DNA from: an uncultured Bacteroidota bacterium
GTDB taxonomy: Bacteria; Bacteroidota; Bacteroidia; Flavobacteriales; Schleiferiaceae
Reading direction: 5' to 3'
Assembly (NCBI GenBank): GCA_913057235.1
Contig: CAJXNI010000003.1
Location: 62,001 to 126,000 of the forward strand
DNA length: 64,000 bases
In this document: positions 1 to 64,000 of the stretch, piece by piece
Position numbering within the stretch: the first letter of the stretch is position 1
How the letters are laid out: each line of letters opens with the position of its first letter
The notes under the pieces: generated by a model
Seen by the model: only the letters and a program-made list of their open reading frames with translations
What the model was told of the DNA's origin: nothing
Database searches by the model: none
Translations under genes and position numbers: made by a program

Positions 1-363
1 TTCATGATGCTCATAAAAGGCCTTGATGATACCAATGCTAATGGAGTGCTCGCCCCCAAAAAAGGTGAGGAATTTATTGGTCTTCAATAAATTTTGCGTG
101 CTGGCGTACACCGTTTCAAATACCTTTTCAGGCGATGCCGCTTCGGTAATGGCGGGCAAAATATGGATGCCCTGCAGATAGACCTCGCTATCGGTTTCAA
201 TATCGTAGAGCTCCATGTTTTCGGCTGCTTCCAGAAAAGCACCAAAGCCATCATCAGCGCCTTTGCCCCAGGTGCTGGTACCGTCATAAGGAATGCTCTG
301 CAACCAAACGGCTGCCTGGTCTTTTTGAGCAAATTCATCTTCTACGCCTGCGAAGTTTTTCAT
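1..363 (-). CDS. speB: agmatinase / arginase-family ureohydrolase, N-terminal part (cut by window edge)
   Basis: Ureohydrolases of this family split agmatine into putrescine and urea using a dinuclear manganese centre. The 121 visible codons start at an ATG (complement 361-363) and run off the left edge. They contain PYDGTSTWGKG, the usual substrate-loop start of agmatinases, and FFGGEHSISIG, which corresponds to the GGDHS motif carrying the first metal-binding histidine; here Glu replaces the usual Asp of the motif, which is common in Bacteroidota members. Arginine decarboxylase lies 131 bases upstream on the same strand, so the pair probably makes putrescine from arginine by way of agmatine. 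The metal ligands of the C-terminal half cannot be seen. Agmatinase rather than arginase is chosen mainly because of the neighbour. Confidence 0.85.
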   Translation of the reverse strand, partial: MKNFAGVEDEFAQKDQAAVWLQSIPYDGTSTWGKGADDGFGAFLEAAENMELYDIETDSEVYLQGIHILPAITEAASPEKVFETVYASTQNLLKTNKFLTFFGGEHSISIGIIKAFYEHHE

Positions 364-392
364 GTATTTTTTCTAGCTTGATCTTATCACTT

Positions 393-424
393 AGCCCCCT
401 AAATCCCCCCAAGAGGGACTTTTG
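393..424. repeat. C/G-rich intergenic repeat-like element
   Basis: This stretch between arginine decarboxylase and agmatinase holds runs of C on one side and a run of G on the other (TTAGCCCCCTAAATCC, then AAGAGGGACTTTT). From memory it looks like a short imperfect palindrome that recurs between genes in many Bacteroidota genomes. I see no second copy in this window, so its repeat nature is inferred. Confidence 0.3.
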
Positions 425-494
425 CTACGTTTTTGTGGCCTCTGTTTTTATTTGTTAAGATTTACTTTTCCTATAAACCTATAAACCAAAAACC

Positions 495-1901
495 CTACTT
501 CGTATAACCCAACAACCTAAACATCTCATCAGGCGACTGCTCATTACGGTAGACATAATCTACAATATCGCCTTTTTCATCACGGTCTATAATCACGTGC
601 TTGGGCGAGGGAATTAAACAGTGTTTAATGCCACCGTAGCCGCTAATGGCATCTTGGTAAGCCCCGGTGTGGAAAAATCCCAGGTAAAGCGGTTCCTCAT
701 CATCGTCATCAAAAGTGGGCAAAAGCACCTCCTGGTTTAAGTCCTCAGAATTGTAATAATCGGAGTGGTCGCAGCTAATGCCGCCAATATTTACCCTGCG
801 GTAGGGCTTATCCCATTTGTTAATGGGCAAGAGAATAAACTTCTCGTTGATACTCCAGGCATCAGGAATGGTGTTCATTAAGCTATTATTAATGATGTAC
901 CACAGCTCGGTATCATTTTGCAGTTTTTGCTCCAGCACTTTAAAAATAACCGCCCCGGCTTCACCCACCGTGTATTTACCAAATTCGGTAAAAATATTGG
1001 GGTGGGGTACTTTTTCGGCATTGCAGGTTTCGGCAATGGTTTTTACAATTTCATTAATGATGTAATCGTAATCGTACTCAAAGCCCAGGTTGTTTCTAAT
1101 AGGGAAGCCACCGCCTAAATTAAACGAGTCTAAGCTAGGGCATTGCTTGCTGAGGCGCACGTACAGTCCCATGGCGCGTTGAAATTCTCCCCAGTAGTAC
1201 AAGCTGTCTTTAATACCGCTGTCTACAAAAAAGTGCAGCATTTTTAGTTCTACGTTGGGGTTGTCTTTGATGTTTTCATCAAAAAAGGCCTCCATCTCAT
1301 TGTGACGGATGCCCAATCGAGAGGTGTAATAAGAGGATTGCGGCTCTTCGTTTATGGCCATGCGCAAACCAATCTGTAAGCGGCTTTCGCCCGATAGTTC
1401 GGAGAGGCGTTTTAACTCGGTTTTGCTATCCAACACTACCAAAATATTGCTAAAGCCCATTTCACGCAAGGCCACAATTTTCCGCAGGTATTCATCGGTT
1501 TTATAACCATTGTTTACCACGTACTGCTGTTTGGTGATTTTCCCCTCACGATACAGGTTTAAGATCAAATCAATATCAAAGGCCGAACTCGTTTCCAGGT
1601 GCACTTTATGCTTCACCGCTTCGCTTACCACATGGCTAAAGTGGTTGCATTTGGTGCAATAGCAAAAGCGATAGGCTCCCTCATAATGGTGTTTTTTTAT
1701 GGCCCGGTTAAAGAGGTTTCGCGCCTTTTTTATTTGATCGCCAATTTTGGGGAGGTAAATAAAGCGGAAAGGCGTATCGTATTTGTCAATCAGGTGTTTA
1801 AGGGAGATGCCGTGAAAGGTGAGGTAACCATCTCTTTGATCAAAACCTTCCTGCGGGAAGTAATAACTCTGATCGATAAGGTCGAAGTAGGTATTGCGCA
1901 T
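495..1901 (-). CDS. speA: arginine decarboxylase, PLP-dependent (fold type III)
   Basis: This 468-residue protein belongs to the Orn/DAP/Arg decarboxylase group 2 family (PLP on an alanine-racemase barrel). FCYCTKCNHF near residues 79-88 holds the PLP-binding lysine (K84), FNLGGGFP is the glycine-rich phosphate-binding loop, and GISCDHSDYY near residue 375 supplies the cysteine and aspartate that the partner subunit contributes to the active site. The length fits the compact Bacteroidota form rather than the roughly 650-residue E. coli SpeA. There is no signal peptide. Agmatinase follows 131 bases downstream, which supports arginine as substrate and agmatine as product. Diaminopimelate or carboxynorspermidine decarboxylase are less likely alternatives. 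Confidence 0.85.
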   Translation of the reverse strand: MRNTYFDLIDQSYYFPQEGFDQRDGYLTFHGISLKHLIDKYDTPFRFIYLPKIGDQIKKARNLFNRAIKKHHYEGAYRFCYCTKCNHFSHVVSEAVKHKVHLETSSAFDIDLILNLYREGKITKQQYVVNNGYKTDEYLRKIVALREMGFSNILVVLDSKTELKRLSELSGESRLQIGLRMAINEEPQSSYYTSRLGIRHNEMEAFFDENIKDNPNVELKMLHFFVDSGIKDSLYYWGEFQRAMGLYVRLSKQCPSLDSFNLGGGFPIRNNLGFEYDYDYIINEIVKTIAETCNAEKVPHPNIFTEFGKYTVGEAGAVIFKVLEQKLQNDTELWYIINNSLMNTIPDAWSINEKFILLPINKWDKPYRRVNIGGISCDHSDYYNSEDLNQEVLLPTFDDDDEEPLYLGFFHTGAYQDAISGYGGIKHCLIPSPKHVIIDRDEKGDIVDYVYRNEQSPDEMFRLLGYTK

Positions 1902-2048
1902 GTTCGGATTAAAATGAATTGATAAGCAACGCTTTTGAGCGATCCAAAAATTTGGCTTAAAATTACGCCAATTGTAAATGGGATTTTGAAAAAATATCAG
2001 CGGCTAGCGGTACCCCTTACCCAAGTCTGATAAGAAATTTAGCTTCCC

Positions 2049-2696
2049 TTAAAGTCGGCATTTCTGCGGAAGAAAGTAAGGGTTTTGCCGATGTTGCAAT
2101 TCATGCACGATCTCATCGCGCGTAAGCGGTATTTGTGCCCAATCACGCAGCACCAACTTGAGCAAAGGGCCGTTCAGCTCGGTTACATCGGTATAGGTTT
2201 CAAAGTCTTCACGAAACATGGCTACCTGGGCCACTATTTCTCCGGTGTCTATACCCTCATCTACGTAATGCGCGGTAATGCCCAAAAAACTTACCCCAGT
2301 AGCCAGGGCTTGGTCAATGGCTTTAAGTCCTTTAAAGGAGGGTAAAAGGGCGGGGTGAATATTAATGATGCCCGCTGGCATGGCTTCAATAAGCGACTTT
2401 TTCAGGATTTTTTCACCAATACAAATAAGATGCTCTATGCCGTGGGCTTTAAGGCGCTCCTTTAAAAAAAGGCTTACCATGGTGTGCGGCTTCTTTTGCA
2501 TAGCGTCTTCAAAAGCGCTGGGATCAAAAACCTCTACAATGGGCCCAAAAAGTTTTTTTAGTTTGGAAATAACCTCCCTTTGATCACCATCGTATAAAAT
2601 TAGGCTGGGTGCTGCTTTCTGCCGATTCAAAGAAAGACTGTAAATGGCTTGCAGGCTGTTGGCGCCTTGTGAACAGTAGATGGCAAAAGGTTTCAC
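2049..2696 (-). CDS. formyltransferase family protein (PurN-like)
   Basis: About 215 residues with the N10-formyltetrahydrofolate-dependent transferase fold. IINIHPALLPSFKG supplies the catalytic Asn and His, and HYVDEGIDTG supplies the catalytic Asp of the PurN triad. The N-terminal SQGANSLQAI resembles the phosphate-binding SGxGSNxxA loop of glycinamide ribonucleotide formyltransferase. An upstream in-frame TTG at 2717 falls inside an exact TAACTTTG promoter box (2715-2722), so I prefer the GTG at 2694-2696. It may be the purine enzyme PurN, since purE and purK lie 7 kb away, but sequence divergence and lack of a purine neighbour leave room for another formyl acceptor, for example a sugar. 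Confidence 0.7.
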   Translation of the reverse strand: MKPFAIYCSQGANSLQAIYSLSLNRQKAAPSLILYDGDQREVISKLKKLFGPIVEVFDPSAFEDAMQKKPHTMVSLFLKERLKAHGIEHLICIGEKILKKSLIEAMPAGIINIHPALLPSFKGLKAIDQALATGVSFLGITAHYVDEGIDTGEIVAQVAMFREDFETYTDVTELNGPLLKLVLRDWAQIPLTRDEIVHELQHRQNPYFLPQKCRL

Positions 2697-2714
2697 GGTA
2701 AAATCTTTAGGGTA

Positions 2715-2722
2715 CAAAGTTA
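2715..2722 (-). promoter_or_regulatory. -7 promoter box TAACTTTG
   Basis: An exact match to the Bacteroidota -7 consensus TAnnTTTG lies 18 bases before the preferred GTG start of the formyltransferase gene and at the 3' end of the upstream gene. No TTG is seen at the normal -33 distance. Confidence 0.4.
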
Positions 2723-2723
2723 C

Positions 2724-4757
2724 TTAAAAGCGCCAGCGTAGCTGCATCCTAAGTTCACTGTTTACCGGACCGTTAATGGCCTGGTTTCCGCTGCTAATTT
2801 CGGCCCGATCAAAAAAGCGGGTAATGGCGTATTTGGCTTGAAAGGTTAGGTCCTTGGTGAGGTCCCAATCGGCTAGAAGGTAAAAGCGGGTTGACTCACC
2901 GTAGTAGGGCGGAATGCTAAAGGCATAAGTTAGGTCGTTTTCATAGGCGTAAATGCGGGTATTGAAGCTGGCGGTGTTAATGAGAGCATAGCGGGCCGTG
3001 AGCTGCAGGGGCCAGCGGTTGAATTGATACCTGAGGTCTTGAAACAGCACACTACCTGTTTCGGCCTGTGAGCCTAAGTGATACCAGCTATGCTCATAAC
3101 GGCTGCTTAGCCGCCATTGGCTGGCTAGGGTGTAGACCGCGTGCAAGCGCAGACTGTAGCGTTGTTCCCATTCCAATCCTTGAATTCTGGTTTCTTGCTG
3201 GCTGTTCATTTGCCGGGTTTCTTGCCTAAAACGCAGGTAGGCGCTTAGCCAACGGCTACCCTGCCAATTGAATTGACTCAGCAGATCGTTTCCCCGCGAA
3301 GGGGCATCTGCTCTAAAGCGTGGCCAGGTGAATTCATACACATCCAGATAAGCGCGCCATTGCCAGTCTTTATGGAGTTGCCATTGCAAGCCCAGGTAGG
3401 CACCGCGCTCGCCATTGGCGCCCGTTTCTGCAAAAGGGGCATTGTAAATAAAACGATACTCTTTTGCCAGGTTGCGCACCAGTAGGCTGGCGTGAAAGGC
3501 TTCTGCTGGTTGGCTTTGCAGGCCCAGAATTTGCGCACTGTGCCCCTGGGCATCAAAAGCTATTTCGCCAAAAATATTCAGGTCTAAAAAGAGGTAGTTA
3601 AAATGGAGACTGGAATTGGTCACCTCCTTTCCGCTAAAGCGAAATTTTTGGTAGACACGATCAGAAGCCTGCAGCGAAAGTTCCAATTGATAGTTCACCA
3701 GGGTGGCCCCAACTTTTAGTTGTTGGTAGTTGAAGTTTACGTTTCCACCCATGGTTTGCAGGGTGTTTTGGTCTTTACCCGACAGCTCACCTGCGGTACG
3801 ATGCAAGCCCGTGGTGCGCAGAGAGCTTACGTTTAATGCTTGCAGACTGGTGTCCAGCTCATCAACATTGGCATCTATGGCATGGCGGCTGTAAAAAGCA
3901 CTGACCTCCCAATCTTGAATTTGCCAGGTGCTGGCTACTCCGCGCATAAAGCGGTTCTCCTCGGCTCCGGTAAAGGGGCGCACCCCTCGCGCAAAGCGCT
4001 TTATGCCCACCGTTTCGGCTCCCTTACCAAAGGCCAGGCTACTCCAAAGCGCCAAACCCTGGCCAAACTCCACCTGGTAGTCGCCCACCACTAAATTTTT
4101 TAAAGCTCCGTAATTACTCAGAGCCAGGTGACCCGATAAAAAGTCTACCCCTAATTTTTGGTAGGGCCCGCCCCAAGGCTCACCCGGATCTTGCTGGGCT
4201 GTAAAGCCTATAGAAATGAGGTCTTGGTACTGGCCGCGATAACGCAGGTAATGGTTACCTCGCGGCCCCTTGTAAGATCCATCCTTAAAACCCTGGCGTG
4301 GCTGTAAGTCTAAAATAGATCTAGCCAGCAGGTTATGCTGGCTGTAGCGGGCTACATTTTTGAGTTTAATTTCCGGGACTACTTTTTGGGTGGCAAAACT
4401 TAGGTAGGGCAGTACCTGGGCAATAGTGGCTTGGTCCCAGCCTTTAATCACGGTAAGCTCAAAGGCTCCGTACAGCATGCCGGTTTCTTCTCGGTAGCGC
4501 AGCAAGTTGGCAATTTGAAATATGTTGAGGTAGGGGATTTGTTCCAAATCTTCACTGCTGGCAAAATTCACCTCTATGGGGTTTTGCTGCAAAATCTGGA
4601 GGTTTTCAGCCAACTGAATGAGGTCGGTTTCGTTTTCTTCATTGCCTTCTGCCAAACTCTCCAATTCATTTTCCAGCTCCTCCGTAGGTACTTGCGCCCG
4701 CAGGATGAGTCCTATGCCCAAGATTAAGATTGTAAGCAGCGCCCTCAGAAAGCCCAT
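2724..4757 (-). CDS. helix-hairpin-helix protein with predicted outer-membrane beta-barrel
   Basis: A 677-residue protein with an N-terminal signal peptide (LLTILILGIGLILRAQ). A ComEA-like helix-hairpin-helix region at about residues 58-125 (NPIEVNFASSEDLEQIP, then NLLRYREETG) precedes some 500 residues of alternating aromatic and polar strands. It ends MQLRWRF, with the C-terminal Phe typical of outer-membrane barrels. Its start overlaps the end of the upstream barrel-protein gene by 13 bases, so the two are probably translationally coupled. Helix-hairpin-helix modules usually bind DNA without sequence specificity; whether this one does so at the cell surface is unknown. Similar proteins occur in many Bacteroidota and have no assigned function that I know of. 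Confidence 0.7.
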   Translation of the reverse strand: MGFLRALLTILILGIGLILRAQVPTEELENELESLAEGNEENETDLIQLAENLQILQQNPIEVNFASSEDLEQIPYLNIFQIANLLRYREETGMLYGAFELTVIKGWDQATIAQVLPYLSFATQKVVPEIKLKNVARYSQHNLLARSILDLQPRQGFKDGSYKGPRGNHYLRYRGQYQDLISIGFTAQQDPGEPWGGPYQKLGVDFLSGHLALSNYGALKNLVVGDYQVEFGQGLALWSSLAFGKGAETVGIKRFARGVRPFTGAEENRFMRGVASTWQIQDWEVSAFYSRHAIDANVDELDTSLQALNVSSLRTTGLHRTAGELSGKDQNTLQTMGGNVNFNYQQLKVGATLVNYQLELSLQASDRVYQKFRFSGKEVTNSSLHFNYLFLDLNIFGEIAFDAQGHSAQILGLQSQPAEAFHASLLVRNLAKEYRFIYNAPFAETGANGERGAYLGLQWQLHKDWQWRAYLDVYEFTWPRFRADAPSRGNDLLSQFNWQGSRWLSAYLRFRQETRQMNSQQETRIQGLEWEQRYSLRLHAVYTLASQWRLSSRYEHSWYHLGSQAETGSVLFQDLRYQFNRWPLQLTARYALINTASFNTRIYAYENDLTYAFSIPPYYGESTRFYLLADWDLTKDLTFQAKYAITRFFDRAEISSGNQAINGPVNSELRMQLRWRF

Positions 4758-5554
4758 TGCAGTCCGTAGCTTAGGTTGGGGCCTAAAATAAAGCCGTATT
4801 GGTAAGCAACATTCAGGCTAAAGTCTTCCAGGTAGGCCGATAAACCGAAAGTACCCTCATAGTCATCGGCTATAGCCAAACCCGCCCGCAGGGCCATAAA
4901 GTTTAGCAAACGGTACTCAAAGCCCGTGCTATAGCGGGTACTTAGTTGATTTTCCATGAACACCTCGGCCACCCACAGGGCTTCCTCTGAAAAGGTATAA
5001 GCGGCCCCCAGGCGCGCTACGGTGGGCAAGCGTAATTCCGCATTTTCATTAAGCCAACTGCCCGTTGGGTTGTACACGTGAAAGCCCAGGTTTAGGTGTT
5101 CATTCACCTGCGCCAGCAGTCCGGTTTCAAAAGTGAGCGTTTGAAAAGTCTGGGCTTCGGCTACAAAATTTTGTTCGTAATTCACTTGTACGCCTGCGCT
5201 GATAAACTTGCCTAACTTTTGCGCATAGGCCAGCCCAATTTTTGTTTCGCTAAAGTGCTCAAAGCCAAACTGGGTAATGGCCAACCCTAAATGCCCATTG
5301 GCAACGGGCGTGCTAAACCCTAAATGGCCCAGCTGCAAATCGTTTACTAAATAGCGCTGTTGATAGCTGGCACTAACTTGTTTTTGGCGCAGCAGGGCCA
5401 GACCTGCCTGATTGTGGTGTGTGCTAAAGCCATTTGGCAAAGCCACGGTAGCATGGGCCAAACCGGCAGAGCGACCACCGGCTAAATGGCCGTAGCTGTT
5501 TTGCGAAAACAAAGACAGTGGAGACAGCAGAATTAAAATTAGCAATCTTTGCAT
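4745..5554 (-). CDS. outer-membrane beta-barrel protein, PorV/PorQ- or FadL-like
   Basis: A 269-residue protein with a clear signal peptide (LLILILLSPLSLFSQ). The mature start NSYGHLAGGRSAGLAHA, with an early glycine-rich loop and a following NQAGLALL segment, is typical of the PorV/PorQ/FadL type of small barrels. The remainder alternates hydrophobic and polar residues and ends GLQWAF with a terminal aromatic residue. PorQ proteins are usually near 330 residues, so this one is short. The gene overlaps the next one (helix-hairpin-helix barrel) by 13 bases, so the two products may work together in the outer membrane. The exact family is uncertain. Confidence 0.65.
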   Translation of the reverse strand: MQRLLILILLSPLSLFSQNSYGHLAGGRSAGLAHATVALPNGFSTHHNQAGLALLRQKQVSASYQQRYLVNDLQLGHLGFSTPVANGHLGLAITQFGFEHFSETKIGLAYAQKLGKFISAGVQVNYEQNFVAEAQTFQTLTFETGLLAQVNEHLNLGFHVYNPTGSWLNENAELRLPTVARLGAAYTFSEEALWVAEVFMENQLSTRYSTGFEYRLLNFMALRAGLAIADDYEGTFGLSAYLEDFSLNVAYQYGFILGPNLSYGLQWAF

Positions 5555-5599
5555 TGCAACTAATTTCGATAAATAATTCCAAAACTGAGTGCTACTCTC

Positions 5600-8464
5600 T
5601 TGAATAAACGGTCTTTTTTGTTGAGAACCAGCGGGTTTCTAGCCCTTTTTTTGGTCAGCTTATTGGCTTGGTCCCAGCCAGGCCAGTACCCTTTTCGTAA
5701 GGTGGGCCTGGAAGAAGGATTACCTTCTTTGGGCATTAATGCCCTGCAAAGTGAGGTAGGCGGGTATTTGTGGTTGGCCACCGAAGGGGCTGGCCTGGTG
5801 CGCTATAACGGGTATGATTTCACCAGTTATCTCAATGATGAAATGCCGGTGATAAATTTTATGGCTGCTCAGGGCGATAGTATTTTGTGGTTTGCCAACC
5901 GAAACCGACTGGGGCGCTACAACGGCCGCACGTTCCGGTTTTACACCTTGCCGCCTGAGACCAGAATTACGCAACTGCTAACGGAAGACCGTTCACTTTG
6001 GGTACAGAGCGCTATAGGGGCGATGTATCAGCTGCAAAAGGATTCTTTGGTGGCAATTCCGGGATCCTTACCCCAAAACACCAGTTTTTTGGTCCGCCAC
6101 GCAAAAAGTTTTTGGGCTTTAGCCGATGGTGTCTTATACCAGAAGCAGGGCAATGGCTGGGAGTCAAGGCAAGCGGTAAATTGGCAAAAAATTTGGGCCG
6201 GCTCGCAGTTGGTGTATCAGCAAAATGACAGCCTGTACAGCTATCCAAATCAAGAGTTTCTGGCGCCTGTAAACCGCAGAAACCTGGCCTTGCAAAAGGG
6301 TCACATTTTTCTTTGGCAAGGGCAAAGCCTTGAGTGGGTGCGTCCAGAGGGGGCTTCAAGAACCTTTCACCTGGGGATAAGGGACGAGAGCCTCCAAATA
6401 AAAGGTGTGCATTTGCATCATGACGGAAGCATGGTGGTGCTCACCAACCAGGGGTTGCAAATTTTAGAGAGTCAGTACTTACGGCAGCTTGGGGAACCAG
6501 TGGGTCAAGTGCTGGCCTTGCAAGAATTTGAAGGTTTAACCGCGGTGGGCAGTGCTAACGGACTGCATTTTTACCAATCGGGCCAACGGCAAAAGAGCTT
6601 GCCCCAGGCTGGCTTGGTGCTGGCTTTGGCGCAGTGGCAAAACCGCCTGTACATTGGCACCGAACGCGGCCTGTGGTACTATAAAAATGGGGCACTTCAG
6701 GCAGTACCAGCCTTGCAAGATGAGTTTGTGTTTTCATTGGCCACGCATCAAGGCCACTTGTATTTAGGCACCGGAGCAGGCATTTTTAAGCTTAAGGCCC
6801 AAAATACCATTGAGGCCATTAGTGAAGAAGAAGGCTTACCCGTGGCCACGATATTTAAGATGCAGGAAGCGGCTGACGGCAGCCTGTGGTGCGCAACCTA
6901 CACCCAGGGATTTTTTGTGAAATCCGATAAAGGCTGGCTGCACCTTAAGCAAATGGGGGATTTAAAATTAGATAGCCTGCGCTACAGTACCTTTTGGGCC
7001 CAAGACGTAGAAACGCTTTGGTTGGGTACGCAAAATAACGGCCTTTACCAGTTAAGTGCCCAGGGTCAGCAACATTACACCTTTGCAGATTTACGCTTTG
7101 CCGAAGTCACCAATCTGCAGCAAACAGCTGCTTGCAGCCCGCAAGAACAGCCTCATTTATGGATAGGCACTAACAAAGGCTGGCTCTTGTTGCAAGAGGT
7201 GGTGGCCGCCCGGCAGCAGCAAAAAAATGAATTGAATTTTATAGGTCAGGCTGTGGTGCCAAACTCAGTACACCAAGCTGAAAACCAGTTATACAATGGC
7301 TTAGCGCAGGGTTTTCAAATCTTAAACCCCTGCGCATTTCTTAAAACAGAGCATTCTTTAAGGGTGCAAATTTCAGGCCTGCAGCTGCTTAAGGGTGAGG
7401 CCAATGAACTGGCAAACCTGGCCAACAACACCCAGGCTTTTACCCAGTTGCCCCTAAACCCAAGACTGCCTTACCATAGCAACTACCTTAATTTTAATTA
7501 CGGTAGCCCCTGCTTACAGCGGCCGCAAGAAATCTTGTACCGCTATCGCCTTAAAGGCCAAAGCGATTTATGGACTTATGCCGGTAGCCGCAGAGAGGTG
7601 TTGTTTGCCAATTTAAGCCCCGGGCGTTACACATTGGAGGTACAAGCGCGCATGCCAGGTACCAACTGGCCGGCCGATAGCACGCAATACGGCTTTGTAA
7701 TTAAGCAACCTTTCTATGCCACCTGGTGGTTTCTAAGTGCTTTAGGGCTGGTGCTCCTGGGTATAGCGGTAGCGCTGGTGCGCGATAGGGTTAACCGCCT
7801 GAAGCAACGTTTAAAGTTTGAAAACGATTTGCGTGAAATGGAGCGCAAAGCCTTGCGTTTGCAGATGAATCCTCACTTTATTTTCAACGCTTTGGACTCC
7901 ATTAGCAGCTTCATCTTTAAAAAGGATCAAAAACAGGCCGTGCGGTATCTCAATAATTTCGCAAAATTAATGAGACTCACCCTTGAATCATCAATGGAGC
8001 ATATTCACCCTGTAGAGACGGAAGTATCCATTCTAAAAAATTACCTTGAGCTGGAAAAACTTCGATTTGGGAATACCTTTGATTACCAGATTGAGGTAGA
8101 TGAAGAACTGGATTTTGACGTGGGTTTGCCGCCCATGTTGGTGCAGCCTCACGTAGAAAATGCCATTTTACATGGCTTAAAGCCGAAGGGTGAAGGTGGG
8201 CATTTGCATTTGAGTTTTACCCTGCAAGGCCCCTTTTTATGCGTGGTGGTAGAGGATAATGGCATTGGTCGCAAGCAAGCCAAGTCTAATCCGCAAAAGG
8301 CCGGGCACCGCAGCATGGCTACCCAAATAAATAAAGATAGACTTAAGCTTTTGCAGAGTTCTATTGGTGAAAAGATTGATTTAAAAATTATTGATAAATA
8401 CGCAGATGATGGCACTGCCTTGGGCACCCGGGTGGTAATACAATTACCTGCGCAAAACATATAA
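5600..8464 (+). CDS. LytS-type sensor histidine kinase with two-component-regulator propeller
   Basis: A 954-residue membrane sensor. The TTG start at 5600 gives a good signal peptide (LALFLVSLLAWSQ). The periplasmic part has repeated Reg_prop blades (LEEGLPSLGINALQ, YLWLATEGAGLVRYNG) and a Y_Y_Y domain around residues 620-705. One membrane helix (WWFLSALGLVLLGIAVALV) leads to a short coiled coil and a His_kinase module, where LQMNPHFIFNALDS holds the phospho-accepting H759. The C-terminal ATPase domain carries VEDNGIGR. The response-regulator gene follows 9 bases downstream. No DNA-binding domain is fused to it, so it differs from the AraC-type hybrid two-component systems of Bacteroides. 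The ligand is unknown. Confidence 0.88.
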   Translation: MNKRSFLLRTSGFLALFLVSLLAWSQPGQYPFRKVGLEEGLPSLGINALQSEVGGYLWLATEGAGLVRYNGYDFTSYLNDEMPVINFMAAQGDSILWFANRNRLGRYNGRTFRFYTLPPETRITQLLTEDRSLWVQSAIGAMYQLQKDSLVAIPGSLPQNTSFLVRHAKSFWALADGVLYQKQGNGWESRQAVNWQKIWAGSQLVYQQNDSLYSYPNQEFLAPVNRRNLALQKGHIFLWQGQSLEWVRPEGASRTFHLGIRDESLQIKGVHLHHDGSMVVLTNQGLQILESQYLRQLGEPVGQVLALQEFEGLTAVGSANGLHFYQSGQRQKSLPQAGLVLALAQWQNRLYIGTERGLWYYKNGALQAVPALQDEFVFSLATHQGHLYLGTGAGIFKLKAQNTIEAISEEEGLPVATIFKMQEAADGSLWCATYTQGFFVKSDKGWLHLKQMGDLKLDSLRYSTFWAQDVETLWLGTQNNGLYQLSAQGQQHYTFADLRFAEVTNLQQTAACSPQEQPHLWIGTNKGWLLLQEVVAARQQQKNELNFIGQAVVPNSVHQAENQLYNGLAQGFQILNPCAFLKTEHSLRVQISGLQLLKGEANELANLANNTQAFTQLPLNPRLPYHSNYLNFNYGSPCLQRPQEILYRYRLKGQSDLWTYAGSRREVLFANLSPGRYTLEVQARMPGTNWPADSTQYGFVIKQPFYATWWFLSALGLVLLGIAVALVRDRVNRLKQRLKFENDLREMERKALRLQMNPHFIFNALDSISSFIFKKDQKQAVRYLNNFAKLMRLTLESSMEHIHPVETEVSILKNYLELEKLRFGNTFDYQIEVDEELDFDVGLPPMLVQPHVENAILHGLKPKGEGGHLHLSFTLQGPFLCVVVEDNGIGRKQAKSNPQKAGHRSMATQINKDRLKLLQSSIGEKIDLKIIDKYADDGTALGTRVVIQLPAQNI

Positions 8465-8473
8465 CCTCCAAAC

Positions 8474-9232
8474 ATGATACAGGCACTTTTAGTAGATGAC
8501 GAGCAAAACTCACGAGACACTTTAAAAGGAAAGTTAGAGCTGTTTTGCCCCGAAGTGGAAGTAGTGGCAGAAGCTAACTCCGTAGCTAGTGCACAAGAAG
8601 CACTCCAATCGCACAAACCAGGTTTGCTTTTTTTAGATATTGAACTGGCCGGAGAAAGTGGATTTGACCTGCTCCAATCGCTCAACGAAAGTGGATCAGA
8701 AATTCCGGCTGTAGTATTCATAACCGCCCATGATGAGTTTGCCATCCAAGCCATTAAGTTTAGTGCCTTAGACTACCTCTTAAAACCCATAGATCCTGAG
8801 GAGTTGGTAAAAGCCGTGCGCAAAGCCGAAGAGGAGCAAGGCTTACCCAGCAAGGCCACCAGCTTTAACGTGCTGGTAGAGAATATTCGCAAAGCGGCTG
8901 ACTCCCCCAAAAAAGTGGTGGTTCCTACCAGTGACGGAATGCACGTAATTAAGATCTCAGAGATTATTCGTTTAGAGAGCAGCAGTAATTACACCACCTT
9001 TCACCTGCACAACCAAAAGCCGCTGTTGGCCTCTAAAACCTTAAAGGAGTTTGATGGCATGTTGCACGGCTACTCTTTCAATCGCATTCACAAAAGCCAC
9101 TTGGTGAATATGAATTTTGTGAAGCGCTACGTACAAACGGATGGAGGCTACTTGATTTTAGAAGACGGCTCGCAAATTCCGGTGGCCAACCGTAAAAAAG
9201 AGCAACTGCTTAGTATCCTAAAGAACCTTTAG
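8474..9232 (+). CDS. LytTR-family response regulator
   Basis: A 252-residue regulator. The receiver domain covers residues 3-118, with acidic pair D8/D9, phospho-acceptor D55 (LLFLDIELAG) and conserved K104 (YLLKPID). A LytTR DNA-binding domain fills about residues 148-250 (EIIRLESSSNYTTFHL, FNRIHKSHLVN). It lies 9 bases after the LytS-type kinase and is surely its partner. Its 3' end overlaps the convergent purE gene by 23 bases. LytTR proteins usually bind paired direct repeats; none is obvious here, so target genes cannot be named. Confidence 0.92.
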   Translation: MIQALLVDDEQNSRDTLKGKLELFCPEVEVVAEANSVASAQEALQSHKPGLLFLDIELAGESGFDLLQSLNESGSEIPAVVFITAHDEFAIQAIKFSALDYLLKPIDPEELVKAVRKAEEEQGLPSKATSFNVLVENIRKAADSPKKVVVPTSDGMHVIKISEIIRLESSSNYTTFHLHNQKPLLASKTLKEFDGMLHGYSFNRIHKSHLVNMNFVKRYVQTDGGYLILEDGSQIPVANRKKEQLLSILKNL

Positions 9233-9719
9233 AATTCGATAGGCTTTCAGCCGATGCAACCACCTTTTGGTGTAACTGCTTTTTGTAGTCCAGAATCCGG
9301 TCCAGTACCTCAGGCTGGTGACTGCCTAGAATCTGAGCGGCCAAAATACCAGCATTTTTAGCGCCATTTAAGGCTACCGTTGCTACCGGCACACCACCTG
9401 GCATTTGAAGAATAGACAATACAGAGTCCCAGCCATCAATAGAATTGCTGCTTTTTACCGGCACTCCAATTACCGGCAAGGGCGAAAGGGAAGCTACCAT
9501 GCCTGGCAGGTGAGCCGCTCCACCCGCACCGGCAATAATCACTTTAATGCCTCGGGAGTGGGCATTCTGCGCAAAGTCATACATCACATCGGGTGTACGA
9601 TGCGCTGAAACAATCTTTACCTCGTGCTCAATTTTAAGTTCCTGTAAAATTTTAAGGGCCTCATTCATTACGGGAAGGTCACTCTTGCTTCCCATAATTA
9701 CACTTACCGCTGCACTCAT
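9210..9719 (-). CDS. purE: N5-carboxyaminoimidazole ribonucleotide mutase
   Basis: A 169-residue class I PurE, which rearranges N5-CAIR to CAIR in de novo purine synthesis. Family motifs are present: VIMGSKSDLPVM at the N-terminus, SAHRTPD with the catalytic histidine, and GAGGAAHLPGMVAS. The length is normal. Its start overlaps the purK stop by 4 bases (9716-9719), the usual purK-purE coupling. The 3' end overlaps the LytTR regulator gene on the opposite strand by 23 bases, so no separate terminator fits between them. Confidence 0.95.
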   Translation of the reverse strand: MSAAVSVIMGSKSDLPVMNEALKILQELKIEHEVKIVSAHRTPDVMYDFAQNAHSRGIKVIIAGAGGAAHLPGMVASLSPLPVIGVPVKSSNSIDGWDSVLSILQMPGGVPVATVALNGAKNAGILAAQILGSHQPEVLDRILDYKKQLHQKVVASAESLSNSKGSLGY

Positions 9720-10879
9720 ACGCTTATAACTTTTATTTTTTCTTTAACCTTTTTTGCTTTTTCACGGGCTTCTTCTAAACTCTGGGCTGTTACCGTAACG
9801 TGGCCCATTTTGCGAAAAGGCCGCGTTTCGGCCTTACCGTACAGATGCACATAAACCCCTGGCATGGCCATTATTTCTTCAATGCCCTGGTATTTTACCG
9901 GCCCTTCAAAATCGGGGTCACCCACCAGGTTAATCATAACGGCCGGTTTTATAGTTTCGGTATCGCCCAAAGGCAAACCTAAAATAGCGCGAATGTGCTG
10001 CTCAAATTGAGAGGTGGTATTGCCTTCAATGCTCAGGTGGCCACTGTTGTGTACCCGCGGAGCTACTTCATTTACCAGCAAATCACCCTGCTGGGTATAA
10101 AACATTTCTACCGCCAAAATACCCACCAGGCCTAACTTTTTTGCTAAGCCTTCGGCTAGCTGCCGGGTTTGGTCTTGAATATTTTGGGGCAGTAAGCTGG
10201 GGCTGAATACGTATTCCACCAAATTAGCAGTAGGGTGAAAGTCCATTTCTACGGTTGGAAAGGCCTTTACTTCTCCGGTGGCCGAGCGGGCTACCACCAC
10301 CGCCAGCTCTTTTTCAAAAGGAATTAAATCTTCAACCAGGCAGGGAGCATCAGGCAGGTCCTGAATTTGGTTAACTTCTTTTAAGACACTGACTCCTCGT
10401 CCGTCAAAGCCGCCCGTATCTACTTTCCACACGCAGGGAAGTTTAAACGCACCTTGCTTAAAAGCCGACTCTAATTCCGCTTTTGATGAGTAGCTCTTGA
10501 AAGCCGAAGTAGGAATTCCTTCTTTTTGGTAAAAGGTTTTTTGGGCAATCTTACTTTTTATCAGTTCAATTACTTGGGGTTGGGGAAAGACTTTCTTGCC
10601 GGCTTTTTCCAACTCGGCCAGGGCCGCAGTATTCACATTTTCAATCTCAATGGTCAGCACATCGGGCTTTTCACCAAAGCTCATTACGGTCTCATAATCG
10701 GTTAACGAACCATGGGTAAAATGATTGCAACCAATACGGCAGGGGGCTACAGCCGATGGGTCCAGCACGTGGGTGCCAATATCCAGTCTGCGGGTTTCTT
10801 GCAGGATCATTTTGCCCAGTTGGCCTCCTCCCACAATGCCTATGGAAAAAGAGCTGGAGAAAAATTCAGGCGTATTCAA
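9716..10879 (-). CDS. purK: N5-carboxyaminoimidazole ribonucleotide synthase
   Basis: A 387-residue ATP-grasp enzyme that carboxylates aminoimidazole ribonucleotide with ATP and bicarbonate; PurE then uses the product. Seen are the N-terminal nucleotide-fold motif GIVGGGQLGKM, the ATP-grasp stretch CVWKVDTGGFDGRG, and the metal-binding end EVAPRVHNSGH. It overlaps purE by 4 bases downstream and the SprT-like gene by 4 bases upstream (10876-10879). All four genes from 11627 down to 9210 are joined in this way and should share one transcript. Confidence 0.95.
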   Translation of the reverse strand: MNTPEFFSSSFSIGIVGGGQLGKMILQETRRLDIGTHVLDPSAVAPCRIGCNHFTHGSLTDYETVMSFGEKPDVLTIEIENVNTAALAELEKAGKKVFPQPQVIELIKSKIAQKTFYQKEGIPTSAFKSYSSKAELESAFKQGAFKLPCVWKVDTGGFDGRGVSVLKEVNQIQDLPDAPCLVEDLIPFEKELAVVVARSATGEVKAFPTVEMDFHPTANLVEYVFSPSLLPQNIQDQTRQLAEGLAKKLGLVGILAVEMFYTQQGDLLVNEVAPRVHNSGHLSIEGNTTSQFEQHIRAILGLPLGDTETIKPAVMINLVGDPDFEGPVKYQGIEEIMAMPGVYVHLYGKAETRPFRKMGHVTVTAQSLEEAREKAKKVKEKIKVISV

Positions 10880-11493
10880 AATAAGGAGTTTAAGGGTTGA
10901 ACTTCAGCCAAAGGGTGCACCATGTATTCCCGCTGGTTGTGCGGATTTTTACAGCGGTAACGCTTTCGGCTTTTAGGACCTTTAATTAGTGTTTTTTTAC
11001 CGAGGGTGAAAAAGCTCCCGTTTGGTAAATCTTCCACAAAAGTAATTCCTTCAACAGGCTTGTCAAATTCTTTCAGAACCCGGTATAAGGCTTCACTAGT
11101 AGCGCTGCTGGCATGCCCTTTGGCCAAACTTTGACCTAAGGCCTTTGCGATTTTTTCGGGAAATATTTGAGCGGCAAAAAAGGGTTCGCAAACCTGCGTA
11201 AAGGTATTTTGCCATTCAGGTCCATGGGGCTTAATTTTTCTACCAAAGTCTGCGTACGCTTTCAGGTGGGCAAATTCATGCAAGAGCGTGATTAAAAAGG
11301 CATAGGGATTTAAGTTGCTGTTAATGCTTATGCGATGGGGCTCTTTTCGCACCGGCAAGCGGTAATCACCAAACTTGCTCTTGCGTGGCTTGGTGATGCG
11401 CAGCTGCAGGGGATAAGCTTTTAAGATGGGCTCTAGCAGCGGCAAAGCTTCAGCCGGCACATATTTTTTTAATGGACCCAGCGCTTCACTCAA
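10876..11493 (-). CDS. SprT-like zinc metallopeptidase
   Basis: A 205-residue SprT-like protein. LLHEFAHLKAY contains the HExxH zinc motif (H72, E73, H76), and a further histidine at about residue 90 (KPHGPEW) fits the third ligand. The C-terminal zinc-ribbon cysteines of Spartan-type proteins are largely missing; only a single CKNPHNQ motif is seen. The start is a TTG at 11491-11493, supported because it overlaps the TGA of the upstream lipoprotein gene as TTGA. Some SprT-family members cleave DNA-protein crosslinks; the substrate here is unknown. It is in an operon with purK and purE. Confidence 0.8.
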   Translation of the reverse strand: MSEALGPLKKYVPAEALPLLEPILKAYPLQLRITKPRKSKFGDYRLPVRKEPHRISINSNLNPYAFLITLLHEFAHLKAYADFGRKIKPHGPEWQNTFTQVCEPFFAAQIFPEKIAKALGQSLAKGHASSATSEALYRVLKEFDKPVEGITFVEDLPNGSFFTLGKKTLIKGPKSRKRYRCKNPHNQREYMVHPLAEVQPLNSLF

Positions 11494-11627
11494 AATTCCA
11501 GGGTTTTAACGCTGCTCTTACCCGGGCAATTGCAATCTTCCAATGCCTTACATCCGCTGCAAAGCAGGCCTAAAAAGGCAAGCGCAATAATTATATTTTT
11601 GGCAGAATTGTAACGCTTTAAAAACAT
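11490..11627 (-). CDS. small lipoprotein, 45 residues
   Basis: A short gene with an ATG at 11625-11627 and a TGA at 11490-11492. The product has a basic start (MFLKRYNSAK), a hydrophobic stretch and the lipobox LLCSGC with C26 as lipid anchor. The mature peptide is only 20 residues and carries two more cysteines (DCNCPG). It overlaps the SprT-like gene by 4 bases, and a promoter box ends 5 bases before the ATG, so it appears to be the first gene of the sprT-purK-purE transcript. I recognise no family. Confidence 0.6.
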   Translation of the reverse strand: MFLKRYNSAKNIIIALAFLGLLCSGCKALEDCNCPGKSSVKTLEF

Positions 11628-11632
11628 AAGGG

Positions 11633-11640
11633 CAAAATTA
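11633..11640 (-). promoter_or_regulatory. -7 promoter box TAATTTTG
   Basis: An exact TAnnTTTG match on the minus strand, ending 5 bases before the ATG of the small lipoprotein gene. The transcript would have almost no leader. No good -33 TTG is visible. Confidence 0.45.
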
Positions 11641-11656
11641 CTTTTAATTTAGCGAT

Positions 11657-12403
11657 ATGATGATAACGAGCTGGATAAGCACCCTGGGTAAGTTTTTTAT
11701 TATGTTGGGGCGTGCTTTTAGTAAGCCCGAGAGCTTTAAAGAATACAACAAGGCCTTTTGGCGCGACTTAGACCACCTGGGGGTAGACAGCTTAGGTATT
11801 GTGACCATTATCTCAGTTTTTGTAGGGGCGGTGGTAACCATTCAAACCGCGTATAATTTGAATGATCCTTTAATCCCTGACTACTACATTGCTATTGCCA
11901 CCCGGGAGTCCATTATTCTGGAATTTTCACCCACCATTGTAAGCTTAATTTTAGCCGGTAAGGTAGGCTCCAACATTGCCGGTACTTTGGGTAGCATGCG
12001 GGTAACCGAGCAGATAGATGCCCTGGAGGTGATGGGCGTAAATCCCTACTCTTATTTGATTTTACCCAAAATTATTGCCCTTGTTTTTTTCAATCCTATT
12101 CTCATCAGCTTAAGCATGTTTTTAGGCATAGTAGGGGGCTATGTAGCAGCCTCTTTTGGGGTGGTGGCGCCACAGGATTTTATTCAAGGTTTACAAATTG
12201 AGTTTAATTCTTACTATGTAGTATATGCCTTAATGAAAACGGTGGTGTTTGCCTTTTTAATTGTGAGCGTTTCAGCTTACTACGGTTTTTTTGTGAAAGG
12301 CGGAGCCATAGAAGTAGGGATTAATTCAACCAAAGCCGTGGTGAGTAGCTCAGTGGCCATAATTGTGGCTAATTATCTTTTAACCCAATTATTGCTGGTA
12401 TAA
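11657..12403 (+). CDS. mlaE: Mla-type ABC transporter permease
   Basis: A 248-residue MlaE/YrbE permease, the inner-membrane part of ABC systems that move phospholipids between the membranes. Motifs are ESIILEFSPTIVSLILAGKVGSNIAGTLGS-type sequence (residues about 85-115), the following TEQIDALEVMGVNP coupling region, and five to six hydrophobic segments. The ATPase gene begins directly after its stop codon (TAA then ATG), so the two are co-translated. No substrate-binding MlaD/MCE gene follows; a terminator ends the unit. Its own promoter must lie in the 29 bases shared with the divergent lipoprotein gene or just beyond. Confidence 0.9.
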   Translation: MMITSWISTLGKFFIMLGRAFSKPESFKEYNKAFWRDLDHLGVDSLGIVTIISVFVGAVVTIQTAYNLNDPLIPDYYIAIATRESIILEFSPTIVSLILAGKVGSNIAGTLGSMRVTEQIDALEVMGVNPYSYLILPKIIALVFFNPILISLSMFLGIVGGYVAASFGVVAPQDFIQGLQIEFNSYYVVYALMKTVVFAFLIVSVSAYYGFFVKGGAIEVGINSTKAVVSSSVAIIVANYLLTQLLLV

Positions 12404-13156
12404 ATGATAGAGGTAAACAACATAAAAAAGAGCTTTGGAAGTACTGAGGTAATCAAAGGCATTTCGGCCAATTTTAAGCCCGGTGAAACCAGCTTGATTA
12501 TTGGCAGTTCTGGTGCGGGCAAAACGGTTTTTTTAAAAGCATTGGTAGGACTCCACAACATAGACTCTGGTGAAATTGTGTATGACGACCGGCAGCTAGG
12601 GAAAATGGATGAAGATGAACGCACCGCACTGCGCACGGAAATGGGGATGGTTTTTCAAGGCAACGCCCTTTTTGATTCATTGACCATTGAAGAGAACGTA
12701 TCTTTTGCGCTGAACATGTTTTCAGACATGAGTGAAGAGGAGAAAAGAGACCGCGCTAATTTTTGCCTAAAACGCGTAAATCTTAATAATGTAGGGCACC
12801 AGTTCCCGGCAGAGCTAAGCGGGGGAATGCAAAAGCGTGTGGCCATAGCCCGGGCCATTAGCATGAATCCAAAATATTTGTTTTGTGATGAGCCCAATTC
12901 GGGCTTAGACCCAAAAACCGCCATTGTTATTGACAACCTTTTACAGGAAATTACCCAAGAGTTTAACATTACTACGGTGATTAACACCCACGATATGAAT
13001 TCGGTGATTGAAATTGGCGACAGCATTATTCTCATTAAAGATGGCCTGAAAGCCTGGCAGGGCACCGGAGACGATATTTTAACCACCACCAATGACGATA
13101 TTACCGACTTTGTCTACAGCTCGGAGCTTTTCAAGCGAATTCGTAGAAACACCTAA
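12404..13156 (+). CDS. mlaF: Mla-type ABC transporter ATP-binding protein
   Basis: A 250-residue ATPase partner of the permease upstream. The Walker A motif GSSGAGKT is at residues 34-41, the signature LSGGMQKR near 142, and the Walker B/D-loop FCDEPNSGLDP near 162, followed by NTHDMNS with the switch histidine. The MlaF type is indicated by LSGGMQKR (most importers have GQQQR) and by the neighbouring MlaE permease. The gene is followed within 10 bases by a strong hairpin terminator, so the operon has two genes. Confidence 0.92.
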   Translation: MIEVNNIKKSFGSTEVIKGISANFKPGETSLIIGSSGAGKTVFLKALVGLHNIDSGEIVYDDRQLGKMDEDERTALRTEMGMVFQGNALFDSLTIEENVSFALNMFSDMSEEEKRDRANFCLKRVNLNNVGHQFPAELSGGMQKRVAIARAISMNPKYLFCDEPNSGLDPKTAIVIDNLLQEITQEFNITTVINTHDMNSVIEIGDSIILIKDGLKAWQGTGDDILTTTNDDITDFVYSSELFKRIRRNT

Positions 13157-13164
13157 ATAAAAAA

Positions 13165-13190
13165 AGCCAAGCTTCACAGCTTGGCTCTTT
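13165..13190. terminator. bidirectional hairpin terminator
   Basis: AGCCAAGCT and AGCTTGGCT form a 9-bp stem with a 4-base loop. CTTTT follows on the plus strand, and a run of A precedes it, which reads as a T run on the minus strand. It sits between the convergent mlaF (ends 13156) and T9SS protein gene (ends 13216) and can serve both. Confidence 0.8.
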
Positions 13191-13215
13191 TAGTATTACT
13201 GATTTTTCTTGGCTT

Positions 13216-15225
13216 CTATTTCTGGACCGTCAATTTCACTGTTTTGGTAGCGGTGCCATCGGAGCTAATATTGATAAGATATACGCCACTCGGCAAATGA
13301 CCAAGACTAAGTTCCATGCGCTCATTGCCGTTTACCGCAAGCGAAGCCTCATGAACCAGGTCTCCAACCATACTTAACACCTGCACCTGGTAATTACCGG
13401 GCGAAGCAAACTCAATAAAGCCATTACCGGTGGTAGGGTTGGGATACACCGAAAATTCGCCTAGCTCATCCTCACTCAATGAAATATCACTGGGTTCGGC
13501 TAAAATTAAACGGTAATGCGGGGCTAAGAAGGTAGTGCTGTTGGAAAAGAAGCTAAACCAGTCTCCGTTATTGTTTTGGAAAACAGAGGCTAGTGAAGGT
13601 TGCCCCCAATTAGCACTGTTGGCCAAGCGTACTACGCCATCGGTAGCGTTGGGAAAAAAGGTAGTTACCACGTAATACGTTCCGGTGGGTAAGGTGAGCG
13701 GACGCCCCATGGCATCTTCAAAAGAATAATTGGTAAGCTCGCAGGGTACGCTCCCGTCTAAGGTGAATACTTTGGAGTAGAGCGGTACTGCATTGGCCGG
13801 GAAACCTGCGTTAAAAGCAAAGCCGGCTGTATCAAAAATAGCAATTTCGATGTCTGCCGTTGAGTCGGTTAGGCAGCTCATTTCCATTTCTATACCTTGT
13901 AAATGCACAAAGCCAGCATCGCCAGCGGTATCTTCATCTTCCAGAGCGTACATCACCCCTATGGCCGCCATGCCATTGGTACCGGTGTTAGTGCCAAAAT
14001 AATTATCGGCCACTCCATCGTCTAAAGAATATTTGTCGCCTACCCGTAAATCAAAGGTGTCTGCTGTGGGGGTGTTCCCCGAGGTAAGACTGTCTGAGAT
14101 TGCTTTGTAAATTACTTTAAAGTCTCCGGCAAAAGGAGGCGTCCAGGCGGGGGTAGTAAGGGTGGTGTAGTAAGCGGTATCTAAAGCCGGTAAACTGGCA
14201 ACGGTAGGACTTGGTAGGGTTGTTACCACGGCATTGTTAGAGTCTCTAATTTCCACTTCCAGCCCTACGTTGGTTTGGGTAGCGGTGCCGTAGTTGTACA
14301 TATTGGCGTCAAAAGTAATGGTAGCAGGTTGTTTTTCAGCCAGATGTAAATACTTGGGATACAGCGGGTCACTGTCAAAAATGATGTCTTGGGCTGGTGC
14401 TTCTCCTGAAGTGCCAGGAGCGGTGCCGCGGGTAAACAGTAACAGGTTTTCAGGCGGGGTGGTTAGTTGAATATCATCAATCATCCAGTAATAACGGCCT
14501 GAGCCATTGGAATTGCTAACGGTGCCGTCAAAAATAAACTCCAAAACCACTTGACTCTGATTGGCCACTATGCCTGAGATATTAGCTCTAAAAAAAGCAT
14601 CCTGGTCTGTAGAAGAGTTCACGGGTAAATCAGAAGCGGGAAAAACCTCCACGGTATCTGTAAAAGTAAGCCCACCGTCAACACTTATGGCTACGTACCA
14701 GGCGGCCTGAAATCTACGAGCATAGGAGTAGAAAGTGAGTTCTGCGCCTGGCTCATTGCTGAGGTCAATGACTCCGGTTTGTAAACGACCTACGTGGGGG
14801 GCTGGTACAGGGCCTTGGCCGTTGGTAGCTCGGTCTCCGTTTGAGTGGAGAAAATCAGAATCAAAAATTACAAAGCCGTTGGTACGGGTAGGGGAGGCAA
14901 TGGGGTCTCCGGTGTTGCCTGATTGAAGGGGTCCGGCCCAGCATCCTCTAGAGCCAACTGAATCAGGCGGAACAGTGTTGGGTCCTCTATATTCCCATAG
15001 GGCCAAGGCAGGGGAGCCATTTTGACTCCATGACATAGGTATGCCATTGGCAAAATCTTCAGACCAAATGACATTTTGGGAGGATTCTGTAAGATCAAAA
15101 ACTTCATAGGCCCGCGTGGGCGGTATTTCTTGGTAGTCTTCTGAGGGGGCTGCTTGCGGCAAGCCTTGAGCAGATACAGAAAGGCTTAGGCCTGAAGCCA
15201 GGCTCAAGAGTACAATTTTTTTCAT
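13216..15225 (-). CDS. T9SS type A sorting domain protein (choice-of-anchor J-like N-terminus)
   Basis: A secreted protein of 669 residues. I start it at the ATG at 15223-15225 because MKKIVLLSLASGLSLSVSAQ is a textbook signal peptide; an upstream in-frame start adds nine polar residues. The first third (WSEDFANGIP, FVIFDSDFL, SVDGGLTF) resembles the choice-of-anchor J/MAM-like jelly-roll fold. The middle is made of Ig-like repeats. The C-terminal 80 residues carry the T9SS type A marks: FSVYPNPTTGNG, VLSMVGDLV, LPSGVYLI and a terminal VKLTVQK. It is a tandem paralogue of the next gene upstream (15432-17474). It is probably exported and attached to the surface or released; no enzyme motif is visible. 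Confidence 0.85.
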   Translation of the reverse strand: MKKIVLLSLASGLSLSVSAQGLPQAAPSEDYQEIPPTRAYEVFDLTESSQNVIWSEDFANGIPMSWSQNGSPALALWEYRGPNTVPPDSVGSRGCWAGPLQSGNTGDPIASPTRTNGFVIFDSDFLHSNGDRATNGQGPVPAPHVGRLQTGVIDLSNEPGAELTFYSYARRFQAAWYVAISVDGGLTFTDTVEVFPASDLPVNSSTDQDAFFRANISGIVANQSQVVLEFIFDGTVSNSNGSGRYYWMIDDIQLTTPPENLLLFTRGTAPGTSGEAPAQDIIFDSDPLYPKYLHLAEKQPATITFDANMYNYGTATQTNVGLEVEIRDSNNAVVTTLPSPTVASLPALDTAYYTTLTTPAWTPPFAGDFKVIYKAISDSLTSGNTPTADTFDLRVGDKYSLDDGVADNYFGTNTGTNGMAAIGVMYALEDEDTAGDAGFVHLQGIEMEMSCLTDSTADIEIAIFDTAGFAFNAGFPANAVPLYSKVFTLDGSVPCELTNYSFEDAMGRPLTLPTGTYYVVTTFFPNATDGVVRLANSANWGQPSLASVFQNNNGDWFSFFSNSTTFLAPHYRLILAEPSDISLSEDELGEFSVYPNPTTGNGFIEFASPGNYQVQVLSMVGDLVHEASLAVNGNERMELSLGHLPSGVYLINISSDGTATKTVKLTVQK

Positions 15226-15371
15226 GTCAGTTGTATTTGTTTTCTCTACCAAAATACAAAAATTAGCTTTTAGTTACCTGATAGGGAGAAGCCTACACTC
15301 TTTTGAAAAGAATTAGATCTTAACCAGAGCCTGATTATTATTTTTAAATGGCCCAAGAAAAAAGGGAAAGG

Positions 15372-15404
15372 CAAAAAAAAAGCCGCGCTCCTGAGAGCGC
15401 GGCT
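15372..15404 (-). terminator. intrinsic terminator after the second T9SS paralogue
   Basis: AGCCGCGCTC and GAGCGCGGCT form a perfect 10-bp GC-rich stem with a 4-base loop, followed on the minus strand by nine T. It lies 27 bases past the stop of the gene at 15432-17474, so the two tandem paralogues are probably transcribed separately. Confidence 0.9.
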
Positions 15405-15431
15405 TTGCTATTTAAAGACTGTGGACTTTTC

Positions 15432-17474
15432 TTACTGCACGTTAAGCTTCACAGTTTTAAAGATACCTTCACCTTCTACTGTTACTAAGTAGATACCGGC
15501 AGGTACTTCGTTCAGATCTACACTCACTTTTTGGTTTGCGTTTACTGACTCTACTTGGTTGGTAATTACGTTACCCACCATGTCTACTACCTTAATGGTA
15601 TAAGTACCACCCATTTCAAACTGGATGTTACCCATGCCGCTGGTAGGGTTAGGGTATACGCTAAAGTTATTCAAGTCATCTTCTTTAATGCTGATGTCAT
15701 AAGCAGGCGCATCAGCAATTTGTAAGCGCATGAACGGAGCTTCGTATGCTTGACTTGTAAAACCACTGAACCAGTTCCCATCGGCCAACTGCATTACAGA
15801 AGACTCTCCAGGTTGGTCAAAAGATTGGTCATTGAATACGCGAACCACACCATCTGCGGCATTGGCAAAGAAAGTAGCCACTACAAAGTAATCACCTACA
15901 GGCACCGCTAAAGGATTAATGCTGTCTCTCCAGGTTTGTGTAGCCGGGTCGTACAATGAATCTTCCTCAAAGAATGGAAAATCAAAGAAAGCTCCTTGGG
16001 CGGTTGCGTCTAATGTGTACACTCTAGAAAAGATTGGGCTAGCCGAGGCAGGGAAACCTGCGTTAAAAGCAAAACCGGTGGTGTCAAAAATTGCAATCTC
16101 AATATCGGCAGTTGTGTCTGTATCTGTGCTAAAAGCAATACGCATACCTTCTAAAAACACCAACCCGGCACCAGAAGAATCAGGGTCTTCATTGTCTAAG
16201 TTGAAAGTGACCCCCATGGCAGTGATTTCAGGATTTGCTGAGTTAGTTCCCACCGTGTTGTCAGCATTGCCTCGATCTAATGAATATTGCGAATCTGAAA
16301 TAATCAGATTAGTGGTATCAGTAGTGGTAGTGTTGGCGCTGCTAATGGAGTCACTGATGGCCTTGTAGACAATAATGTATTCTGCAGGCGTAGCAGGAGG
16401 AGTCCATTGGGGAGTAGTTAGGGTGCTGAAATCACAAGTATCTAGTGGATTCAGCGAAGCACAACCTGGAGAGGTTAAAGTAGTTACCTGAGTTAAAGTA
16501 GCTGCATCCCAGATTTCTACTTCTAGTTCTACGTTAGACTGAGTAGCGCTGCCATAATTGTACACATTGGCGTCAAAAGATATCGGCACAATTTGATTGT
16601 TGTGCATGATACCATACTTAGCATACCCCAGGGTGTTAGGCGAATCGTATAGAAAATCTACCGGAGGTGCACCATTAAAAGAGGTGAAAAACAACTCATT
16701 GGTGGGAGGAGTTCTCAATTCAATGTCATCAATCATCCAGAAATAATAACCGTTACCATTGACGTTACCCGGGGTACCGTCAAAAATGAATTGCATTACC
16801 ACGTTTGATTGTCCACCAATAATGTTAGAAACATTTGCACGCGCCACCGTTCCGTTATCAGTACTGGCGTTGGTTGGGACATCAACCGAAGGGAAAAATT
16901 CCAAGGTATCCGTAAAAGTTAGCCCTCCGTCAATTGAAAACGCCACAAAAAAGTTGGCAAAGAACCTGCGAGCGTAGGATTCAAATTTGAGCTCTACATT
17001 TGGTTGAGCGGATAAGTCAATAGACTCCGTCTCTAAACGCCCCACGTGAGGAGCAGGCGCTAAACCGTTGCCAAAGTTGTTAGGCAAACCTGCATTGTCT
17101 AAGAAGTCAGAGTCAAAAATCACAAAACCGTTAGACGTGGTAGAACTCGCTAAAGGATCATTGGTAGGGGGGGTATTATTCTTACCAGAAAATTGCCCAA
17201 CGCTACCTTCTGAATTGTTTACAGGAGCAGTATTGGGTCCACGGTATTCCCAAAGGGCTGCACCAGGTGTGCCATTTTGCGACCAGGTTGAGGGAATGCC
17301 ATTGGCAAAATCTTCTGACCAAAAAGTTACTTGTGATTCAGCCTTAGGGCTGTGCTGTATTTTCTTAGCAGGCGAACTAGGCGCCTCTAGAATGGGCTCC
17401 ACCGTGCGCTCATTTTGCGCGTTTAAGGCTACAGCTGAGGCCAAACTTAGAAATAGGATAGCTCTTTTCTTCAT
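15432..17474 (-). CDS. T9SS type A sorting domain protein, paralogue of the preceding gene
   Basis: A 680-residue secreted protein with signal peptide RAILFLSLASAVALNAQ. It shares its whole plan with the neighbour at 13216-15225: WSEDFANGIPSTWSQNG, LWEYRGPNTAP, FVIFDSDFLDN, SIDGGLTFTDTLEFFP, and the domain around ADIEIAIFDTTGFAFNAGFPA. The type A sorting tail reads FSVYPNPTSGMGNIQF, VVDMVGNVI, VPAGIYLVTV, ending FKTVKLNVQ. Tandem duplication is the simplest explanation. It has its own exact -7 box upstream and its own terminator downstream. The function is not recognisable. Confidence 0.85.
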   Translation of the reverse strand: MKKRAILFLSLASAVALNAQNERTVEPILEAPSSPAKKIQHSPKAESQVTFWSEDFANGIPSTWSQNGTPGAALWEYRGPNTAPVNNSEGSVGQFSGKNNTPPTNDPLASSTTSNGFVIFDSDFLDNAGLPNNFGNGLAPAPHVGRLETESIDLSAQPNVELKFESYARRFFANFFVAFSIDGGLTFTDTLEFFPSVDVPTNASTDNGTVARANVSNIIGGQSNVVMQFIFDGTPGNVNGNGYYFWMIDDIELRTPPTNELFFTSFNGAPPVDFLYDSPNTLGYAKYGIMHNNQIVPISFDANVYNYGSATQSNVELEVEIWDAATLTQVTTLTSPGCASLNPLDTCDFSTLTTPQWTPPATPAEYIIVYKAISDSISSANTTTTDTTNLIISDSQYSLDRGNADNTVGTNSANPEITAMGVTFNLDNEDPDSSGAGLVFLEGMRIAFSTDTDTTADIEIAIFDTTGFAFNAGFPASASPIFSRVYTLDATAQGAFFDFPFFEEDSLYDPATQTWRDSINPLAVPVGDYFVVATFFANAADGVVRVFNDQSFDQPGESSVMQLADGNWFSGFTSQAYEAPFMRLQIADAPAYDISIKEDDLNNFSVYPNPTSGMGNIQFEMGGTYTIKVVDMVGNVITNQVESVNANQKVSVDLNEVPAGIYLVTVEGEGIFKTVKLNVQ

Positions 17475-17511
17475 AATTTTTAAATAATTTCAATAATTAA
17501 CACTAGATTAA

Positions 17512-17519
17512 CAAAAGTA
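17512..17519 (-). promoter_or_regulatory. -7 promoter box TACTTTTG
   Basis: An exact TAnnTTTG match 37 bases before the ATG of the T9SS gene at 15432-17474. It is the only exact match in that intergenic region in the right orientation. Confidence 0.45.
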
Positions 17520-17581
17520 ACAATCTTTTGCTTTTGACCCAGTTTCCTGAAAATTAATAAAGCTCAAGGCTCCTTTATTGT

Positions 17582-20461
17582 TCAGGCTTCTTCGGCCATT
17601 TCCATATAAGATTCTATAGGTTCACAGGTACAAACCAAATTTCGGTCGCCATAAGCATCGTCTACTCTGCGCACACTGGGCCAAAATTTATTTTCTGCCA
17701 GGTAGGGTAGTGGAAATGCCGCTTTCGCGCGATTGTAGGGCAGTGACCACTCATCGTGCGTAAGCATACCAAGGGTATGCGGGGCATTTTTGAGCGGATT
17801 GTTCTCTTGATCCGTGTGGCCTGATTCAATTTGAGCAATCTCTTCGCGTATGGCCAACATGGCCTCACAGAAGCGATCCAATTCAAACTTGCTCTCACTT
17901 TCGGTGGGCTCAATCATAATAGTTCCGGCCACGGGGAAAGACACGGTGGGAGCGTGGTAGCCGTAATCCATTAGCCTTTTAGCTAAATCGGTTATTTCAA
18001 TATTCGCCTCTTTTTTGAAAGGGCGGCAGTCAATGATCATCTCGTGCGCTACACGATCTTTTTCATTGGCGTAGAGTACGTCAAATTTTCCGCGCAAGCG
18101 TGCCTTTAAATAGTTGGTGTTTAAAATGGCGTATTCGGTGCTGCGTTTCAGTCCTTCGGCCCCCAACATTCTAATGTAGGCGTAGCTAATAATTAAAATA
18201 AGCCCGCTGCCGTAAGGGGCCGCGGAAATAGGCGAAATGGGATTTTTGCCACCCGTTTTCACAAAGGGGTGCCCAGGTAGAAAGTCGCTTAGGTGTTCAG
18301 CCACGCCAATAGGTCCCATGCCAGGGCCGCCACCTCCGTGAGGTATGGCAAAGGTCTTATGCAAGTTTAAGTGGCAAACGTCCGCGCCAATTTCGCCCGG
18401 GCTGGTTAAACCTACCTGGGCGTTCATGTTGGCCCCGTCCATATACACCTGGCCGCCATGTTGGTGAATAATGCCGGTGATTTCTTTTACGCGCTCTTCA
18501 AAAACTCCGTGTGTAGAAGGGTAGGTGATCATTAAAGCGGCTAAATTATCGCTGTGTCTTTCGGCTTTAGCCTTAAGGTCATCTACGTCAATATTGCCTT
18601 TTTCATCACACTTTACCACTACTACCTTCATGCCGGCCATTACCGCAGAAGCCGGGTTGGTACCGTGGGCCGAGCTGGGAATTAACGTGATATTGCGGTG
18701 ATCATCGCCCCGGGAACGGTGGTAAGCTCTAATTACCATAAGCCCGGCATACTCGCCTTGTGCACCCGAGTTGGGTTGTAAGGATGTTGAGTGAAAACCG
18801 GTAATTTCCGAGAGGTCGCGCTCCAGATTGGTAATCATTTCACGGTAGCCCAGGGTTTGATTCACCGGGGCAAAAGGGTGAATGTGGGCAAAAAGTGGCC
18901 AACTGAGGGGAATCATTTCGGTGGCCGCGTTCAGCTTCATGGTGCAACTGCCCAGGGCAATCATGCTGTGATTTAAAGAAAGGTCTTTGCGCTCTAATTT
19001 CTTCAAGTAGCGCATCATTTCCGTTTCACTGTGGTAGCTGTTAAAAACGGGGTGCGTTAAAAACTCGCTGGTTCTGCGTAAATGCTCCGGTAAAGCAATA
19101 AGCTCTAGCAATTTGGTTTCGGGTGCAGGCGCTTCCTTGGCTTCCGCAAAAATGTGAATGAGTTCTTCAACCCGTTCCAGGTTGGTGGTTTCGTTAAGGC
19201 TAATACCTACCTCATGATTGTTTATGTAGCGCAGGTTCACCTCATGACGCAGGGCAATCTCCCGCACAGTATCGGCATCAATTTCGCCCAACTCTATGCG
19301 CAAAGTATCAAAAAAGTGCTCATTGGTTTGCTTATAGCCTAGCTTGCGCAGGCCCTCACTAAGCGTAACCGCTAGGTGATGAATTTTACGGGCAATATCT
19401 TTTAAACCCTGTGGGCCGTGGTAGGCGCCATAGGCACCAGCCATTACGGCTAGTAGCACCTGGGCGGTGCAAATATTGGAGGTGGCGCGCTCTCTTTTAA
19501 TGTGTTGCTCTCTGGTTTGCAAGGCCATGCGCAGGGCGCGCTTGCCGTCACGGTCTACCGTTTGACCAATAATACGGCCAGGAATTTGTCTTTTGTAGTC
19601 TTCTGTGGTGGCAAAGTAAGCTGCGTGGGGTCCCCCAAACCCTAAAGGAATACCAAAACGCTGGGTGGTACCCACAACCGCTTTAGCGCCCCATTCACCG
19701 GGAGGGGGTAAAAGCACCAAGCTCATAATATCGGCTGCAACGGCCACTTGCAAATTGTGACTTTCGGCTGTAGCCATAAATTCTTTGTAGTCAAAAATAT
19801 CACCGTCTGCCGCTGGGTATTGCAGCAGGGCACCAAAGTACTCATCGCTTAGATTGACATCGCGATGATCGCCAATCACTAAGTCAATTCCTAAAGGCTC
19901 CGCGCGGGTTTTGAGCAGCTCTATGTTTTGGTGCAAGCAATGAATAGAGACAAAGAACTTAGAAGCACCGGCTTTCTTTTGGTCGCGGCTGCGGCTGCCC
20001 CAAAACATGCTCATGGCTTCTGCCGCAGCGGTGGCTTCATCTAAAAGGCTGGCGTTGGCAATGGGTAAGCCGGTAAGATCGCTCACCATGGTTTGGAAGT
20101 TCAAGAGTGCCTCTAAACGGCCCTGGGCAATTTCTGCCTGGTAGGGCGTATAAGCCGTGTACCAACCGGGGTTTTCTAAAATATTGCGCTGCACTACACC
20201 CGGTAGAATGGTGTCATGGTAACCTAGGCCAATGTAGGTTTTAAACACTTTATTTTTTCGCGCCAGCTCTCTAATGTGGCCAATAAATTCGTTTTCAGAA
20301 AGAGGTTCCGAAAGGTTTAGGTCTTTTTTCAAGCGAATGCCTGCGGGTACCGTTTGAGAAATGAGTTCCTCCAAAGAGTCTACCCCAACCTCCTTCAACA
20401 TCGTTTCCAAATCATTGTGGCGAGGGCCAATATGGCGGTAAGCAAAAGAATCCGTCTTCAT
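17582..20461 (-). CDS. gcvP: glycine dehydrogenase (decarboxylating), P protein of the glycine cleavage system
   Basis: A 959-residue PLP enzyme, full length for the fused P1-P2 form. It decarboxylates glycine and passes the aminomethyl group to the lipoyl arm of GcvH. It starts with [17 protein letters not shown], the usual N-terminus of the family. The PLP lysine is K702 in [20 protein letters not shown], and [13 protein letters not shown] and [10 protein letters not shown] are also present. GcvH and GcvT are not in the window; the L protein (lpdA, 36956-38356) is. An exact promoter box lies 32 bases upstream. Confidence 0.97.
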
Positions 20462-20493
20462 AGTTTTATTCCTCTAAAAAGTTTTTCTTGCAG

Positions 20494-20501
20494 CAAAATT
20501 A
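20494..20501 (-). promoter_or_regulatory. -7 promoter box TAATTTTG for gcvP
   Basis: An exact TAnnTTTG match 32 bases before the gcvP ATG. A TTTG at 20526-20529 lies 24 bases further upstream, one base more than the usual -33 spacing. Confidence 0.5.
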
Positions 20502-20565
20502 AAACATAAGTATGGGCTTAGCTGTCAAAGATCAAGGGATTTTATTAGCCGTTAACTAAACTCAT

Positions 20566-21432
20566 TTGCTGGCACGCGTTTTACAACAATTTTTGGTAGC
20601 CACCAACCTGTGGGTGGGTCTTTCAGTAGGGGCTTTTACCTACCTTTCTTTTCACCGCGCCACCGCCCAAGATGCCTGGTGGTACAGTGCCTTGGTGGCA
20701 CTGGCCACTACTGCAGGCTACGGGTACATGCGCTGGGTGCAGGTTGGGCAGGGGCCGGGCAAACAAACTACGTTGGGGCACCGCTGGTTTTTGCAAAACA
20801 GAACGGCCGCCAGTCTTATTTTAGGCCTTAGCTTAGGTCTCAGCCTGGCCATTCTGTATTTTTTTGCCGGTTGGCAGTTAATACTCTTTTTAATCCCCGC
20901 TTTGGCGGTAGTGCTTTTTTACCCCATTACCTTCCTACACGCCTTTCATGCTTTCACTTCTTTACGCAGTTTGCCAGGCCTAAAGCTTCTGCTCATTAGC
21001 GCCTGCTGGACCCACCTCACCTTTGTAGTACCCATGTGGATGCAAGGCCAGCCGATGGATATTTTTTTTATCACCGAAACTCTTTTAAGAACCCTCTTTA
21101 TTGCGGCCCTTACCATTCCTTTTGATGTACGTGATTTAGCGGTAGATGACGAGAATTTAAAAACCCTTCCGCAGTGGGTAGGCACTGCCAAAGCTTTGGC
21201 CCTGGCCGGTTTGGGTTTGGGGCTTTATCAGATTTGGTGGGCGGTGCAATTTGCTTTTCAGCGGATAAGTTTGGGGGAAATGTTGGCAGGCGTGGTGGCC
21301 CTGGAAGTGGCGTATCATTTAGTGAAAGGGGTGCTGAAAAACCGCAGTGAAATGTACATTTCATTTTGGATTGAGGCCATTCCTTTGCTTTTAGCTTTGC
21401 TGGTTTTAGGGGTTCGCTGGCTGGGCTTTTAG
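20566..21432 (+). CDS. UbiA-like integral membrane protein (divergent prenyltransferase family)
   Basis: A 288-residue protein with about eight hydrophobic segments. IPFDVRDLAVDDENLKTLP near residues 185-203 resembles the second aspartate-rich motif of UbiA prenyltransferases (DxxD followed by a KTLP-like stretch). The first motif, normally NDxxDxxxD, is not recognisable near the N-terminus, so catalysis is doubtful. An in-frame stop nine bases upstream makes the TTG at 20566 the first possible start. The gene is followed 83 bases later by kynU with its own promoter box. Such proteins are common in Flavobacteria and lack a known role. Confidence 0.6.
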   Translation: MLARVLQQFLVATNLWVGLSVGAFTYLSFHRATAQDAWWYSALVALATTAGYGYMRWVQVGQGPGKQTTLGHRWFLQNRTAASLILGLSLGLSLAILYFFAGWQLILFLIPALAVVLFYPITFLHAFHAFTSLRSLPGLKLLLISACWTHLTFVVPMWMQGQPMDIFFITETLLRTLFIAALTIPFDVRDLAVDDENLKTLPQWVGTAKALALAGLGLGLYQIWWAVQFAFQRISLGEMLAGVVALEVAYHLVKGVLKNRSEMYISFWIEAIPLLLALLVLGVRWLGF

Positions 21433-21484
21433 CAGGGCCTGCAAAGCCGTAGGCCTAAAGCGCCAAAAAGCAGCGTACAAATTT

Positions 21485-21492
21485 TACCTTTG
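21485..21492 (+). promoter_or_regulatory. -7 promoter box TACCTTTG for kynU-kmo
   Basis: An exact TAnnTTTG match 23 bases before the kynU ATG. No TTG is found at the usual -33 position. Confidence 0.5.
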
Positions 21493-21515
21493 AGCCCCCA
21501 ACAAAAAAGTGTTTT

Positions 21516-22790
21516 ATGAACTACTCTTTTACCCATAATTTTGCGGCTCAGGCCGATGCCGAAGATCCACTGCATAAATACCGCAACCAATTTTTCTTTC
21601 CGCAGCACAAAGGCAACCCAGTGGTTTACTTTACCGGAAACTCTTTAGGGCTTCAACCTAAAAAGGCCAAGGAAATTGTTTTGGAAGAGTTAGAAGACTG
21701 GGCCAAATTTGGGGTAGAAGGGCATACCGAAGCACGTAGACCCTGGTTACCGTACCATGAGTTTTTCACCGAGAAGCTGGCTAAGGTTGTGGGAGCCCAT
21801 CCCACGGAAGTGGTGGCCATGAACGGCCTAACCGCCAACCTTCATTTTTTAATGGTCAGTTTTTTTAGACCCCAGGGTAAGCGCACCAAAATTTTGTGTG
21901 AAGGCAAGGCTTTTCCAAGCGATCAGTATGCCTTAAAATCGCAATTGCGTTTTCACGGATTAGACCCCAAAGAACACTTAATTGAAATTACACCGGACCC
22001 AGAAACTGAGCTGATTGAAGACGATCGGGTAGTAGCTGCCATAGACGAGCACCGTGATGAGTTAGCCCTGGTGATGTTGGGTGGGGTGAACTACTACACC
22101 GGGCAATGGTTTGACATGGCGCGCATTACCGATGCCGCCAAGCGGGCCGGTGCCAAAATGGGCTGGGATTTAGCGCATGCTGCGGGCAATGTACCGCTGG
22201 AATTGCACAAGTGGGGTGTTGATTTTGCGGCCTGGTGTGGTTACAAATATTTAAACAGTGGCCCGGGCGGAGTTAGCGGAGTGTACATTCATGAACAATA
22301 CCACGGCCAAAAAGATATACCTCGTTTTGAAGGTTGGTGGGGGCACAACAAAGAAAACCGCTTTACCATGCCTAAAGAATTTGAACCCATACCTACCGCT
22401 GAGGCCTGGCAGCTATCCAACGCTCCGGTGCTAAGCATGGCGCCTTTGCTGGCCAGTTTAGATTTATTTGAAGAGGCCGGTTTTGCGGCATTGCGCCAAA
22501 AATCTTTAAACCTAACCGGCTATCTGGCCTTTGTTATTGAGCAACTGGCCCAAAGCACCGGGGTAGCATTAAAGGTGATTACTCCGCTGGCCGCCCAGCG
22601 CAGGGGAGCGCAATTGAGCGTAGTAATTCCCAATAAGGGTAAGGCCATTTTTAACACGCTTACCGCGGAAGGGGTGATTGCCGATTGGCGGGAGCCCGAT
22701 GTTATACGCATGGCGCCTGTGCCCCTCTACAATAGCTATGAGGATATTTACCGATTTGGAAAAATTTTAGAAAAAGCCTTAAACGCATAA
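21516..22790 (+). CDS. kynU: kynureninase
   Basis: A 424-residue PLP enzyme that cleaves 3-hydroxykynurenine (or kynurenine) to 3-hydroxyanthranilate (or anthranilate) and alanine. Typical features are YFTGNSLGLQPK near the N-terminus, the WDLAHAAGN stretch with the PLP-ring aspartate, and the PLP lysine K244 in CGYKYLNSGPGG. The length is normal. Kynurenine 3-monooxygenase begins one base after its stop codon, so the two are an operon. Together they convert kynurenine to 3-hydroxyanthranilate, the precursor for NAD synthesis or for tryptophan breakdown. Confidence 0.95.
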   Translation: MNYSFTHNFAAQADAEDPLHKYRNQFFFPQHKGNPVVYFTGNSLGLQPKKAKEIVLEELEDWAKFGVEGHTEARRPWLPYHEFFTEKLAKVVGAHPTEVVAMNGLTANLHFLMVSFFRPQGKRTKILCEGKAFPSDQYALKSQLRFHGLDPKEHLIEITPDPETELIEDDRVVAAIDEHRDELALVMLGGVNYYTGQWFDMARITDAAKRAGAKMGWDLAHAAGNVPLELHKWGVDFAAWCGYKYLNSGPGGVSGVYIHEQYHGQKDIPRFEGWWGHNKENRFTMPKEFEPIPTAEAWQLSNAPVLSMAPLLASLDLFEEAGFAALRQKSLNLTGYLAFVIEQLAQSTGVALKVITPLAAQRRGAQLSVVIPNKGKAIFNTLTAEGVIADWREPDVIRMAPVPLYNSYEDIYRFGKILEKALNA

Positions 22791-22791
22791 A

Positions 22792-24153
22792 ATGGCAGAA
22801 AAAATAGCAATTACTGGTGCCGGACTGGTTGGCTCGCTTTTAGGAGTCTATCTGGCCAAAAGAAATTTTGACGTGTCTATTTACGAGCGCAGACCCGATG
22901 CCCGTAAAACCCAACTGGCGGGAGGCCGCTCCATCAACTTAGCCCTTTCAGACCGTGGTTTGGAGGCGCTGGCCCGGGTGGGCCTGGCCGATAAGGTACT
23001 CCGCGAGATGGCCATTCCCATGTACCGCAGGGTAATGCATGACCAAGAAGGAAATCTAACGTATCAGCCTTACGGCAAAGACGGACAGGCCATTAATTCG
23101 GTTTCACGCTCAGGTTTAAATGCGCTGCTAATGGACCAAGCGGAAGAGCATGGCGTAGAAATTCACTTTGAACAAGCCTGTGCCGAAGTCGATTTTGAAC
23201 AACCGGCCCTGCATTTTGAAAATGTGTTGAGTGGCGAGAAGTCTACCGTGAAACCCCACCGTATTTTTGGAGCTGATGGCGCTTTTAGTGCCGTACGGGG
23301 GGCCTTGCAAAAAACCGATCGTTTTAGTTACTCGCAGCACTACATTGAGCATGGGTATAAAGAGTTAACCATTCCCCCGGCCAAAGACGGTGGATTTTTA
23401 ATGGAGAAAAACGCCCTGCATATTTGGCCGCGCGGTAATTACATGCTCATTGCCCTGCCCAACCCCGATGGTAGTTTTACCTGCACCCTGTTTTTCCCCT
23501 ATGAGGGAGATCCCTCTTTCAGCAGTTTGGATAGCACGGAAAAAGCCCGTAGCTTTTTTAAAGAACAGTTTGCAGATGCTTTAGCGCTCATGTCCGATTT
23601 TGATCAGGAGTGGGAAGAAAATCCCAACAGTAGTTTGGTGATTATACGCTGCTACCCTTGGACCAAAAATGGAAAGGTGGCCCTGATTGGGGACGCCAGC
23701 CATGCCATTGTGCCTTTTTACGGCCAGGGCATGAATAGTGGTTTTGAAGATTGTCTGGTGTTTGACCAGCTGTTGGAGAAACACGGCACTAACTGGGAAC
23801 CTCTTTTTGAAGAGTACCAACAACTGCGCAAACCCGATGGGGACGCCATTGCAGATTTGGCCATGCGCAATTTTGTGGAGATGCGTGACCTAACCGGAGA
23901 CGCTGATTTTCTGTTGCAAAAGAAAATTGAAGCACGCTTTGCGGAGAAATACCCAGAGCGCTGGACACCCCTATATTCCTTGGTTACTTTTTCGGCACAA
24001 ACGCGTTATTCTGAGGCACAGGCCTTGGGCCAAAAGCAAGATGAGGTAATGGCGCAAATTATGGCCATGCCCAACATCCATGAAAAATGGGATAGTGCTG
24101 AGGTAGAAACTAAAATGCTGGAGTTAATTCCTGAGCAGGGTTTTTCGGCTTAA
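22792..24153 (+). CDS. kmo: kynurenine 3-monooxygenase
   Basis: A 453-residue FAD monooxygenase that hydroxylates kynurenine at position 3 using NADPH and oxygen. It shows the dinucleotide-binding fold ITGAGLVGSLLGVYLAKR, the GRSINLALSDRG stretch peculiar to this family, and the second FAD motif LIGDASHAIVPFYGQGMN. Unlike eukaryotic enzymes it appears to lack a long C-terminal membrane anchor. It is coupled to kynU upstream and ends at a strong terminator. 3-Hydroxyanthranilate dioxygenase and tryptophan dioxygenase are not in this window. Confidence 0.95.
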   Translation: MAEKIAITGAGLVGSLLGVYLAKRNFDVSIYERRPDARKTQLAGGRSINLALSDRGLEALARVGLADKVLREMAIPMYRRVMHDQEGNLTYQPYGKDGQAINSVSRSGLNALLMDQAEEHGVEIHFEQACAEVDFEQPALHFENVLSGEKSTVKPHRIFGADGAFSAVRGALQKTDRFSYSQHYIEHGYKELTIPPAKDGGFLMEKNALHIWPRGNYMLIALPNPDGSFTCTLFFPYEGDPSFSSLDSTEKARSFFKEQFADALALMSDFDQEWEENPNSSLVIIRCYPWTKNGKVALIGDASHAIVPFYGQGMNSGFEDCLVFDQLLEKHGTNWEPLFEEYQQLRKPDGDAIADLAMRNFVEMRDLTGDADFLLQKKIEARFAEKYPERWTPLYSLVTFSAQTRYSEAQALGQKQDEVMAQIMAMPNIHEKWDSAEVETKMLELIPEQGFSA

Positions 24154-24180
24154 GCCAAACCAATACCGTTTTAAATTAGA

Positions 24181-24215
24181 AAGGCCGCTCCCAAATGCTT
24201 TGGGGCGGCCTTTTT
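24181..24215 (+). terminator. intrinsic terminator of kynU-kmo
   Basis: AAGGCCGC pairs with GCGGCCTT, and CCCAAA pairs with TTTGGG inside it with one bulged T and a 3-base loop. Five T follow. It lies 28 bases after the kmo stop codon. Confidence 0.9.
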
Positions 24216-24231
24216 GTTTTCTCTTTAAAGC

Positions 24232-26127
24232 TTAGTGCTGCACCAGCACTTTAAACTGCTGTAGTAATTCTCCCTGCTGATTTTGCATTAGCAGAACATA
24301 TACGCCAGCCGGTAGATTTTTAGTATTAAACCTAAAAAAGTTCTTGCCAGTGTAGGCATATTCCTCGGTATTGAAAATGCTGGCGCGGCCATCAGTGGCT
24401 ACCAAACTAAAGCGCAGTATGGCCGGGCTTTCTCGCGTAAAACTTACTTCAAACCAGTCATCAACCGGGTTTGGGGCCACACTCACCGCGCGGGTGGGTA
24501 GTGGCTCGGCTACACTCACAATGGGCCCTTTGTTGTAATTGGGGCTCCTTAATTTTACTATGGCGGTTAGCGGTCGTCCATTGGCACTAGCCTCGTAGCC
24601 GCTGGCCCATATTACTCCGGTATCGCCATACACGGGTTGGGCCCCGGTGTAATCTCCCCATCGCTCGTAAAGTCGGCTGCCGCCCGATGAGATGATGTCT
24701 ACGTAATCACCGCCCTCTACCAGCATGGTAAAATCACTGTAGGTACTGTCATTATCAAAAAACATAGAAGAGAAACCGGCATTTAAACTATCGCCTGTAT
24801 GATTAAAAGTAATGATGGCTTCGTTTTCACTGAAGGATTTACCCGTGTAGGTGATTTGCGGATAACCAATGTCTATGGGGTCAAAGCCAATTACTTTAAA
24901 ATAGATGTTGTTGCGTTGCGGCTCTTTCACATTTATTATGCCGTGGTAAATACCGCTGTTGCCATCAGCGGTAATGGTGTTTCCTACAAATTGCAAACGG
25001 TCATTTTGGTAGAACCCACCTTGTATGCGGCTATCGTTGCAATCAAAGGTGTGGTTATTGGCTTGCCGGGCACTGGGTGGTAGTCCGTAGGGGTTTTCCA
25101 TGGTATAGGGTTCCATGCTCAGTTGCGGGCTGCCAGCGGCTTTTCCATCAATATTCACCACAAAAATGGTGTCATTAATGGTGTCTAAGTTGCGGTTACT
25201 CAACACGTAAAAAGGGCCATCACTCAGCTGCCGCCCCCCGCTCATACCGGTAAAGTTGAACAGATTACGGTTGCCGCTTTTAAGGTTGTAGTAGTAATGC
25301 TCCGTTAAGGGTAAACTGTCGTAACCATCTTGCTTGCTAATTTGCCGAATGGTAGACTGCACGTAACCGCTGTTGTTGGTGCTACCGTTGTAAAAGGTGT
25401 TCATGGTAATGAACAGGTCGTCTTTGCTTTGGCTAATGTGCGGATAGTCACTCCAAGTGCTATCGTTCAAGGGATCGCCATCAATCTGGTAAATATTGAA
25501 GCCATCCATGGGGTCATTGGTTTTGCTAAAGGCGGCAATAATAAAGCTGTTTTGCCAGGTATTACCGCTCAGGTAAAGCACAATAAACCTATCGGCAACC
25601 GGGTCATAGATGGCGCGTGGGTCGTACTTACTTCCGGGTAAACCAAAAGAGCCCGGGCGGTAAAACCGAAAGAGGGTTTCTTCGTACAAAACCGTGTCAT
25701 TGAGCACGTCATAAACGCCTATGGTGCTATTACGTACAGAAACTAACTGGCCTTTACCATTAATGGCAAAACTATCATCATTGGGTACGGAGCCGCTGTA
25801 ATCATTACCCCGCACAGTATCTAAGATTTCAGGACGTGGGGTGTTACCCATCTGGGCAACCTTTTTTAGAGTTAGGGGTCTTAAACTTCCCATCTGTTTT
25901 ATGCGTTTGCTTTCTTCGCGATCCAGCTCTGTTCCGGGATAGGGCATTTCCTCTGGAACCAAAACCGGTGCATATTTTAAGGCCGTGGCAGAGGGAATGT
26001 AGGCACCGGCAGGTGGAATATTTTCAGTTTTATGGTATTGATAACTGAACTGAGCTTGCGTAAAAAATGAGAAAAGAAGCAGGGTGCAGGCCCCTAAAAA
26101 TAATCTTAGATCAATTATATTCGTCAT
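24232..26127 (-). CDS. T9SS type A sorting domain protein, beta-propeller-like
   Basis: A 631-residue secreted protein with signal peptide LRLFLGACTLLLFSFFTQAQ. The central part has blade-like repeats with aromatic and DDSFAINGKGQ, YDPVADRFIVLYL and SDYPHISQSKDDLFI segments, resembling a large Bacteroidota family of secreted proteins without known activity. The C-terminus carries the T9SS type A signal: VSVAPNPVDDWFEV, LPAGVYVLLM and QFKVLVQH. It is divergent from the large gene at 26196. It has no close paralogue in this window; the two type A proteins at 13216-17474 have a different N-terminal plan. Confidence 0.8.
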   Translation of the reverse strand: MTNIIDLRLFLGACTLLLFSFFTQAQFSYQYHKTENIPPAGAYIPSATALKYAPVLVPEEMPYPGTELDREESKRIKQMGSLRPLTLKKVAQMGNTPRPEILDTVRGNDYSGSVPNDDSFAINGKGQLVSVRNSTIGVYDVLNDTVLYEETLFRFYRPGSFGLPGSKYDPRAIYDPVADRFIVLYLSGNTWQNSFIIAAFSKTNDPMDGFNIYQIDGDPLNDSTWSDYPHISQSKDDLFITMNTFYNGSTNNSGYVQSTIRQISKQDGYDSLPLTEHYYYNLKSGNRNLFNFTGMSGGRQLSDGPFYVLSNRNLDTINDTIFVVNIDGKAAGSPQLSMEPYTMENPYGLPPSARQANNHTFDCNDSRIQGGFYQNDRLQFVGNTITADGNSGIYHGIINVKEPQRNNIYFKVIGFDPIDIGYPQITYTGKSFSENEAIITFNHTGDSLNAGFSSMFFDNDSTYSDFTMLVEGGDYVDIISSGGSRLYERWGDYTGAQPVYGDTGVIWASGYEASANGRPLTAIVKLRSPNYNKGPIVSVAEPLPTRAVSVAPNPVDDWFEVSFTRESPAILRFSLVATDGRASIFNTEEYAYTGKNFFRFNTKNLPAGVYVLLMQNQQGELLQQFKVLVQH

Positions 26128-26195
26128 ATCCTTCTACTGTTAAAATAATCTGTTTTAAAGCGGGTTTCCTAAAGGTAGGAATTAACAAAGATAGC

Positions 26196-29100
26196 TTGAA
26201 AAGACTTTACGTTCAATTAATTGCCTTTGTCGCACTGGGGGTTTTGGGTCTGCCTCAAAGAGGGCAGGCGCAATTTTACTATGGCTTGCAGCAAGAGTAT
26301 GGAAAAAACCGGGTGCAGTTTACAGACTTTGACTGGGTCTATTACCGCTACGAGGCTTTTGATGTCTATTTCTACCGCGGTAATGAAGAGTTGGCCGGAC
26401 AAGTTTCGCGCATGGTCCATTACGAGTTGCCTCAAATTGAACGCTTTTTGGATGCCCCTTTAGACGAGCGCTTGCAAATTCTGGTTTTTAATAACCTCAC
26501 TGATCTAAAGCAAAGTAATGTAAATTCCAGTTCAGAAGAAGATTACAATCAATCGGGGGTAACCCGCCTCAGTGGGCGAAGGTTGTTTCTGTACTTTGAT
26601 GGCAGCTACCAGGATTTACGGTCTCATTTGCGGACGGCATTGGGAGAGGTAGTTTTGGCCAATTTAATGTACGGCAATTTTACCCAAAGCATCACCAATT
26701 CTGCCTTACTAAACTTGCCGGCTTGGTATACCCAAGGCTTGGTTAGTTACATTGGCGAGCGCTGGAACCCGGAAGTGGACAACGAGGTGCGTAATGGTTT
26801 TTTTAGCGGTAAGTACAAGCGAATTAATTCCCTAACCCAGCATGATGCCCGCTACGCAGGGCACTCTTTTTGGAATTTTATTGCAGAGACCTATGGCGAT
26901 AAGGTGATAAAAAACATTGTGTATATGGCGGTGGTGAACCGTGATATTGAAAGTGGCTTTCAATACATTTTGGGCCGGGATCTTTCACAAATTACCAAGG
27001 CCTGGAAAAGCTTTTACCGCGAAAAGTACAACCTGGAGGCTATTGAGGCCAAGTATGAAGAGCTGGATGAGGTGCTAAAAGCCCGCAAAAACCACAAATT
27101 TGTGCGCATGGCCTTAAGCCCCAATGGCCGCTACCTGGCCTACGTAGATCAGCGCTTCTCACGTTATAAAATTTACCTCTATGATTTTAAGGAAGATAAG
27201 CGCCAGCGCATTTTAACCCGCGGCTACCGCATAGCCCAAAACACAGATTATTCCTACCCACTTTTAGCCTGGCATCCTAACAATGAAATCCTGGCCTTTT
27301 TCACGGAAGAAAAGGGGCTTATTCAATTGGGCTTTTACAATTTAGAAGATGAAGAATTACAGCAGAAAGACTTTTTTCGCTTCAATAAAATTCGCTCGTT
27401 TGAATACTCCAGTGATGGGAAAAAGTTTTTGCTGTCTGCCACCAAAAACGGGCAATCTGATATTTTCATTTACACCATTCTCAACACCAAAATTGAGCAG
27501 GTTACCAATGACGACTATGATGATATTTCGCCAACCTTCTTTAACGGAGACCAGCGCATTGCCTGGAGTTCTAATAGGCCGGTAGATAGCCTTTTTCCCA
27601 ATCAGAAGATATATCGCATACCACCCACTGATTACAATTTGTTTGCTACCGAGGCGCGGGAGTTGGGAGAAGACACCTTAGCTATTTGGCAAATGACCGA
27701 AAGCCCTGGAGTTAAAGAAATACAGGCGCAGGAATACGGAACAGGTTTTTTAAGCTATTTGACCAATTATGAAGGCACGCAAAATCAGCATCTTATACAA
27801 ATAGACAGCTCCATAGCCTACGTAGATACAACCACCCACTTTAGCTACAATTTTAAACAGTACAGAACCGAAGTTCAACCGCTCAATATTTTAGACCAGG
27901 CTTATGCTCCCAAGCGCAATGCCCGCTATGACCTAGTGCTTTATGATAACCGCTACCGCGTGTACGAGCAGCCCTACGTGAGCACGCAGGATTTGAATTT
28001 AGAACGCATTAATCAGCGGTCTTCGGCTCCCGGGCCTGAGCCTGATGCCAAACCCCAAAAGCAAGAGCAAGCGGTAACGGAAGAGAGTACCCCGCTGTAC
28101 TATCCTGGGGTAAACCCTGAAAACTTTGAAGTGCAAATTTCCAATTACCAATTTGGCTCCTCGCGCGATAGTACTGCGCAGCCGCAGTCCAGGCCTTCTC
28201 CTCCTGAAGAGGGTACCCAAATTAACCCCAGTTTAGAACAGCTCCTGCCGCAGCCTCAAACCGTGAGCCAAGTGCCTACCGTACAACCAGATGAACCACC
28301 TTTTGAAATTCCGCCTAAGCGCAACTACTTTCTTTCTTTTTACCAAGATGAGTTTGACGTGACCTTTGACAACATGTTTACCAATGAGCAATACCAGCCA
28401 TTTACTGGTGTGGTAAGCGGTAATTTGTTAAACCAAGGTTTTAACGCCAATTTTCAGGTAGGGGTTATGGATTTAATGCATGACTACCGCATTGTGGCCG
28501 GGGTGCGTTCTGCGTTTCAGCCATTGCCTGGTACCTCGCTTTCACCCAACGCAGAATTTATTTTTGCCTTTGGCGATTACAAAGATCGCTGGGATAAAAT
28601 TTACTCCTACAGGCGCAGAAGCCAGGTGCAGTTTCTTAGTGTGATTGACTACCAGCGTTTAATCTCGCACGTGGTGGAAATGAAAAACATTTGGCCTTTT
28701 AATCCGGTGGCTTCCATCCGCGGAAGCATAGCCTACCGTTTAGATGAAGACATAACGCTTTCGCGAGATTTAACTTCGGTTACGGTGCCTACCGAATACA
28801 CAGATTATGCGGTGGCGCGGGCCTCATACGTTTATGATAACACGCGAAAAATTGGTCTCAACCTTTATGCGGGGCTGCGTTATAAGGTGTTCACCGAGTA
28901 CTACCGAAATCTGACCAAAAGCAACACCGGCTTGCATACCCTGGGTCTGGATGCTCGTCAGTATCTAATCATTCATCGTAACATGATTTGGGCCAACCGT
29001 TTGGCTGCGGGTACCAGCTTTGGACCGGAAAAACTCATTCACATTATGGGGGGAGTAGACAATGCTTTTAACATACAAAACGACCCCAGTACGCCCATTG

Positions 29101-29537
29101 CCCGCGAGAATAATTACGTTTTTCAAACCCTTATCACCAATATGCGCGGGTTTTTTCAGAACGCCCGAAACGGAAACCACTTTACCGTTGTGAATAGCGA
29201 ATTGCGCTGGCCCATTGTAAGTTACTTTGCCAACCGCCCCATACGTAACGACTTTCTCAATAATTTAATGGTGATTGGTTTTGCCGATGTGGGCACGGCC
29301 TGGAATGGCCCCTCACCTTATTCATCAGAAAATGCCATTAACACCCGTGAGGTACCTTTAGGCAACCAAGGCCGCATAATTTTAGACAGCCAAAAGGAGC
29401 CCATTATTTTTGGTACTGGTTTTGGCCTGCGTAGCCGCCTTTTTGGTTACTACTTGAGAGCGGATTGGGCTTGGGGCGTGGAAGATGGCATTGTGTTGCC
29501 TAATGTTTTTTATTTTTCCCTGGGCACTGATTTTTAA
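26196..29537 (+). CDS. TolB-like beta-propeller and outer-membrane barrel protein with degenerate peptidase domain
   Basis: About 1113 residues. An open frame extends upstream into the divergent gene, but the TTG at 26196 gives a good signal peptide (LKRLYVQLIAFVALGVLG, cleavage after GQAQ). Residues about 25-300 look like a gluzincin-type (Peptidase MA) domain; LPAWYTQGLVSYIGE matches its glutamate-ligand helix, but the HExxH site reads LGEVVLANL, so it should be inactive. Residues about 300-560 are WD40-like repeats as in TolB (MALSPNGRYLAYVD). A Pro/Gln-rich linker follows (about 620-720). The last 390 residues resemble a D15/BamA-type barrel and end FYFSLGTDF. It is probably an outer-membrane protein. 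Alternative annotations would be TolB-like or surface antigen. Confidence 0.75.
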   Translation: MKRLYVQLIAFVALGVLGLPQRGQAQFYYGLQQEYGKNRVQFTDFDWVYYRYEAFDVYFYRGNEELAGQVSRMVHYELPQIERFLDAPLDERLQILVFNNLTDLKQSNVNSSSEEDYNQSGVTRLSGRRLFLYFDGSYQDLRSHLRTALGEVVLANLMYGNFTQSITNSALLNLPAWYTQGLVSYIGERWNPEVDNEVRNGFFSGKYKRINSLTQHDARYAGHSFWNFIAETYGDKVIKNIVYMAVVNRDIESGFQYILGRDLSQITKAWKSFYREKYNLEAIEAKYEELDEVLKARKNHKFVRMALSPNGRYLAYVDQRFSRYKIYLYDFKEDKRQRILTRGYRIAQNTDYSYPLLAWHPNNEILAFFTEEKGLIQLGFYNLEDEELQQKDFFRFNKIRSFEYSSDGKKFLLSATKNGQSDIFIYTILNTKIEQVTNDDYDDISPTFFNGDQRIAWSSNRPVDSLFPNQKIYRIPPTDYNLFATEARELGEDTLAIWQMTESPGVKEIQAQEYGTGFLSYLTNYEGTQNQHLIQIDSSIAYVDTTTHFSYNFKQYRTEVQPLNILDQAYAPKRNARYDLVLYDNRYRVYEQPYVSTQDLNLERINQRSSAPGPEPDAKPQKQEQAVTEESTPLYYPGVNPENFEVQISNYQFGSSRDSTAQPQSRPSPPEEGTQINPSLEQLLPQPQTVSQVPTVQPDEPPFEIPPKRNYFLSFYQDEFDVTFDNMFTNEQYQPFTGVVSGNLLNQGFNANFQVGVMDLMHDYRIVAGVRSAFQPLPGTSLSPNAEFIFAFGDYKDRWDKIYSYRRRSQVQFLSVIDYQRLISHVVEMKNIWPFNPVASIRGSIAYRLDEDITLSRDLTSVTVPTEYTDYAVARASYVYDNTRKIGLNLYAGLRYKVFTEYYRNLTKSNTGLHTLGLDARQYLIIHRNMIWANRLAAGTSFGPEKLIHIMGGVDNAFNIQNDPSTPIARENNYVFQTLITNMRGFFQNARNGNHFTVVNSELRWPIVSYFANRPIRNDFLNNLMVIGFADVGTAWNGPSPYSSENAINTREVPLGNQGRIILDSQKEPIIFGTGFGLRSRLFGYYLRADWAWGVEDGIVLPNVFYFSLGTDF

Positions 29538-29571
29538 TGGACCAGTAAGTTTTAGGGTCTCTTTTTGCTCG

Positions 29572-29579
29572 TACTTTTG
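29572..29579 (+). promoter_or_regulatory. -7 promoter box TACTTTTG
   Basis: An exact TAnnTTTG match 33 bases before the ATG of the MscS pseudogene. It suggests that the gene once had its own promoter, or still has. Confidence 0.35.
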
Positions 29580-29612
29580 ATCTCTTAATTGGAGCTTAAA
29601 AGTTAAATCCTT

Positions 29613-30120
29613 ATGAGTTTTTCAGAGCCAGATTTTATTAAACTCTTGCAAAGTGGCGTAGTGCTGATTAGCTATTTCGCCTTGCGCTTTTTATTCAAAG
29701 CCTTGGTGTAAAGGCGCATTGCCCAGAAGCTATTCAGGCATGACCGGGGCGGCAAGGTACGCAGTGGCCTATTGGTTGTGTTGAACTTGTTCACGCTAAT
29801 TTTACTGCTCCTTATTGGGGGGGTAAAGCAGCAGGATTTGGCCTTATTCATAGGCTCAGTACTTACTTTTTTGGGTGTGGCCTTTTTTGCTCAGTGGTCT
29901 TTACTCTCCAACGCCACCTCAGGCATCATTCTTTTTTTTTAACAGCAACGTTAAGGTTGGTGATCGCATTCAATTGCTGGAAGGCAAAGATCACTTGATA
30001 GACGGGGTGATAGAAGAAATTGGTTTGTTTTTCATGACCCTAAGATCGCCAGATGACGAAGAAATTGTTTTACCCAACAATGTGTTTATCACCAAATTGG
30101 TAAAAAAGGTAAAATCTTAA
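29613..30120 (+). pseudogene. MscS-family mechanosensitive channel, broken by a stop codon and a frameshift
   Basis: Read through, the region encodes a small MscS-type channel of about 168 residues: three hydrophobic stretches, then SNATSGIILFF and NSNVKVGDRIQLLEG, which together match the MscS pore-end and beta-domain junction, and VLPNNVFITKLV at the end. Two lesions are visible. Codon 33 is TAA (29709-29711), one C-to-T change away from CAA. At 29932-29940 a run of nine T puts the rest in another frame; eight T would restore it. The last 4 bases overlap the convergent nth gene. Two independent lesions argue for a true pseudogene rather than a sequencing slip. Confidence 0.8.
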
Positions 30121-30794
30121 GCCCTTGCGAATAGCTCATGGTAATTGGGGCCAAAAGTCTTTTTCAGTAAGGCTCTGCGGCCGATGCGGGCACTAATAAA
30201 ATCACGCTTTAAATCCCAACCTCTGGCGGGCGAATATTCTCTGCCGTAAAAGATGATTTGCAGATGCAGCTTATTCCATTTCGCTTTAGGAAAAAGGCGC
30301 TTGGCATCCAACTCGGTTTGCTTTACCGATTTACCATTGGTGAGGCACCAGCGGTACAGTAGGCGGTGAATGTGGGTATCCACCGGAAAGGCCGGCACGC
30401 CAAAACCCTGGCTCATTACTACCGATGCGGTTTTATGGCCCACCGCGGGCAAGGCTTCTAAGGCTTCAAAACTTTGAGGAACTTCACCTGCGTATTGGTC
30501 TAAAAGAATGTGGCTGAGCTCGTAAATGCCCTTGCTCTTCATGGGGCTTAAACCGCAGGGCTTAATAATTTCCCGTATTTCTTCCTGCGAAAGCAGTACC
30601 ATTTGCTCAGGCGTGCGGGCTCGTTCAAAAAGCAGAGGGGTGATTTTGTTAACGCGTTCATCGGTGCATTGCGCAGAAAGTAGCACCGCAATGAGCAGGG
30701 TGTACGGGTCGCTATGATCTAGAGGCACCGGAGTTTCAGGGTAAAGCCGCTCCAATTCCGTGATTACAAAGTCAACCTTTTCGGCTTTACGCAT
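30117..30794 (-). CDS. nth: endonuclease III-like DNA glycosylase/AP lyase, lacking the iron-sulfur cysteines
   Basis: A 225-residue helix-hairpin-helix glycosylase for oxidised pyrimidines. LPAVGHKTASVV at residues 115-126 is the hairpin with the catalytic lysine K121, and PVDTHIHRL holds the catalytic aspartate D139. The C-terminal cluster loop, normally C-x6-C-x2-C-x5-C after GR, reads GREYSPARGWDLKRDFIS and has no cysteine. The enzyme should therefore lack the 4Fe-4S cluster. Only 2 bases separate it from dsbD upstream, so it is the last gene of a tilS-dsbD-nth unit. Confidence 0.9.
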   Translation of the reverse strand: MRKAEKVDFVITELERLYPETPVPLDHSDPYTLLIAVLLSAQCTDERVNKITPLLFERARTPEQMVLLSQEEIREIIKPCGLSPMKSKGIYELSHILLDQYAGEVPQSFEALEALPAVGHKTASVVMSQGFGVPAFPVDTHIHRLLYRWCLTNGKSVKQTELDAKRLFPKAKWNKLHLQIIFYGREYSPARGWDLKRDFISARIGRRALLKKTFGPNYHELFARA

Positions 30795-30796
30795 TG

Positions 30797-32926
30797 CTAG
30801 GCTCCCTCTTCAAATCGGCCAATGCCTTCTTTCAACCAGTCTACATAAAGCTGAATATCGGGGTCATAAGCCGTGCTGCCGTTTAAAGGCTGCATGCTGT
30901 CATGCCCTAACAAAATGTATTGTGGCTGGCTGTTGCTTTTAAAATGTTTAATCTGAAACTCGCTCCACTTGTTGCCTACTGTGCGGATTTTTTTACCGGT
31001 TACAGGGCTTTTGTATTGCTCGACTGCGGGTAGTTTCTCACGCTCATCTACGTACAGTGAAATAAGCACTACTTCATTGCGCAGAATGCTCAGAACGCGG
31101 GGGTCGCTCCACACTTGTTCTTCCATTTTACGACAGTTTACGCAGCCCCAACCCGTAAAGTCCAGAAGAATGGGTTTGTTCACCTTTTCGGCATAGGCCC
31201 GGCCGGTTTCAAAGTCATGGAAACAGTTAAGCTGGTGCGGACAATGTTCGGGATCTGCTCCTTCCGGGATGTCGGCAGCGCCCTCGGCATTAGCCAGTAC
31301 CGTGGTACTGCTACCGCCTAAGCCTTGTGGCGATTCACTGTAAAACATGGGCGGTGGAAAACCGCTGATCAGTTTCAAAGGCGCCCCCCACATACCGGGT
31401 ATGAGGTAAATGGTGAAACTGAGCGTAAGCACCGCCAGGATTAAGCGTGGTACGGAAAGCTTTTCAGTAGGGCTGTCATGCGGCATGCGAAATTTCCCCA
31501 AGAGGTAGAGGGTCAGTAAAATGAAAATGCCAATCCAAATGGCAATGAACCACTCGCGTTTTAAGATGCCGGCTTGCCAAACCAAATCGGCAGTGCTTAA
31601 AAACTTAAAAGCAAAGGCCAGTTCAATAAAACCCAGTACTACTTTCACACTGTTGAGCCAGCCCCCACTTTTTGGTAGACTGTTGAGCCAGCCGGGGAAA
31701 ATGGCAAAAAGCGTAAAGGGTAGTGCCAGTGCCAGGGAGAAACCAAACATTCCGGTTAACGGACCCTGCACACCGCCACTGGCGGCCTCTACCAAGAGCG
31801 TTCCAATTATAGGGCCGGTACAGGAAAAGCTTACCAAGGCCAGGGTGAAGGCCATGAAGAAAATGCCTATGATACCTCCTTTGTCTGAGGCTTGGTCGGT
31901 TTTATTCACCCAACTACTGGGCAGGGTAATTTCAAAGGCACCAAAAAAGCTAATGGCAAAAACCACCAGCAGCACAAAAAAGGCCAGGTTCATCCAAGGG
32001 TTGGTAGAAAGGGCGTTCAGCGCATCAGAACCAAAGGCCCAAGTGATGGCAAAGCCAATGAGGGTATACAGCACAATTATGGACACCCCATAAATAATGG
32101 CGTTGGCAATACCCTTTGCTCGGTTTTTACTTTGCTTGGTAAAAAAGCTCACCGTAAGAGGAATCATGGGGAACACGCAGGGGGTGAGCAAGGCGGCAAA
32201 ACCTCCCAGAAAACTTAGGATGAAAATAGTGATTAGACCACGGCCATCGTCTTCATCTTGGTCTGCTAGGTTAGCAGTACTTGCGGTACTTTCTTGAGCG
32301 CTGTCTTTTTCGGCATCCGCCCCGGAGGAGGCGTAGTCAATTTCTAATTTTTCTGCAGGAACCTCTTCCCCAATTTCTTCAGCACTGTCTACCGCGGCCG
32401 TTTGAGTGGCCTCTGTTGTGGGGGTATTGTCTTGGGCATTGTCAGGGTTGGTTAGGCTTCCCGTTTTTTTAGCCCCGCTTACCGTAAAGCTGGTGTCAAT
32501 GTATTCGGGGGGCAGGCAGGTAGCATCATTACAAGTCTGGTATACAAACAGTGCCTTTACCTCAAAGTCCTGGGTGCTTTTTTTGGTGATGGTTTGTGTG
32601 AACTGAACCGTTCCGCTGTGGTAACTCAGCGTTTCTTTAAAGTTGGGGTCGTATTCGGTGTGCGGCTTGGGCTCTTGCAGTTTGCCTGCCAGGCTATACT
32701 TAGCGCTGGGCTCCAATTCAAATTGGGTACCAATAATCATAGAGGTGTCTGGCGTAGCAATAGAATAGACGTGCCAGCCTTCATCTAAGGTAACGGTAGC
32801 AATGAGTTGGGCTTTATTATCCCCTAACTCCTTTACACTAAACTCCAGATCAACCGGGTCTAAAATTTGCGCTTGAGCGCTAAAACTGGCCCAAATGGCC
32901 AGCATCAGTAATTTTAAATACCGCAT
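30797..32926 (-). CDS. dsbD: thiol:disulfide interchange protein DsbD
   Basis: A 709-residue protein that carries electrons from cytoplasmic thioredoxin to periplasmic proteins. After the signal peptide (LLMLAIWASFSAQAQ) comes the N-terminal immunoglobulin-like domain with the cysteine pair C132/C137 (YQTCNDATCLPP), then an acidic Thr/Glu-rich linker (about 150-230). The membrane domain has eight helices with LLTPCVFPMIPL (C250) and SFSCTGPIIGT. The C-terminal thioredoxin-like domain has the active site WGCVNCRKM (C595, C598). All expected cysteine pairs are present. It lies 10 bases after tilS and 2 before nth. Confidence 0.92.
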   Translation of the reverse strand: MRYLKLLMLAIWASFSAQAQILDPVDLEFSVKELGDNKAQLIATVTLDEGWHVYSIATPDTSMIIGTQFELEPSAKYSLAGKLQEPKPHTEYDPNFKETLSYHSGTVQFTQTITKKSTQDFEVKALFVYQTCNDATCLPPEYIDTSFTVSGAKKTGSLTNPDNAQDNTPTTEATQTAAVDSAEEIGEEVPAEKLEIDYASSGADAEKDSAQESTASTANLADQDEDDGRGLITIFILSFLGGFAALLTPCVFPMIPLTVSFFTKQSKNRAKGIANAIIYGVSIIVLYTLIGFAITWAFGSDALNALSTNPWMNLAFFVLLVVFAISFFGAFEITLPSSWVNKTDQASDKGGIIGIFFMAFTLALVSFSCTGPIIGTLLVEAASGGVQGPLTGMFGFSLALALPFTLFAIFPGWLNSLPKSGGWLNSVKVVLGFIELAFAFKFLSTADLVWQAGILKREWFIAIWIGIFILLTLYLLGKFRMPHDSPTEKLSVPRLILAVLTLSFTIYLIPGMWGAPLKLISGFPPPMFYSESPQGLGGSSTTVLANAEGAADIPEGADPEHCPHQLNCFHDFETGRAYAEKVNKPILLDFTGWGCVNCRKMEEQVWSDPRVLSILRNEVVLISLYVDEREKLPAVEQYKSPVTGKKIRTVGNKWSEFQIKHFKSNSQPQYILLGHDSMQPLNGSTAYDPDIQLYVDWLKEGIGRFEEGA

Positions 32927-32936
32927 TAATTTTCTG

Positions 32937-34238
32937 TTAATTTAAAAGTTGAACAAAGTAAATGGTTTTAGTCCAATCTGTTATTTTGAATTCTTCATGG
33001 ATTTGCTGGCCCACCACCCATACAATTTTCTGGCCACTGCACAATACCCACTGATTTTTTTTGGCAATGCTATTGAGCTTTTGGTCTATAAGAAAGTCGC
33101 TGATTTTCTTGTGCCCTTGCATGCCCAGGGGAATAAAGCGATCGCCTTTTTGCCAGGGTCTCAATAGCAGGGGAAAAGTGAGTTTTTCAAAATCAAGGTA
33201 GGCGTGGCGCGGGCTAAATTCCATAGTTAGGCTTTGAGCCGATACCCGCTCCATTTTTAAGGCGAAAGGGCTTTGCAGCCTTTTCTGGTCTACCTTAATT
33301 TTTACCGGCTGCGGTTTTTGCTGTTGTGGGTTACGGTTTAACCAGAAAAAGCCACGGCTGTAAAGCAGTTCGAAGTTCTGCGTTGAAAAATTGAGGTCGC
33401 TATCGCCCTGCTGCACCCGCTTGAGCGCAGGGTAGTCTACCGGCTCCAAATCTTTAAGCCAAAAATGCAGCAAGGCCTGAAAGTACGGTGCGCTTGAAAA
33501 TGGCAACTTTTCATAAGCGCCATCTTGCTGCAGGTGTTCTTGCAGCTTTTCTTTTAGCATAAAATTTAATGCTTGCTCTTGCTCTTGCAGATATTCCAAA
33601 GAGTGACTAAAACCTTTGTCAAAGCCTTCAAACTGCTGGCGTAGAGGCGGAATAACTTTATGCCTTAAAAAATTACGGTGGTACTTTAGGCTGGCGTTGG
33701 AGGCATCTTCTCGCCAGGGAATGCTCTGCTCCTGAGCAAAGCTCAAAATCTCTTCTTTAGAATGGGCGCTTAAAGGACGTAGAACACCCTCCTTAAAGGC
33801 GGTTATGCCCGTAAGTCCGCTTATGCCCGTGCCCCGTGCGAGATTGAGAAAAAAAGTTTCCAGTGAATCATCGCGGTGGTGGGCGGTCAGCAGCACTTGG
33901 TAGTTATGGGTTTTGCGTAGGTTGGCAAAAAAAGTGTAGCGTAAATCTCGGGCGGCCATTTGTAGGCTCAGGCCATTTTTAGCCGCATATTCCTGGGTGG
34001 CAAAAGACTGTGCGTGGTGGGGCAGACCTTCGGCTTTAGCCACGTTTTCCACAAAGTTGGCATCGGCTGTGGCCGTATCCCGTAATTGAAAATTGCAATG
34101 AGCAATAGCCGGTTTGTGTACCTCTTGCAGCAAAAGGTGCAGCAATACCATACTGTCTACTCCCCCGCTGCAAGCCAACAAGAGTTTGGTTTTGGGGGCA
34201 ATGTTTTCACGGATGAATTGACGAGCTTTTTCCAACAT
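32937..34238 (-). CDS. tilS: tRNA(Ile)-lysidine synthase
   Basis: A 433-residue N-type ATP pyrophosphatase that converts cytidine to lysidine at the wobble base of the tRNA-Ile reading AUA. The PP-loop SGGVDS is at residues 24-29, followed by LTAHHRDDSLETFFLNLARGTG, typical of the family. The C-terminal TilS domain includes DRFIPLGMQGHKKISDFLID. An exact promoter box ends only 4 bases before the ATG. It is the first gene of a unit with dsbD and nth. Confidence 0.95.
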   Translation of the reverse strand: MLEKARQFIRENIAPKTKLLLACSGGVDSMVLLHLLLQEVHKPAIAHCNFQLRDTATADANFVENVAKAEGLPHHAQSFATQEYAAKNGLSLQMAARDLRYTFFANLRKTHNYQVLLTAHHRDDSLETFFLNLARGTGISGLTGITAFKEGVLRPLSAHSKEEILSFAQEQSIPWREDASNASLKYHRNFLRHKVIPPLRQQFEGFDKGFSHSLEYLQEQEQALNFMLKEKLQEHLQQDGAYEKLPFSSAPYFQALLHFWLKDLEPVDYPALKRVQQGDSDLNFSTQNFELLYSRGFFWLNRNPQQQKPQPVKIKVDQKRLQSPFALKMERVSAQSLTMEFSPRHAYLDFEKLTFPLLLRPWQKGDRFIPLGMQGHKKISDFLIDQKLNSIAKKNQWVLCSGQKIVWVVGQQIHEEFKITDWTKTIYFVQLLN

Positions 34239-34242
34239 CCAA

Positions 34243-34250
34243 CAAATATA
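34243..34250 (-). promoter_or_regulatory. -7 promoter box TATATTTG for tilS
   Basis: An exact TAnnTTTG match that ends 4 bases before the tilS ATG, so the transcript is likely leaderless. No -33 TTG is seen at the usual distance. Confidence 0.5.
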
Positions 34251-34284
34251 ATTGAAGTACGGTGGTAAGCGCCTGGCTCCTATT

Positions 34285-35553
34285 TTAAGTTAAACTGATT
34301 AGGCGTTCGGCCTTGAGCAAACACTCTTCATATTCTTGCTGGGCCTCACAATGTATGGTAATGGCGCTGCCTACCCGTACGCTACTTAGCTGCTTTTGGC
34401 GGTGGTGCAAAATGCTGCGAATAACCACGTTGAAGTCAAAATCGCCCTGGGGGGTAATGTACCCGATGGAACCGGAATAGAGGCTTCGGTTAAAGTTTTC
34501 ATGTTGGTCAATTAAGCGCAGGGCCGATATTTTGGGCGCCCCGGTCATGCTGCCCATGGGGAAGCTGGTAGCCAAGGCATCGGTGAAATGAAATTGGGGT
34601 GCTAAATCGCTCTGCACGGTGCTTACCATTTGGTGCACCGCCTGATAGCTGTAGAGTCCAAACAGTTCGGGTACACGTACACTGGCTGGCTGGGCAGTGC
34701 GGCTGAGGTCATTGCGCACCAGGTCTACAATCATCACATTCTCGGCTCGCTCTTTTTCAGAGTCTAGCAGACTTTTCTGCAGGGCCGCATCTTCTGCTTC
34801 ACTTTTTCCTCTTTTAGCGGTGCCCTTGATGGGTTGTGAAGTGAGCAGCGTGCCTTTTTTTTGCAGGTAGCGCTCAGGCGAAAAACAGAGCAGCTGGTTT
34901 TCCTGGCACTGGTAAAAGCCGGTAAAGGGCGCCTGGTGCCTTTGATTTAACTTCCAGAAAAGACCCGGGGCCTCAAGTGCTCCCTGGGCTGCTAGCTCCA
35001 TGCAAAAATTGATTTCGTAAATGGAGCCGTATTGGAGTTCAGCTTTAAGGGTGGCTATTTTTTGGAGGTATTCTTCTTGTGAAAGCGTTTGCTGGAACTG
35101 GGGTAAGGCTTGTGCAGTAGGCTCCCAGTTTTCAGGTAAGGCCGCTATTAGATCTTCTTCCTTCTGGTACTGGTAGCTCTCGCAATGCAAAGTGCCTCCT
35201 TTTTCATACACCACGGTGGTGGGGACAAAAAAAGCCAGGTTTGCGTATTCAAAAGGGTCAGCGTGTTGGCTCTCCAGGTTTTCCAACTCATTTTTGAGAT
35301 TAAAATTCAGGTGGCCCAGCAACCAGTCTTTTTCTTTTTCATGAAAGGCTTTTAGGGCCGAGAGTGAATTTTTACGGGTGCTTAAAAATCGGGTTAAACC
35401 CCAACCACAAAGCCATGCATATTGGCTGTAGGGCCCGGTATGGCCGTTGCTTACCAAAAGTGAGAAGTGACTTTCAGAGGCACTTTGGGCCAGCAGCCTC
35501 TTTTGTAAAATTTCAGGATTTACCTGGTTGATTGTGAATTGATGCCGGGGCAT
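34285..35553 (-). CDS. pabB: aminodeoxychorismate synthase component I
   Basis: A 422-residue chorismate-utilising enzyme. The C-terminal domain contains PIKGTAKRG; the lysine at this place marks PabB, whereas anthranilate synthases usually have alanine (PIAGT). MIVDLVRNDLSR, TSFPMGSMTGAPK and SLYSGSIGYITPQGDFDFNV are also typical. It makes 4-amino-4-deoxychorismate for folate, together with a glutaminase (PabA) that is not in the window. It lies 16 bases after the kinase remnant upstream and 46 before tilS. Confidence 0.88.
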   Translation of the reverse strand: MPRHQFTINQVNPEILQKRLLAQSASESHFSLLVSNGHTGPYSQYAWLCGWGLTRFLSTRKNSLSALKAFHEKEKDWLLGHLNFNLKNELENLESQHADPFEYANLAFFVPTTVVYEKGGTLHCESYQYQKEEDLIAALPENWEPTAQALPQFQQTLSQEEYLQKIATLKAELQYGSIYEINFCMELAAQGALEAPGLFWKLNQRHQAPFTGFYQCQENQLLCFSPERYLQKKGTLLTSQPIKGTAKRGKSEAEDAALQKSLLDSEKERAENVMIVDLVRNDLSRTAQPASVRVPELFGLYSYQAVHQMVSTVQSDLAPQFHFTDALATSFPMGSMTGAPKISALRLIDQHENFNRSLYSGSIGYITPQGDFDFNVVIRSILHHRQKQLSSVRVGSAITIHCEAQQEYEECLLKAERLISLT

Positions 35554-35569
35554 TTACAGGGTGTATTTT

Positions 35570-36898
35570 TTAGGCCACTTTAATGAGCAAAGATTCAATG
35601 GCTTTGATGTTTATAGGTATGCTGATATAGTCGTCCATACCGCTCTCAATGAACTTTTCTCGATCACCTTCCTTGGCATTAGTTTTCATGGCAATAATTA
35701 CAGGGCGGTTTTCAAGTTTCCTTTCCAACAGTTGATACCCATGCAGGCGAGCAAAATTTTCATGTAACTCAAGGGTATCATCGCGAAAATACCAATGCCA
35801 TAAACCTTGTTTTGAGCACTCCATTGCCTGGGGTAATCTTTCAAAAGTGCTGCTCAGTTCTTTTTTGGCTGGGGCCGAAGTGGTCACGTCAGAAGCTACA
35901 CCTACTGCCCCGGTAATTTTGTTTTCGTGATTGTAAAGTGGGGAGATGGTTACATCGTAAATAGAATCGCCCCGTTCATGCTGAAAGTTTGTTGAATTCC
36001 CCTTGAAGGCCCGCTCATAGAGGACTTTCCAATTGTCTACTTTTTGTTGCTGCTCAAAAACCTCAAAAAGGTTTAAATCTTCAGGCTGGCCTTCAAGGTC
36101 TATTACCGCATGCAGAGCTTTAAAAAAGCGTTTATTGCCAAAAATCATTTGCCCTTTCTGATTGATAGACCAAATTTCAAGGCCACTGTAGTTAATCACA
36201 TCATGCAGCTGGCGCTCCATGTCAAAGCGGCTGGCTTTTTCAGTCTCTAGGCTGTCAATGGTCTTTAGTAGCGTTTGATGTTCTTTTTGATATCTGCTAA
36301 AAAGGGGTAAGAAGAAACCTGCTGAAATAAGGAAAAACAAGCCTACAACAATGGCAAAGGAAATAGCTCCATAAATGTCTTCCAGACGATTTTTCTCAAA
36401 GGCGTCTGTTTCATAAATACTGACCTCCTGTTCTATGCTTTTCAAAAGCTGGTCCCCTAGGGTGACTATTTCTTGAGCTTGACTAAAGGATACTTTTTTA
36501 CCCTCCTGGCAACTTCTACTTAAAGCTTGAGCCTTGCTTATGAAGCGGTTCCACACCTGACTCTGTTGTTCAAGGTGCGTGGTTAGATTTTCTTTAAAGG
36601 TGGCGCTAATATCTTTGGTAAGCCTGTTGCTGCTTAGCTTTTTACGTTCATTCTGAAGCTGTTGGAGAATATCATTGTATTGGTCACAAGCGGCCTTATT
36701 AGTTGAAGAACTGAGCAATAGCGCTTTTTGGCCTACCAACTGAGAGAGCATGAGTTGGCTCCCGGCATAATTCAGGCGCTCAGCATCCAGGTTTTGAGTA
36801 CTATGGAGATTCTTGACAAAAACTAAAAAACCCAGTGCCAGTAAGATGACCAGCACCAGGTGAATGGGGTAATATTTTTTAAGATTTTTAAAGCGCAC
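35570..36898 (-). CDS. membrane PAS protein, apparent remnant of a hybrid histidine kinase
   Basis: A 442-residue protein. It has a first membrane helix (HLVLVILLALGFLVFV), a helical extracytoplasmic region like the PilJ-type sensor, a second helix near residues 178-200, a coiled coil, and a complete PAS domain (about 230-345). A second PAS domain begins (SKQGLWHWYFRDDTLELHEN) but stops after LHGYQLLERKL. It then passes directly into RPVIIAMKTNAKEGD and ESGMDDYISIPI, which is the end of a receiver domain. The rest of PAS, the HisKA, the ATPase and most of the receiver are absent, and the receiver lysine (normally SKP) is Ile. It seems to be an in-frame internal deletion of a hybrid kinase and should not phosphorylate. 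Confidence 0.75.
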   Translation of the reverse strand: MRFKNLKKYYPIHLVLVILLALGFLVFVKNLHSTQNLDAERLNYAGSQLMLSQLVGQKALLLSSSTNKAACDQYNDILQQLQNERKKLSSNRLTKDISATFKENLTTHLEQQSQVWNRFISKAQALSRSCQEGKKVSFSQAQEIVTLGDQLLKSIEQEVSIYETDAFEKNRLEDIYGAISFAIVVGLFFLISAGFFLPLFSRYQKEHQTLLKTIDSLETEKASRFDMERQLHDVINYSGLEIWSINQKGQMIFGNKRFFKALHAVIDLEGQPEDLNLFEVFEQQQKVDNWKVLYERAFKGNSTNFQHERGDSIYDVTISPLYNHENKITGAVGVASDVTTSAPAKKELSSTFERLPQAMECSKQGLWHWYFRDDTLELHENFARLHGYQLLERKLENRPVIIAMKTNAKEGDREKFIESGMDDYISIPINIKAIESLLIKVA

Positions 36899-36914
36899 CA
36901 GGGCCTTAAATTAA

Positions 36915-36943
36915 TGAGACCCGCCAAAAGGTAGCAGGTCTCA
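36915..36943 (-). terminator. hairpin after lpdA
   Basis: TGAGACCTGC and GCGGGTCTCA (minus strand) form a 10-bp stem with one G-U pair and a 9-base loop, 12 bases past the lpdA stop. The following T run is poor (ATTAATTT), so termination may be partial. Confidence 0.5.
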
Positions 36944-36955
36944 AGAAGAAAAAAA

Positions 36956-38356
36956 TTAAACATGCAGCGCGCGATTGCCGGTTGCGGCTAAGGCCGCCTC
37001 TTTTACGGCTTCTGCGTAAGTAGGGTGGGCGTGGCTCATGCGCGCCAAATCTTCGGCGCTGGCCCGGTATTCCATGGCAACCACTCCTTCGGCTACCAAA
37101 TCAGCGGCTCTGGGGCCGATGGCGTGAAAGCCTAAGATTTCATCGGTCTCTTTATCTGAAATAATTTTAATGAGGCCTTCCACATCGCCACTGGCGCGGG
37201 CTCGCCCTAAAGCTCTAAAAGGGAATGAGCCTGTTTTAATGGCCCGGCCTTCTTCTTTGAGTTCTTCTTCGGTTTTGCCCACACTGGCAACTTCTGGCCA
37301 AGTGTACACCACACCCGGAATGAGATTGTAATCGATATGGGGTTTTTCACCGGCTAAGATTTCAGCTACCATTACGCCTTCCTCTTCGGCCTTGTGAGCC
37401 AACATAGCCCCGCGCACCACATCGCCAATAGCGTAAATATGACCTTTGGCGGTTTGCATGTGTTCATTTACTTCTACTTTGCCTCGGTCGGTGGTTTTTA
37501 GTCCGGCTGCTTCTAAGTTCAATTTATCGGTGTAAGCCGTGCGGCCCACTGCCACCAGACAGTAGTCGCCTTCAAAAGTTACCTCCTTGTCTTTTTTATC
37601 TGTGGCTGTAACTTTTACGCTGTCGCCATTGCGGCTTACGTCACTTACTTTATGGCTAAAGTGGAATTTGACACCAATCTTTTTAAGGCTTTTGGTAATT
37701 TCTTTGCTCATGGCCCCATCAAAGGTTGGAATGGCGCGATCCATGTATTCCACTACCTCCACTTCCGCACCTAAGCGGGCGTAAACGCTGCCTAGCTCAA
37801 GGCCAATAATGCCAGCGCCAATTACAATCATTTTCTTTGGCACTTCTTGTAGTTCTAGGGCTTCTGTGCTGCTAATGATGCGTTCTTTGTCAAACTTGGC
37901 AAAGGGCAGCTCAGTAGGTTTACTACCGGTAGCAATAATGATGTTTTTGGCTTTAATCTTTTCATCCCCGTCTTCTTTGGCAATTTTCAGGGTATGTTCG
38001 TCTTCAAAAGAACCCATCCCGTGAAAAACGGTGATTTTATTTTTATCCATGAGAAAATCAATACCCTTGGTGGTTTGTTCTACCACTGAGGCCTTGCGCT
38101 TGGTCATTTGCGGCATATCCACCTTAGGCTCGTTAATTTTAATGCCATGGTCTGCAAATTCTTTTTGCGCTTTGATAAAGTGCTCTGAGGAGTCAAGCAG
38201 GGCTTTAGAAGGAATGCAGCCTACGTTTAAACAAGTACCTCCTAAAGTATTGTACTTTTCAATGATTGCGGTTTTCATACCCAATTGCGCACAACGGATT
38301 GCGGCCACGTAACCTCCGGGGCCTGAGCCAATAATAGCTACATCAAATTCAGTCAT
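36956..38356 (-). CDS. lpdA: dihydrolipoyl dehydrogenase
   Basis: A 466-residue flavoprotein, the E3 component of the 2-oxoacid dehydrogenases and of the glycine cleavage system. The FAD motif IIGSGPGGYVAAI is followed by the redox disulfide C42/C47 (GGTCLNVGCIPSK). The NAD motif VIGAGIIGLELGSVYARLG and the C-terminal HAHPTYAE with the catalytic histidine are present. It could serve GcvP encoded at 17582. An exact promoter box lies 34 bases upstream and a hairpin follows. Confidence 0.97.
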   Translation of the reverse strand: MTEFDVAIIGSGPGGYVAAIRCAQLGMKTAIIEKYNTLGGTCLNVGCIPSKALLDSSEHFIKAQKEFADHGIKINEPKVDMPQMTKRKASVVEQTTKGIDFLMDKNKITVFHGMGSFEDEHTLKIAKEDGDEKIKAKNIIIATGSKPTELPFAKFDKERIISSTEALELQEVPKKMIVIGAGIIGLELGSVYARLGAEVEVVEYMDRAIPTFDGAMSKEITKSLKKIGVKFHFSHKVSDVSRNGDSVKVTATDKKDKEVTFEGDYCLVAVGRTAYTDKLNLEAAGLKTTDRGKVEVNEHMQTAKGHIYAIGDVVRGAMLAHKAEEEGVMVAEILAGEKPHIDYNLIPGVVYTWPEVASVGKTEEELKEEGRAIKTGSFPFRALGRARASGDVEGLIKIISDKETDEILGFHAIGPRAADLVAEGVVAMEYRASAEDLARMSHAHPTYAEAVKEAALAATGNRALHV

Positions 38357-38390
38357 AGTATATTTTTTTGCCTGCTTTTATATTAAGTAG

Positions 38391-38398
38391 CAAAGGTA
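38391..38398 (-). promoter_or_regulatory. -7 promoter box TACCTTTG for lpdA
   Basis: An exact TAnnTTTG match on the minus strand, 34 bases before the lpdA ATG, in the region shared with the divergent Fic gene. Confidence 0.45.
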
Positions 38399-38432
38399 AT
38401 ATATGCCTGGCGTTTGGAGCGCCTAATGAGGA

Positions 38433-38464
38433 TTGATGAAAAACTTAAAAAATGACTATATTTG
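38433..38464 (+). promoter_or_regulatory. promoter of the HTH-Fic gene (TTG, 21 bases, TATATTTG)
   Basis: TTG at 38433-38435 and the exact box TATATTTG at 38457-38464 are 21 bases apart, inside the 17-23 range of flavobacterial promoters. Upstream in-frame ATG codons at 38452 and 38467 fall before or at the expected transcription start, which favours the ATG at 38485. Confidence 0.6.
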
Positions 38465-38484
38465 TCATGAATAAAAAATACAAA

Positions 38485-39552
38485 ATGTTTGGGCGTGAAT
38501 TGAAAAAAATAAGACTGAGCCAAGGTAAAAGTCTAAAGGAGGTTGCGGCCAGATTGAAGGTTGATCCAAGTTTACTTAGCCGTATTGAGCATGAAGAGCG
38601 TAGACCAACTGAAAATCAAGTGAAAGAGTTGGCCCATATTTACAAGATAGATGTAAAAATATTGCTTAAGGAATGGGTAGGAGATCAGGTGTATTCAGTT
38701 CTAAGCACCTACCCTGATTTGGCCCCGGATGTTCTCAAGGCCATGGAATCCCGTTTGACTTACCTGACTGGACCTCAAGCTATGGAAACACCTGAGCTAA
38801 ATGAGGCACTCAGGCAAAAACTTCAGGCGGTAGAAAAGCTCAAAAATCAGTGGCTCATTAAAAGACCGCAAACAGGCATTCAATTGGAAAAATTGAATGA
38901 GAGTTTTGGCGTAAACTACACCTTTGAGAGCAATAAGATAGAAGGAAACACTCTGAGCCTGCAAGAAACCCATTTAGTAATTAACAAAGGCTTAACCATT
39001 GCGGGTAAGAGCGTGCAAGAACATCTAGAAGCTATTAATCACGATGAAGCAATTGACTTTATTCGTGAACTAGCTAGCAATCAATTGCCTCTTACTGAGC
39101 ACAGGCTAAAGCAGATTCACCATTTAGTGCTTAAAGGTATAGACCGCAAGAATGCCGGCACCTACCGTAGTGTTCCGGTGCGTATTTCAGGCAGTACCCA
39201 TATACCACCAGAACCCTATCTGGTGCCCAAACTTATGGAAGAGCTCTTTAGATTTTACCAATCTGAAGAAGAGCGCCTGCACCCGGTTTTGCTGGCCGCT
39301 GAAATGCATGAGCGCTTTGTAACCATTCATCCATTTATAGATGGCAATGGCCGCACCGGGCGGTTACTTATGAATCTGATTTTACTCAGAAATGGCTACA
39401 CCATAGCCATACTCAAAGGTAATAATCAAGATAGGCAGGCCTACTACCAGGCATTACAAGCGGTACAAGAAAATGCAGATCCTACTCCCTTCTTTAGTTT
39501 AATTATTGAAGCGGTAGACCAAAGCCTGCAAGAACACCTGAGTTTGGTTTAG
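38485..39552 (+). CDS. XRE-type HTH and Fic domain protein
   Basis: A 355-residue protein. Residues 1-60 form an XRE helix-turn-helix (MFGRELKKIRLSQGKS, DPSLLSRIEHEERRPT). The Fic domain holds the catalytic motif HPFIDGNGRTGR from H282, the mark of AMP-transferring Fic enzymes. The inhibitory motif (S/TxxxE-G/N) is present as SNKIEG at 149-154, so the protein is self-inhibited (class II Fic). The start is the third in-frame ATG because the promoter box overlaps the earlier ones. The HTH suggests that it binds DNA, perhaps its own promoter. A separate antitoxin gene is absent. The target protein is unknown. A terminator follows. Confidence 0.88.
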   Translation: MFGRELKKIRLSQGKSLKEVAARLKVDPSLLSRIEHEERRPTENQVKELAHIYKIDVKILLKEWVGDQVYSVLSTYPDLAPDVLKAMESRLTYLTGPQAMETPELNEALRQKLQAVEKLKNQWLIKRPQTGIQLEKLNESFGVNYTFESNKIEGNTLSLQETHLVINKGLTIAGKSVQEHLEAINHDEAIDFIRELASNQLPLTEHRLKQIHHLVLKGIDRKNAGTYRSVPVRISGSTHIPPEPYLVPKLMEELFRFYQSEEERLHPVLLAAEMHERFVTIHPFIDGNGRTGRLLMNLILLRNGYTIAILKGNNQDRQAYYQALQAVQENADPTPFFSLIIEAVDQSLQEHLSLV

Positions 39553-39562
39553 CCAAGTTCAT

Positions 39563-39594
39563 AAAGTCCCAATGCAAAACTTGGGGCTTTTTTT
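39563..39594 (+). terminator. intrinsic terminator of the HTH-Fic gene
   Basis: AAAGTCCCAA pairs with TTGGGGCTTT (one G-U pair) around an 8-base loop, followed by further T to a run of seven. It lies 10 bases after the stop codon. Confidence 0.88.
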
Positions 39595-39797
39595 AAGACT
39601 AAAAAGTACTTTTTAGGGGTACCTAACTTTGTTTTCATCAAAACCTATCTACCGATTTTAAACAGGCCTAAAGTAAAGTAGTTTTGAAGGGCTTACCACT
39701 CCTCTAAGCACTATGTTTTTTAGGCAGCTCATCGCCAGCCCCTGGCAAAATTCTCGATAGCTACAGGGAAAATTCCAGTGCCTATATTCAAAAACCC

Positions 39798-39826
39798 TTT
39801 GTTCCCATTCCACTCTCGTATCTTTG
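39798..39826 (+). promoter_or_regulatory. promoter of prfB (TTTG, 17 bases, TATCTTTG)
   Basis: TTTG at 39798-39801 and the exact box TATCTTTG at 39819-39826 are separated by 17 bases, a full match to the flavobacterial promoter. The ATG at 39832 follows 5 bases after the box, so the mRNA should have almost no leader, and an upstream in-frame ATG at 39778 cannot be used from it. Confidence 0.7.
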
Positions 39827-39831
39827 CCGCC

Positions 39832-40932
39832 ATGGTAAGTAATGAGCAAATAGAGTCTTTACAAAAGCGGGTAGAAGCGCTCAAAAATTATTTGGCTATA
39901 GCCGAAAAAAAGGTGGAAGTGGCAAACCTGGAAGAAAAAACGGCTGCGCAGGGCTTTTGGGAAGATCAGGCGGAAGCCCAAAAGGTGATGAAGCAAATAC
40001 GCAGGCTCAAATTTTGGATTGAAGCCTTTGAACGTTTGGAAAATCTGGCAGAAGAAGCCAAGCTAGGCCTGGAATTTTATGAGCTGGAAGAGCTAAGTGA
40101 AGCTGAGTTGGATAATATGTACGAGAGAGCCCTCACGCAAACCGAAGAGCTGGAATTTAAAAATATGCTCAGTGGTGAAGAAGATCAGCTGAGTGCCGTT
40201 TTACAAATTACAGCTGGTGCCGGTGGCACTGAAAGCTGCGATTGGGCCGGCATGCTCATGCGCATGTACTTGCGTTATGCGGAGCGGGTGGGCTTTAAAG
40301 TGCGTGAGCTAAATTTTCAGGAGGGCGATGTAGCGGGCGTAAAAACCGTAACCCTTGAAATGGAGGGTGATTATGCTTTTGGTTATCTTAAAGGGGAAAA
40401 TGGCGTGCACCGCTTGGTGCGGATTTCGCCTTTTGACAGCAATGCCAAACGCCACACTTCTTTTGCCTCTGTATACGTATACCCTTTGGTTGACGATAGC
40501 ATTGAAATTGACATTAACCCTTCTGATATTGAGTGGGATACCTTTCGCTCGGGTGGGGCAGGAGGCCAGAACGTAAACAAGGTAGAAACCGGTGTTCGGC
40601 TGAAGCACGGCCCATCAGGCATTATTATTGAAAATACTGAGAGCCGCTCGCAATTGCAGAACAAAGAAAAAGCCATGCAGCTTTTAAAATCGCAGTTGTT
40701 TGAAATTGAAATGGAGGCCAAAAATGAAAAACGGGCCGAAATTGAAGCGGGCAAGAAAAAAATTGAGTGGGGCAGTCAAATCAGAAATTACGTGTTACAC
40801 CCCTACAAGTTAGTAAAAGATGTGCGCACTCAGCATGAAACGGGTAATACCGATGCGGTTTTAAACGGTGAAATTAACGCCTTCATCAAGGCCTTTCTCA
40901 TGCAGCAGGGGCAAAAAGTAGAAGACGCCTAA
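39832..40932 (+). CDS. prfB: peptide chain release factor 2
   Basis: A 366-residue class I release factor for UGA and UAA codons. The stop-recognition motif SPF lies in RISPFDSNAKRH and the catalytic GGQ in SGGAGGQNVNK, both in the normal order. The start at 39832 is chosen from the promoter immediately upstream. The in-frame +1 shift site (CTT TGA C near codon 26) known from E. coli prfB is absent: the LKNYLAIAEKK region is read without interruption, so the autoregulatory frameshift does not operate here. Confidence 0.96.
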   Translation: MVSNEQIESLQKRVEALKNYLAIAEKKVEVANLEEKTAAQGFWEDQAEAQKVMKQIRRLKFWIEAFERLENLAEEAKLGLEFYELEELSEAELDNMYERALTQTEELEFKNMLSGEEDQLSAVLQITAGAGGTESCDWAGMLMRMYLRYAERVGFKVRELNFQEGDVAGVKTVTLEMEGDYAFGYLKGENGVHRLVRISPFDSNAKRHTSFASVYVYPLVDDSIEIDINPSDIEWDTFRSGGAGGQNVNKVETGVRLKHGPSGIIIENTESRSQLQNKEKAMQLLKSQLFEIEMEAKNEKRAEIEAGKKKIEWGSQIRNYVLHPYKLVKDVRTQHETGNTDAVLNGEINAFIKAFLMQQGQKVEDA

Positions 40933-41036
40933 CCTTGTCATCGGCTTAAAGCCCGCCCCTAAATCATTCAGGCAGTACCTAAACTAAAGCAAACACAGAG
41001 AGTTAATCGCAATGCGTATTTTAGTGCGTCTTAACT

Positions 41037-44000
41037 ATGCGAGTACTCTTACAGGTCATAGCTTTTTGGGGCTTGCTACTCACCCAAATTAATGCCCAGC
41101 CGGCCGGTTTTGTAGAAAACCGTGGACAATGGCAGGGTGCTTTTGACGCACGTCTGCAAAAAGCCTATCACTATGTTTTTTTTAAGCCCCAGGAGCTTGC
41201 CTTGGTTTTGCACGAGGCGCCCCGTCACCGGTTTCATGATCATGAGCACCACCAAATGCCTTTTGGCGATGGGGTAAAAGGCCACACCTATAAAATGCAA
41301 TGGATTGGGGCCAATCCCAAGGCGGTATTGCAAAAAGAAGAGCCGGTGGGCGGGCCTGTTAACTACCTTAAAGGCCGCAATCGGGCGCAATGGCGGTCTG
41401 GGGTGCAGGCCTATCAAAGTTTAACTTATGCAAATTTATATCCGGGTATTGACCTTCATTACCAGCTTTTTCACAGCGGTTTTAAGTACGAGTTTTACCT
41501 CCAGCCCTTTACAGACCCTACTAAAATTCGCTGGCAATACGCTGGTTTGGATACCGTGGTGCTCCAAAATGGCCAACTAATTTTGCAAACCTCGGTGGAA
41601 ACCGTGGTGGAGAATGCTCCTGAGGTATTTTGGCTTTCGCCCGATGGTGAACGCCATCCGGTGGAAGCAGGCTACCGCCTAAAAAATGGGGTCTTAAGTT
41701 TTGATTTAGGACGCTACCCCAAAGAAGCGCCACTGGTGATAGACCCTCAATTGATTTTCAGCACTTATAGTGGCTCTACGGCTGATAATTGGGGCTTTAC
41801 CGCCACCCCCGCCCAAAACGATGGCGCGTATGGAGGCGGAATTGTTTTTGACCTTCCCAACATGTCGCGTTACCCCACCACGGTAGGTGCTTTTGAAGAT
41901 TCAGCCATAGGTGATATAGACATTGGCATCACCAAATTTTCTGGAGATGGCCGCCAAATGCTTTACAGCACTTATTTAGGAGGGCAGTATGCCGATGTAC
42001 CCATAAGCACCTTAGAGGGCAAAGATGAATCCTTAATCATTCTGGGGGTAACCGGTTCCGCTGATTTTCCCGTAACCGCTACGGCCTATGACACCTCTTT
42101 TAAAGCGGGTGCCCCCACCAGCTTAGATTTTCCCAATTACATCCCCAGTGGCCCCGTGGGAAGTCACATCTTCCTCACCATTTTAGATAGCACCGGAGGG
42201 GCATTACTGGGTTCAACGCTTTTGGGCGATTCTGCCCTGGATGGCATCAATAAAAATTTGCATTTCAATTTTGGCGATGAGTTTAGAGGTGATTTGGCCC
42301 AAGACAACAATGGCAATATCTTTTTTGTGAGCAATACCCAGTCACCCAATCTTGCGGCCGGCAGTGCCGTTTTTCAATCCACTTTTGGCGGGGGGCAAGA
42401 CGGCTTAGTCGGCAGTTTTTCGGCTGATTTAAGCAGCTTAAACTGGGCCAGCTACGTTGGGGGCAGCAGCAATGATGCACTTTTTTCCCTCACCCTTACG
42501 GCCTCCAACCGGCTGTATTTGAGCGGTGCTACTGAAAGTTCAGACCTTAATTTGATTGGGTCCACACCCACTTATCAGCCTTCTCCTGCCGGAAAGGTTG
42601 ACGCCTTGTTGCTGGAGTTAAATCCAGTAAATGGCTCTTTGGTAAATTACACCTACACCGGCACGCCAGAAGATGACCTGGCCTATTTCACGGATGTCAA
42701 CAGTCAGGGGGAATTAGCCGTTTTTGGCCAGACCTATGGGGCTTGGCCCATTGTAGACAATCGGGTTTACAACGATAGCAATAGTTCGCAATTTTTACAA
42801 TTATTGGATGCCAATCTCAATGGCGTACTGCGTTCCACTGTTTTTGGTACAGGCCAGCGTAATTTCGTGAATATTTCGCCCACTGCCCTGTTGATTGACG
42901 ATTGCGGTAATTTACTACTGAGTGGCTTTATGCCCCAGGCCGTGCCCAATTCCCGGGGCTTGGTAGCTTCCATCTTTACCAATGGCAACCTGCCTTTAAA
43001 AAACCCGGTACGATCAACCCTTTACAATCGTGATTTTTATTTTTTAGCCTTAGATCCTTCCTGGCAAAAATTACGTTTTGCTACTTTTTTTGGTGATACC
43101 TCGGCCTATGATCATGTAGATGGGGGCAGTAGCCGCTTTAGGCAAGATGGCAGCATTATTCAAGGGGTGTGTGCCGGCTGCGGAGGGTCTGACTTTTTCC
43201 CGACCACAGACAGTGCCTTTGCCACGCAAAATGGCAGTACCAACTGCAACCTGGCCGTGTTTCGTTTTGATTTTGATGTGGAGGAAGTAGAGGCCGTGGC
43301 CTTGCTGGAACCCGAAAGTAGAGACAGCGCCTGCATACCTTACACTTCGCTGTTCTTTGATGCCAGCCGCAATGCTGATTTGGTGATAGCGGTGTACCCC
43401 GATGGCACCCGCGACACCGTACGCAATGGCGCCATTACCGTGGTAGATACTGGAATTAGCCGCCTTAAATTTTTTGCCGTAGATACCAATTGCAATACCC
43501 TGGACAGCACCTTTTTGGAGTTTTACGGAGTAGCGGCCAATGTAGAAGCGCAATTTGAATACGCCTATGACAGCTGTGCCAATAGCAATGATGTGTTTTT
43601 CACCAATACTTCGGGGGCAGCTGATGCCTACCGCTGGTTTTTTGGCGATGGAGATTCATCGGTGCAAGCCAACCCACAGCACCAATATGAGCCGGGGACC
43701 TACCAAATTAAATTGATTGCCACCAACACCTTTTGCCGAAGGTCGGATACGCTCACCAAATCAATCACTATTTCCAACCGCAGCAACAATGCCAGCTTAC
43801 AAACAGAGTATGATCCTTGCGAGCCCGACACTCCGGCCGTTTTCAGGGCCTTTAACCGCGGGTTTCACTTATTTGAGTGGAGCATTAACGGTGAGCCAGT
43901 GGCAGAAGACAGCGATAGCCTGGTCTACAACTTCACCAAAGGTGGACGCCAACGGGTGCAAGTAAGGCTTATTGACACCTTGTGCGCTAATGAGCTGGTT

Positions 44001-44318
44001 TTGCAGGATGACGTAGTGGCTTTTGGTCCTCAGGCACCCCTGCAAATGCCCAATGTTTTTACGCCTAATGGCGATGGGCAGAATGATACTTTTGGCCCAC
44101 TTAACGCGGAGGATCTGGACTTTTTGCAGCGTTACGTGCTCAAGATTTACGACCGTAACGGGCGTTTGCTGTTTACCAGTACTCAAATAGAAGATCGCTG
44201 GGATGGCACCGTTGATGGCCAGCAAGCGCACGAAACCGTGTTTTATTATTTACTGGAATATCAAGATGCCTGTGGCCGCATAAATGAATTAAAGGGCTTT
44301 ACGCATTGTAGCCTGTAA
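41037..44318 (+). CDS. large T9SS type B sorting protein with SBBP repeats and PKD domain
   Basis: A 1093-residue secreted protein with signal peptide LLQVIAFWGLLLTQINAQ. The N-terminal 230 residues (GFVENRGQWQG, YLKGRNRAQW, LYPGIDLHYQ, APLVIDPQLIFSTYSGS) are the DUF7948 type. SBBP-like beta-propeller repeats follow (FSTYSGS, YSTYLGG, WASYVGGSSNDALF). A PKD domain is at about 870-920 (RWFFGDGDSS, QYEPGTYQIKLIA). The C-terminal 90 residues are the gliding-motility-associated (T9SS type B) signal: MPNVFTPNGDGQNDTF, LKIYDRNGRLLF, WDGTVDG. It is probably a surface adhesin-like protein. It stands alone, 104 bases after prfB. Confidence 0.88.
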   Translation: MRVLLQVIAFWGLLLTQINAQPAGFVENRGQWQGAFDARLQKAYHYVFFKPQELALVLHEAPRHRFHDHEHHQMPFGDGVKGHTYKMQWIGANPKAVLQKEEPVGGPVNYLKGRNRAQWRSGVQAYQSLTYANLYPGIDLHYQLFHSGFKYEFYLQPFTDPTKIRWQYAGLDTVVLQNGQLILQTSVETVVENAPEVFWLSPDGERHPVEAGYRLKNGVLSFDLGRYPKEAPLVIDPQLIFSTYSGSTADNWGFTATPAQNDGAYGGGIVFDLPNMSRYPTTVGAFEDSAIGDIDIGITKFSGDGRQMLYSTYLGGQYADVPISTLEGKDESLIILGVTGSADFPVTATAYDTSFKAGAPTSLDFPNYIPSGPVGSHIFLTILDSTGGALLGSTLLGDSALDGINKNLHFNFGDEFRGDLAQDNNGNIFFVSNTQSPNLAAGSAVFQSTFGGGQDGLVGSFSADLSSLNWASYVGGSSNDALFSLTLTASNRLYLSGATESSDLNLIGSTPTYQPSPAGKVDALLLELNPVNGSLVNYTYTGTPEDDLAYFTDVNSQGELAVFGQTYGAWPIVDNRVYNDSNSSQFLQLLDANLNGVLRSTVFGTGQRNFVNISPTALLIDDCGNLLLSGFMPQAVPNSRGLVASIFTNGNLPLKNPVRSTLYNRDFYFLALDPSWQKLRFATFFGDTSAYDHVDGGSSRFRQDGSIIQGVCAGCGGSDFFPTTDSAFATQNGSTNCNLAVFRFDFDVEEVEAVALLEPESRDSACIPYTSLFFDASRNADLVIAVYPDGTRDTVRNGAITVVDTGISRLKFFAVDTNCNTLDSTFLEFYGVAANVEAQFEYAYDSCANSNDVFFTNTSGAADAYRWFFGDGDSSVQANPQHQYEPGTYQIKLIATNTFCRRSDTLTKSITISNRSNNASLQTEYDPCEPDTPAVFRAFNRGFHLFEWSINGEPVAEDSDSLVYNFTKGGRQRVQVRLIDTLCANELVLQDDVVAFGPQAPLQMPNVFTPNGDGQNDTFGPLNAEDLDFLQRYVLKIYDRNGRLLFTSTQIEDRWDGTVDGQQAHETVFYYLLEYQDACGRINELKGFTHCSL

Positions 44319-44378
44319 TTATGAGGCAAAAGCCAGGGCCAATTCGGATATTTGAAGCCTATTTTAAAACAACTGAAC

Positions 44379-44717
44379 ATGAAATATTACCATAATCCAC
44401 GCTGCGGTAAAAGCCGTGAAGGCTTGGCCTTGCTGCATGAAAACGGCCACGAACCTGAAATAGTAGAATACCTAAAAGAACCACTCACCCCCAATGAATT
44501 AAAAGACTTGCTCCACAAACTGGGCATTTCTGCCGATGCGCTCATTCGGAAAAACGAAAAGGTGTGGAAAGAGGAGTTCAAAGACAAAGAGCTCAGTGAT
44601 GAGGAGTTGATCTTGGCCATGATTGAGTACCCTAAGTTAATGCAGCGTCCCATTTTGGAAAATGGTGATAAGGCTGCGGTAGGTCGCCCACCTGAAGATT
44701 TGTTAGGAGTTGTTTAA
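44379..44717 (+). CDS. ArsC/Spx-like reductase (glutaredoxin fold)
   Basis: A 112-residue protein; the ATG at 44379 is chosen over the in-frame TTG at 44352 because MKYYHNPRCGKSREG is the usual start of the family. C9 in NPRCGKS is the catalytic cysteine of glutathione/glutaredoxin-type arsenate reductases. ALIRKNE, QRPILENGDKAAVGRPPE fit the conserved arginines. Flavobacterial members are annotated arsenate reductase, but no other arsenic gene is nearby, so a different thiol redox role is possible. Confidence 0.8.
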   Translation: MKYYHNPRCGKSREGLALLHENGHEPEIVEYLKEPLTPNELKDLLHKLGISADALIRKNEKVWKEEFKDKELSDEELILAMIEYPKLMQRPILENGDKAAVGRPPEDLLGVV

Positions 44718-44760
44718 AAAAAGCCCTTTTTGATTGCCTCATATTGGCTAGGTGTAAAAG

Positions 44761-46557
44761 CTAAAAAGAATAAAACTTGCCGTATACCTTAGGGTTTCCC
44801 CGATGGATTTCTAATTGCTGAAGTTGCGCTTCAAACGGAAGGCGGTCATGGTTGTAGAAAAAGAGTTTTAGCCTAATGGAATCTTGTTGATTGAATAAAT
44901 AGGGCTTTGCCATAAAAGCATGAAAGGCCGTAAAGGACTGGCCCTGTTGATAATCTTTGAGCAGGCTGGTTTCCCAACTTATCAAGCTGTCGTTTTGGTA
45001 AAGGGCACTGGCCATTTCGGTACGTGAAAAAAGGTGGTGAGAGCGGATTCTAAACGCAACTATAAAATACGATTCACGGTTGAGGGTATCGGAAAGCGTT
45101 AAGTCCCATTGCCGCGAAGCCCCAAATTCTGCATTGGCCGCTACACTTTCAAAGAGAGTGTCTTTTGGCTCCCAAAAGGGCGCTCCATTGTCGGGCTTTG
45201 GCGCTAAGGTGAAAAGGGAAAAATTGAAATAGTTTTTTCGGGCTAGCCCTTGTCCAACTTTTGTTTGCAACAGATGCGAAATCTCACGTGGGGCGCTTTC
45301 ATCCAAGGCCAAAAGAATTTGGTCAGGCGGGTAAAGCCGCAACAGGGAGTCTGCCTGCTGGTTGATTTTTTCTGGATTTAAGCGCACCATTCGGCTGGTA
45401 TCGGCTTCAAGCAGCGTAGCGTAAAAATGTAGTTTTTGAGCATCCAGGTGGTGCAGCAATAGAGCCTCGTTACCCATAGCTTGCCACTCCTGAATAGGTT
45501 TGGCAAAAGGACTGTAGTAGAAGTAAGGGTAATGCTGGCGTTTCAAGTAGAGACTTAGGCTACCAACCAACAAAATTAGGGGGATCCCCCACAGCCATCG
45601 CGCCCCAGCGCCCCTGCTAAAAATAAAAAGTAGTAAGAAAGGCGCACTAAACACCAGGCCCGAAAACTGCAGAACGGCACTAACCTGGCTGGAATACGCG
45701 TAGCCAATTAAAAAACTAAGCCCAAACCAAAGCAGGCCCGGCCAAAAGTAGGGGTCTTGTGGCTTACGCCAAACTAAAAAAACAGCAAGCAGCAAAGCAG
45801 CCCCAAACCACAGGCTGTAATGCGCCAGATATTGAAAGTAATTGGGCAAAAATGCCAGGGTAGGAGGGGCCAGCCAAGACTCAATGCCACCTAAGGATAA
45901 TTGACTAAAAAACACCGGTAGATGCGGCAGGTATAATACCAGAATTCCGAGGTTGAAGAGTAGGTACCGAGGCCACTTCTTTACATGCAAAAGTGCCAGC
46001 CCACTTAGCCCCATGAGCCCTACTAGCAACAGCGCAAAATGATGGGTATAGGTGGCCGCAGCTGCAGCCAGCATAAAGCCGCCTAAAAAACTCCAGCGCT
46101 GGCTTTGGTAAAAAAACCGAATCCAAAAATAGCCCGCCAGGCTTACAAAAAAGAGCCCCATTCCATACGGGCGGGCCACCTGTGCATACATAACAAAGTG
46201 TTGCATAACCGCTAGGCAAGCTGCTGCCAATAAGCCTGCCCCGGGTTTTTGCAGGGCCCAGCCGCTGGCCATTATCAGGAGTACGGTGCCCACACCAGCC
46301 AGGGCAAAGGGTAGTTTAACCAACCACTCTTCATAGCCCACCCATTGGGTGTAGTAGTGCAAGAAAACCTGCACCCCGGCCGGGTGGCCGTCTACCTTAA
46401 TGCCTTTTTCCAAAAGCGTATTGAAATCGGGGTAACCAGTACGCAGCAGCGCGCTAAGCTCATCATGACTAAATTGAATCTCGCCAAAATGCCAAAAACG
46501 AAGGCCAATGGCAAAAACCAAAATTAAAAAAGCGGCTATTTTTTGCGGTAAGGTCAA
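44761..46557 (-). CDS. GT39-like integral membrane glycosyltransferase
   Basis: A 598-residue protein with about ten membrane helices in the first 340 residues and a soluble C-terminal domain. The first loop has FSHDELSALLRTGY, with the acidic residues of the catalytic loop of PMT/ArnT-type transferases (HDE), and then KVDGHPAGVQVFLHYY and VARPYGMGLFF, both typical of the PMT_2 family. Such enzymes use lipid-linked sugars at the outside of the inner membrane. The start is 9 bases after the oligopeptidase B stop, so the two may be co-transcribed. The acceptor is unknown. Confidence 0.7.
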   Translation of the reverse strand: MTLPQKIAAFLILVFAIGLRFWHFGEIQFSHDELSALLRTGYPDFNTLLEKGIKVDGHPAGVQVFLHYYTQWVGYEEWLVKLPFALAGVGTVLLIMASGWALQKPGAGLLAAACLAVMQHFVMYAQVARPYGMGLFFVSLAGYFWIRFFYQSQRWSFLGGFMLAAAAATYTHHFALLLVGLMGLSGLALLHVKKWPRYLLFNLGILVLYLPHLPVFFSQLSLGGIESWLAPPTLAFLPNYFQYLAHYSLWFGAALLLAVFLVWRKPQDPYFWPGLLWFGLSFLIGYAYSSQVSAVLQFSGLVFSAPFLLLFIFSRGAGARWLWGIPLILLVGSLSLYLKRQHYPYFYYSPFAKPIQEWQAMGNEALLLHHLDAQKLHFYATLLEADTSRMVRLNPEKINQQADSLLRLYPPDQILLALDESAPREISHLLQTKVGQGLARKNYFNFSLFTLAPKPDNGAPFWEPKDTLFESVAANAEFGASRQWDLTLSDTLNRESYFIVAFRIRSHHLFSRTEMASALYQNDSLISWETSLLKDYQQGQSFTAFHAFMAKPYLFNQQDSIRLKLFFYNHDRLPFEAQLQQLEIHRGNPKVYGKFYSF

Positions 46558-46566
46558 GGCTTGAGT

Positions 46567-48636
46567 TTAAGAAGGCTGGGCTGTTCGGGTACTTTCCAGA
46601 TCCAGTAAAAAGGCATATTCCATTGCCGTTTCCTTAAAAGCTTCAAATCGCCCGCTTGCACCGCCATGGCCGCTGTCCATATTCACATAAAGGTAAAGAG
46701 GCTGGTCATTGGTTTTAAGCTCGCGCAAGCGGGCGCACCATTTGGCTGGCTCCCAATACTGTACTTGTGAGTCGTGCAAGCCCGTGGTAATTAGCAGGGC
46801 GGGGTAGTCCTGTGCCTTAACATTGTCGTAAGGAGAGTAGGATTTCATGTAATGGTAGTACTCCGGATCATTAGGGTTGCCCCATTCATCGTACTCACCG
46901 GTAGTGAGTGGTATGCTCTCATCTAGCATGGTGGTTACCACGTCTACAAATGGCACCGCGGCAATAGCTCCGGCAAAAATTTCAGGTTTTAAATTGAGAA
47001 CCGCCCCAATGAGTAAACCTCCGGCACTTCCACCCATAGCGTAAAGTTGCCGGGCTGAGGTGTAGCCCTTTTCAATTAGGTGGTCTCCACAGGCAATAAA
47101 ATCGGTAAAGGTGTTTTTCTTGCGTAACATTTTACCTTGCTCATACCACTGCCGGCCTAAATATTGACCACCTCTAACATGCGCAATGGCAAAGATAAAA
47201 CCGCGGTCTAGCAGGCTTAGGCGCACACTGGAAAAACTAGGGTCAACAGTGTGCCCGTAAGAGCCATAGCCATACAGTAAAAGCGGGTTGCCCGATTCTT
47301 TTTTCAGGTCTTTACGGTACACCAGGCTTATGGGTACTTGGGTGCCGTCCTCGGCCTGAGCCCAAACCCGCTCTGATTGGTAGTCATCGGCATTGTAGCC
47401 ACCCACTACTTCCATTTGCTTTTTAAGTTTTTCTTTTTGGCTGCGCATGTCAAAATCAAATACCGAAGCCGGAGTGGTTAGGCCAGAGTAGATGTAGCGC
47501 AAAGTGGTGCTGTTGAAATCAGGGTTGTTGCCAATAGCCGCGGTGTAGGTTTCACTTTTAAAAGGCAGGTAATAGTCGGTTTGATGGTCCCAGCTTTTCA
47601 GTCGTATTTGGGTGAGACCGTTGGTGCGCTCTTCCAATACTAAGAAATCCCGGAATATCTCCAAGCCCTCCAAAAACACATCGGCACGGTGCGGAATCAC
47701 CTCTTGCCAATGCTCTTTTTGCGTGCGCTGCAAAGGGGTACGCATCAGTTTAAAATTTTCGGCTTCACCATAGTTGGTGCGGATGTACCAATGATCTCCA
47801 AAATGCGCCACGCCATACTCCAAATGTCTTTCTCGGGCTTGAATAAGCGCAAAATCTTCAGTAGGCTGGTGGGCCGATGTGTACCAAAATTCATTAGACA
47901 CGGTGCTATAGCAGCCAATCATTATAAAGTCTTCACTCTTTGACTTGTAAGCACTGCAGACAAAGGTTTCGTCCTGTTCATGGTAAATTTCAACGTCTTC
48001 GGTAGGTTCGGTTTTAAGCTGATGTCTAAAAACCTTGTAAGGCCTTAGTGAGGGGTCTTTTATGGTGTAAAAAATATACTGGCCATTGGCAGACCAAGCG
48101 CAAGTGCCGGTGGTGTATTCTAAACCATAGTCCAAGATTTCGCCTGTAGGCAGGTGCTTAAATTGTAGGCTGTAAATCCTGCGGCCCACTGTGTCAATCC
48201 CATAGGCCAGCCACTCGTTATCGGGGCTAATGCTTAGGCCACCAATTTGAAAAAAGTTATGTGATTTGGCCTCCTCGTTGGCATCAATCAATACCTCCTC
48301 AGTACCCCTAAGTGATTCTTTTTTGCGGCAGTAAATGGGGTATTCTTTGTTTTCTTCAAAGCGCACGTAATACCAGTAGCCGTTTTTAAAGTAGGGCACG
48401 CTGCTATCGTCTTCTTTTATACGGCCTTTAATTTCTTCATAAAGCTCTTTTTGCAGTGGAGTCGTGTGCTCCATTTGCTTTTCGCGATACGTATTTTCTG
48501 CGTTGAGGTAGGCCAGGGTTTTATCACTCTCGCGGTTACGCAGCCAGTAATAAGGGTCTAACCGGGTATCACCGTGTTTTTCAAGAACCTTCTCAATCTT
48601 TTCAATTTCAGGCGGGGTCATGTGCTTGTTTTGCAT
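46567..48636 (-). CDS. ptrB: oligopeptidase B (S9A serine peptidase)
   Basis: A 689-residue prolyl-oligopeptidase family enzyme that cuts peptides after basic residues. The N-terminal propeller starts DTRLDPYYWLRNRE. The catalytic serine is S537 in YAMGGSAGGLL, the aspartate is in TGLHDSQVQYW near 622, and the histidine in DSGHGGASGRF near 657. No signal peptide is seen, so it is cytoplasmic. The length is normal. An exact promoter box lies 22 bases upstream. Confidence 0.92.
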   Translation of the reverse strand: MQNKHMTPPEIEKIEKVLEKHGDTRLDPYYWLRNRESDKTLAYLNAENTYREKQMEHTTPLQKELYEEIKGRIKEDDSSVPYFKNGYWYYVRFEENKEYPIYCRKKESLRGTEEVLIDANEEAKSHNFFQIGGLSISPDNEWLAYGIDTVGRRIYSLQFKHLPTGEILDYGLEYTTGTCAWSANGQYIFYTIKDPSLRPYKVFRHQLKTEPTEDVEIYHEQDETFVCSAYKSKSEDFIMIGCYSTVSNEFWYTSAHQPTEDFALIQARERHLEYGVAHFGDHWYIRTNYGEAENFKLMRTPLQRTQKEHWQEVIPHRADVFLEGLEIFRDFLVLEERTNGLTQIRLKSWDHQTDYYLPFKSETYTAAIGNNPDFNSTTLRYIYSGLTTPASVFDFDMRSQKEKLKKQMEVVGGYNADDYQSERVWAQAEDGTQVPISLVYRKDLKKESGNPLLLYGYGSYGHTVDPSFSSVRLSLLDRGFIFAIAHVRGGQYLGRQWYEQGKMLRKKNTFTDFIACGDHLIEKGYTSARQLYAMGGSAGGLLIGAVLNLKPEIFAGAIAAVPFVDVVTTMLDESIPLTTGEYDEWGNPNDPEYYHYMKSYSPYDNVKAQDYPALLITTGLHDSQVQYWEPAKWCARLRELKTNDQPLYLYVNMDSGHGGASGRFEAFKETAMEYAFLLDLESTRTAQPS

Positions 48637-48658
48637 AATTTGGCGAAGTGTAAGGCTG

Positions 48659-48666
48659 CAAAGCTA
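48659..48666 (-). promoter_or_regulatory. -7 promoter box TAGCTTTG for ptrB
   Basis: An exact TAnnTTTG match 22 bases before the oligopeptidase B ATG, in the 94-base divergent region shared with the SDR gene. Confidence 0.45.
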
Positions 48667-48730
48667 AACACTAATTTCCGGGCTGCGTTCTAGAATTTAT
48701 GCGGCTTTAAATTGAGTTATAGATAGAGAA

Positions 48731-49606
48731 ATGGAACACACAGATGGCATGCTACGCGCGGATGCGCTGAAAGACAAAGTAATTTTAATTACAGGAGGAG
48801 GAACAGGCTTAGGTCGCTCCATGGGTGAGTATTTCTTGAGCCTGGGCGCCAAGTTGGCCATTTGTGGTCGCAGAGAAGAGGTGCTGAAAAAAGCCGCTGC
48901 TGAAATGGAGGAGCAGTTTGGCGGATCCGTATTTTTCCATGCTTGTGATGTACGGCAGTATGATCAGGTAGAAGCCCTGCATGAGGCGGTTTTGGCCAAA
49001 TACGGCCAAATTGATGTGTTGCTCAACAACGCAGCCGGTAACTTTATCAGCCCAACGGAGCGTCTATCTCCAGGCGCTTTTGACGCGGTAATAGACATTG
49101 TGCTAAAGGGCACTAAAAACTGCACTTTAGCAGTGGGCAAGCACTGGATTGAAAAGGAGCAAAAGCAAAAAGTGGTGCTCAATATTGTAACTACCTATGC
49201 GCAAACCGGTTCGGCTTTTGTGGTGCCCTCAGCTATGGCCAAAGCAGGTGTGTTGGCTATGACCCGTTCACTGGCGGTGGAGTGGGCTAAGTATGGCATC
49301 CGTTTTAACGCTATTGCCCCCGGGCCTTTCCCTACCAAGGGGGCTTGGAGCCGATTGTTGCCCGGTGATATTGGCGAAAAGCTAAAAGTAGAAAATCAGG
49401 TGCCGCTGCGCAGAGCGGGTGAGCGCCAGGAATTAAGCAATTTGGCGGCCTATTTGGTAAGCGATTTTGCCCATTACATGAATGGTGAAGTAGTAACTAT
49501 TGATGGGGGCGAATGGCTCCAAGGAGCTGGTCAGATGAATTTTTTAGAAGCGGTTACGCCTGAGATGTGGGACTGGATTGGCCAAGCAACCCGTAAAAAG
49601 GATTAA
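48731..49606 (+). CDS. short-chain dehydrogenase, 2,4-dienoyl-CoA reductase-like
   Basis: A 291-residue SDR protein. The NADP fold has ITGGGTGLGRSMGEYF and ICGRREEVL, and NNAAGNFISPTERLS together with VTTYAQTGSAFVVPSAMAKAGV matches the mitochondrial and peroxisomal 2,4-dienoyl-CoA reductases, where the classical Tyr-x3-Lys is replaced. It should use NADPH to reduce trans-2,4-dienoyl-CoA during breakdown of unsaturated fatty acids. The phosphodiesterase gene begins 3 bases after its stop, suggesting a joint transcript. Confidence 0.85.
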   Translation: MEHTDGMLRADALKDKVILITGGGTGLGRSMGEYFLSLGAKLAICGRREEVLKKAAAEMEEQFGGSVFFHACDVRQYDQVEALHEAVLAKYGQIDVLLNNAAGNFISPTERLSPGAFDAVIDIVLKGTKNCTLAVGKHWIEKEQKQKVVLNIVTTYAQTGSAFVVPSAMAKAGVLAMTRSLAVEWAKYGIRFNAIAPGPFPTKGAWSRLLPGDIGEKLKVENQVPLRRAGERQELSNLAAYLVSDFAHYMNGEVVTIDGGEWLQGAGQMNFLEAVTPEMWDWIGQATRKKD

Positions 49607-49609
49607 GCC

Positions 49610-50542
49610 ATGCCCAAACTTGGTTTTTGGATAAGCCTGATGGCGTTCTTTTTCATCACTCAATCCTGTGGCAATGCATCTACTAAAGCCAATCAAAAAT
49701 TTGATTGGCAAGGCCATCGTGGGGCGCGTGGTCAGGTGCCTGAAAACAGTATTCCGTCTTTGCAGAGGGCGTTACAAGATGGGGTCCAAACCCTAGAGTT
49801 TGATGTGGTTATTACCCAAGATAGCCTGGTTATACTTTCTCATGAGCCGTGGCTCAATGCTCAAATTTGTCAAGATAGTTCGGGAGGAAATTTGGAAGAC
49901 AAGCCAGAGGCCTACAATATTTTTAAGATGACTTTGGCGGAGGTGCAGCAATTTGACTGCGGTTTAAAAACACATCCTGATTTTCCGGCCCAGGAAAAGT
50001 ATTCGGTTCAAAAGCCTACCTTAATTGATGCTATACAGGCCTGTGAAGAGGCAGCAGTAATGATGAACCGCGACTTGCCTAAGTACAACATAGAAATAAA
50101 AAGCCGCCCTGAATGGGAGGGTGTTTTTCATCCTGGTTACAGGGTTTACACCGAATTAGTTTTGGAGGTCTTGAAATTAGCTCAGATTGAAGAGCGTACC
50201 ACTTTGCAAAGTTTTGATGAACGCGTGCTGCAATATTTAAAGGGGCAATATCCAGAGCAAAAAATTTCTTTACTGGTAGCGGCCGATGAAAATAAAACGG
50301 TGGCGGAAAAGATTGATGCCTTAGGGTTTTACCCCGATGTGTATTCTTGCGAAGCGTCCTTAGTAACCCAAGATATGCTCACCAGCCTTCATGCCCAAAA
50401 AGTAGAGGTAATCCCGTGGACGGTGAATGAAATTGAAGAGGCTAAGCGCCTTATAGATCTAGGAGTTGATGGCATTATAACCGACTACCCGGGGCGCTTA
50501 ATTCCAGCTTTGGGTTCAGGGTCACTTTCTGGGGAGGAATAG
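49610..50542 (+). CDS. glycerophosphodiester phosphodiesterase, lipoprotein
   Basis: A 310-residue protein with a lipoprotein signal (ISLMAFFFITQSC, C20). The GDPD TIM-barrel carries GHRGARGQVPENS (catalytic H36 and the metal-binding Glu), LEFDVVITQD and LSHEPW, and ends with WTVNEIEEAKRLIDLGVDGIITDYP, all typical. It should hydrolyse glycerophosphodiesters to glycerol-3-phosphate in the periplasm or at the outer membrane. It follows the dienoyl-CoA reductase gene by 3 bases and is convergent with the hypothetical gene at 50549. Confidence 0.9.
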   Translation: MPKLGFWISLMAFFFITQSCGNASTKANQKFDWQGHRGARGQVPENSIPSLQRALQDGVQTLEFDVVITQDSLVILSHEPWLNAQICQDSSGGNLEDKPEAYNIFKMTLAEVQQFDCGLKTHPDFPAQEKYSVQKPTLIDAIQACEEAAVMMNRDLPKYNIEIKSRPEWEGVFHPGYRVYTELVLEVLKLAQIEERTTLQSFDERVLQYLKGQYPEQKISLLVAADENKTVAEKIDALGFYPDVYSCEASLVTQDMLTSLHAQKVEVIPWTVNEIEEAKRLIDLGVDGIITDYPGRLIPALGSGSLSGEE

Positions 50543-50548
50543 ATTTAT

Positions 50549-50815
50549 TTAAGATTCAAGCTTCTTTAGCTTTAAGCTTACTTTTTCAATTAGGGCCTCA
50601 ACTTCAGCTTCACGCGCGGTATTAAAGTGCCGGGCGTGCCAAAGCAGCAAAAGTGATTCGGCTGCTTTAAGTGCGTCTTGGTTAATTGATTGAATAAGGG
50701 TTTTAGCTTGGGCAATTAGAGCGGTCTCCTGTAGGGCAGGAGGAGCTTTTTGGTACTGCTTGTAAAACAGTTGATGTATTTCATCATTCCAAAAGGTGTT
50801 TTCAAACCACTCCAT
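50549..50815 (-). CDS. hypothetical protein, 88 residues
   Basis: A small all-helical, soluble protein with several leucine/alanine-rich heptad-like stretches (ALKAAESLLLLWHARHF, VSLKLKKLES). It has no signal peptide and no cysteine. It lies 10 bases downstream of the TPR lipoprotein gene on the same strand, so it is probably translated from the same mRNA. I recognise no family. Confidence 0.6.
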   Translation of the reverse strand: MEWFENTFWNDEIHQLFYKQYQKAPPALQETALIAQAKTLIQSINQDALKAAESLLLLWHARHFNTAREAEVEALIEKVSLKLKKLES

Positions 50816-50825
50816 TATCGCTTCC

Positions 50826-51902
50826 CTACTCCGCTTGTTGATTTTCTCTGCGTTTTATTCGGCTTAAAGCCTCACCGGCCGGTTTGTACATAGGCAGTGC
50901 CTGTAGGGCGGCCCGGTAGTCTTTTTTGGCATTAATCACATCGCCCAACATTTCAAAAGCGTAGCCTCTGCCATAGAGTGCCTTGTAATTTTGATCACTG
51001 GCTTTAATTGCTTTGGTGAAATAATCACGGGCGGTTTGGTAATCTTTTAATTGAATAAACATAAAGCCCAGGTTGTAAAAACTGTCTGCGTGCTTAGGGT
51101 TTATTTGAGTGGCTTGCGTGTACGCTTCAATGGCCTTATTCAACTGATCTGAGTTCATATAATACACGCCCAACTTATAATACAAATCTGCATTGTTAGG
51201 GCTATACTCCAAGGCTCTTTGGTAATAATAGGGAGCTAAAGTATCATTAGTTTGAGTCATTAAAACGCCCATTACGTCTAAAGCTTCCACATAATCTTGC
51301 TTTAATTCAATTGCCTTCTGCAAGAACTCTTTCGCTTTGGCTGAATCCTTATAAAAGTCTCTAAGGATTAGTGCTTTATAGAAAAATGCCTCCTGCTGGT
51401 AAGCGTCTATTTTTATAACCTCATTGAATAGGTCCAACCCTTTCTCATAATTCCCTACCGTGTAAAAAAGCTTTCCTAAGCTTAAGCGGCAGGATATATT
51501 TTTGGCATCAAACTGAATACACTTGCTCCAGGCATCACGAGCTTCTCTACTTTGGTTTAGGCTCATGCGGTATTCTCCCATTACCTGTAAAACCTGCGGA
51601 GCTAAAGAGTCAATTTCCTGTGCTTTGAGTAGATCCAGAAAGGCCTTTTGCGGTTGGTTACGCATTAAGTTAAAGCGAGCCCGCTCCACCCAGGCATTTA
51701 CATTGCTAGCGTCTTGGGCAATGACTTCATTTATGGAATCTAGCCTGGGAATCCCACTTTTTGGCAGCTTTTTACTAGCGGAACTTTCACGCTTTTGGAT
51801 GGGGTTGCTGGTGCTTTCACTACCTTCAGCCTTAGAGCTGGACGAAGAGCACTGCCAAAAGAGAATAGCCGTAAAAATGAGATATCCAATGCGAGTAATC
51901 AT
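50826..51902 (-). CDS. TPR-repeat lipoprotein
   Basis: A 358-residue protein with a lipoprotein signal (YLIFTAILFWQC, C18) followed by a serine-rich spacer. From about residue 55 it is made of roughly eight tetratricopeptide repeats, for example PNNADLYYKLGVYYMNSDQLNKAI-type units and YKALYGRGYAFEMLG. Such proteins are scaffolds. It is 60 bases downstream of recA and probably cotranscribed with it, followed by the 88-residue protein. The partner is unknown. Confidence 0.85.
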   Translation of the reverse strand: MITRIGYLIFTAILFWQCSSSSSKAEGSESTSNPIQKRESSASKKLPKSGIPRLDSINEVIAQDASNVNAWVERARFNLMRNQPQKAFLDLLKAQEIDSLAPQVLQVMGEYRMSLNQSREARDAWSKCIQFDAKNISCRLSLGKLFYTVGNYEKGLDLFNEVIKIDAYQQEAFFYKALILRDFYKDSAKAKEFLQKAIELKQDYVEALDVMGVLMTQTNDTLAPYYYQRALEYSPNNADLYYKLGVYYMNSDQLNKAIEAYTQATQINPKHADSFYNLGFMFIQLKDYQTARDYFTKAIKASDQNYKALYGRGYAFEMLGDVINAKKDYRAALQALPMYKPAGEALSRIKRRENQQAE

Positions 51903-51962
51903 GCCAGATATATTTTTAGCACAGGTAATGAAATTTGAGTCTTCTTGGGAAAAAAGCCTTTA

Positions 51963-52958
51963 TTATGCTTCTAAAGCTTCTTTAATTTTTCCTTCAATTT
52001 CCTCGGCTAATTCAGGGTTGTCTTGCAAGAGTTGTTTCACGGCATCGCGGCCCTGGCCCAGTTTGGTGTCTCCGTAACTAAACCAGCTGCCAGATTTTTT
52101 AACAATTTCATGCTCTACCCCAATGTCAACGATTTCGCCAACTTTTGAAATACCTATGCCATACATGATGTCAAACTCCGCTTGACGGAAAGGCGGAGCC
52201 AACTTGTTCTTTACCACTTTAACCCGAGCTCGGTTTCCGGTAACGCCTACGCTATCTTTTATTTGAGAAGAGCGTCTTATATCCAAACGTACTGAGGAAT
52301 AAAATTTCAGGGCGTTACCACCGGTGGTGGTTTCAGGGTTTCCAAACATCACGCCTATTTTCTCCCGCAATTGGTTAATAAAAATGCAACAGCAGTTGGT
52401 TTTACTAATGGTAGAGGTAAGCTTCCGCAAGGCCTGGGACATTAGGCGTGCCTGCAAGCCCATTTTACTATCGCCCATTTCTCCTTCAATTTCACTCTTG
52501 GGAGTAAGGGCCGCTACAGAGTCAATAACAATGAGGTCAATGGCACCAGAGCGGATGAGGTTATCAGCAATTTCCAGCGCCTGTTCACCATGGTCTGGCT
52601 GTGAAATAATCAGATCTTCGGTATTAATGCCTAAAGCTTCGGCATAGGTGCGATCAAAGGCGTGCTCAGCGTCAATAAATGCGGCAATGCCTCCTGTTTT
52701 TTGCACTTCGGCAATGGCATGTAAAGTTAAAGTGGTTTTACCCGAGCTTTCGGGGCCATAAATTTCTACTACCCGTCCACGCGGATACCCTCCAATGCCC
52801 AAAGCCACATCTAAACCTAAAGAACCTGAAGAAATGGAGGCCACCGCTTCAATGGCGCTATCCCCCATGCGCATTACAGCTCCTTTACCATAGGTTTTAT
52901 CCAGCTTATCCATAGTAAGCTTCAGTGCCTTTAACTTGGCATTTTTATCATCACTCAT
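51963..52958 (-). CDS. recA: recombinase RecA
   Basis: A 331-residue RecA. The Walker A motif GPESSGKT is at residues 68-75, IDAEHAFD carries the catalytic glutamate, and [12 protein letters not shown] the Walker B. The loop [19 protein letters not shown] is typical of L2. The usual short acidic C-terminus is present ([15 protein letters not shown]). A promoter box lies 27 bases upstream; no LexA-type operator is recognisable. Its stop is 60 bases from the TPR gene. Confidence 0.98.
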
Positions 52959-52985
52959 GCTATTTATTTTTTGGGAAATTTAGGT

Positions 52986-52993
52986 CAAAGATA
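52986..52993 (-). promoter_or_regulatory. -7 promoter box TATCTTTG for recA
   Basis: An exact TAnnTTTG match 27 bases before the recA ATG on the minus strand. Confidence 0.5.
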
Positions 52994-53088
52994 GCCAAGC
53001 TACCACTACTAACAGCCGTTAAAAGCTAAGATTTATTAAGAGGCAGCATTCTAGAAAACACAGAATTAAGTTTAGGTTTTTTTAAAGC

Positions 53089-53343
53089 TTATTTCAACTC
53101 TACCGACTTGCCGCTTTTCTCTTCAAGAATTCTTTTAAGATCTTGAATTTCCTGATCTGCCCTTCTGTCAATTTCTTCCTGTAAAGAAATGGTTATGGAG
53201 TTCAATTCATCGGTGCCAAAATGATTGAAAAACTGATTGGTGAATGCTGTTTTTAAGCCACCTTCTCCGCGTGAGGTAATTTGGCTTTTAAGATAATCGG
53301 CAACTTGTTTGGGCGTGTATGCACTTTTGGGTTCTCTGGCCAT
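53089..53343 (-). CDS. hypothetical protein, 84 residues
   Basis: A small soluble protein beginning MAREPKSAYTPKQVADYLKS. The C-terminal half (ISLQEEIDRRADQEIQDLKR) is strongly charged and probably forms a helical coiled coil. There is no cysteine, signal peptide or recognisable domain. It is divergent from comM. The 109-base gap to comM holds an exact -7 box for this gene. The function is unknown. Confidence 0.65.
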   Translation of the reverse strand: MAREPKSAYTPKQVADYLKSQITSRGEGGLKTAFTNQFFNHFGTDELNSITISLQEEIDRRADQEIQDLKRILEEKSGKSVELK

Positions 53344-53396
53344 GGTATTGTATTTTTAAAAAGTATTTGTAAAAAATTTGAATTCCAATTTAATTA

Positions 53397-53404
53397 CAAA
53401 AGTA
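53397..53404 (-). promoter_or_regulatory. -7 promoter box TACTTTTG
   Basis: An exact TAnnTTTG match on the minus strand, 53 bases before the start of the 84-residue hypothetical gene. Confidence 0.4.
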
Positions 53405-53452
53405 ACATTAAAATGTTTTTTACATTTAAGCATTGGTAAAACCTCTGATTAT

Positions 53453-54991
53453 ATGCTAATAAAAACCTATTGCAGTGCCGTTTTTGGTGTAGATGCCACC
53501 ACTATTACCATTGAAACAAATATTGATAGAGGGGTAAACTTTCACTTAGTGGGTTTGCCCGATAATGCGGTCAAGGAAAGCCAGCATCGCATTACAGCGG
53601 CTTTAAAAAACAATGGTTACAAATGGCCCGGTTTTAAAATTACCGTAAATATGGCTCCAGCCGATATTCGTAAAGAGGGTTCGGCCTATGACCTGCCCAT
53701 TGCGCTCGGTATCTTAGCCGCTTCAGAGCAACTGGAAATGCCCGCTTTAAATCAATACATAATTATTGGTGAGCTCTCATTAGACGGGGGGCTGCAACCT
53801 ATAAAAGGTGCACTTCCCATAGCTATACAGGCCAGAAAAGAAGGTTACAAAGGGATTATTTTACCTAAAGAAAATGCGCGGGAAGCGGGTATAGTAGATC
53901 AATTAGAGGTGTACGGTGTAGAAAACCTGAAGGAGGTTACAGATTTTTTAAGCGGAGAAAAAAAATTAGCGCCTATTGTTGTGAATACACGGGCAGAATT
54001 CAAAGAGCATTTAGAAAATCCAATCTTTGACTTTTCAGAAGTTAAGGGTCAGGAAAATATTAAGCGTGCTTTAGAAATTGCCGCTGCCGGAGGGCATAAT
54101 GTTATTTTAATTGGCCCGCCTGGAGCAGGGAAAACTATGCTGGCTAAAAGAATGCCCACCATACTGCCGCCATTAACTTTAAATGAAGCTTTAGAAACCA
54201 CCAAAATACACTCAGTGGCCGGGCACCTGGGCCAACATGCCAGCCTCATAGCACAGCGTCCCTTTCGGTCTCCCCATCATTCCATCTCAGATGTGGCACT
54301 GGTAGGCGGAGGTGGTTTTCCCCAACCCGGGGAAATTTCCTTAGCGCACCACGGTATTTTATTTTTGGATGAGTTACCAGAATTCAAACGAACGGTGCTG
54401 GAAGTGATGCGACAGCCTATGGAAGATCGTAAAGTAACCATTAGCAGAGCACGTTTTACGGTAGATTATCCAGCATCTTTTATGCTAGTGGCTTCTATGA
54501 ACCCTTGTCCTTGTGGTTACTTTAACCATCCTTCAAAAGATTGTGTGTGTTCTCCAGGACTAGTACAGAAATATTTAAATAAAATATCTGGCCCATTATT
54601 AGACCGTATAGATTTACACGTTGAGGTAACCCCGGTTAGCTTTGACGAAATGTCGGCAAGGCGTGAAGAAGAAAAAAGCCAAAGTATCAGGGAACGGGTA
54701 GTGAAGGCCCGTGAAATTCAAAACAACCGTTTCAAAAATATTGAGGGGCTTTACAGTAATGCTCAAATGCAGCCCAGGCAGCTGCGCGAGGTTTGCCAGA
54801 TAGATAAAGCGGGACAGGAGCTTTTAAAAACCGCCATAGACAAACTCAATCTTTCAGGCCGTGCCTATGATCGTATATTAAAAGTGGGCCGCACCATAGC
54901 TGACCTTGAAGGTGCGGATTCCATAGAGGCTTCCCACATCGCGGAAGCGGTACAATACCGCAGTCTAGATCGTGAAGGTTGGATGAGTTGA
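53453..54991 (+). CDS. comM: ComM/YifB-family Mg chelatase-like AAA+ ATPase
   Basis: A 512-residue ATPase of the ComM group, helicases that drive branch migration during natural transformation and are also common in non-competent bacteria. The start is the ATG at 53453 since MLIKTYCSAVFGVDA is the standard N-terminus. The N-terminal Lon-like domain is followed by Walker A GPPGAGKT near residue 221, Walker B ILFLDELPEF, and the zinc-like cysteine group NPCPCGYFNHPSKDCVCS. It ends with a Mg_chelatase C-terminal part (SGRAYDRILKVGRTIADLEG). It is convergent with the hypothetical gene at 54995. Confidence 0.93.
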   Translation: MLIKTYCSAVFGVDATTITIETNIDRGVNFHLVGLPDNAVKESQHRITAALKNNGYKWPGFKITVNMAPADIRKEGSAYDLPIALGILAASEQLEMPALNQYIIIGELSLDGGLQPIKGALPIAIQARKEGYKGIILPKENAREAGIVDQLEVYGVENLKEVTDFLSGEKKLAPIVVNTRAEFKEHLENPIFDFSEVKGQENIKRALEIAAAGGHNVILIGPPGAGKTMLAKRMPTILPPLTLNEALETTKIHSVAGHLGQHASLIAQRPFRSPHHSISDVALVGGGGFPQPGEISLAHHGILFLDELPEFKRTVLEVMRQPMEDRKVTISRARFTVDYPASFMLVASMNPCPCGYFNHPSKDCVCSPGLVQKYLNKISGPLLDRIDLHVEVTPVSFDEMSARREEEKSQSIRERVVKAREIQNNRFKNIEGLYSNAQMQPRQLREVCQIDKAGQELLKTAIDKLNLSGRAYDRILKVGRTIADLEGADSIEASHIAEAVQYRSLDREGWMS

Positions 54992-54994
54992 GAA

Positions 54995-55609
54995 TTAGAA
55001 CAAGCCCCGGGTTTTGGGATCCGGAGCCCTTTTGGTCCATTCTACCGGACCATCACAAAGCACCTCAATTACCATAGTTTCATTCGTTTCAAAATGATTC
55101 AGTAACCGGTCTTTCCACACATCAAATTCATCGTAATCATAGTAGCGGCAATCAAAGTTGCACACAACTATGTTAGTGGGGTTGATAAGAATAATGGTGG
55201 GAGTGGCGTACCGCAAGCTGCGTTTATCTCTACCGGGCCTAAGTGTTTCATTTTCAATAAAATTATCTAGCCAATATTGCAAGGCGTATTGCCGATCTTT
55301 TAAGTTTTGGTATTTGTAGATCTTAAAGAAATATCGAAAGCGCTTTCTAGACCCCAGCTGGTCTTCTTTTTTCTCTTTAGCCTCCAGCATGAATTCTTCA
55401 CGGTATTCATACTCCGTATCATCAATTCCGCCCAAATCTCTGTTGGCAATGTTTAGATATTCTTTTTCATACTGTCCATTAAGTTCATTAACAAAACTTT
55501 CTATTTGAATCTTGAGCGTATCTTTTTGGGCTTGAGCCGATGAAAAACTCGATAGCCCCAGAAAAAGGCAAAATATTAGGAGCGATGCGTTGATTTTTTG
55601 TTGCTTCAT
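54995..55609 (-). CDS. secreted hypothetical protein, about 204 residues
   Basis: The ATG at 55607-55609 begins a signal peptide (SLLIFCLFLGLSSFSSAQAQ). The mature part is hydrophilic and rich in Tyr, Asp and Arg (YEYREEFMLEAKEKKED, YYDYDEFDVWKDRLLNHF), with two cysteines in VVCNFDCRYY and one in EVLCDGP. There is no sorting signal. I recognise no family. It is convergent with comM, 3 bases away. Confidence 0.7.
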   Translation of the reverse strand: MKQQKINASLLIFCLFLGLSSFSSAQAQKDTLKIQIESFVNELNGQYEKEYLNIANRDLGGIDDTEYEYREEFMLEAKEKKEDQLGSRKRFRYFFKIYKYQNLKDRQYALQYWLDNFIENETLRPGRDKRSLRYATPTIILINPTNIVVCNFDCRYYDYDEFDVWKDRLLNHFETNETMVIEVLCDGPVEWTKRAPDPKTRGLF

Positions 55610-55680
55610 TTTCACGAGTATTATTTTAAGTGTCACAAAATAAGTTGAGTAGGATATGTGATATTATTTTGAAAAAAGTG

Positions 55681-55688
55681 TATATTTG
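55681..55688 (+). promoter_or_regulatory. -7 promoter box TATATTTG ahead of a terminator-like hairpin
   Basis: An exact TAnnTTTG match on the plus strand, about 35 bases before a terminator-like hairpin and 79 bases before the ATG of the DUF481-like gene. It could start a short RNA or a leader that contains the hairpin. Confidence 0.4.
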
Positions 55689-55723
55689 GGTCGAGTAGAG
55701 TTTTCAAATGTTTCATGACAAAG

Positions 55724-55752
55724 AGCCTCCTGATATTCTCAGGGGGCTTTTT
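55724..55752 (+). terminator. terminator-like hairpin in the leader of the DUF481-like gene
   Basis: AGCCTCCTGA and TCAGGGGGCT form a 10-bp stem with one G-U pair and a 5-base loop, followed by T. No plus-strand gene ends just upstream (comM ends 700 bases before), so it would end a short RNA or attenuate the next gene. Confidence 0.6.
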
Positions 55753-55759
55753 ACTTTTG
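55752..55759 (+). promoter_or_regulatory. -7 promoter box TACTTTTG directly after the hairpin
   Basis: An exact TAnnTTTG match that starts in the T run of the hairpin and ends 8 bases before the ATG at 55768. If used, it bypasses the hairpin and gives a nearly leaderless mRNA. Confidence 0.45.
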
Positions 55760-55767
55760 CGCCTCCT

Positions 55768-56523
55768 ATGTTACGTTTTCTACTCAGCATTATTTTTTTT
55801 CTGGCTTTACAATGTGCGCGGGCGCAAATTGTAAATATAGAGAGCTTGCGCTTGTCTAAAGACTCTTTGGGTTTTTATGGCGAAGAAAATCTCAACTTTT
55901 CAGTGGTCAAAAATACCCAAGAACTCTATACCCTTAGCAATAATTTGGCCTTGCAATATCGTGCCAAACGGCAAGTGTATCTCTTTTTAAGTAATCTTTC
56001 TTTTAACTTTAGTGAAGATGTAAACTTTGAGCGTAACGGCTTTGCGCATTTCAGGTTTGGTCAAAAAGTTAATTCCTGGCTTTCTTTAGAGGCGTTGGTG
56101 CAGTACCAAATTGACGTGCCCCTACGTATTGAGCAGCGCATACTAACAGGGGGCGGGCCACGTTTTACGCTCCTGCGGAAAAAAGAGCATAAGCTGGTTA
56201 CCGGACATTTGGTTCTTTATGAAGAAGATAAAGAGTTGAACAATGAAATTCAGCATCAGAACACCCGGCTGAGCAGCTACCTGGTTTACAAAATTTCAAA
56301 GGCCAAGCAGTTTAGGTGGACCACCACCCTATACTACCAGCCAAGGTTGGACAAGTTTGAAGATTTTAGGTTGAGTGGCCAATCCCAGTTGGCCTTTACC
56401 TTTTACAAATCTTGGCAGTTTGTAACAACGGCTGCAGTTAACTATGACGCTTTTCCGGTGGAGGACTCTGCCATACCCAATCTCACCTACAAAATAACCA
56501 ACGGTTTACGGCTTACCTTTTAG
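55768..56523 (+). CDS. DUF481-like outer-membrane barrel protein
   Basis: A 251-residue protein with a signal peptide at the ATG 55768 (LRFLLSIIFFLALQCARAQ). The mature part is a chain of beta-strands typical of the DUF481 family (FSEDVNFERNGFAHFRF, WLSLEALVQYQID, KQFRWTTTLYYQP) and ends GLRLTF with terminal Phe, as outer-membrane barrels do. An in-frame ATG at 55708 would add 20 residues that read through a terminator-like hairpin; I regard it as unlikely to be the main start. Its 3' end overlaps the next convergent gene by 4 bases. Confidence 0.7.
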   Translation: MLRFLLSIIFFLALQCARAQIVNIESLRLSKDSLGFYGEENLNFSVVKNTQELYTLSNNLALQYRAKRQVYLFLSNLSFNFSEDVNFERNGFAHFRFGQKVNSWLSLEALVQYQIDVPLRIEQRILTGGGPRFTLLRKKEHKLVTGHLVLYEEDKELNNEIQHQNTRLSSYLVYKISKAKQFRWTTTLYYQPRLDKFEDFRLSGQSQLAFTFYKSWQFVTTAAVNYDAFPVEDSAIPNLTYKITNGLRLTF

Positions 56524-57092
56524 AGCAGCGCTAAGTCACCTTCAGTTAGTAGCTTGGCAAATTCTGGAGGCCAACCAAAATTAGAATTGACAAAATTATT
56601 GAGCTCATCACGCGTTTGAGCTGAGAGTAGCTCGGTGCTTTCTTCTATGGTTTCATCGCTAATAATTATGGGGGGTTGTTGGCTGTGTAAATGCCTTCCT
56701 TTGCAGTAAGCTGCCATTTGAAAGGTCTCAAACTCATCGGTTTTTTTACCAGTGAAAAGGCACCGCCCATTTTCAAAAGCCTCATAGAGATTGGTATGAG
56801 GCTGATTAAAAAATACCGCTTGCATTTTTTGCTGGAAAAACTGCTCCATGGCTCGCTTAGATTCTTTACTCAGCGCTTTACGCAGTTCTTGAAGGCAATT
56901 AGCACAAACGGCAAACTCAAAAAGAGTTTGTTGAGTTTGTAGCTCAGGTACCCGTCTCACCACTTTTTCCAGGTAATACTCAGTTTCATCTTCTAATAAA
57001 TAGCAGTCACATACCCGGCAATGGCTGTGTAGCTCTCCATCACCCTCTTCATTATGAAGTGCTTGCGGTATTTCGCGGTGTTCTAAATTCAT
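56520..57092 (-). CDS. hypothetical protein with cysteine pairs, 190 residues
   Basis: A soluble protein with probable zinc-binding cysteines: HCRVCDCYL near residues 24-31 and CANCLQEL near 63-70, plus a distal pair (GRCLFTG, YCKGRH). The order resembles a split zinc ribbon with about 35 residues between the pairs. The acidic region EEGDGE and the C-terminal helices are otherwise featureless. I know no named family. Its stop overlaps the DUF481-like gene end by 4 bases. Confidence 0.65.
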   Translation of the reverse strand: MNLEHREIPQALHNEEGDGELHSHCRVCDCYLLEDETEYYLEKVVRRVPELQTQQTLFEFAVCANCLQELRKALSKESKRAMEQFFQQKMQAVFFNQPHTNLYEAFENGRCLFTGKKTDEFETFQMAAYCKGRHLHSQQPPIIISDETIEESTELLSAQTRDELNNFVNSNFGWPPEFAKLLTEGDLALL

Positions 57093-57179
57093 CCTTTAAA
57101 AATAGTATTTTCATGCCGCCTTACAAGGCGCTAGTTTCAAGCGATAAAATCCTCACTAAATACCATAAATACACAGAAT

Positions 57180-58166
57180 ATGCGCTCCATTTTTATCCTA
57201 CTCATTTCATTGGCCGGTGTTATGCTATCGGCCCAAGCCGGTTACACTATTGTGGTGCACGGGGGCGCTGGCAATGGCTTAAAACCAGAAAACGTATCGC
57301 CCCAGAGGCAAGAAGCCTATACCCAGGGAGTAGAAAAAGCCCTCCAAAGAGGGGCCGCAGTACTGGATAGTGGAGCCGATGCGCTAACAGCGGTTGTAGA
57401 AGTGTTAAGCGTTCTGGAAAATGATAGCGTTTTTAATGCTGGCAGAGGCGCGGTACTCACCTATGAGGGAGAGGTTTCGTTAGATGCTTCGCTTATGAAT
57501 GGCCAAAATCTAGAGGCCGGAGCAGTAAGCGGTGTGCAGCGTGTTAAAAATCCTATTCAGGCGGCCTACGCAGTTTTACAGCACTCCCCTCATGTTTTGC
57601 TTAGCGGCTCTGGGGCCGATGAATTTGCCCGTTTGCAACAACTAGAGCTAGTAAGCCCTTCCTATTTTTTGACCCAAAAAAGTCAGAGGGCTCTAAAGCG
57701 GTATAAGGCGCGTTTTGGGCTAGAAACCTCTGAGCTTAACACAAATGCTAAAATGGGTACGGTGGGTTGTGCGATATTAGACAAAAACGGCAATTTGGCA
57801 GCCGGTACCTCCACGGGGGGCATGACCGGTAAGCGATACGGCAGAATAGGGGATTCACCTATTATTGGTGCGGGAACTTATGCGAATAATGCTACCTGCG
57901 CCATTAGTTGCACGGGACATGGCGAGTTTTTTATGCGCTACAGTGTGGCCTATGACGTACACGCCCGTATGGCTTATAAAAAGCAAAGTGGTTCAGAGGC
58001 AGCTCAGGCTATAGTGCATGAGATTTTAAAACCGGCTGGGGGTAATGGTGGCCTTATTGGACTCACCCAGTCTGGCCAAATTATTATGGAGTTTAATACC
58101 TCTGGCATGATTAGAGGCTACTTGAAGGAAGGGCAAACACCAGTTACGGCCATTTTTAAAGATTAG
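57180..58166 (+). CDS. isoaspartyl peptidase/L-asparaginase (Ntn hydrolase)
   Basis: A 328-residue plant-type asparaginase with a signal peptide (FILLISLAGVMLSAQA), so it is exported. Ntn hydrolases of this family cleave themselves before the nucleophile threonine, here T194 in MGTVGCAILD; the mature alpha chain begins YTIVVHGGAGNG and the beta chain holds GGMTGKRYGRIGDSPIIGAG. It hydrolyses asparagine or isoaspartyl dipeptides. The tRNA-Val gene follows 121 bases downstream with its own promoter. Confidence 0.9.
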   Translation: MRSIFILLISLAGVMLSAQAGYTIVVHGGAGNGLKPENVSPQRQEAYTQGVEKALQRGAAVLDSGADALTAVVEVLSVLENDSVFNAGRGAVLTYEGEVSLDASLMNGQNLEAGAVSGVQRVKNPIQAAYAVLQHSPHVLLSGSGADEFARLQQLELVSPSYFLTQKSQRALKRYKARFGLETSELNTNAKMGTVGCAILDKNGNLAAGTSTGGMTGKRYGRIGDSPIIGAGTYANNATCAISCTGHGEFFMRYSVAYDVHARMAYKKQSGSEAAQAIVHEILKPAGGNGGLIGLTQSGQIIMEFNTSGMIRGYLKEGQTPVTAIFKD

Positions 58167-58263
58167 GGATTTGCAAATAATTGGTTTCTAAGCCCTTACT
58201 TTTTGAGCGGTAGAAAAGCCAAAAAAAATCCCCAAAAGGATCAATCAAAAATGAAATAAACTC

Positions 58264-58271
58264 TATATTTG
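58264..58271 (+). promoter_or_regulatory. -7 promoter box TATATTTG of tRNA-Val
   Basis: An exact TAnnTTTG match 16 bases before the first tRNA base. Confidence 0.55.
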
Positions 58272-58287
58272 CCGTCCCAAAAATGAA

Positions 58288-58362
58288 GGGAGCTTAGCTC
58301 AGCTGGTTCAGAGCATCTCGTTTACACCGAGGGGGTCGGGGGTTCGAATCCCTCAGCTCCCA
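58288..58362 (+). tRNA. tRNA-Val (anticodon TAC)
   Basis: A 75-base cloverleaf. The acceptor stem GGGAGCT pairs with AGCTCCC, the D arm is GCTC/GAGC, the anticodon loop is TTTACAC with anticodon TAC, and the T arm contains GGTTCGAATCC. The discriminator is A at 58362. The following bases are CCC, so the CCA end is not fully encoded. The anticodon reads GUA valine codons and, with modification, others of the box. Confidence 0.95.
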
Positions 58363-58368
58363 CCCTTC

Positions 58369-58402
58369 AAAAAGCCGTCAGATATTCCTGGCGGCTTTTT
58401 TT
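58369..58402 (+). terminator. intrinsic terminator after tRNA-Val
   Basis: AAAAAGCCGTCAG pairs with CTGGCGGCTTTTT (13 bp, one G-U pair) around a 6-base loop, then further T to a run of seven. It ends the tRNA transcript. Confidence 0.9.
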
Positions 58403-58460
58403 ATGGTCTGCGGCCTTGGTAATTTAGTAATTTTCCACTTTACTAAAACTCAAATTAAAC

Positions 58461-59153
58461 ATGGAAAAGCAAGCCGTAAACCTGACTCAAGATCAAGCAA
58501 CAGAACGCAGCACCTTTTACAAGAAAACCTACACACACTTAGCGCTGGCCTTTTTGGCTTTCATCACCATAGAGGTGCTCTTTCTAAGTAGCCCAACCAT
58601 CATTAACCTTGGCCTCGCCATGACACAGGGATACACTTGGCTCATTGTTTTAGGAGGCTTTATGCTAGTAACCAATTACGCTGAAAAATGGGCCGCAGGC
58701 ACTGACAATGTTAAAATGCAATACCTAGGCTTTTTCCTCTACATTTTAGCCGAAGCTTTCATTTTTGTGCCCCTTTTGTACATGGCTATTTTTGTTACTG
58801 AAGATCCTTACCTTTTGCAAAAAGCACTCATTACCACCCTGGGTTTATTCACTGGACTAACGGCTGTGGTGATTCTTTCAGGTAAAGATTTTTCATTTTT
58901 AAGAAGCATAATTACCGTAGGCTCTATTGTGGCCCTAGGAATTATTGTGGCGGGTTTAATTTTTGGCTTTGACCTTGGTTTGGTATTTATGGGCGCTATG
59001 GTGCTTTTAGCTAGCGCGGCTATTCTGTACCAAACTTCTAACCTCATTCACAAGTACCATCCTTCTCAGTACGTACTGGCATCTTTGGGGCTTTTTGCTT
59101 CTTTTATGCTATTGCTTTGGTATGTAATCTCTATCTTTTTAAGCCGAGACTAA
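58461..59153 (+). CDS. Bax inhibitor-1/YccA family membrane protein
   Basis: A 230-residue protein with seven hydrophobic segments, for example ITLGLFTGLTAVVILSGKDF-like and GIIVAGLIFGFDLG stretches. The motif of the family (LYQTSNLIHKYHPSQYVLASLGLF near residues 190-215) with acidic/basic pore residues is present, but the di-aspartyl sensor is only partly visible. It is in the inner membrane, and related proteins act as calcium leak channels or protease modulators. The nuclease gene begins directly after its TAA. Confidence 0.88.
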   Translation: MEKQAVNLTQDQATERSTFYKKTYTHLALAFLAFITIEVLFLSSPTIINLGLAMTQGYTWLIVLGGFMLVTNYAEKWAAGTDNVKMQYLGFFLYILAEAFIFVPLLYMAIFVTEDPYLLQKALITTLGLFTGLTAVVILSGKDFSFLRSIITVGSIVALGIIVAGLIFGFDLGLVFMGAMVLLASAAILYQTSNLIHKYHPSQYVLASLGLFASFMLLLWYVISIFLSRD

Positions 59154-59504
59154 ATGTATCGTTATCATGCTGAAATATTAAAAGTGGTAGATGGCGACAC
59201 GCTTGACGTGCGCATAGACCTGGGTTTTAAAATGACTACGGAACAGCGCGTGCGTTTGCGCGGCATAGATACCCCTGAAATTTGGCGGCAAAAGAAAGAT
59301 TCAGAGGAGTATAAAAAGGGAAAAGCAGCCAGCGACTATGTAAAGCAGCGTCTTGCCCAAAATAACAATGAGTTTATCATTGAAACTACCAAAGAAGCCG
59401 GGGTGTATGGCCGTTATTTAGCTACTGTTTTTTTGCCGGATGCAGCGCAAAGCCTTAATGACGAGCTGGTAGAAAAAGGTCTGGCAAGAGTCTATAAAAG
59501 CTGA
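59154..59504 (+). CDS. thermonuclease-like (SNase) family protein, no signal peptide
   Basis: A 116-residue protein with the staphylococcal-nuclease OB fold. VVDGDTLDVRID, R34 and E42 in RVRLRGIDTPE, and R87 in VYGRYLATVF match the three catalytic residues (Arg35, Glu43, Arg87) of SNase. There is no signal peptide or membrane segment, which is unusual, since most bacterial relatives are exported. Its ATG directly follows the BI-1 stop codon, so the two are translationally coupled. The stop is 4 bases before the convergent speD. Confidence 0.88.
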   Translation: MYRYHAEILKVVDGDTLDVRIDLGFKMTTEQRVRLRGIDTPEIWRQKKDSEEYKKGKAASDYVKQRLAQNNNEFIIETTKEAGVYGRYLATVFLPDAAQSLNDELVEKGLARVYKS

Positions 59505-59508
59505 TATC

Positions 59509-59835
59509 TTAAGAAACAGCTTCTTCTTCGATATTTAGAACAGTGAGTTGATTGAACAAACTTTTTTTAAAAGCCTCATTCATGGTCGAAGAACAGCCAC
59601 TGAGCTCTACGTAACATTTTCCCTCTTCTGGGAAGGTGTGTACCGCTAAATGACTTTCACTAAGCAACCAAATAGCCGTGTAACCTTGGGGCGAAAAATG
59701 ATGTTCATTAAAGCCCACAATCCCATAGCCGGCTTCTTTTAACAGGTTGTCAAAATCGGCTTTAAGCCGATGCGACTCGGTTTCTTTGATCCAAGCTCGG
59801 AAGTTATAAATACGAGTTCTTTTTGTGTACGCCAT
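59509..59835 (-). CDS. speD: S-adenosylmethionine decarboxylase (pyruvoyl type)
   Basis: A 108-residue prokaryotic AdoMetDC, which makes decarboxylated SAM for spermidine synthesis. The precursor cuts itself between E60 and S61 in SESHLAVHTFPE, and the serine becomes the pyruvoyl group; H66 and C81 (ELSGC) are the other catalytic residues. It lies 4 bases after the spermidine synthase gene on the same strand and is the last gene of the minus-strand series starting with the pspA-like gene. Confidence 0.95.
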   Translation of the reverse strand: MAYTKRTRIYNFRAWIKETESHRLKADFDNLLKEAGYGIVGFNEHHFSPQGYTAIWLLSESHLAVHTFPEEGKCYVELSGCSSTMNEAFKKSLFNQLTVLNIEEEAVS

Positions 59836-59839
59836 GTCT

Positions 59840-61390
59840 TTAGTAAAGATCCCAATTTCCGTTAAGGTAATAACGGTACAAAACGGGATTTTGAATTTTA
59901 TTGATTTCTACTGAGTCTTGGGGGAAGCCATAAATGTCTTTGCCAAATGAAGTAATAAGCTGCATAGCCTCGTGGTTGAGCCAGCGAGTGGGCACCTGCT
60001 CAGGTTTAAGGCTTTGTATTTTAGCTTTTAAGGCATCGGGGGAACCTTTAAAACCTTTAGCGCCCAGCACCCAACCCCATTCACCTAAGGTAAGCACCTG
60101 ATTGTGCAGCGGAACGGTTTTAAAATTAGCGGCTTGCATGGTTTTATCAATGCAAACAAAGGCCTTAGTGGCATAGTACGGGCTGCCGGCCTGCGTAACC
60201 AGGGCACCGGCTGGCCTTAGCGCCCGGTAGCACAAATGGTAAAATTCCTCAGTGTATAGGCGATTCAGTTCTACAGAGCGGGGGTCGGGCAGATCTACCA
60301 GAATAAGGTCAAAGAACTGTTGGGTTTGCTCCAGATAGTTGAAGCCATCTTTGTTTAAAATGGTCACCTTAGGGTGATTTAAAGCATTTTGATTTAGCTC
60401 AGTAAGTACGGGATGCTTTTGCCCCAGGTTGGTCATCACAGAATCCAAATCAATGAGCGTGATGGATTTAACCTGCGGGTATTTTAATACTTCTCGAGCC
60501 GCGCACCCATCGCCTCCGCCTAAAATGAGAATGTCTTGTTTTTGGTCTAGCAGCTGCATGGCAGGGTGTACCAAAGGCTCGTGATATTTATCCTCATCTA
60601 TAGTGCTTAGCTGTTGATTGCCATTTAAATACAACCAGTATTCATTTTTCCACTGCGTGATTATTATACGCTGATACTTACTCTGTTTAGCGTAGATAAT
60701 TTTGTCGTCATAGCGGGCCTGCTCGCCATACAGAATAATGGGCTGGGCCAAAAATATGCCTGTGGTAATGATGGCAATTAAACCCACTCCTGAGAAGGTA
60801 ATGGTCCTTTGGCGTGCCCGCGATAGCTCAGAGCGCACCGTGTAAAAAAGCGTAAGGGCCACCAGCAGATTGAGGGCGCCCAAGATAAATGGTGTATAGG
60901 TGAGGCCAAGAATGGGCAACCCTACAAAGGCAAAGAACAAACCGCCCACCAGGCTACCCAGGTAATCTTTTTCCATCACACGGGCTACATTCAGGCGCAG
61001 GCTTTCAAATTGCTCGTTCAGCCGAATTACCAGGGGTATTTCCAATCCAATGAGCACGCCAATACAAATGCTGAGACTGTAAATGAAAATGCCGGTATAC
61101 TCTGTAAATCCCGCCAAGGTATAGGAAAGGGTAGAGGAAAATGAAACCAACAGGCTCAGTAAGAACTCAACTGCAATAAATTTTAACAGCAAGTTACTTT
61201 TAAAAAATTGGCTTAATCTACTGCCCAGGCCCATTGAAAAGAGCATAACCGATACAATTAGTGACCATTGCACCGCTGAATCACCAATAAAATAGGTGGC
61301 CAGGGTAGACAAAATATATTCGGCCACAATGCCACTAAGGCCGGTGGCAAAGAGGGCTAACTTTAAAACCGGTGATTTTTTAAGGGCCAT
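59840..61390 (-). CDS. speE: membrane-anchored spermidine synthase
   Basis: About 516 residues. The first half has six to seven membrane helices (LALFATGLSGIVAEYILS, VMLFSMGLGSRLSQFF, SICIGVLIGLEIP), the second is a polyamine aminopropyltransferase with LILGGGDGCAARE for decarboxylated SAM and VDLPDPRSVELNRLYTEEFY with the catalytic Asp. It transfers aminopropyl groups to putrescine. The ATG at 61390 overlaps the DUF350 gene stop (TAATG); an upstream ATG at 61402 is also possible. It is followed at 4 bases by speD. The membrane form is typical of clusters with DUF350 genes. Confidence 0.9.
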   Translation of the reverse strand: MALKKSPVLKLALFATGLSGIVAEYILSTLATYFIGDSAVQWSLIVSVMLFSMGLGSRLSQFFKSNLLLKFIAVEFLLSLLVSFSSTLSYTLAGFTEYTGIFIYSLSICIGVLIGLEIPLVIRLNEQFESLRLNVARVMEKDYLGSLVGGLFFAFVGLPILGLTYTPFILGALNLLVALTLFYTVRSELSRARQRTITFSGVGLIAIITTGIFLAQPIILYGEQARYDDKIIYAKQSKYQRIIITQWKNEYWLYLNGNQQLSTIDEDKYHEPLVHPAMQLLDQKQDILILGGGDGCAAREVLKYPQVKSITLIDLDSVMTNLGQKHPVLTELNQNALNHPKVTILNKDGFNYLEQTQQFFDLILVDLPDPRSVELNRLYTEEFYHLCYRALRPAGALVTQAGSPYYATKAFVCIDKTMQAANFKTVPLHNQVLTLGEWGWVLGAKGFKGSPDALKAKIQSLKPEQVPTRWLNHEAMQLITSFGKDIYGFPQDSVEINKIQNPVLYRYYLNGNWDLY

Positions 61391-62277
61391 TAAATGCACC
61401 AAACAATCAGCACCGATCCACCAATGTAGCCAATGGCTTCTACCAATGCTGCTCCAACATTCGGTTTATCTTGCCGGGCAATCTCATCGCTGAGGCTGCG
61501 GCCGGGCAGCAAAATTTTATCTACCAAAGTGCGGATGATGGGCAAGAATACCAAGCCAATGCCCGCCTCATAGGCTACCTCCAGCAAGGTTTCATTCCAG
61601 CTGGCAAAATCGCCCATGAGGCCATTGCGAATTAAATTGGCAATGGCAATTAAGGCGGCTGCAAAACCTAATCCTGCCGCAGCATTGTCTTTCTCAATTT
61701 CTGCGTGCACATCATAATTGGTGATTTTATTGTACAACCAGGCGGTAACAAGAATAAGCACCTGTCCTAACGCCCAATAGGCAATGGCCGTGTAAATGCC
61801 AAAAGCTACATTGCCACTCTCACCCGTAATAGCGCCAAAAATGATCAGTCCGGCTGAAAAGTAGTTAGCCGCTTCAATGAGGCCCATGCCCACATTTTGG
61901 TCTTCGGTAATTTCCTTCCAAACCGAGAAGCGCCTCAGTGTAATCTTGTCCATAATGAGCGATGACAGGTTGAGCAGCACAATGGCCAGTACCCCGTAAA
62001 TAGCCATGTCTATTAAGTCTGAAATTAATCCAAAAGATGCCCCATATACCGCGCTTCCCACCGCTAAAATGAGTCCTGCAAAGTAGCCTACGTAGCCAAA
62101 GCTAAAGGCCAGATTGTCTTTGGTGATGAGCTCGTGGGTAACGGCAATTTTAGATTTTACCGCTTTAAAAATGAGTTTGCCAATGTAAAGTAAAACTACA
62201 CTGGCTGAGAGGTAAATTAAGAACAGCAGAAAAGCATTCAGCCATTCATTTTCTACAAGAATAGTGGTCATTTTCAA
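61390..62277 (-). CDS. DUF350 family membrane protein (two repeats)
   Basis: A 295-residue membrane protein with eight hydrophobic segments in two DUF350 repeats of about 70 residues each (ITKDNLAFSFGYVGYFAGLILA; KDNAAAGLGFAAALIAIANL). The family includes E. coli YjfL. Its stop overlaps the start of the membrane spermidine synthase gene by one base, and the lipoprotein gene is 14 bases upstream. It is probably in the inner membrane; biochemical function is not known. Confidence 0.85.
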   Translation of the reverse strand: MKMTTILVENEWLNAFLLFLIYLSASVVLLYIGKLIFKAVKSKIAVTHELITKDNLAFSFGYVGYFAGLILAVGSAVYGASFGLISDLIDMAIYGVLAIVLLNLSSLIMDKITLRRFSVWKEITEDQNVGMGLIEAANYFSAGLIIFGAITGESGNVAFGIYTAIAYWALGQVLILVTAWLYNKITNYDVHAEIEKDNAAAGLGFAAALIAIANLIRNGLMGDFASWNETLLEVAYEAGIGLVFLPIIRTLVDKILLPGRSLSDEIARQDKPNVGAALVEAIGYIGGSVLIVWCI

Positions 62278-62291
62278 GGTTGTTTAGAGAA

Positions 62292-63044
62292 TTATTTTCC
62301 ACTGCCAAATCCGCGGGAGCGTGAAGACGAGCGACTACGAAAGCGAGAGGTGCTGCGCGTGCGGCTGGCGCTGCGTTTTACCCGGCTGCGCACATTACTC
62401 TTAAAACTGCTGCTGCGGCTATTCCAGGTGCTACGGGCACTGCGGTTGCGGGTGTGGGTGCCGTTGGTGCCAAAGCGGGTGTTACCACCTGAAGTACCGT
62501 AATAGGTGCGACCGTAGGGATAGTAATTTCTGCGGTAATTGTTCCAGCCGCCATAGTAAATGGGGCTGTAGCCGAAACCAAAGAGGCTGCGCATGAACGC
62601 ATACTGCCCGTAAAATTCCCAAAAGCTGGTGCCGTTGTTGCCTTGTTTCCACTGACCGTACTTCTCATTACCCACGTAATTATTGTAGCCCGGTGGTGTC
62701 GTTTTTTTCTCAACCACACCATTGGTTTTAGTCACCAGCGCCATGCCCATGTCATTTACATGCTCTTCAAAATAGGGTGCAGGAACCCGTTGCCATTCCG
62801 TGATATTTTCAATTAGGGTGTCTTGCCCTGCGGGTTCTTTTAAAACGCGGTATTTGTGCAGGTAATGCTCTTTTTCCTGATCAAAGTCCATGTCATACAA
62901 CAAAATGCTGTAGTTCTCTAAGGAGGCCAAATCACGAATAATATTGTCAATGGGTTTTTTCTCAAAGGGTGGTGGTCCACTCTGGCAGCTCCATATGCCG
63001 AGCATAGCGAGTAGTAGGAGGCCTGCCGGTATAATTTTTTTCAT
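62292..63044 (-). CDS. lipoprotein with Arg/Ser-rich C-terminal tail
   Basis: A 250-residue lipoprotein (LLLLAMLGIWSC, C20). Residues about 30-125 form a globular domain (ENYSILLYDMDFDQEKEHYLHKYRV, WQRVPAPYFEEHV). A glycine/tyrosine/asparagine-rich stretch (YGGWNNYRRNYYPYGRTYYG) then passes into about 60 residues of Arg-Ser-Thr-Gly repeats (RSARSTWNSRSSS, SRFRSRSSSRSRGFGSGK). It is the third gene of the pspA-DUF4178-DUF350-speE-speD series. I know no characterised homologue; the cationic tail could bind a polyanion, but this is inference. Confidence 0.75.
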   Translation of the reverse strand: MKKIIPAGLLLLAMLGIWSCQSGPPPFEKKPIDNIIRDLASLENYSILLYDMDFDQEKEHYLHKYRVLKEPAGQDTLIENITEWQRVPAPYFEEHVNDMGMALVTKTNGVVEKKTTPPGYNNYVGNEKYGQWKQGNNGTSFWEFYGQYAFMRSLFGFGYSPIYYGGWNNYRRNYYPYGRTYYGTSGGNTRFGTNGTHTRNRSARSTWNSRSSSFKSNVRSRVKRSASRTRSTSRFRSRSSSRSRGFGSGK

Positions 63045-63093
63045 GGGATATTTTGGTTTTCTGCGTGAGCGAATTTAATCTTTCCCCAGGCAA

Positions 63094-63645
63094 TTAGCCT
63101 TTGTTACGGGGGAGGATATTTGAAATTTCAAACTCCTTTATCAATTTACCATGACTAGCTTCAAAAGAGTTCTCACCCCACTGCTCTAGGGTTAGACAAT
63201 GGGTTTCTTCATCGTTATAATAATCCCAGGCTATAAACTCTTCCCAGTTTTCATCCACATCTTCATCCGCTGCGTTTTTAAAATACCCCGGGCTCTCGCC
63301 TTCTAAGTGATAGGTTTTATTTTCAAAAACTATTTGGCGGGGTGCTTTAAAACGGCCATCTACTCTGGCATCAAAATCAACTGAGAGTTTGCGCAGTTTT
63401 AGCTTGGAGCTTATGCTAATTTCAAGCTCATCAGCTTCATCAACGGAAAGATAATATGATTTCTCTCCGTTATTTATTTTGAATTCCTTGCTAAAATCTT
63501 CATGACCCCAGTCGTATTCATACACTTCTTTTACTTCCCAGGTACTTAAATCGTACTCAAAGATGTAGCCCAAATCTAAATCTCGCACGGTGCGGCTATT
63601 GGGCTTGGGGTCTTCTTTTTTTCGGTTGAATAATTTGTTAAACAT
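63094..63645 (-). CDS. DUF4178-type protein
   Basis: A 183-residue soluble acidic protein. TVRDLDLGYIFEYDLSTWEV and VYEYDWGHED, with a later EEFIAWDYYNDEETHCLTLEQWGE segment, are typical of DUF4178 proteins. The family is found with PspA and DUF350 genes in many bacteria. It lies 49 bases before the lipoprotein gene and 60 after the pspA-like gene, all on the minus strand. Biochemical role is not known. Confidence 0.75.
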   Translation of the reverse strand: MFNKLFNRKKEDPKPNSRTVRDLDLGYIFEYDLSTWEVKEVYEYDWGHEDFSKEFKINNGEKSYYLSVDEADELEISISSKLKLRKLSVDFDARVDGRFKAPRQIVFENKTYHLEGESPGYFKNAADEDVDENWEEFIAWDYYNDEETHCLTLEQWGENSFEASHGKLIKEFEISNILPRNKG

Positions 63646-63665
63646 GTTAAAGCAGTAGTAAAACC

Positions 63666-63698
63666 AAGAAGGCCGTTTCCATAGAAAACAGCCTTCTT
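63666..63698 (-). terminator. hairpin between pspA-like and DUF4178 genes
   Basis: AAGAAGGC pairs with GCCTTCTT, and GTTT with AAAC inside, with one mismatch. The T run after it is short (GGTTTT), so it may be a partial terminator or processing site lowering expression of the genes downstream. Confidence 0.45.
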
Positions 63699-63705
63699 CA
63701 ACTAA

Positions 63706-64000
63706 TTACTCATTTGATTTTTTAGCCTTCATTTTCGCTTTTAAGGCGGCCAAATCAGAGCTGGCACTAGTGGCGTTGCTATCACCCAGGGCGCTGTTAA
63801 TCTCCTCATCTAAAGAGCGACTTTCCCCGGCAATATCACCGTAGCTTTCAGCCAAAGCCTCTTCTTGCGCCACTTTTTCTTTCATGCGCTCCAACATGTT
63901 TACCGTTCCGCTGGAGTCAATTTGGCTCATTTGCTTGTTAATATTCTTTGTGGCTGAACTCACTTTTACCCGTGCTTTAAGCGTTTTCAGCTCATTTTCA
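63706..64000 (-). CDS. PspA/IM30 family protein, C-terminal part (cut by window edge)
   Basis: The last 98 codons of a coiled-coil protein; its start lies past 64000. The visible sequence (ELKTLKARVKVSSATKNINKQMSQ, VNMLERMKEKVAQEEALAESYGD) is the PspA/Vipp1 helical hairpin end with the short acidic tail SALGDSN and a basic terminus KAKMKAKKSNE. PspA proteins bind stressed or bent inner membrane. It begins the minus-strand series DUF4178, lipoprotein, DUF350, speE, speD. Confidence 0.8.
   Translation of the reverse strand, partial: ENELKTLKARVKVSSATKNINKQMSQIDSSGTVNMLERMKEKVAQEEALAESYGDIAGESRSLDEEINSALGDSNATSASSDLAALKAKMKAKKSNE

What the first reader, a model, noticed from the sequence alone, without database searches (positions are those of the whole stretch)
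59509..64000. Polyamine synthesis genes fused into a PspA/DUF350/DUF4178 membrane cluster
Six minus-strand genes with small gaps (pspA-like, DUF4178, Arg/Ser lipoprotein, double DUF350, membrane-anchored spermidine synthase, AdoMet decarboxylase) form one series, with overlaps at DUF350/speE and 4 bases between speE and speD. I recognise this association from E. coli yjfIJKLMC-like loci, where PspA and DUF350 proteins go with polyamine-conjugating enzymes. Here the aminopropyl chemistry is anchored in the membrane next to DUF350. The inference is that spermidine or a derivative is made at the membrane as part of a PspA-linked envelope function. No ATP-grasp ligase is visible; it may lie beyond 64000.
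Basis: partly seen in the sequence, partly recalled or inferred. Interest (0 to 1): 0.75.

Follow-up and report, generated by a model that had tools for sequence, protein, structure and literature searches.

The report
PspA operon with membrane-bound aminopropyltransferase
The genes are real and form one conserved, already described kind of bacterial membrane-stress operon in which a membrane-embedded enzyme probably adds an aminopropyl group to something other than the usual polyamine; what it modifies is still unknown.

Summary
The minus-strand cluster is a seven-gene operon that runs past the window: CesT/Tir-PspA-DUF4178-lipoprotein-double DUF350-7TM/aminopropyltransferase fusion-speD, behind a divergent XRE regulator. 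It carries the genome's only PspA, SpeD and SpeE-like protein. Gene order is conserved in relatives. In 149 genomes of the class the fusion never occurs without DUF350 (16/16) and rarely without speD (14/16). It belongs to a published kind: 'group 2' PspA operons (Ravi et al. 2024); the AdoMet-decarboxylase link was noted by Li et al. 2019. The predicted ATP-grasp ligase is absent from the whole genome. Best reading: aminopropylation of a membrane-associated acceptor other than putrescine under envelope-stress control; the acceptor (lipid?) is inferred. Added here: close relatives insert a YqiJ-flotillin-AAA+ trio into the same operon (merging two published groups), a conserved CTAA/TTAG control region, and a probably exported amine-oxidase-like protein found only in fusion genomes.

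The parts
59509..59835 (-). speD: class 1b-like S-adenosylmethionine decarboxylase, 108 aa, divergent subfamily (106-113 aa in nearest relatives)
   Evidence: Pfam AdoMet_dc 7e-15; below TIGR03330 cut-off; SESH cleavage site, His and Cys kept, Ser of GVSG is Thr, LGxH N-terminus lost
59840..61390 (-). fusion of N-terminal 7TM domain and C-terminal aminopropyltransferase (spermidine-synthase fold), 516 aa from ATG 61390 (520 aa from TTG 61402)
   Evidence: Spermine_synth 8e-38, NF002956 571 bits over cut-off; AF2 model and Foldseek to 1uir/7xif; catalytic DxPDP and Tyr kept, acceptor Tyr lost
61390..62277 (-). double DUF350 membrane protein (likely start ATG 62271)
   Evidence: PF03994 twice, 1e-49; own genome has no other DUF350
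62292..63044 (-). lipoprotein with conserved Arg/Ser/Gly-rich tail; no Pfam/NCBIfam family
   Evidence: lipobox-like IWSC, tail 15 R + 3 K and no D/E in the last 70 aa; tail conserved in eight loci; probably Ravi's 'Ctha_1186' lipoprotein by position, not tested
63094..63645 (-). DUF4178 protein, 183 aa
   Evidence: PF13785 3e-23
63666..63698 (-). 15-pair hairpin between pspA and DUF4178, possible attenuator
   Evidence: -21.9 kcal/mol, z -4.5; gaps at this place in G121 and G177 are only 4-13 bases, too short for it
63706..64000 (-). pspA, C-terminal part; whole gene is L003:5706-6422 (window-equivalent 63706-64422); CesT_Tir_1 follows upstream at L003:6429-6824 and the divergent XRE regulator at L003:7015-7722
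   Evidence: PspA_IM30 6e-41, CesT_Tir_1 9e-55, HTH_3 3e-10; only PspA of the genome

Best explanation
A PspA-type envelope-stress operon with a built-in membrane-modifying chemistry. SpeD makes decarboxylated AdoMet; the 7TM/aminopropyltransferase fusion transfers its aminopropyl group to an acceptor at the inner membrane that is not putrescine, most likely a lipid head group or another membrane-associated amine, adding positive charge. DUF350, the 7TM part and the basic-tailed lipoprotein serve placement, flipping or sensing of the product, and PspA with its CesT-like partner stabilises the bilayer from the cytoplasmic side. A divergent XRE regulator binding the CTAA/TTAG cluster controls it. 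Shown: gene content, synteny, uniqueness in the genome, residue changes, conserved control region. Inferred: acceptor identity, flipping, stress role, repression.
For: Conserved operon and co-occurrence. Catalytic residues kept, acceptor Tyr lost, read against residue roles in human SPDS: Asp173 deprotonates, Tyr79 and Tyr241 position the amine (PMC12812037). Best solved sequence and fold matches include archaeal and Thermus aminopropyltransferases, one titled triamine/agmatine aminopropyltransferase. The genome's own putrescine and DHS-like cluster makes a second polyamine route redundant. Amine-oxidase-like proteins, most starting with an RR motif and a lipobox-like Cys (Tat-like export), sit beside the fusion in 10/16 fusion genomes, and full-length matches occur in none of 133 others, suggesting a product outside the cytoplasm. 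The operon also merges with YqiJ-flotillin-AAA+. Ravi et al. propose aminopropylation of other substrates. Own recollection of Li et al. 2019 (not held): fusions do not complement a speE mutant.
Against: No acceptor identified. Near-side catalytic residues of spermidine synthase are intact, so putrescine use is not excluded by sequence. This genome lacks the oxidase and the channel. The AF2 model rests on four sequences (pLDDT 69), so the arrangement of active site and membrane is not known. speD is divergent here, with Ser to Thr near the active site, and activity is unproven.
Confidence: 0.45

Rival explanations
1. The fusion makes spermidine (or another free polyamine) at the membrane and its 7TM part exports it, giving a surface polyamine coat under envelope stress.
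For: Spermidine-synthase fold with catalytic Asp and Tyr kept; putrescine is probably available from ADC and agmatinase; adjacent speD; a probably exported amine oxidase in relatives would fit a periplasmic polyamine.
Against: Acceptor Tyr motif YP[TS]G absent in all 34 fusions, kept in soluble SpeE of the same class; own recollection of Li et al. 2019: no spermidine in such bacteria and no complementation.
Confidence: 0.25
2. The polyamine genes are mainly a sensor: PspA responds to polyamine or dcAdoMet level rather than to a modified envelope molecule.
For: Proposed by Ravi et al. 2024 as one option; ion-channel genes in some relatives.
Against: A conserved complete donor-transferase pair, with an oxidase partner in 10 genomes, looks like a synthetic pathway.
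Confidence: 0.15
3. A peptide-polyamine conjugate is made as in yjf/GspS-type operons, with the ATP-grasp ligase encoded elsewhere.
For: Sister operons of this kind carry such a ligase.
Against: No GSP_synth match in the whole genome or in any of the 16 fusion genomes, while 8 other genomes of the sample have one and the search rings in E. coli and Caulobacter.
Confidence: 0.03

Closest known systems
Group 2 CesT/Tir-PspA operon (Ravi et al. 2024, mSystems, PMC11237479; e.g. AAN56744.1-AAN56747.1)
   Same: CesT/Tir, PspA, DUF4178, lipoprotein, 8TM DUF350 and spermidine-synthase-like domain fused to a 7TM domain
   Different: speD is the last gene here (their text names AdoMet decarboxylase for another variant); divergent XRE regulator instead of the RHH factor seen in some; three relatives carry their group 1 genes (YqiJ, flotillin, AAA+) inside the same operon
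AdoMetDC plus MFS-SpdSyn fusion with DUF350 (Li et al. 2019, Biochem J 476:2579; not held, known from citation and own recollection)
   Same: SpeD with membrane-fused SpdSyn-like protein and DUF350
   Different: speD here belongs to a shorter divergent subfamily; PspA-linked context
E. coli yjfIJKLMC / Ravi group 3
   Same: PspA, CesT-like (YjfI), DUF350
   Different: no ATP-grasp ligase, DUF1190, DUF2491 or channel in the window operon; aminopropyltransferase fusion instead
MprF-type lipid aminoacyltransferase/flippase (analogy from own knowledge)
   Same: TM domain fused to a cytosolic transferase that would add positive charge at the membrane
   Different: unrelated transferase fold; a lipid substrate here is only inferred

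Membership tests
Ravi group 2 PspA operon | CesT/Tir-PspA dyad | tested here: met
   CesT_Tir_1 9e-55 and PspA_IM30 6e-41, 6 bases apart
Ravi group 2 PspA operon | 7TM domain fused to spermidine-synthase-like domain | tested here: met
Ravi group 2 PspA operon | YjfL-family 8TM DUF350, DUF4178 and lipoprotein | tested here: met
   DUF350 twice, DUF4178; lipoprotein by position and lipobox. Identity with their 'Ctha_1186' domain not tested
Spermidine synthase (EC 2.5.1.16) | aminopropyltransferase fold and catalytic Asp173/Tyr79 | tested here: met
   roles
Spermidine synthase (EC 2.5.1.16) | acceptor-positioning Tyr241 (YP[TS]G) | tested here: not met
   motif absent in 34/34 fusions, present in 7/7 soluble SpeE from the class
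Spermidine synthase (EC 2.5.1.16) | makes spermidine from putrescine | not testable with these tools
   needs enzyme assay
AdoMet decarboxylase class 1b | Ser cleavage site in SESH, catalytic His and Cys | tested here: met
AdoMet decarboxylase class 1b | score above TIGR03330 equivalog cut-off | tested here: not met
   50 against 75.65 bits
yjf/GspS (Ravi group 3) operon | ATP-grasp GSP_synth ligase | tested here: not met
   none in own genome

The most novel reading that the evidence does not exclude
The fusion is a lipid aminopropyltransferase and flippase, an MprF-like enzyme using decarboxylated AdoMet, that makes an undescribed cationic aminopropyl lipid under PspA/flotillin/AAA+ control, with an exported amine oxidase remodelling it in many relatives.
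Probability: 0.25. Interest if true: 0.85.

Novelty: new member of a known kind. Interest (0 to 1): 0.42.

Why it matters
What the membrane-fused aminopropyltransferases of PspA operons modify is an open question. This genome is a clean case: one PspA, one SpeD, one SpeE-like protein, a separate polyamine route and no ligase or oxidase, so a single deletion followed by lipidomics could answer it. The ten-gene form in close relatives also ties the flotillin/AAA+ and polyamine branches of PspA biology into one operon.

Tried and rejected
ATP-grasp ligase beyond the window: rejected genome-wide. Mutual exclusion of fusion and GSP_synth: 0 of 16 against 8 of 133, not significant (p 0.6). A genome-wide regulon from the palindrome RCTAAN5TTAGCA: seven distinct places, at chance level (8 hits against 7 for the reversed control); only the cluster at this locus stands out. 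Genome-contig scan with the single protein gave only three loci. No open-access copy of Li et al. 2019. DUF3686 search in the own genome found nothing, but its control rang nowhere, so it does not prove absence. Paper search for a known aminopropylated lipid found nothing relevant.

Full report
What is there. The minus-strand genes 59509-64000 were confirmed by ORF calling and profile searches. The window lies at G000:C3:62001-126000. Reading on past 64000 completes PspA (238 aa) and adds a CesT_Tir_1 gene 6 bases upstream. After a 190-bp gap follows a divergent HTH_3/S24-like regulator. Order from the promoter: CesT, PspA, DUF4178, lipoprotein, double DUF350, 7TM-aminopropyltransferase fusion, speD. 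Junctions: TAATG one-base overlap between DUF350 and fusion, 4 bases between fusion and speD, 60 bases with a strong hairpin between pspA and DUF4178. The hairpin may set a high PspA to enzyme ratio; in G121 and G177 the gap is too short for it. The own-genome rows show one PspA, one SpeD, one fusion or SpeE-like hit and two DUF350 domains, both in this one gene.

Conservation. In 149 genomes sampled from the class (G000 included), 16 carry a full-length fusion, in 15 families. All 16 have DUF350, 14 have SpeD, none has GSP_synth. Fisher tests are; relatedness is not corrected for. In the order sample the fusion is in G000 plus 5 genomes of its own family, and in several other families. Neighbourhoods: the block DUF4178-lipoprotein-DUF350-fusion-speD is syntenic in L003, L035, L053, L079, L080, L081, L082 and L087. 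CesT-PspA directly precede it in L003, L035 and L079. In three close relatives (L091+L080, L092+L082, L093+L081) a YqiJ-like gene, a flotillin-like gene and a DUF3686/DUF7902 AAA+ ATPase lie between PspA and DUF4178, giving a ten-gene operon (the YqiJ match is just under its Pfam cut-off, and the flotillin label comes from the published neighbourhood and coiled-coil sequence, with no Pfam band-7 match). In Ravi et al. these are separate groups 1 and 2.

Two lineages of fusion. The tree separates the PspA/double-DUF350 type (including the window) from a type with single-copy DUF350 of about 72 aa, Zn-ribbon/DUF4178 proteins and an FAD amine-oxidase-like protein; one very long branch (L055) makes its place unsure. 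Full-length oxidase homologues are in 10 of the 16 fusion genomes and in none of the other 133. Most begin with an RR motif and a lipobox-like Cys, so they are probably exported. The window genome lacks it.

Chemistry. The aminopropyltransferase part keeps the catalytic DxPDP motif and the DE..YHE Tyr. Human SPDS uses Asp173, Tyr79 and Tyr241 to deprotonate and position the putrescine amine (PMC12812037). The Tyr241 region YP[TS]G, present in all seven soluble SpeE sequences compared, is replaced in the aligned fusions by (L/F/M)G-E-W-G with a two-residue deletion; a motif scan finds no YP[TS]G in any of 34 fusions. This argues for a working transferase with another acceptor, but does not prove it. 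SpeD here is short and divergent: SESH, His and Cys kept, Ser to Thr in the GVSG motif (residue roles from own knowledge of T. maritima AdoMetDC). The genome has arginine decarboxylase-like (window 495-1901), agmatinase (207 bits, over cut-off) and deoxyhypusine synthase-like genes together about 60 kb away, a separate polyamine route, so spermidine is not obviously needed from this operon. The exact product of that DHS-like enzyme was not tested.

Control. The regulator-CesT gap holds a cluster of CTAA/TTAG half-sites in eight genomes: 56 in total against 24 expected, largest of 1000 shuffles 38, in a block that is conserved while the rest of the gap drifts. The best single site is TACTAAAAAAATTAGCA at L003:6966. 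Binding by the XRE protein is inferred.

Mechanism and verdict. Best supported: a PspA envelope-stress operon in which SpeD and the membrane-fused transferase aminopropylate a membrane-associated acceptor. The lipid version (MprF-like) is an inference from domain architecture, loss of the putrescine Tyr and the exported oxidase. The kind of operon is published (Ravi et al. 2024; Li et al. 2019 by citation), so the finding is a new member with some new detail, not a new system.

Noticed in passing
window 1-1901 (-), continuing to L062:4542-6363: Arginine decarboxylase-like, agmatinase and deoxyhypusine synthase-like genes form a separate polyamine cluster at the other end of the window.
   Followed up: yes
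window 57180-58166 (+): Secreted Asparaginase_2-type gene. In L079, L080 and L082 a homologue follows speD with no gap on the same strand (L053 81 bases, L081 overlapping); here it is on the opposite strand, with Bax1-I and SNase genes between.
   Followed up: partly
L091:7579-13001 with L080; L092 with L082; L093 with L081: Ten-gene merger: CesT-PspA-YqiJ-flotillin-AAA+(DUF3686)-DUF4178-lipoprotein-DUF350-fusion-speD.
   Followed up: yes
L036:7785-13417 and L086:6174-11844: Two fusion copies face each other in one locus, one in the PspA operon, one with the amine-oxidase-like gene and a ~356 aa membrane protein that matches no Pfam family.
   Followed up: partly
L042, L043, L044, L047, L048 (speD): SpeD of the single-DUF350 lineage has Ser in place of the catalytic Cys (FLSN instead of FTCG); its activity may differ.
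   Followed up: no
L003:7015-7722 (+): Divergent XRE/S24-like regulator whose S24 active-site Ser appears to be Ala (GDKAM for GDSM), so probably not self-cleaving; a perfect palindrome TGCTAATTATTTTAGCA lies inside its coding region at L003:7167.
   Followed up: partly
window 62292-63044: The Arg/Ser/Gly-rich lipoprotein tail is conserved in relatives and nearly free of acidic residues, mostly ending in GFG..K; a possible polyanion-binding tail.
   Followed up: partly
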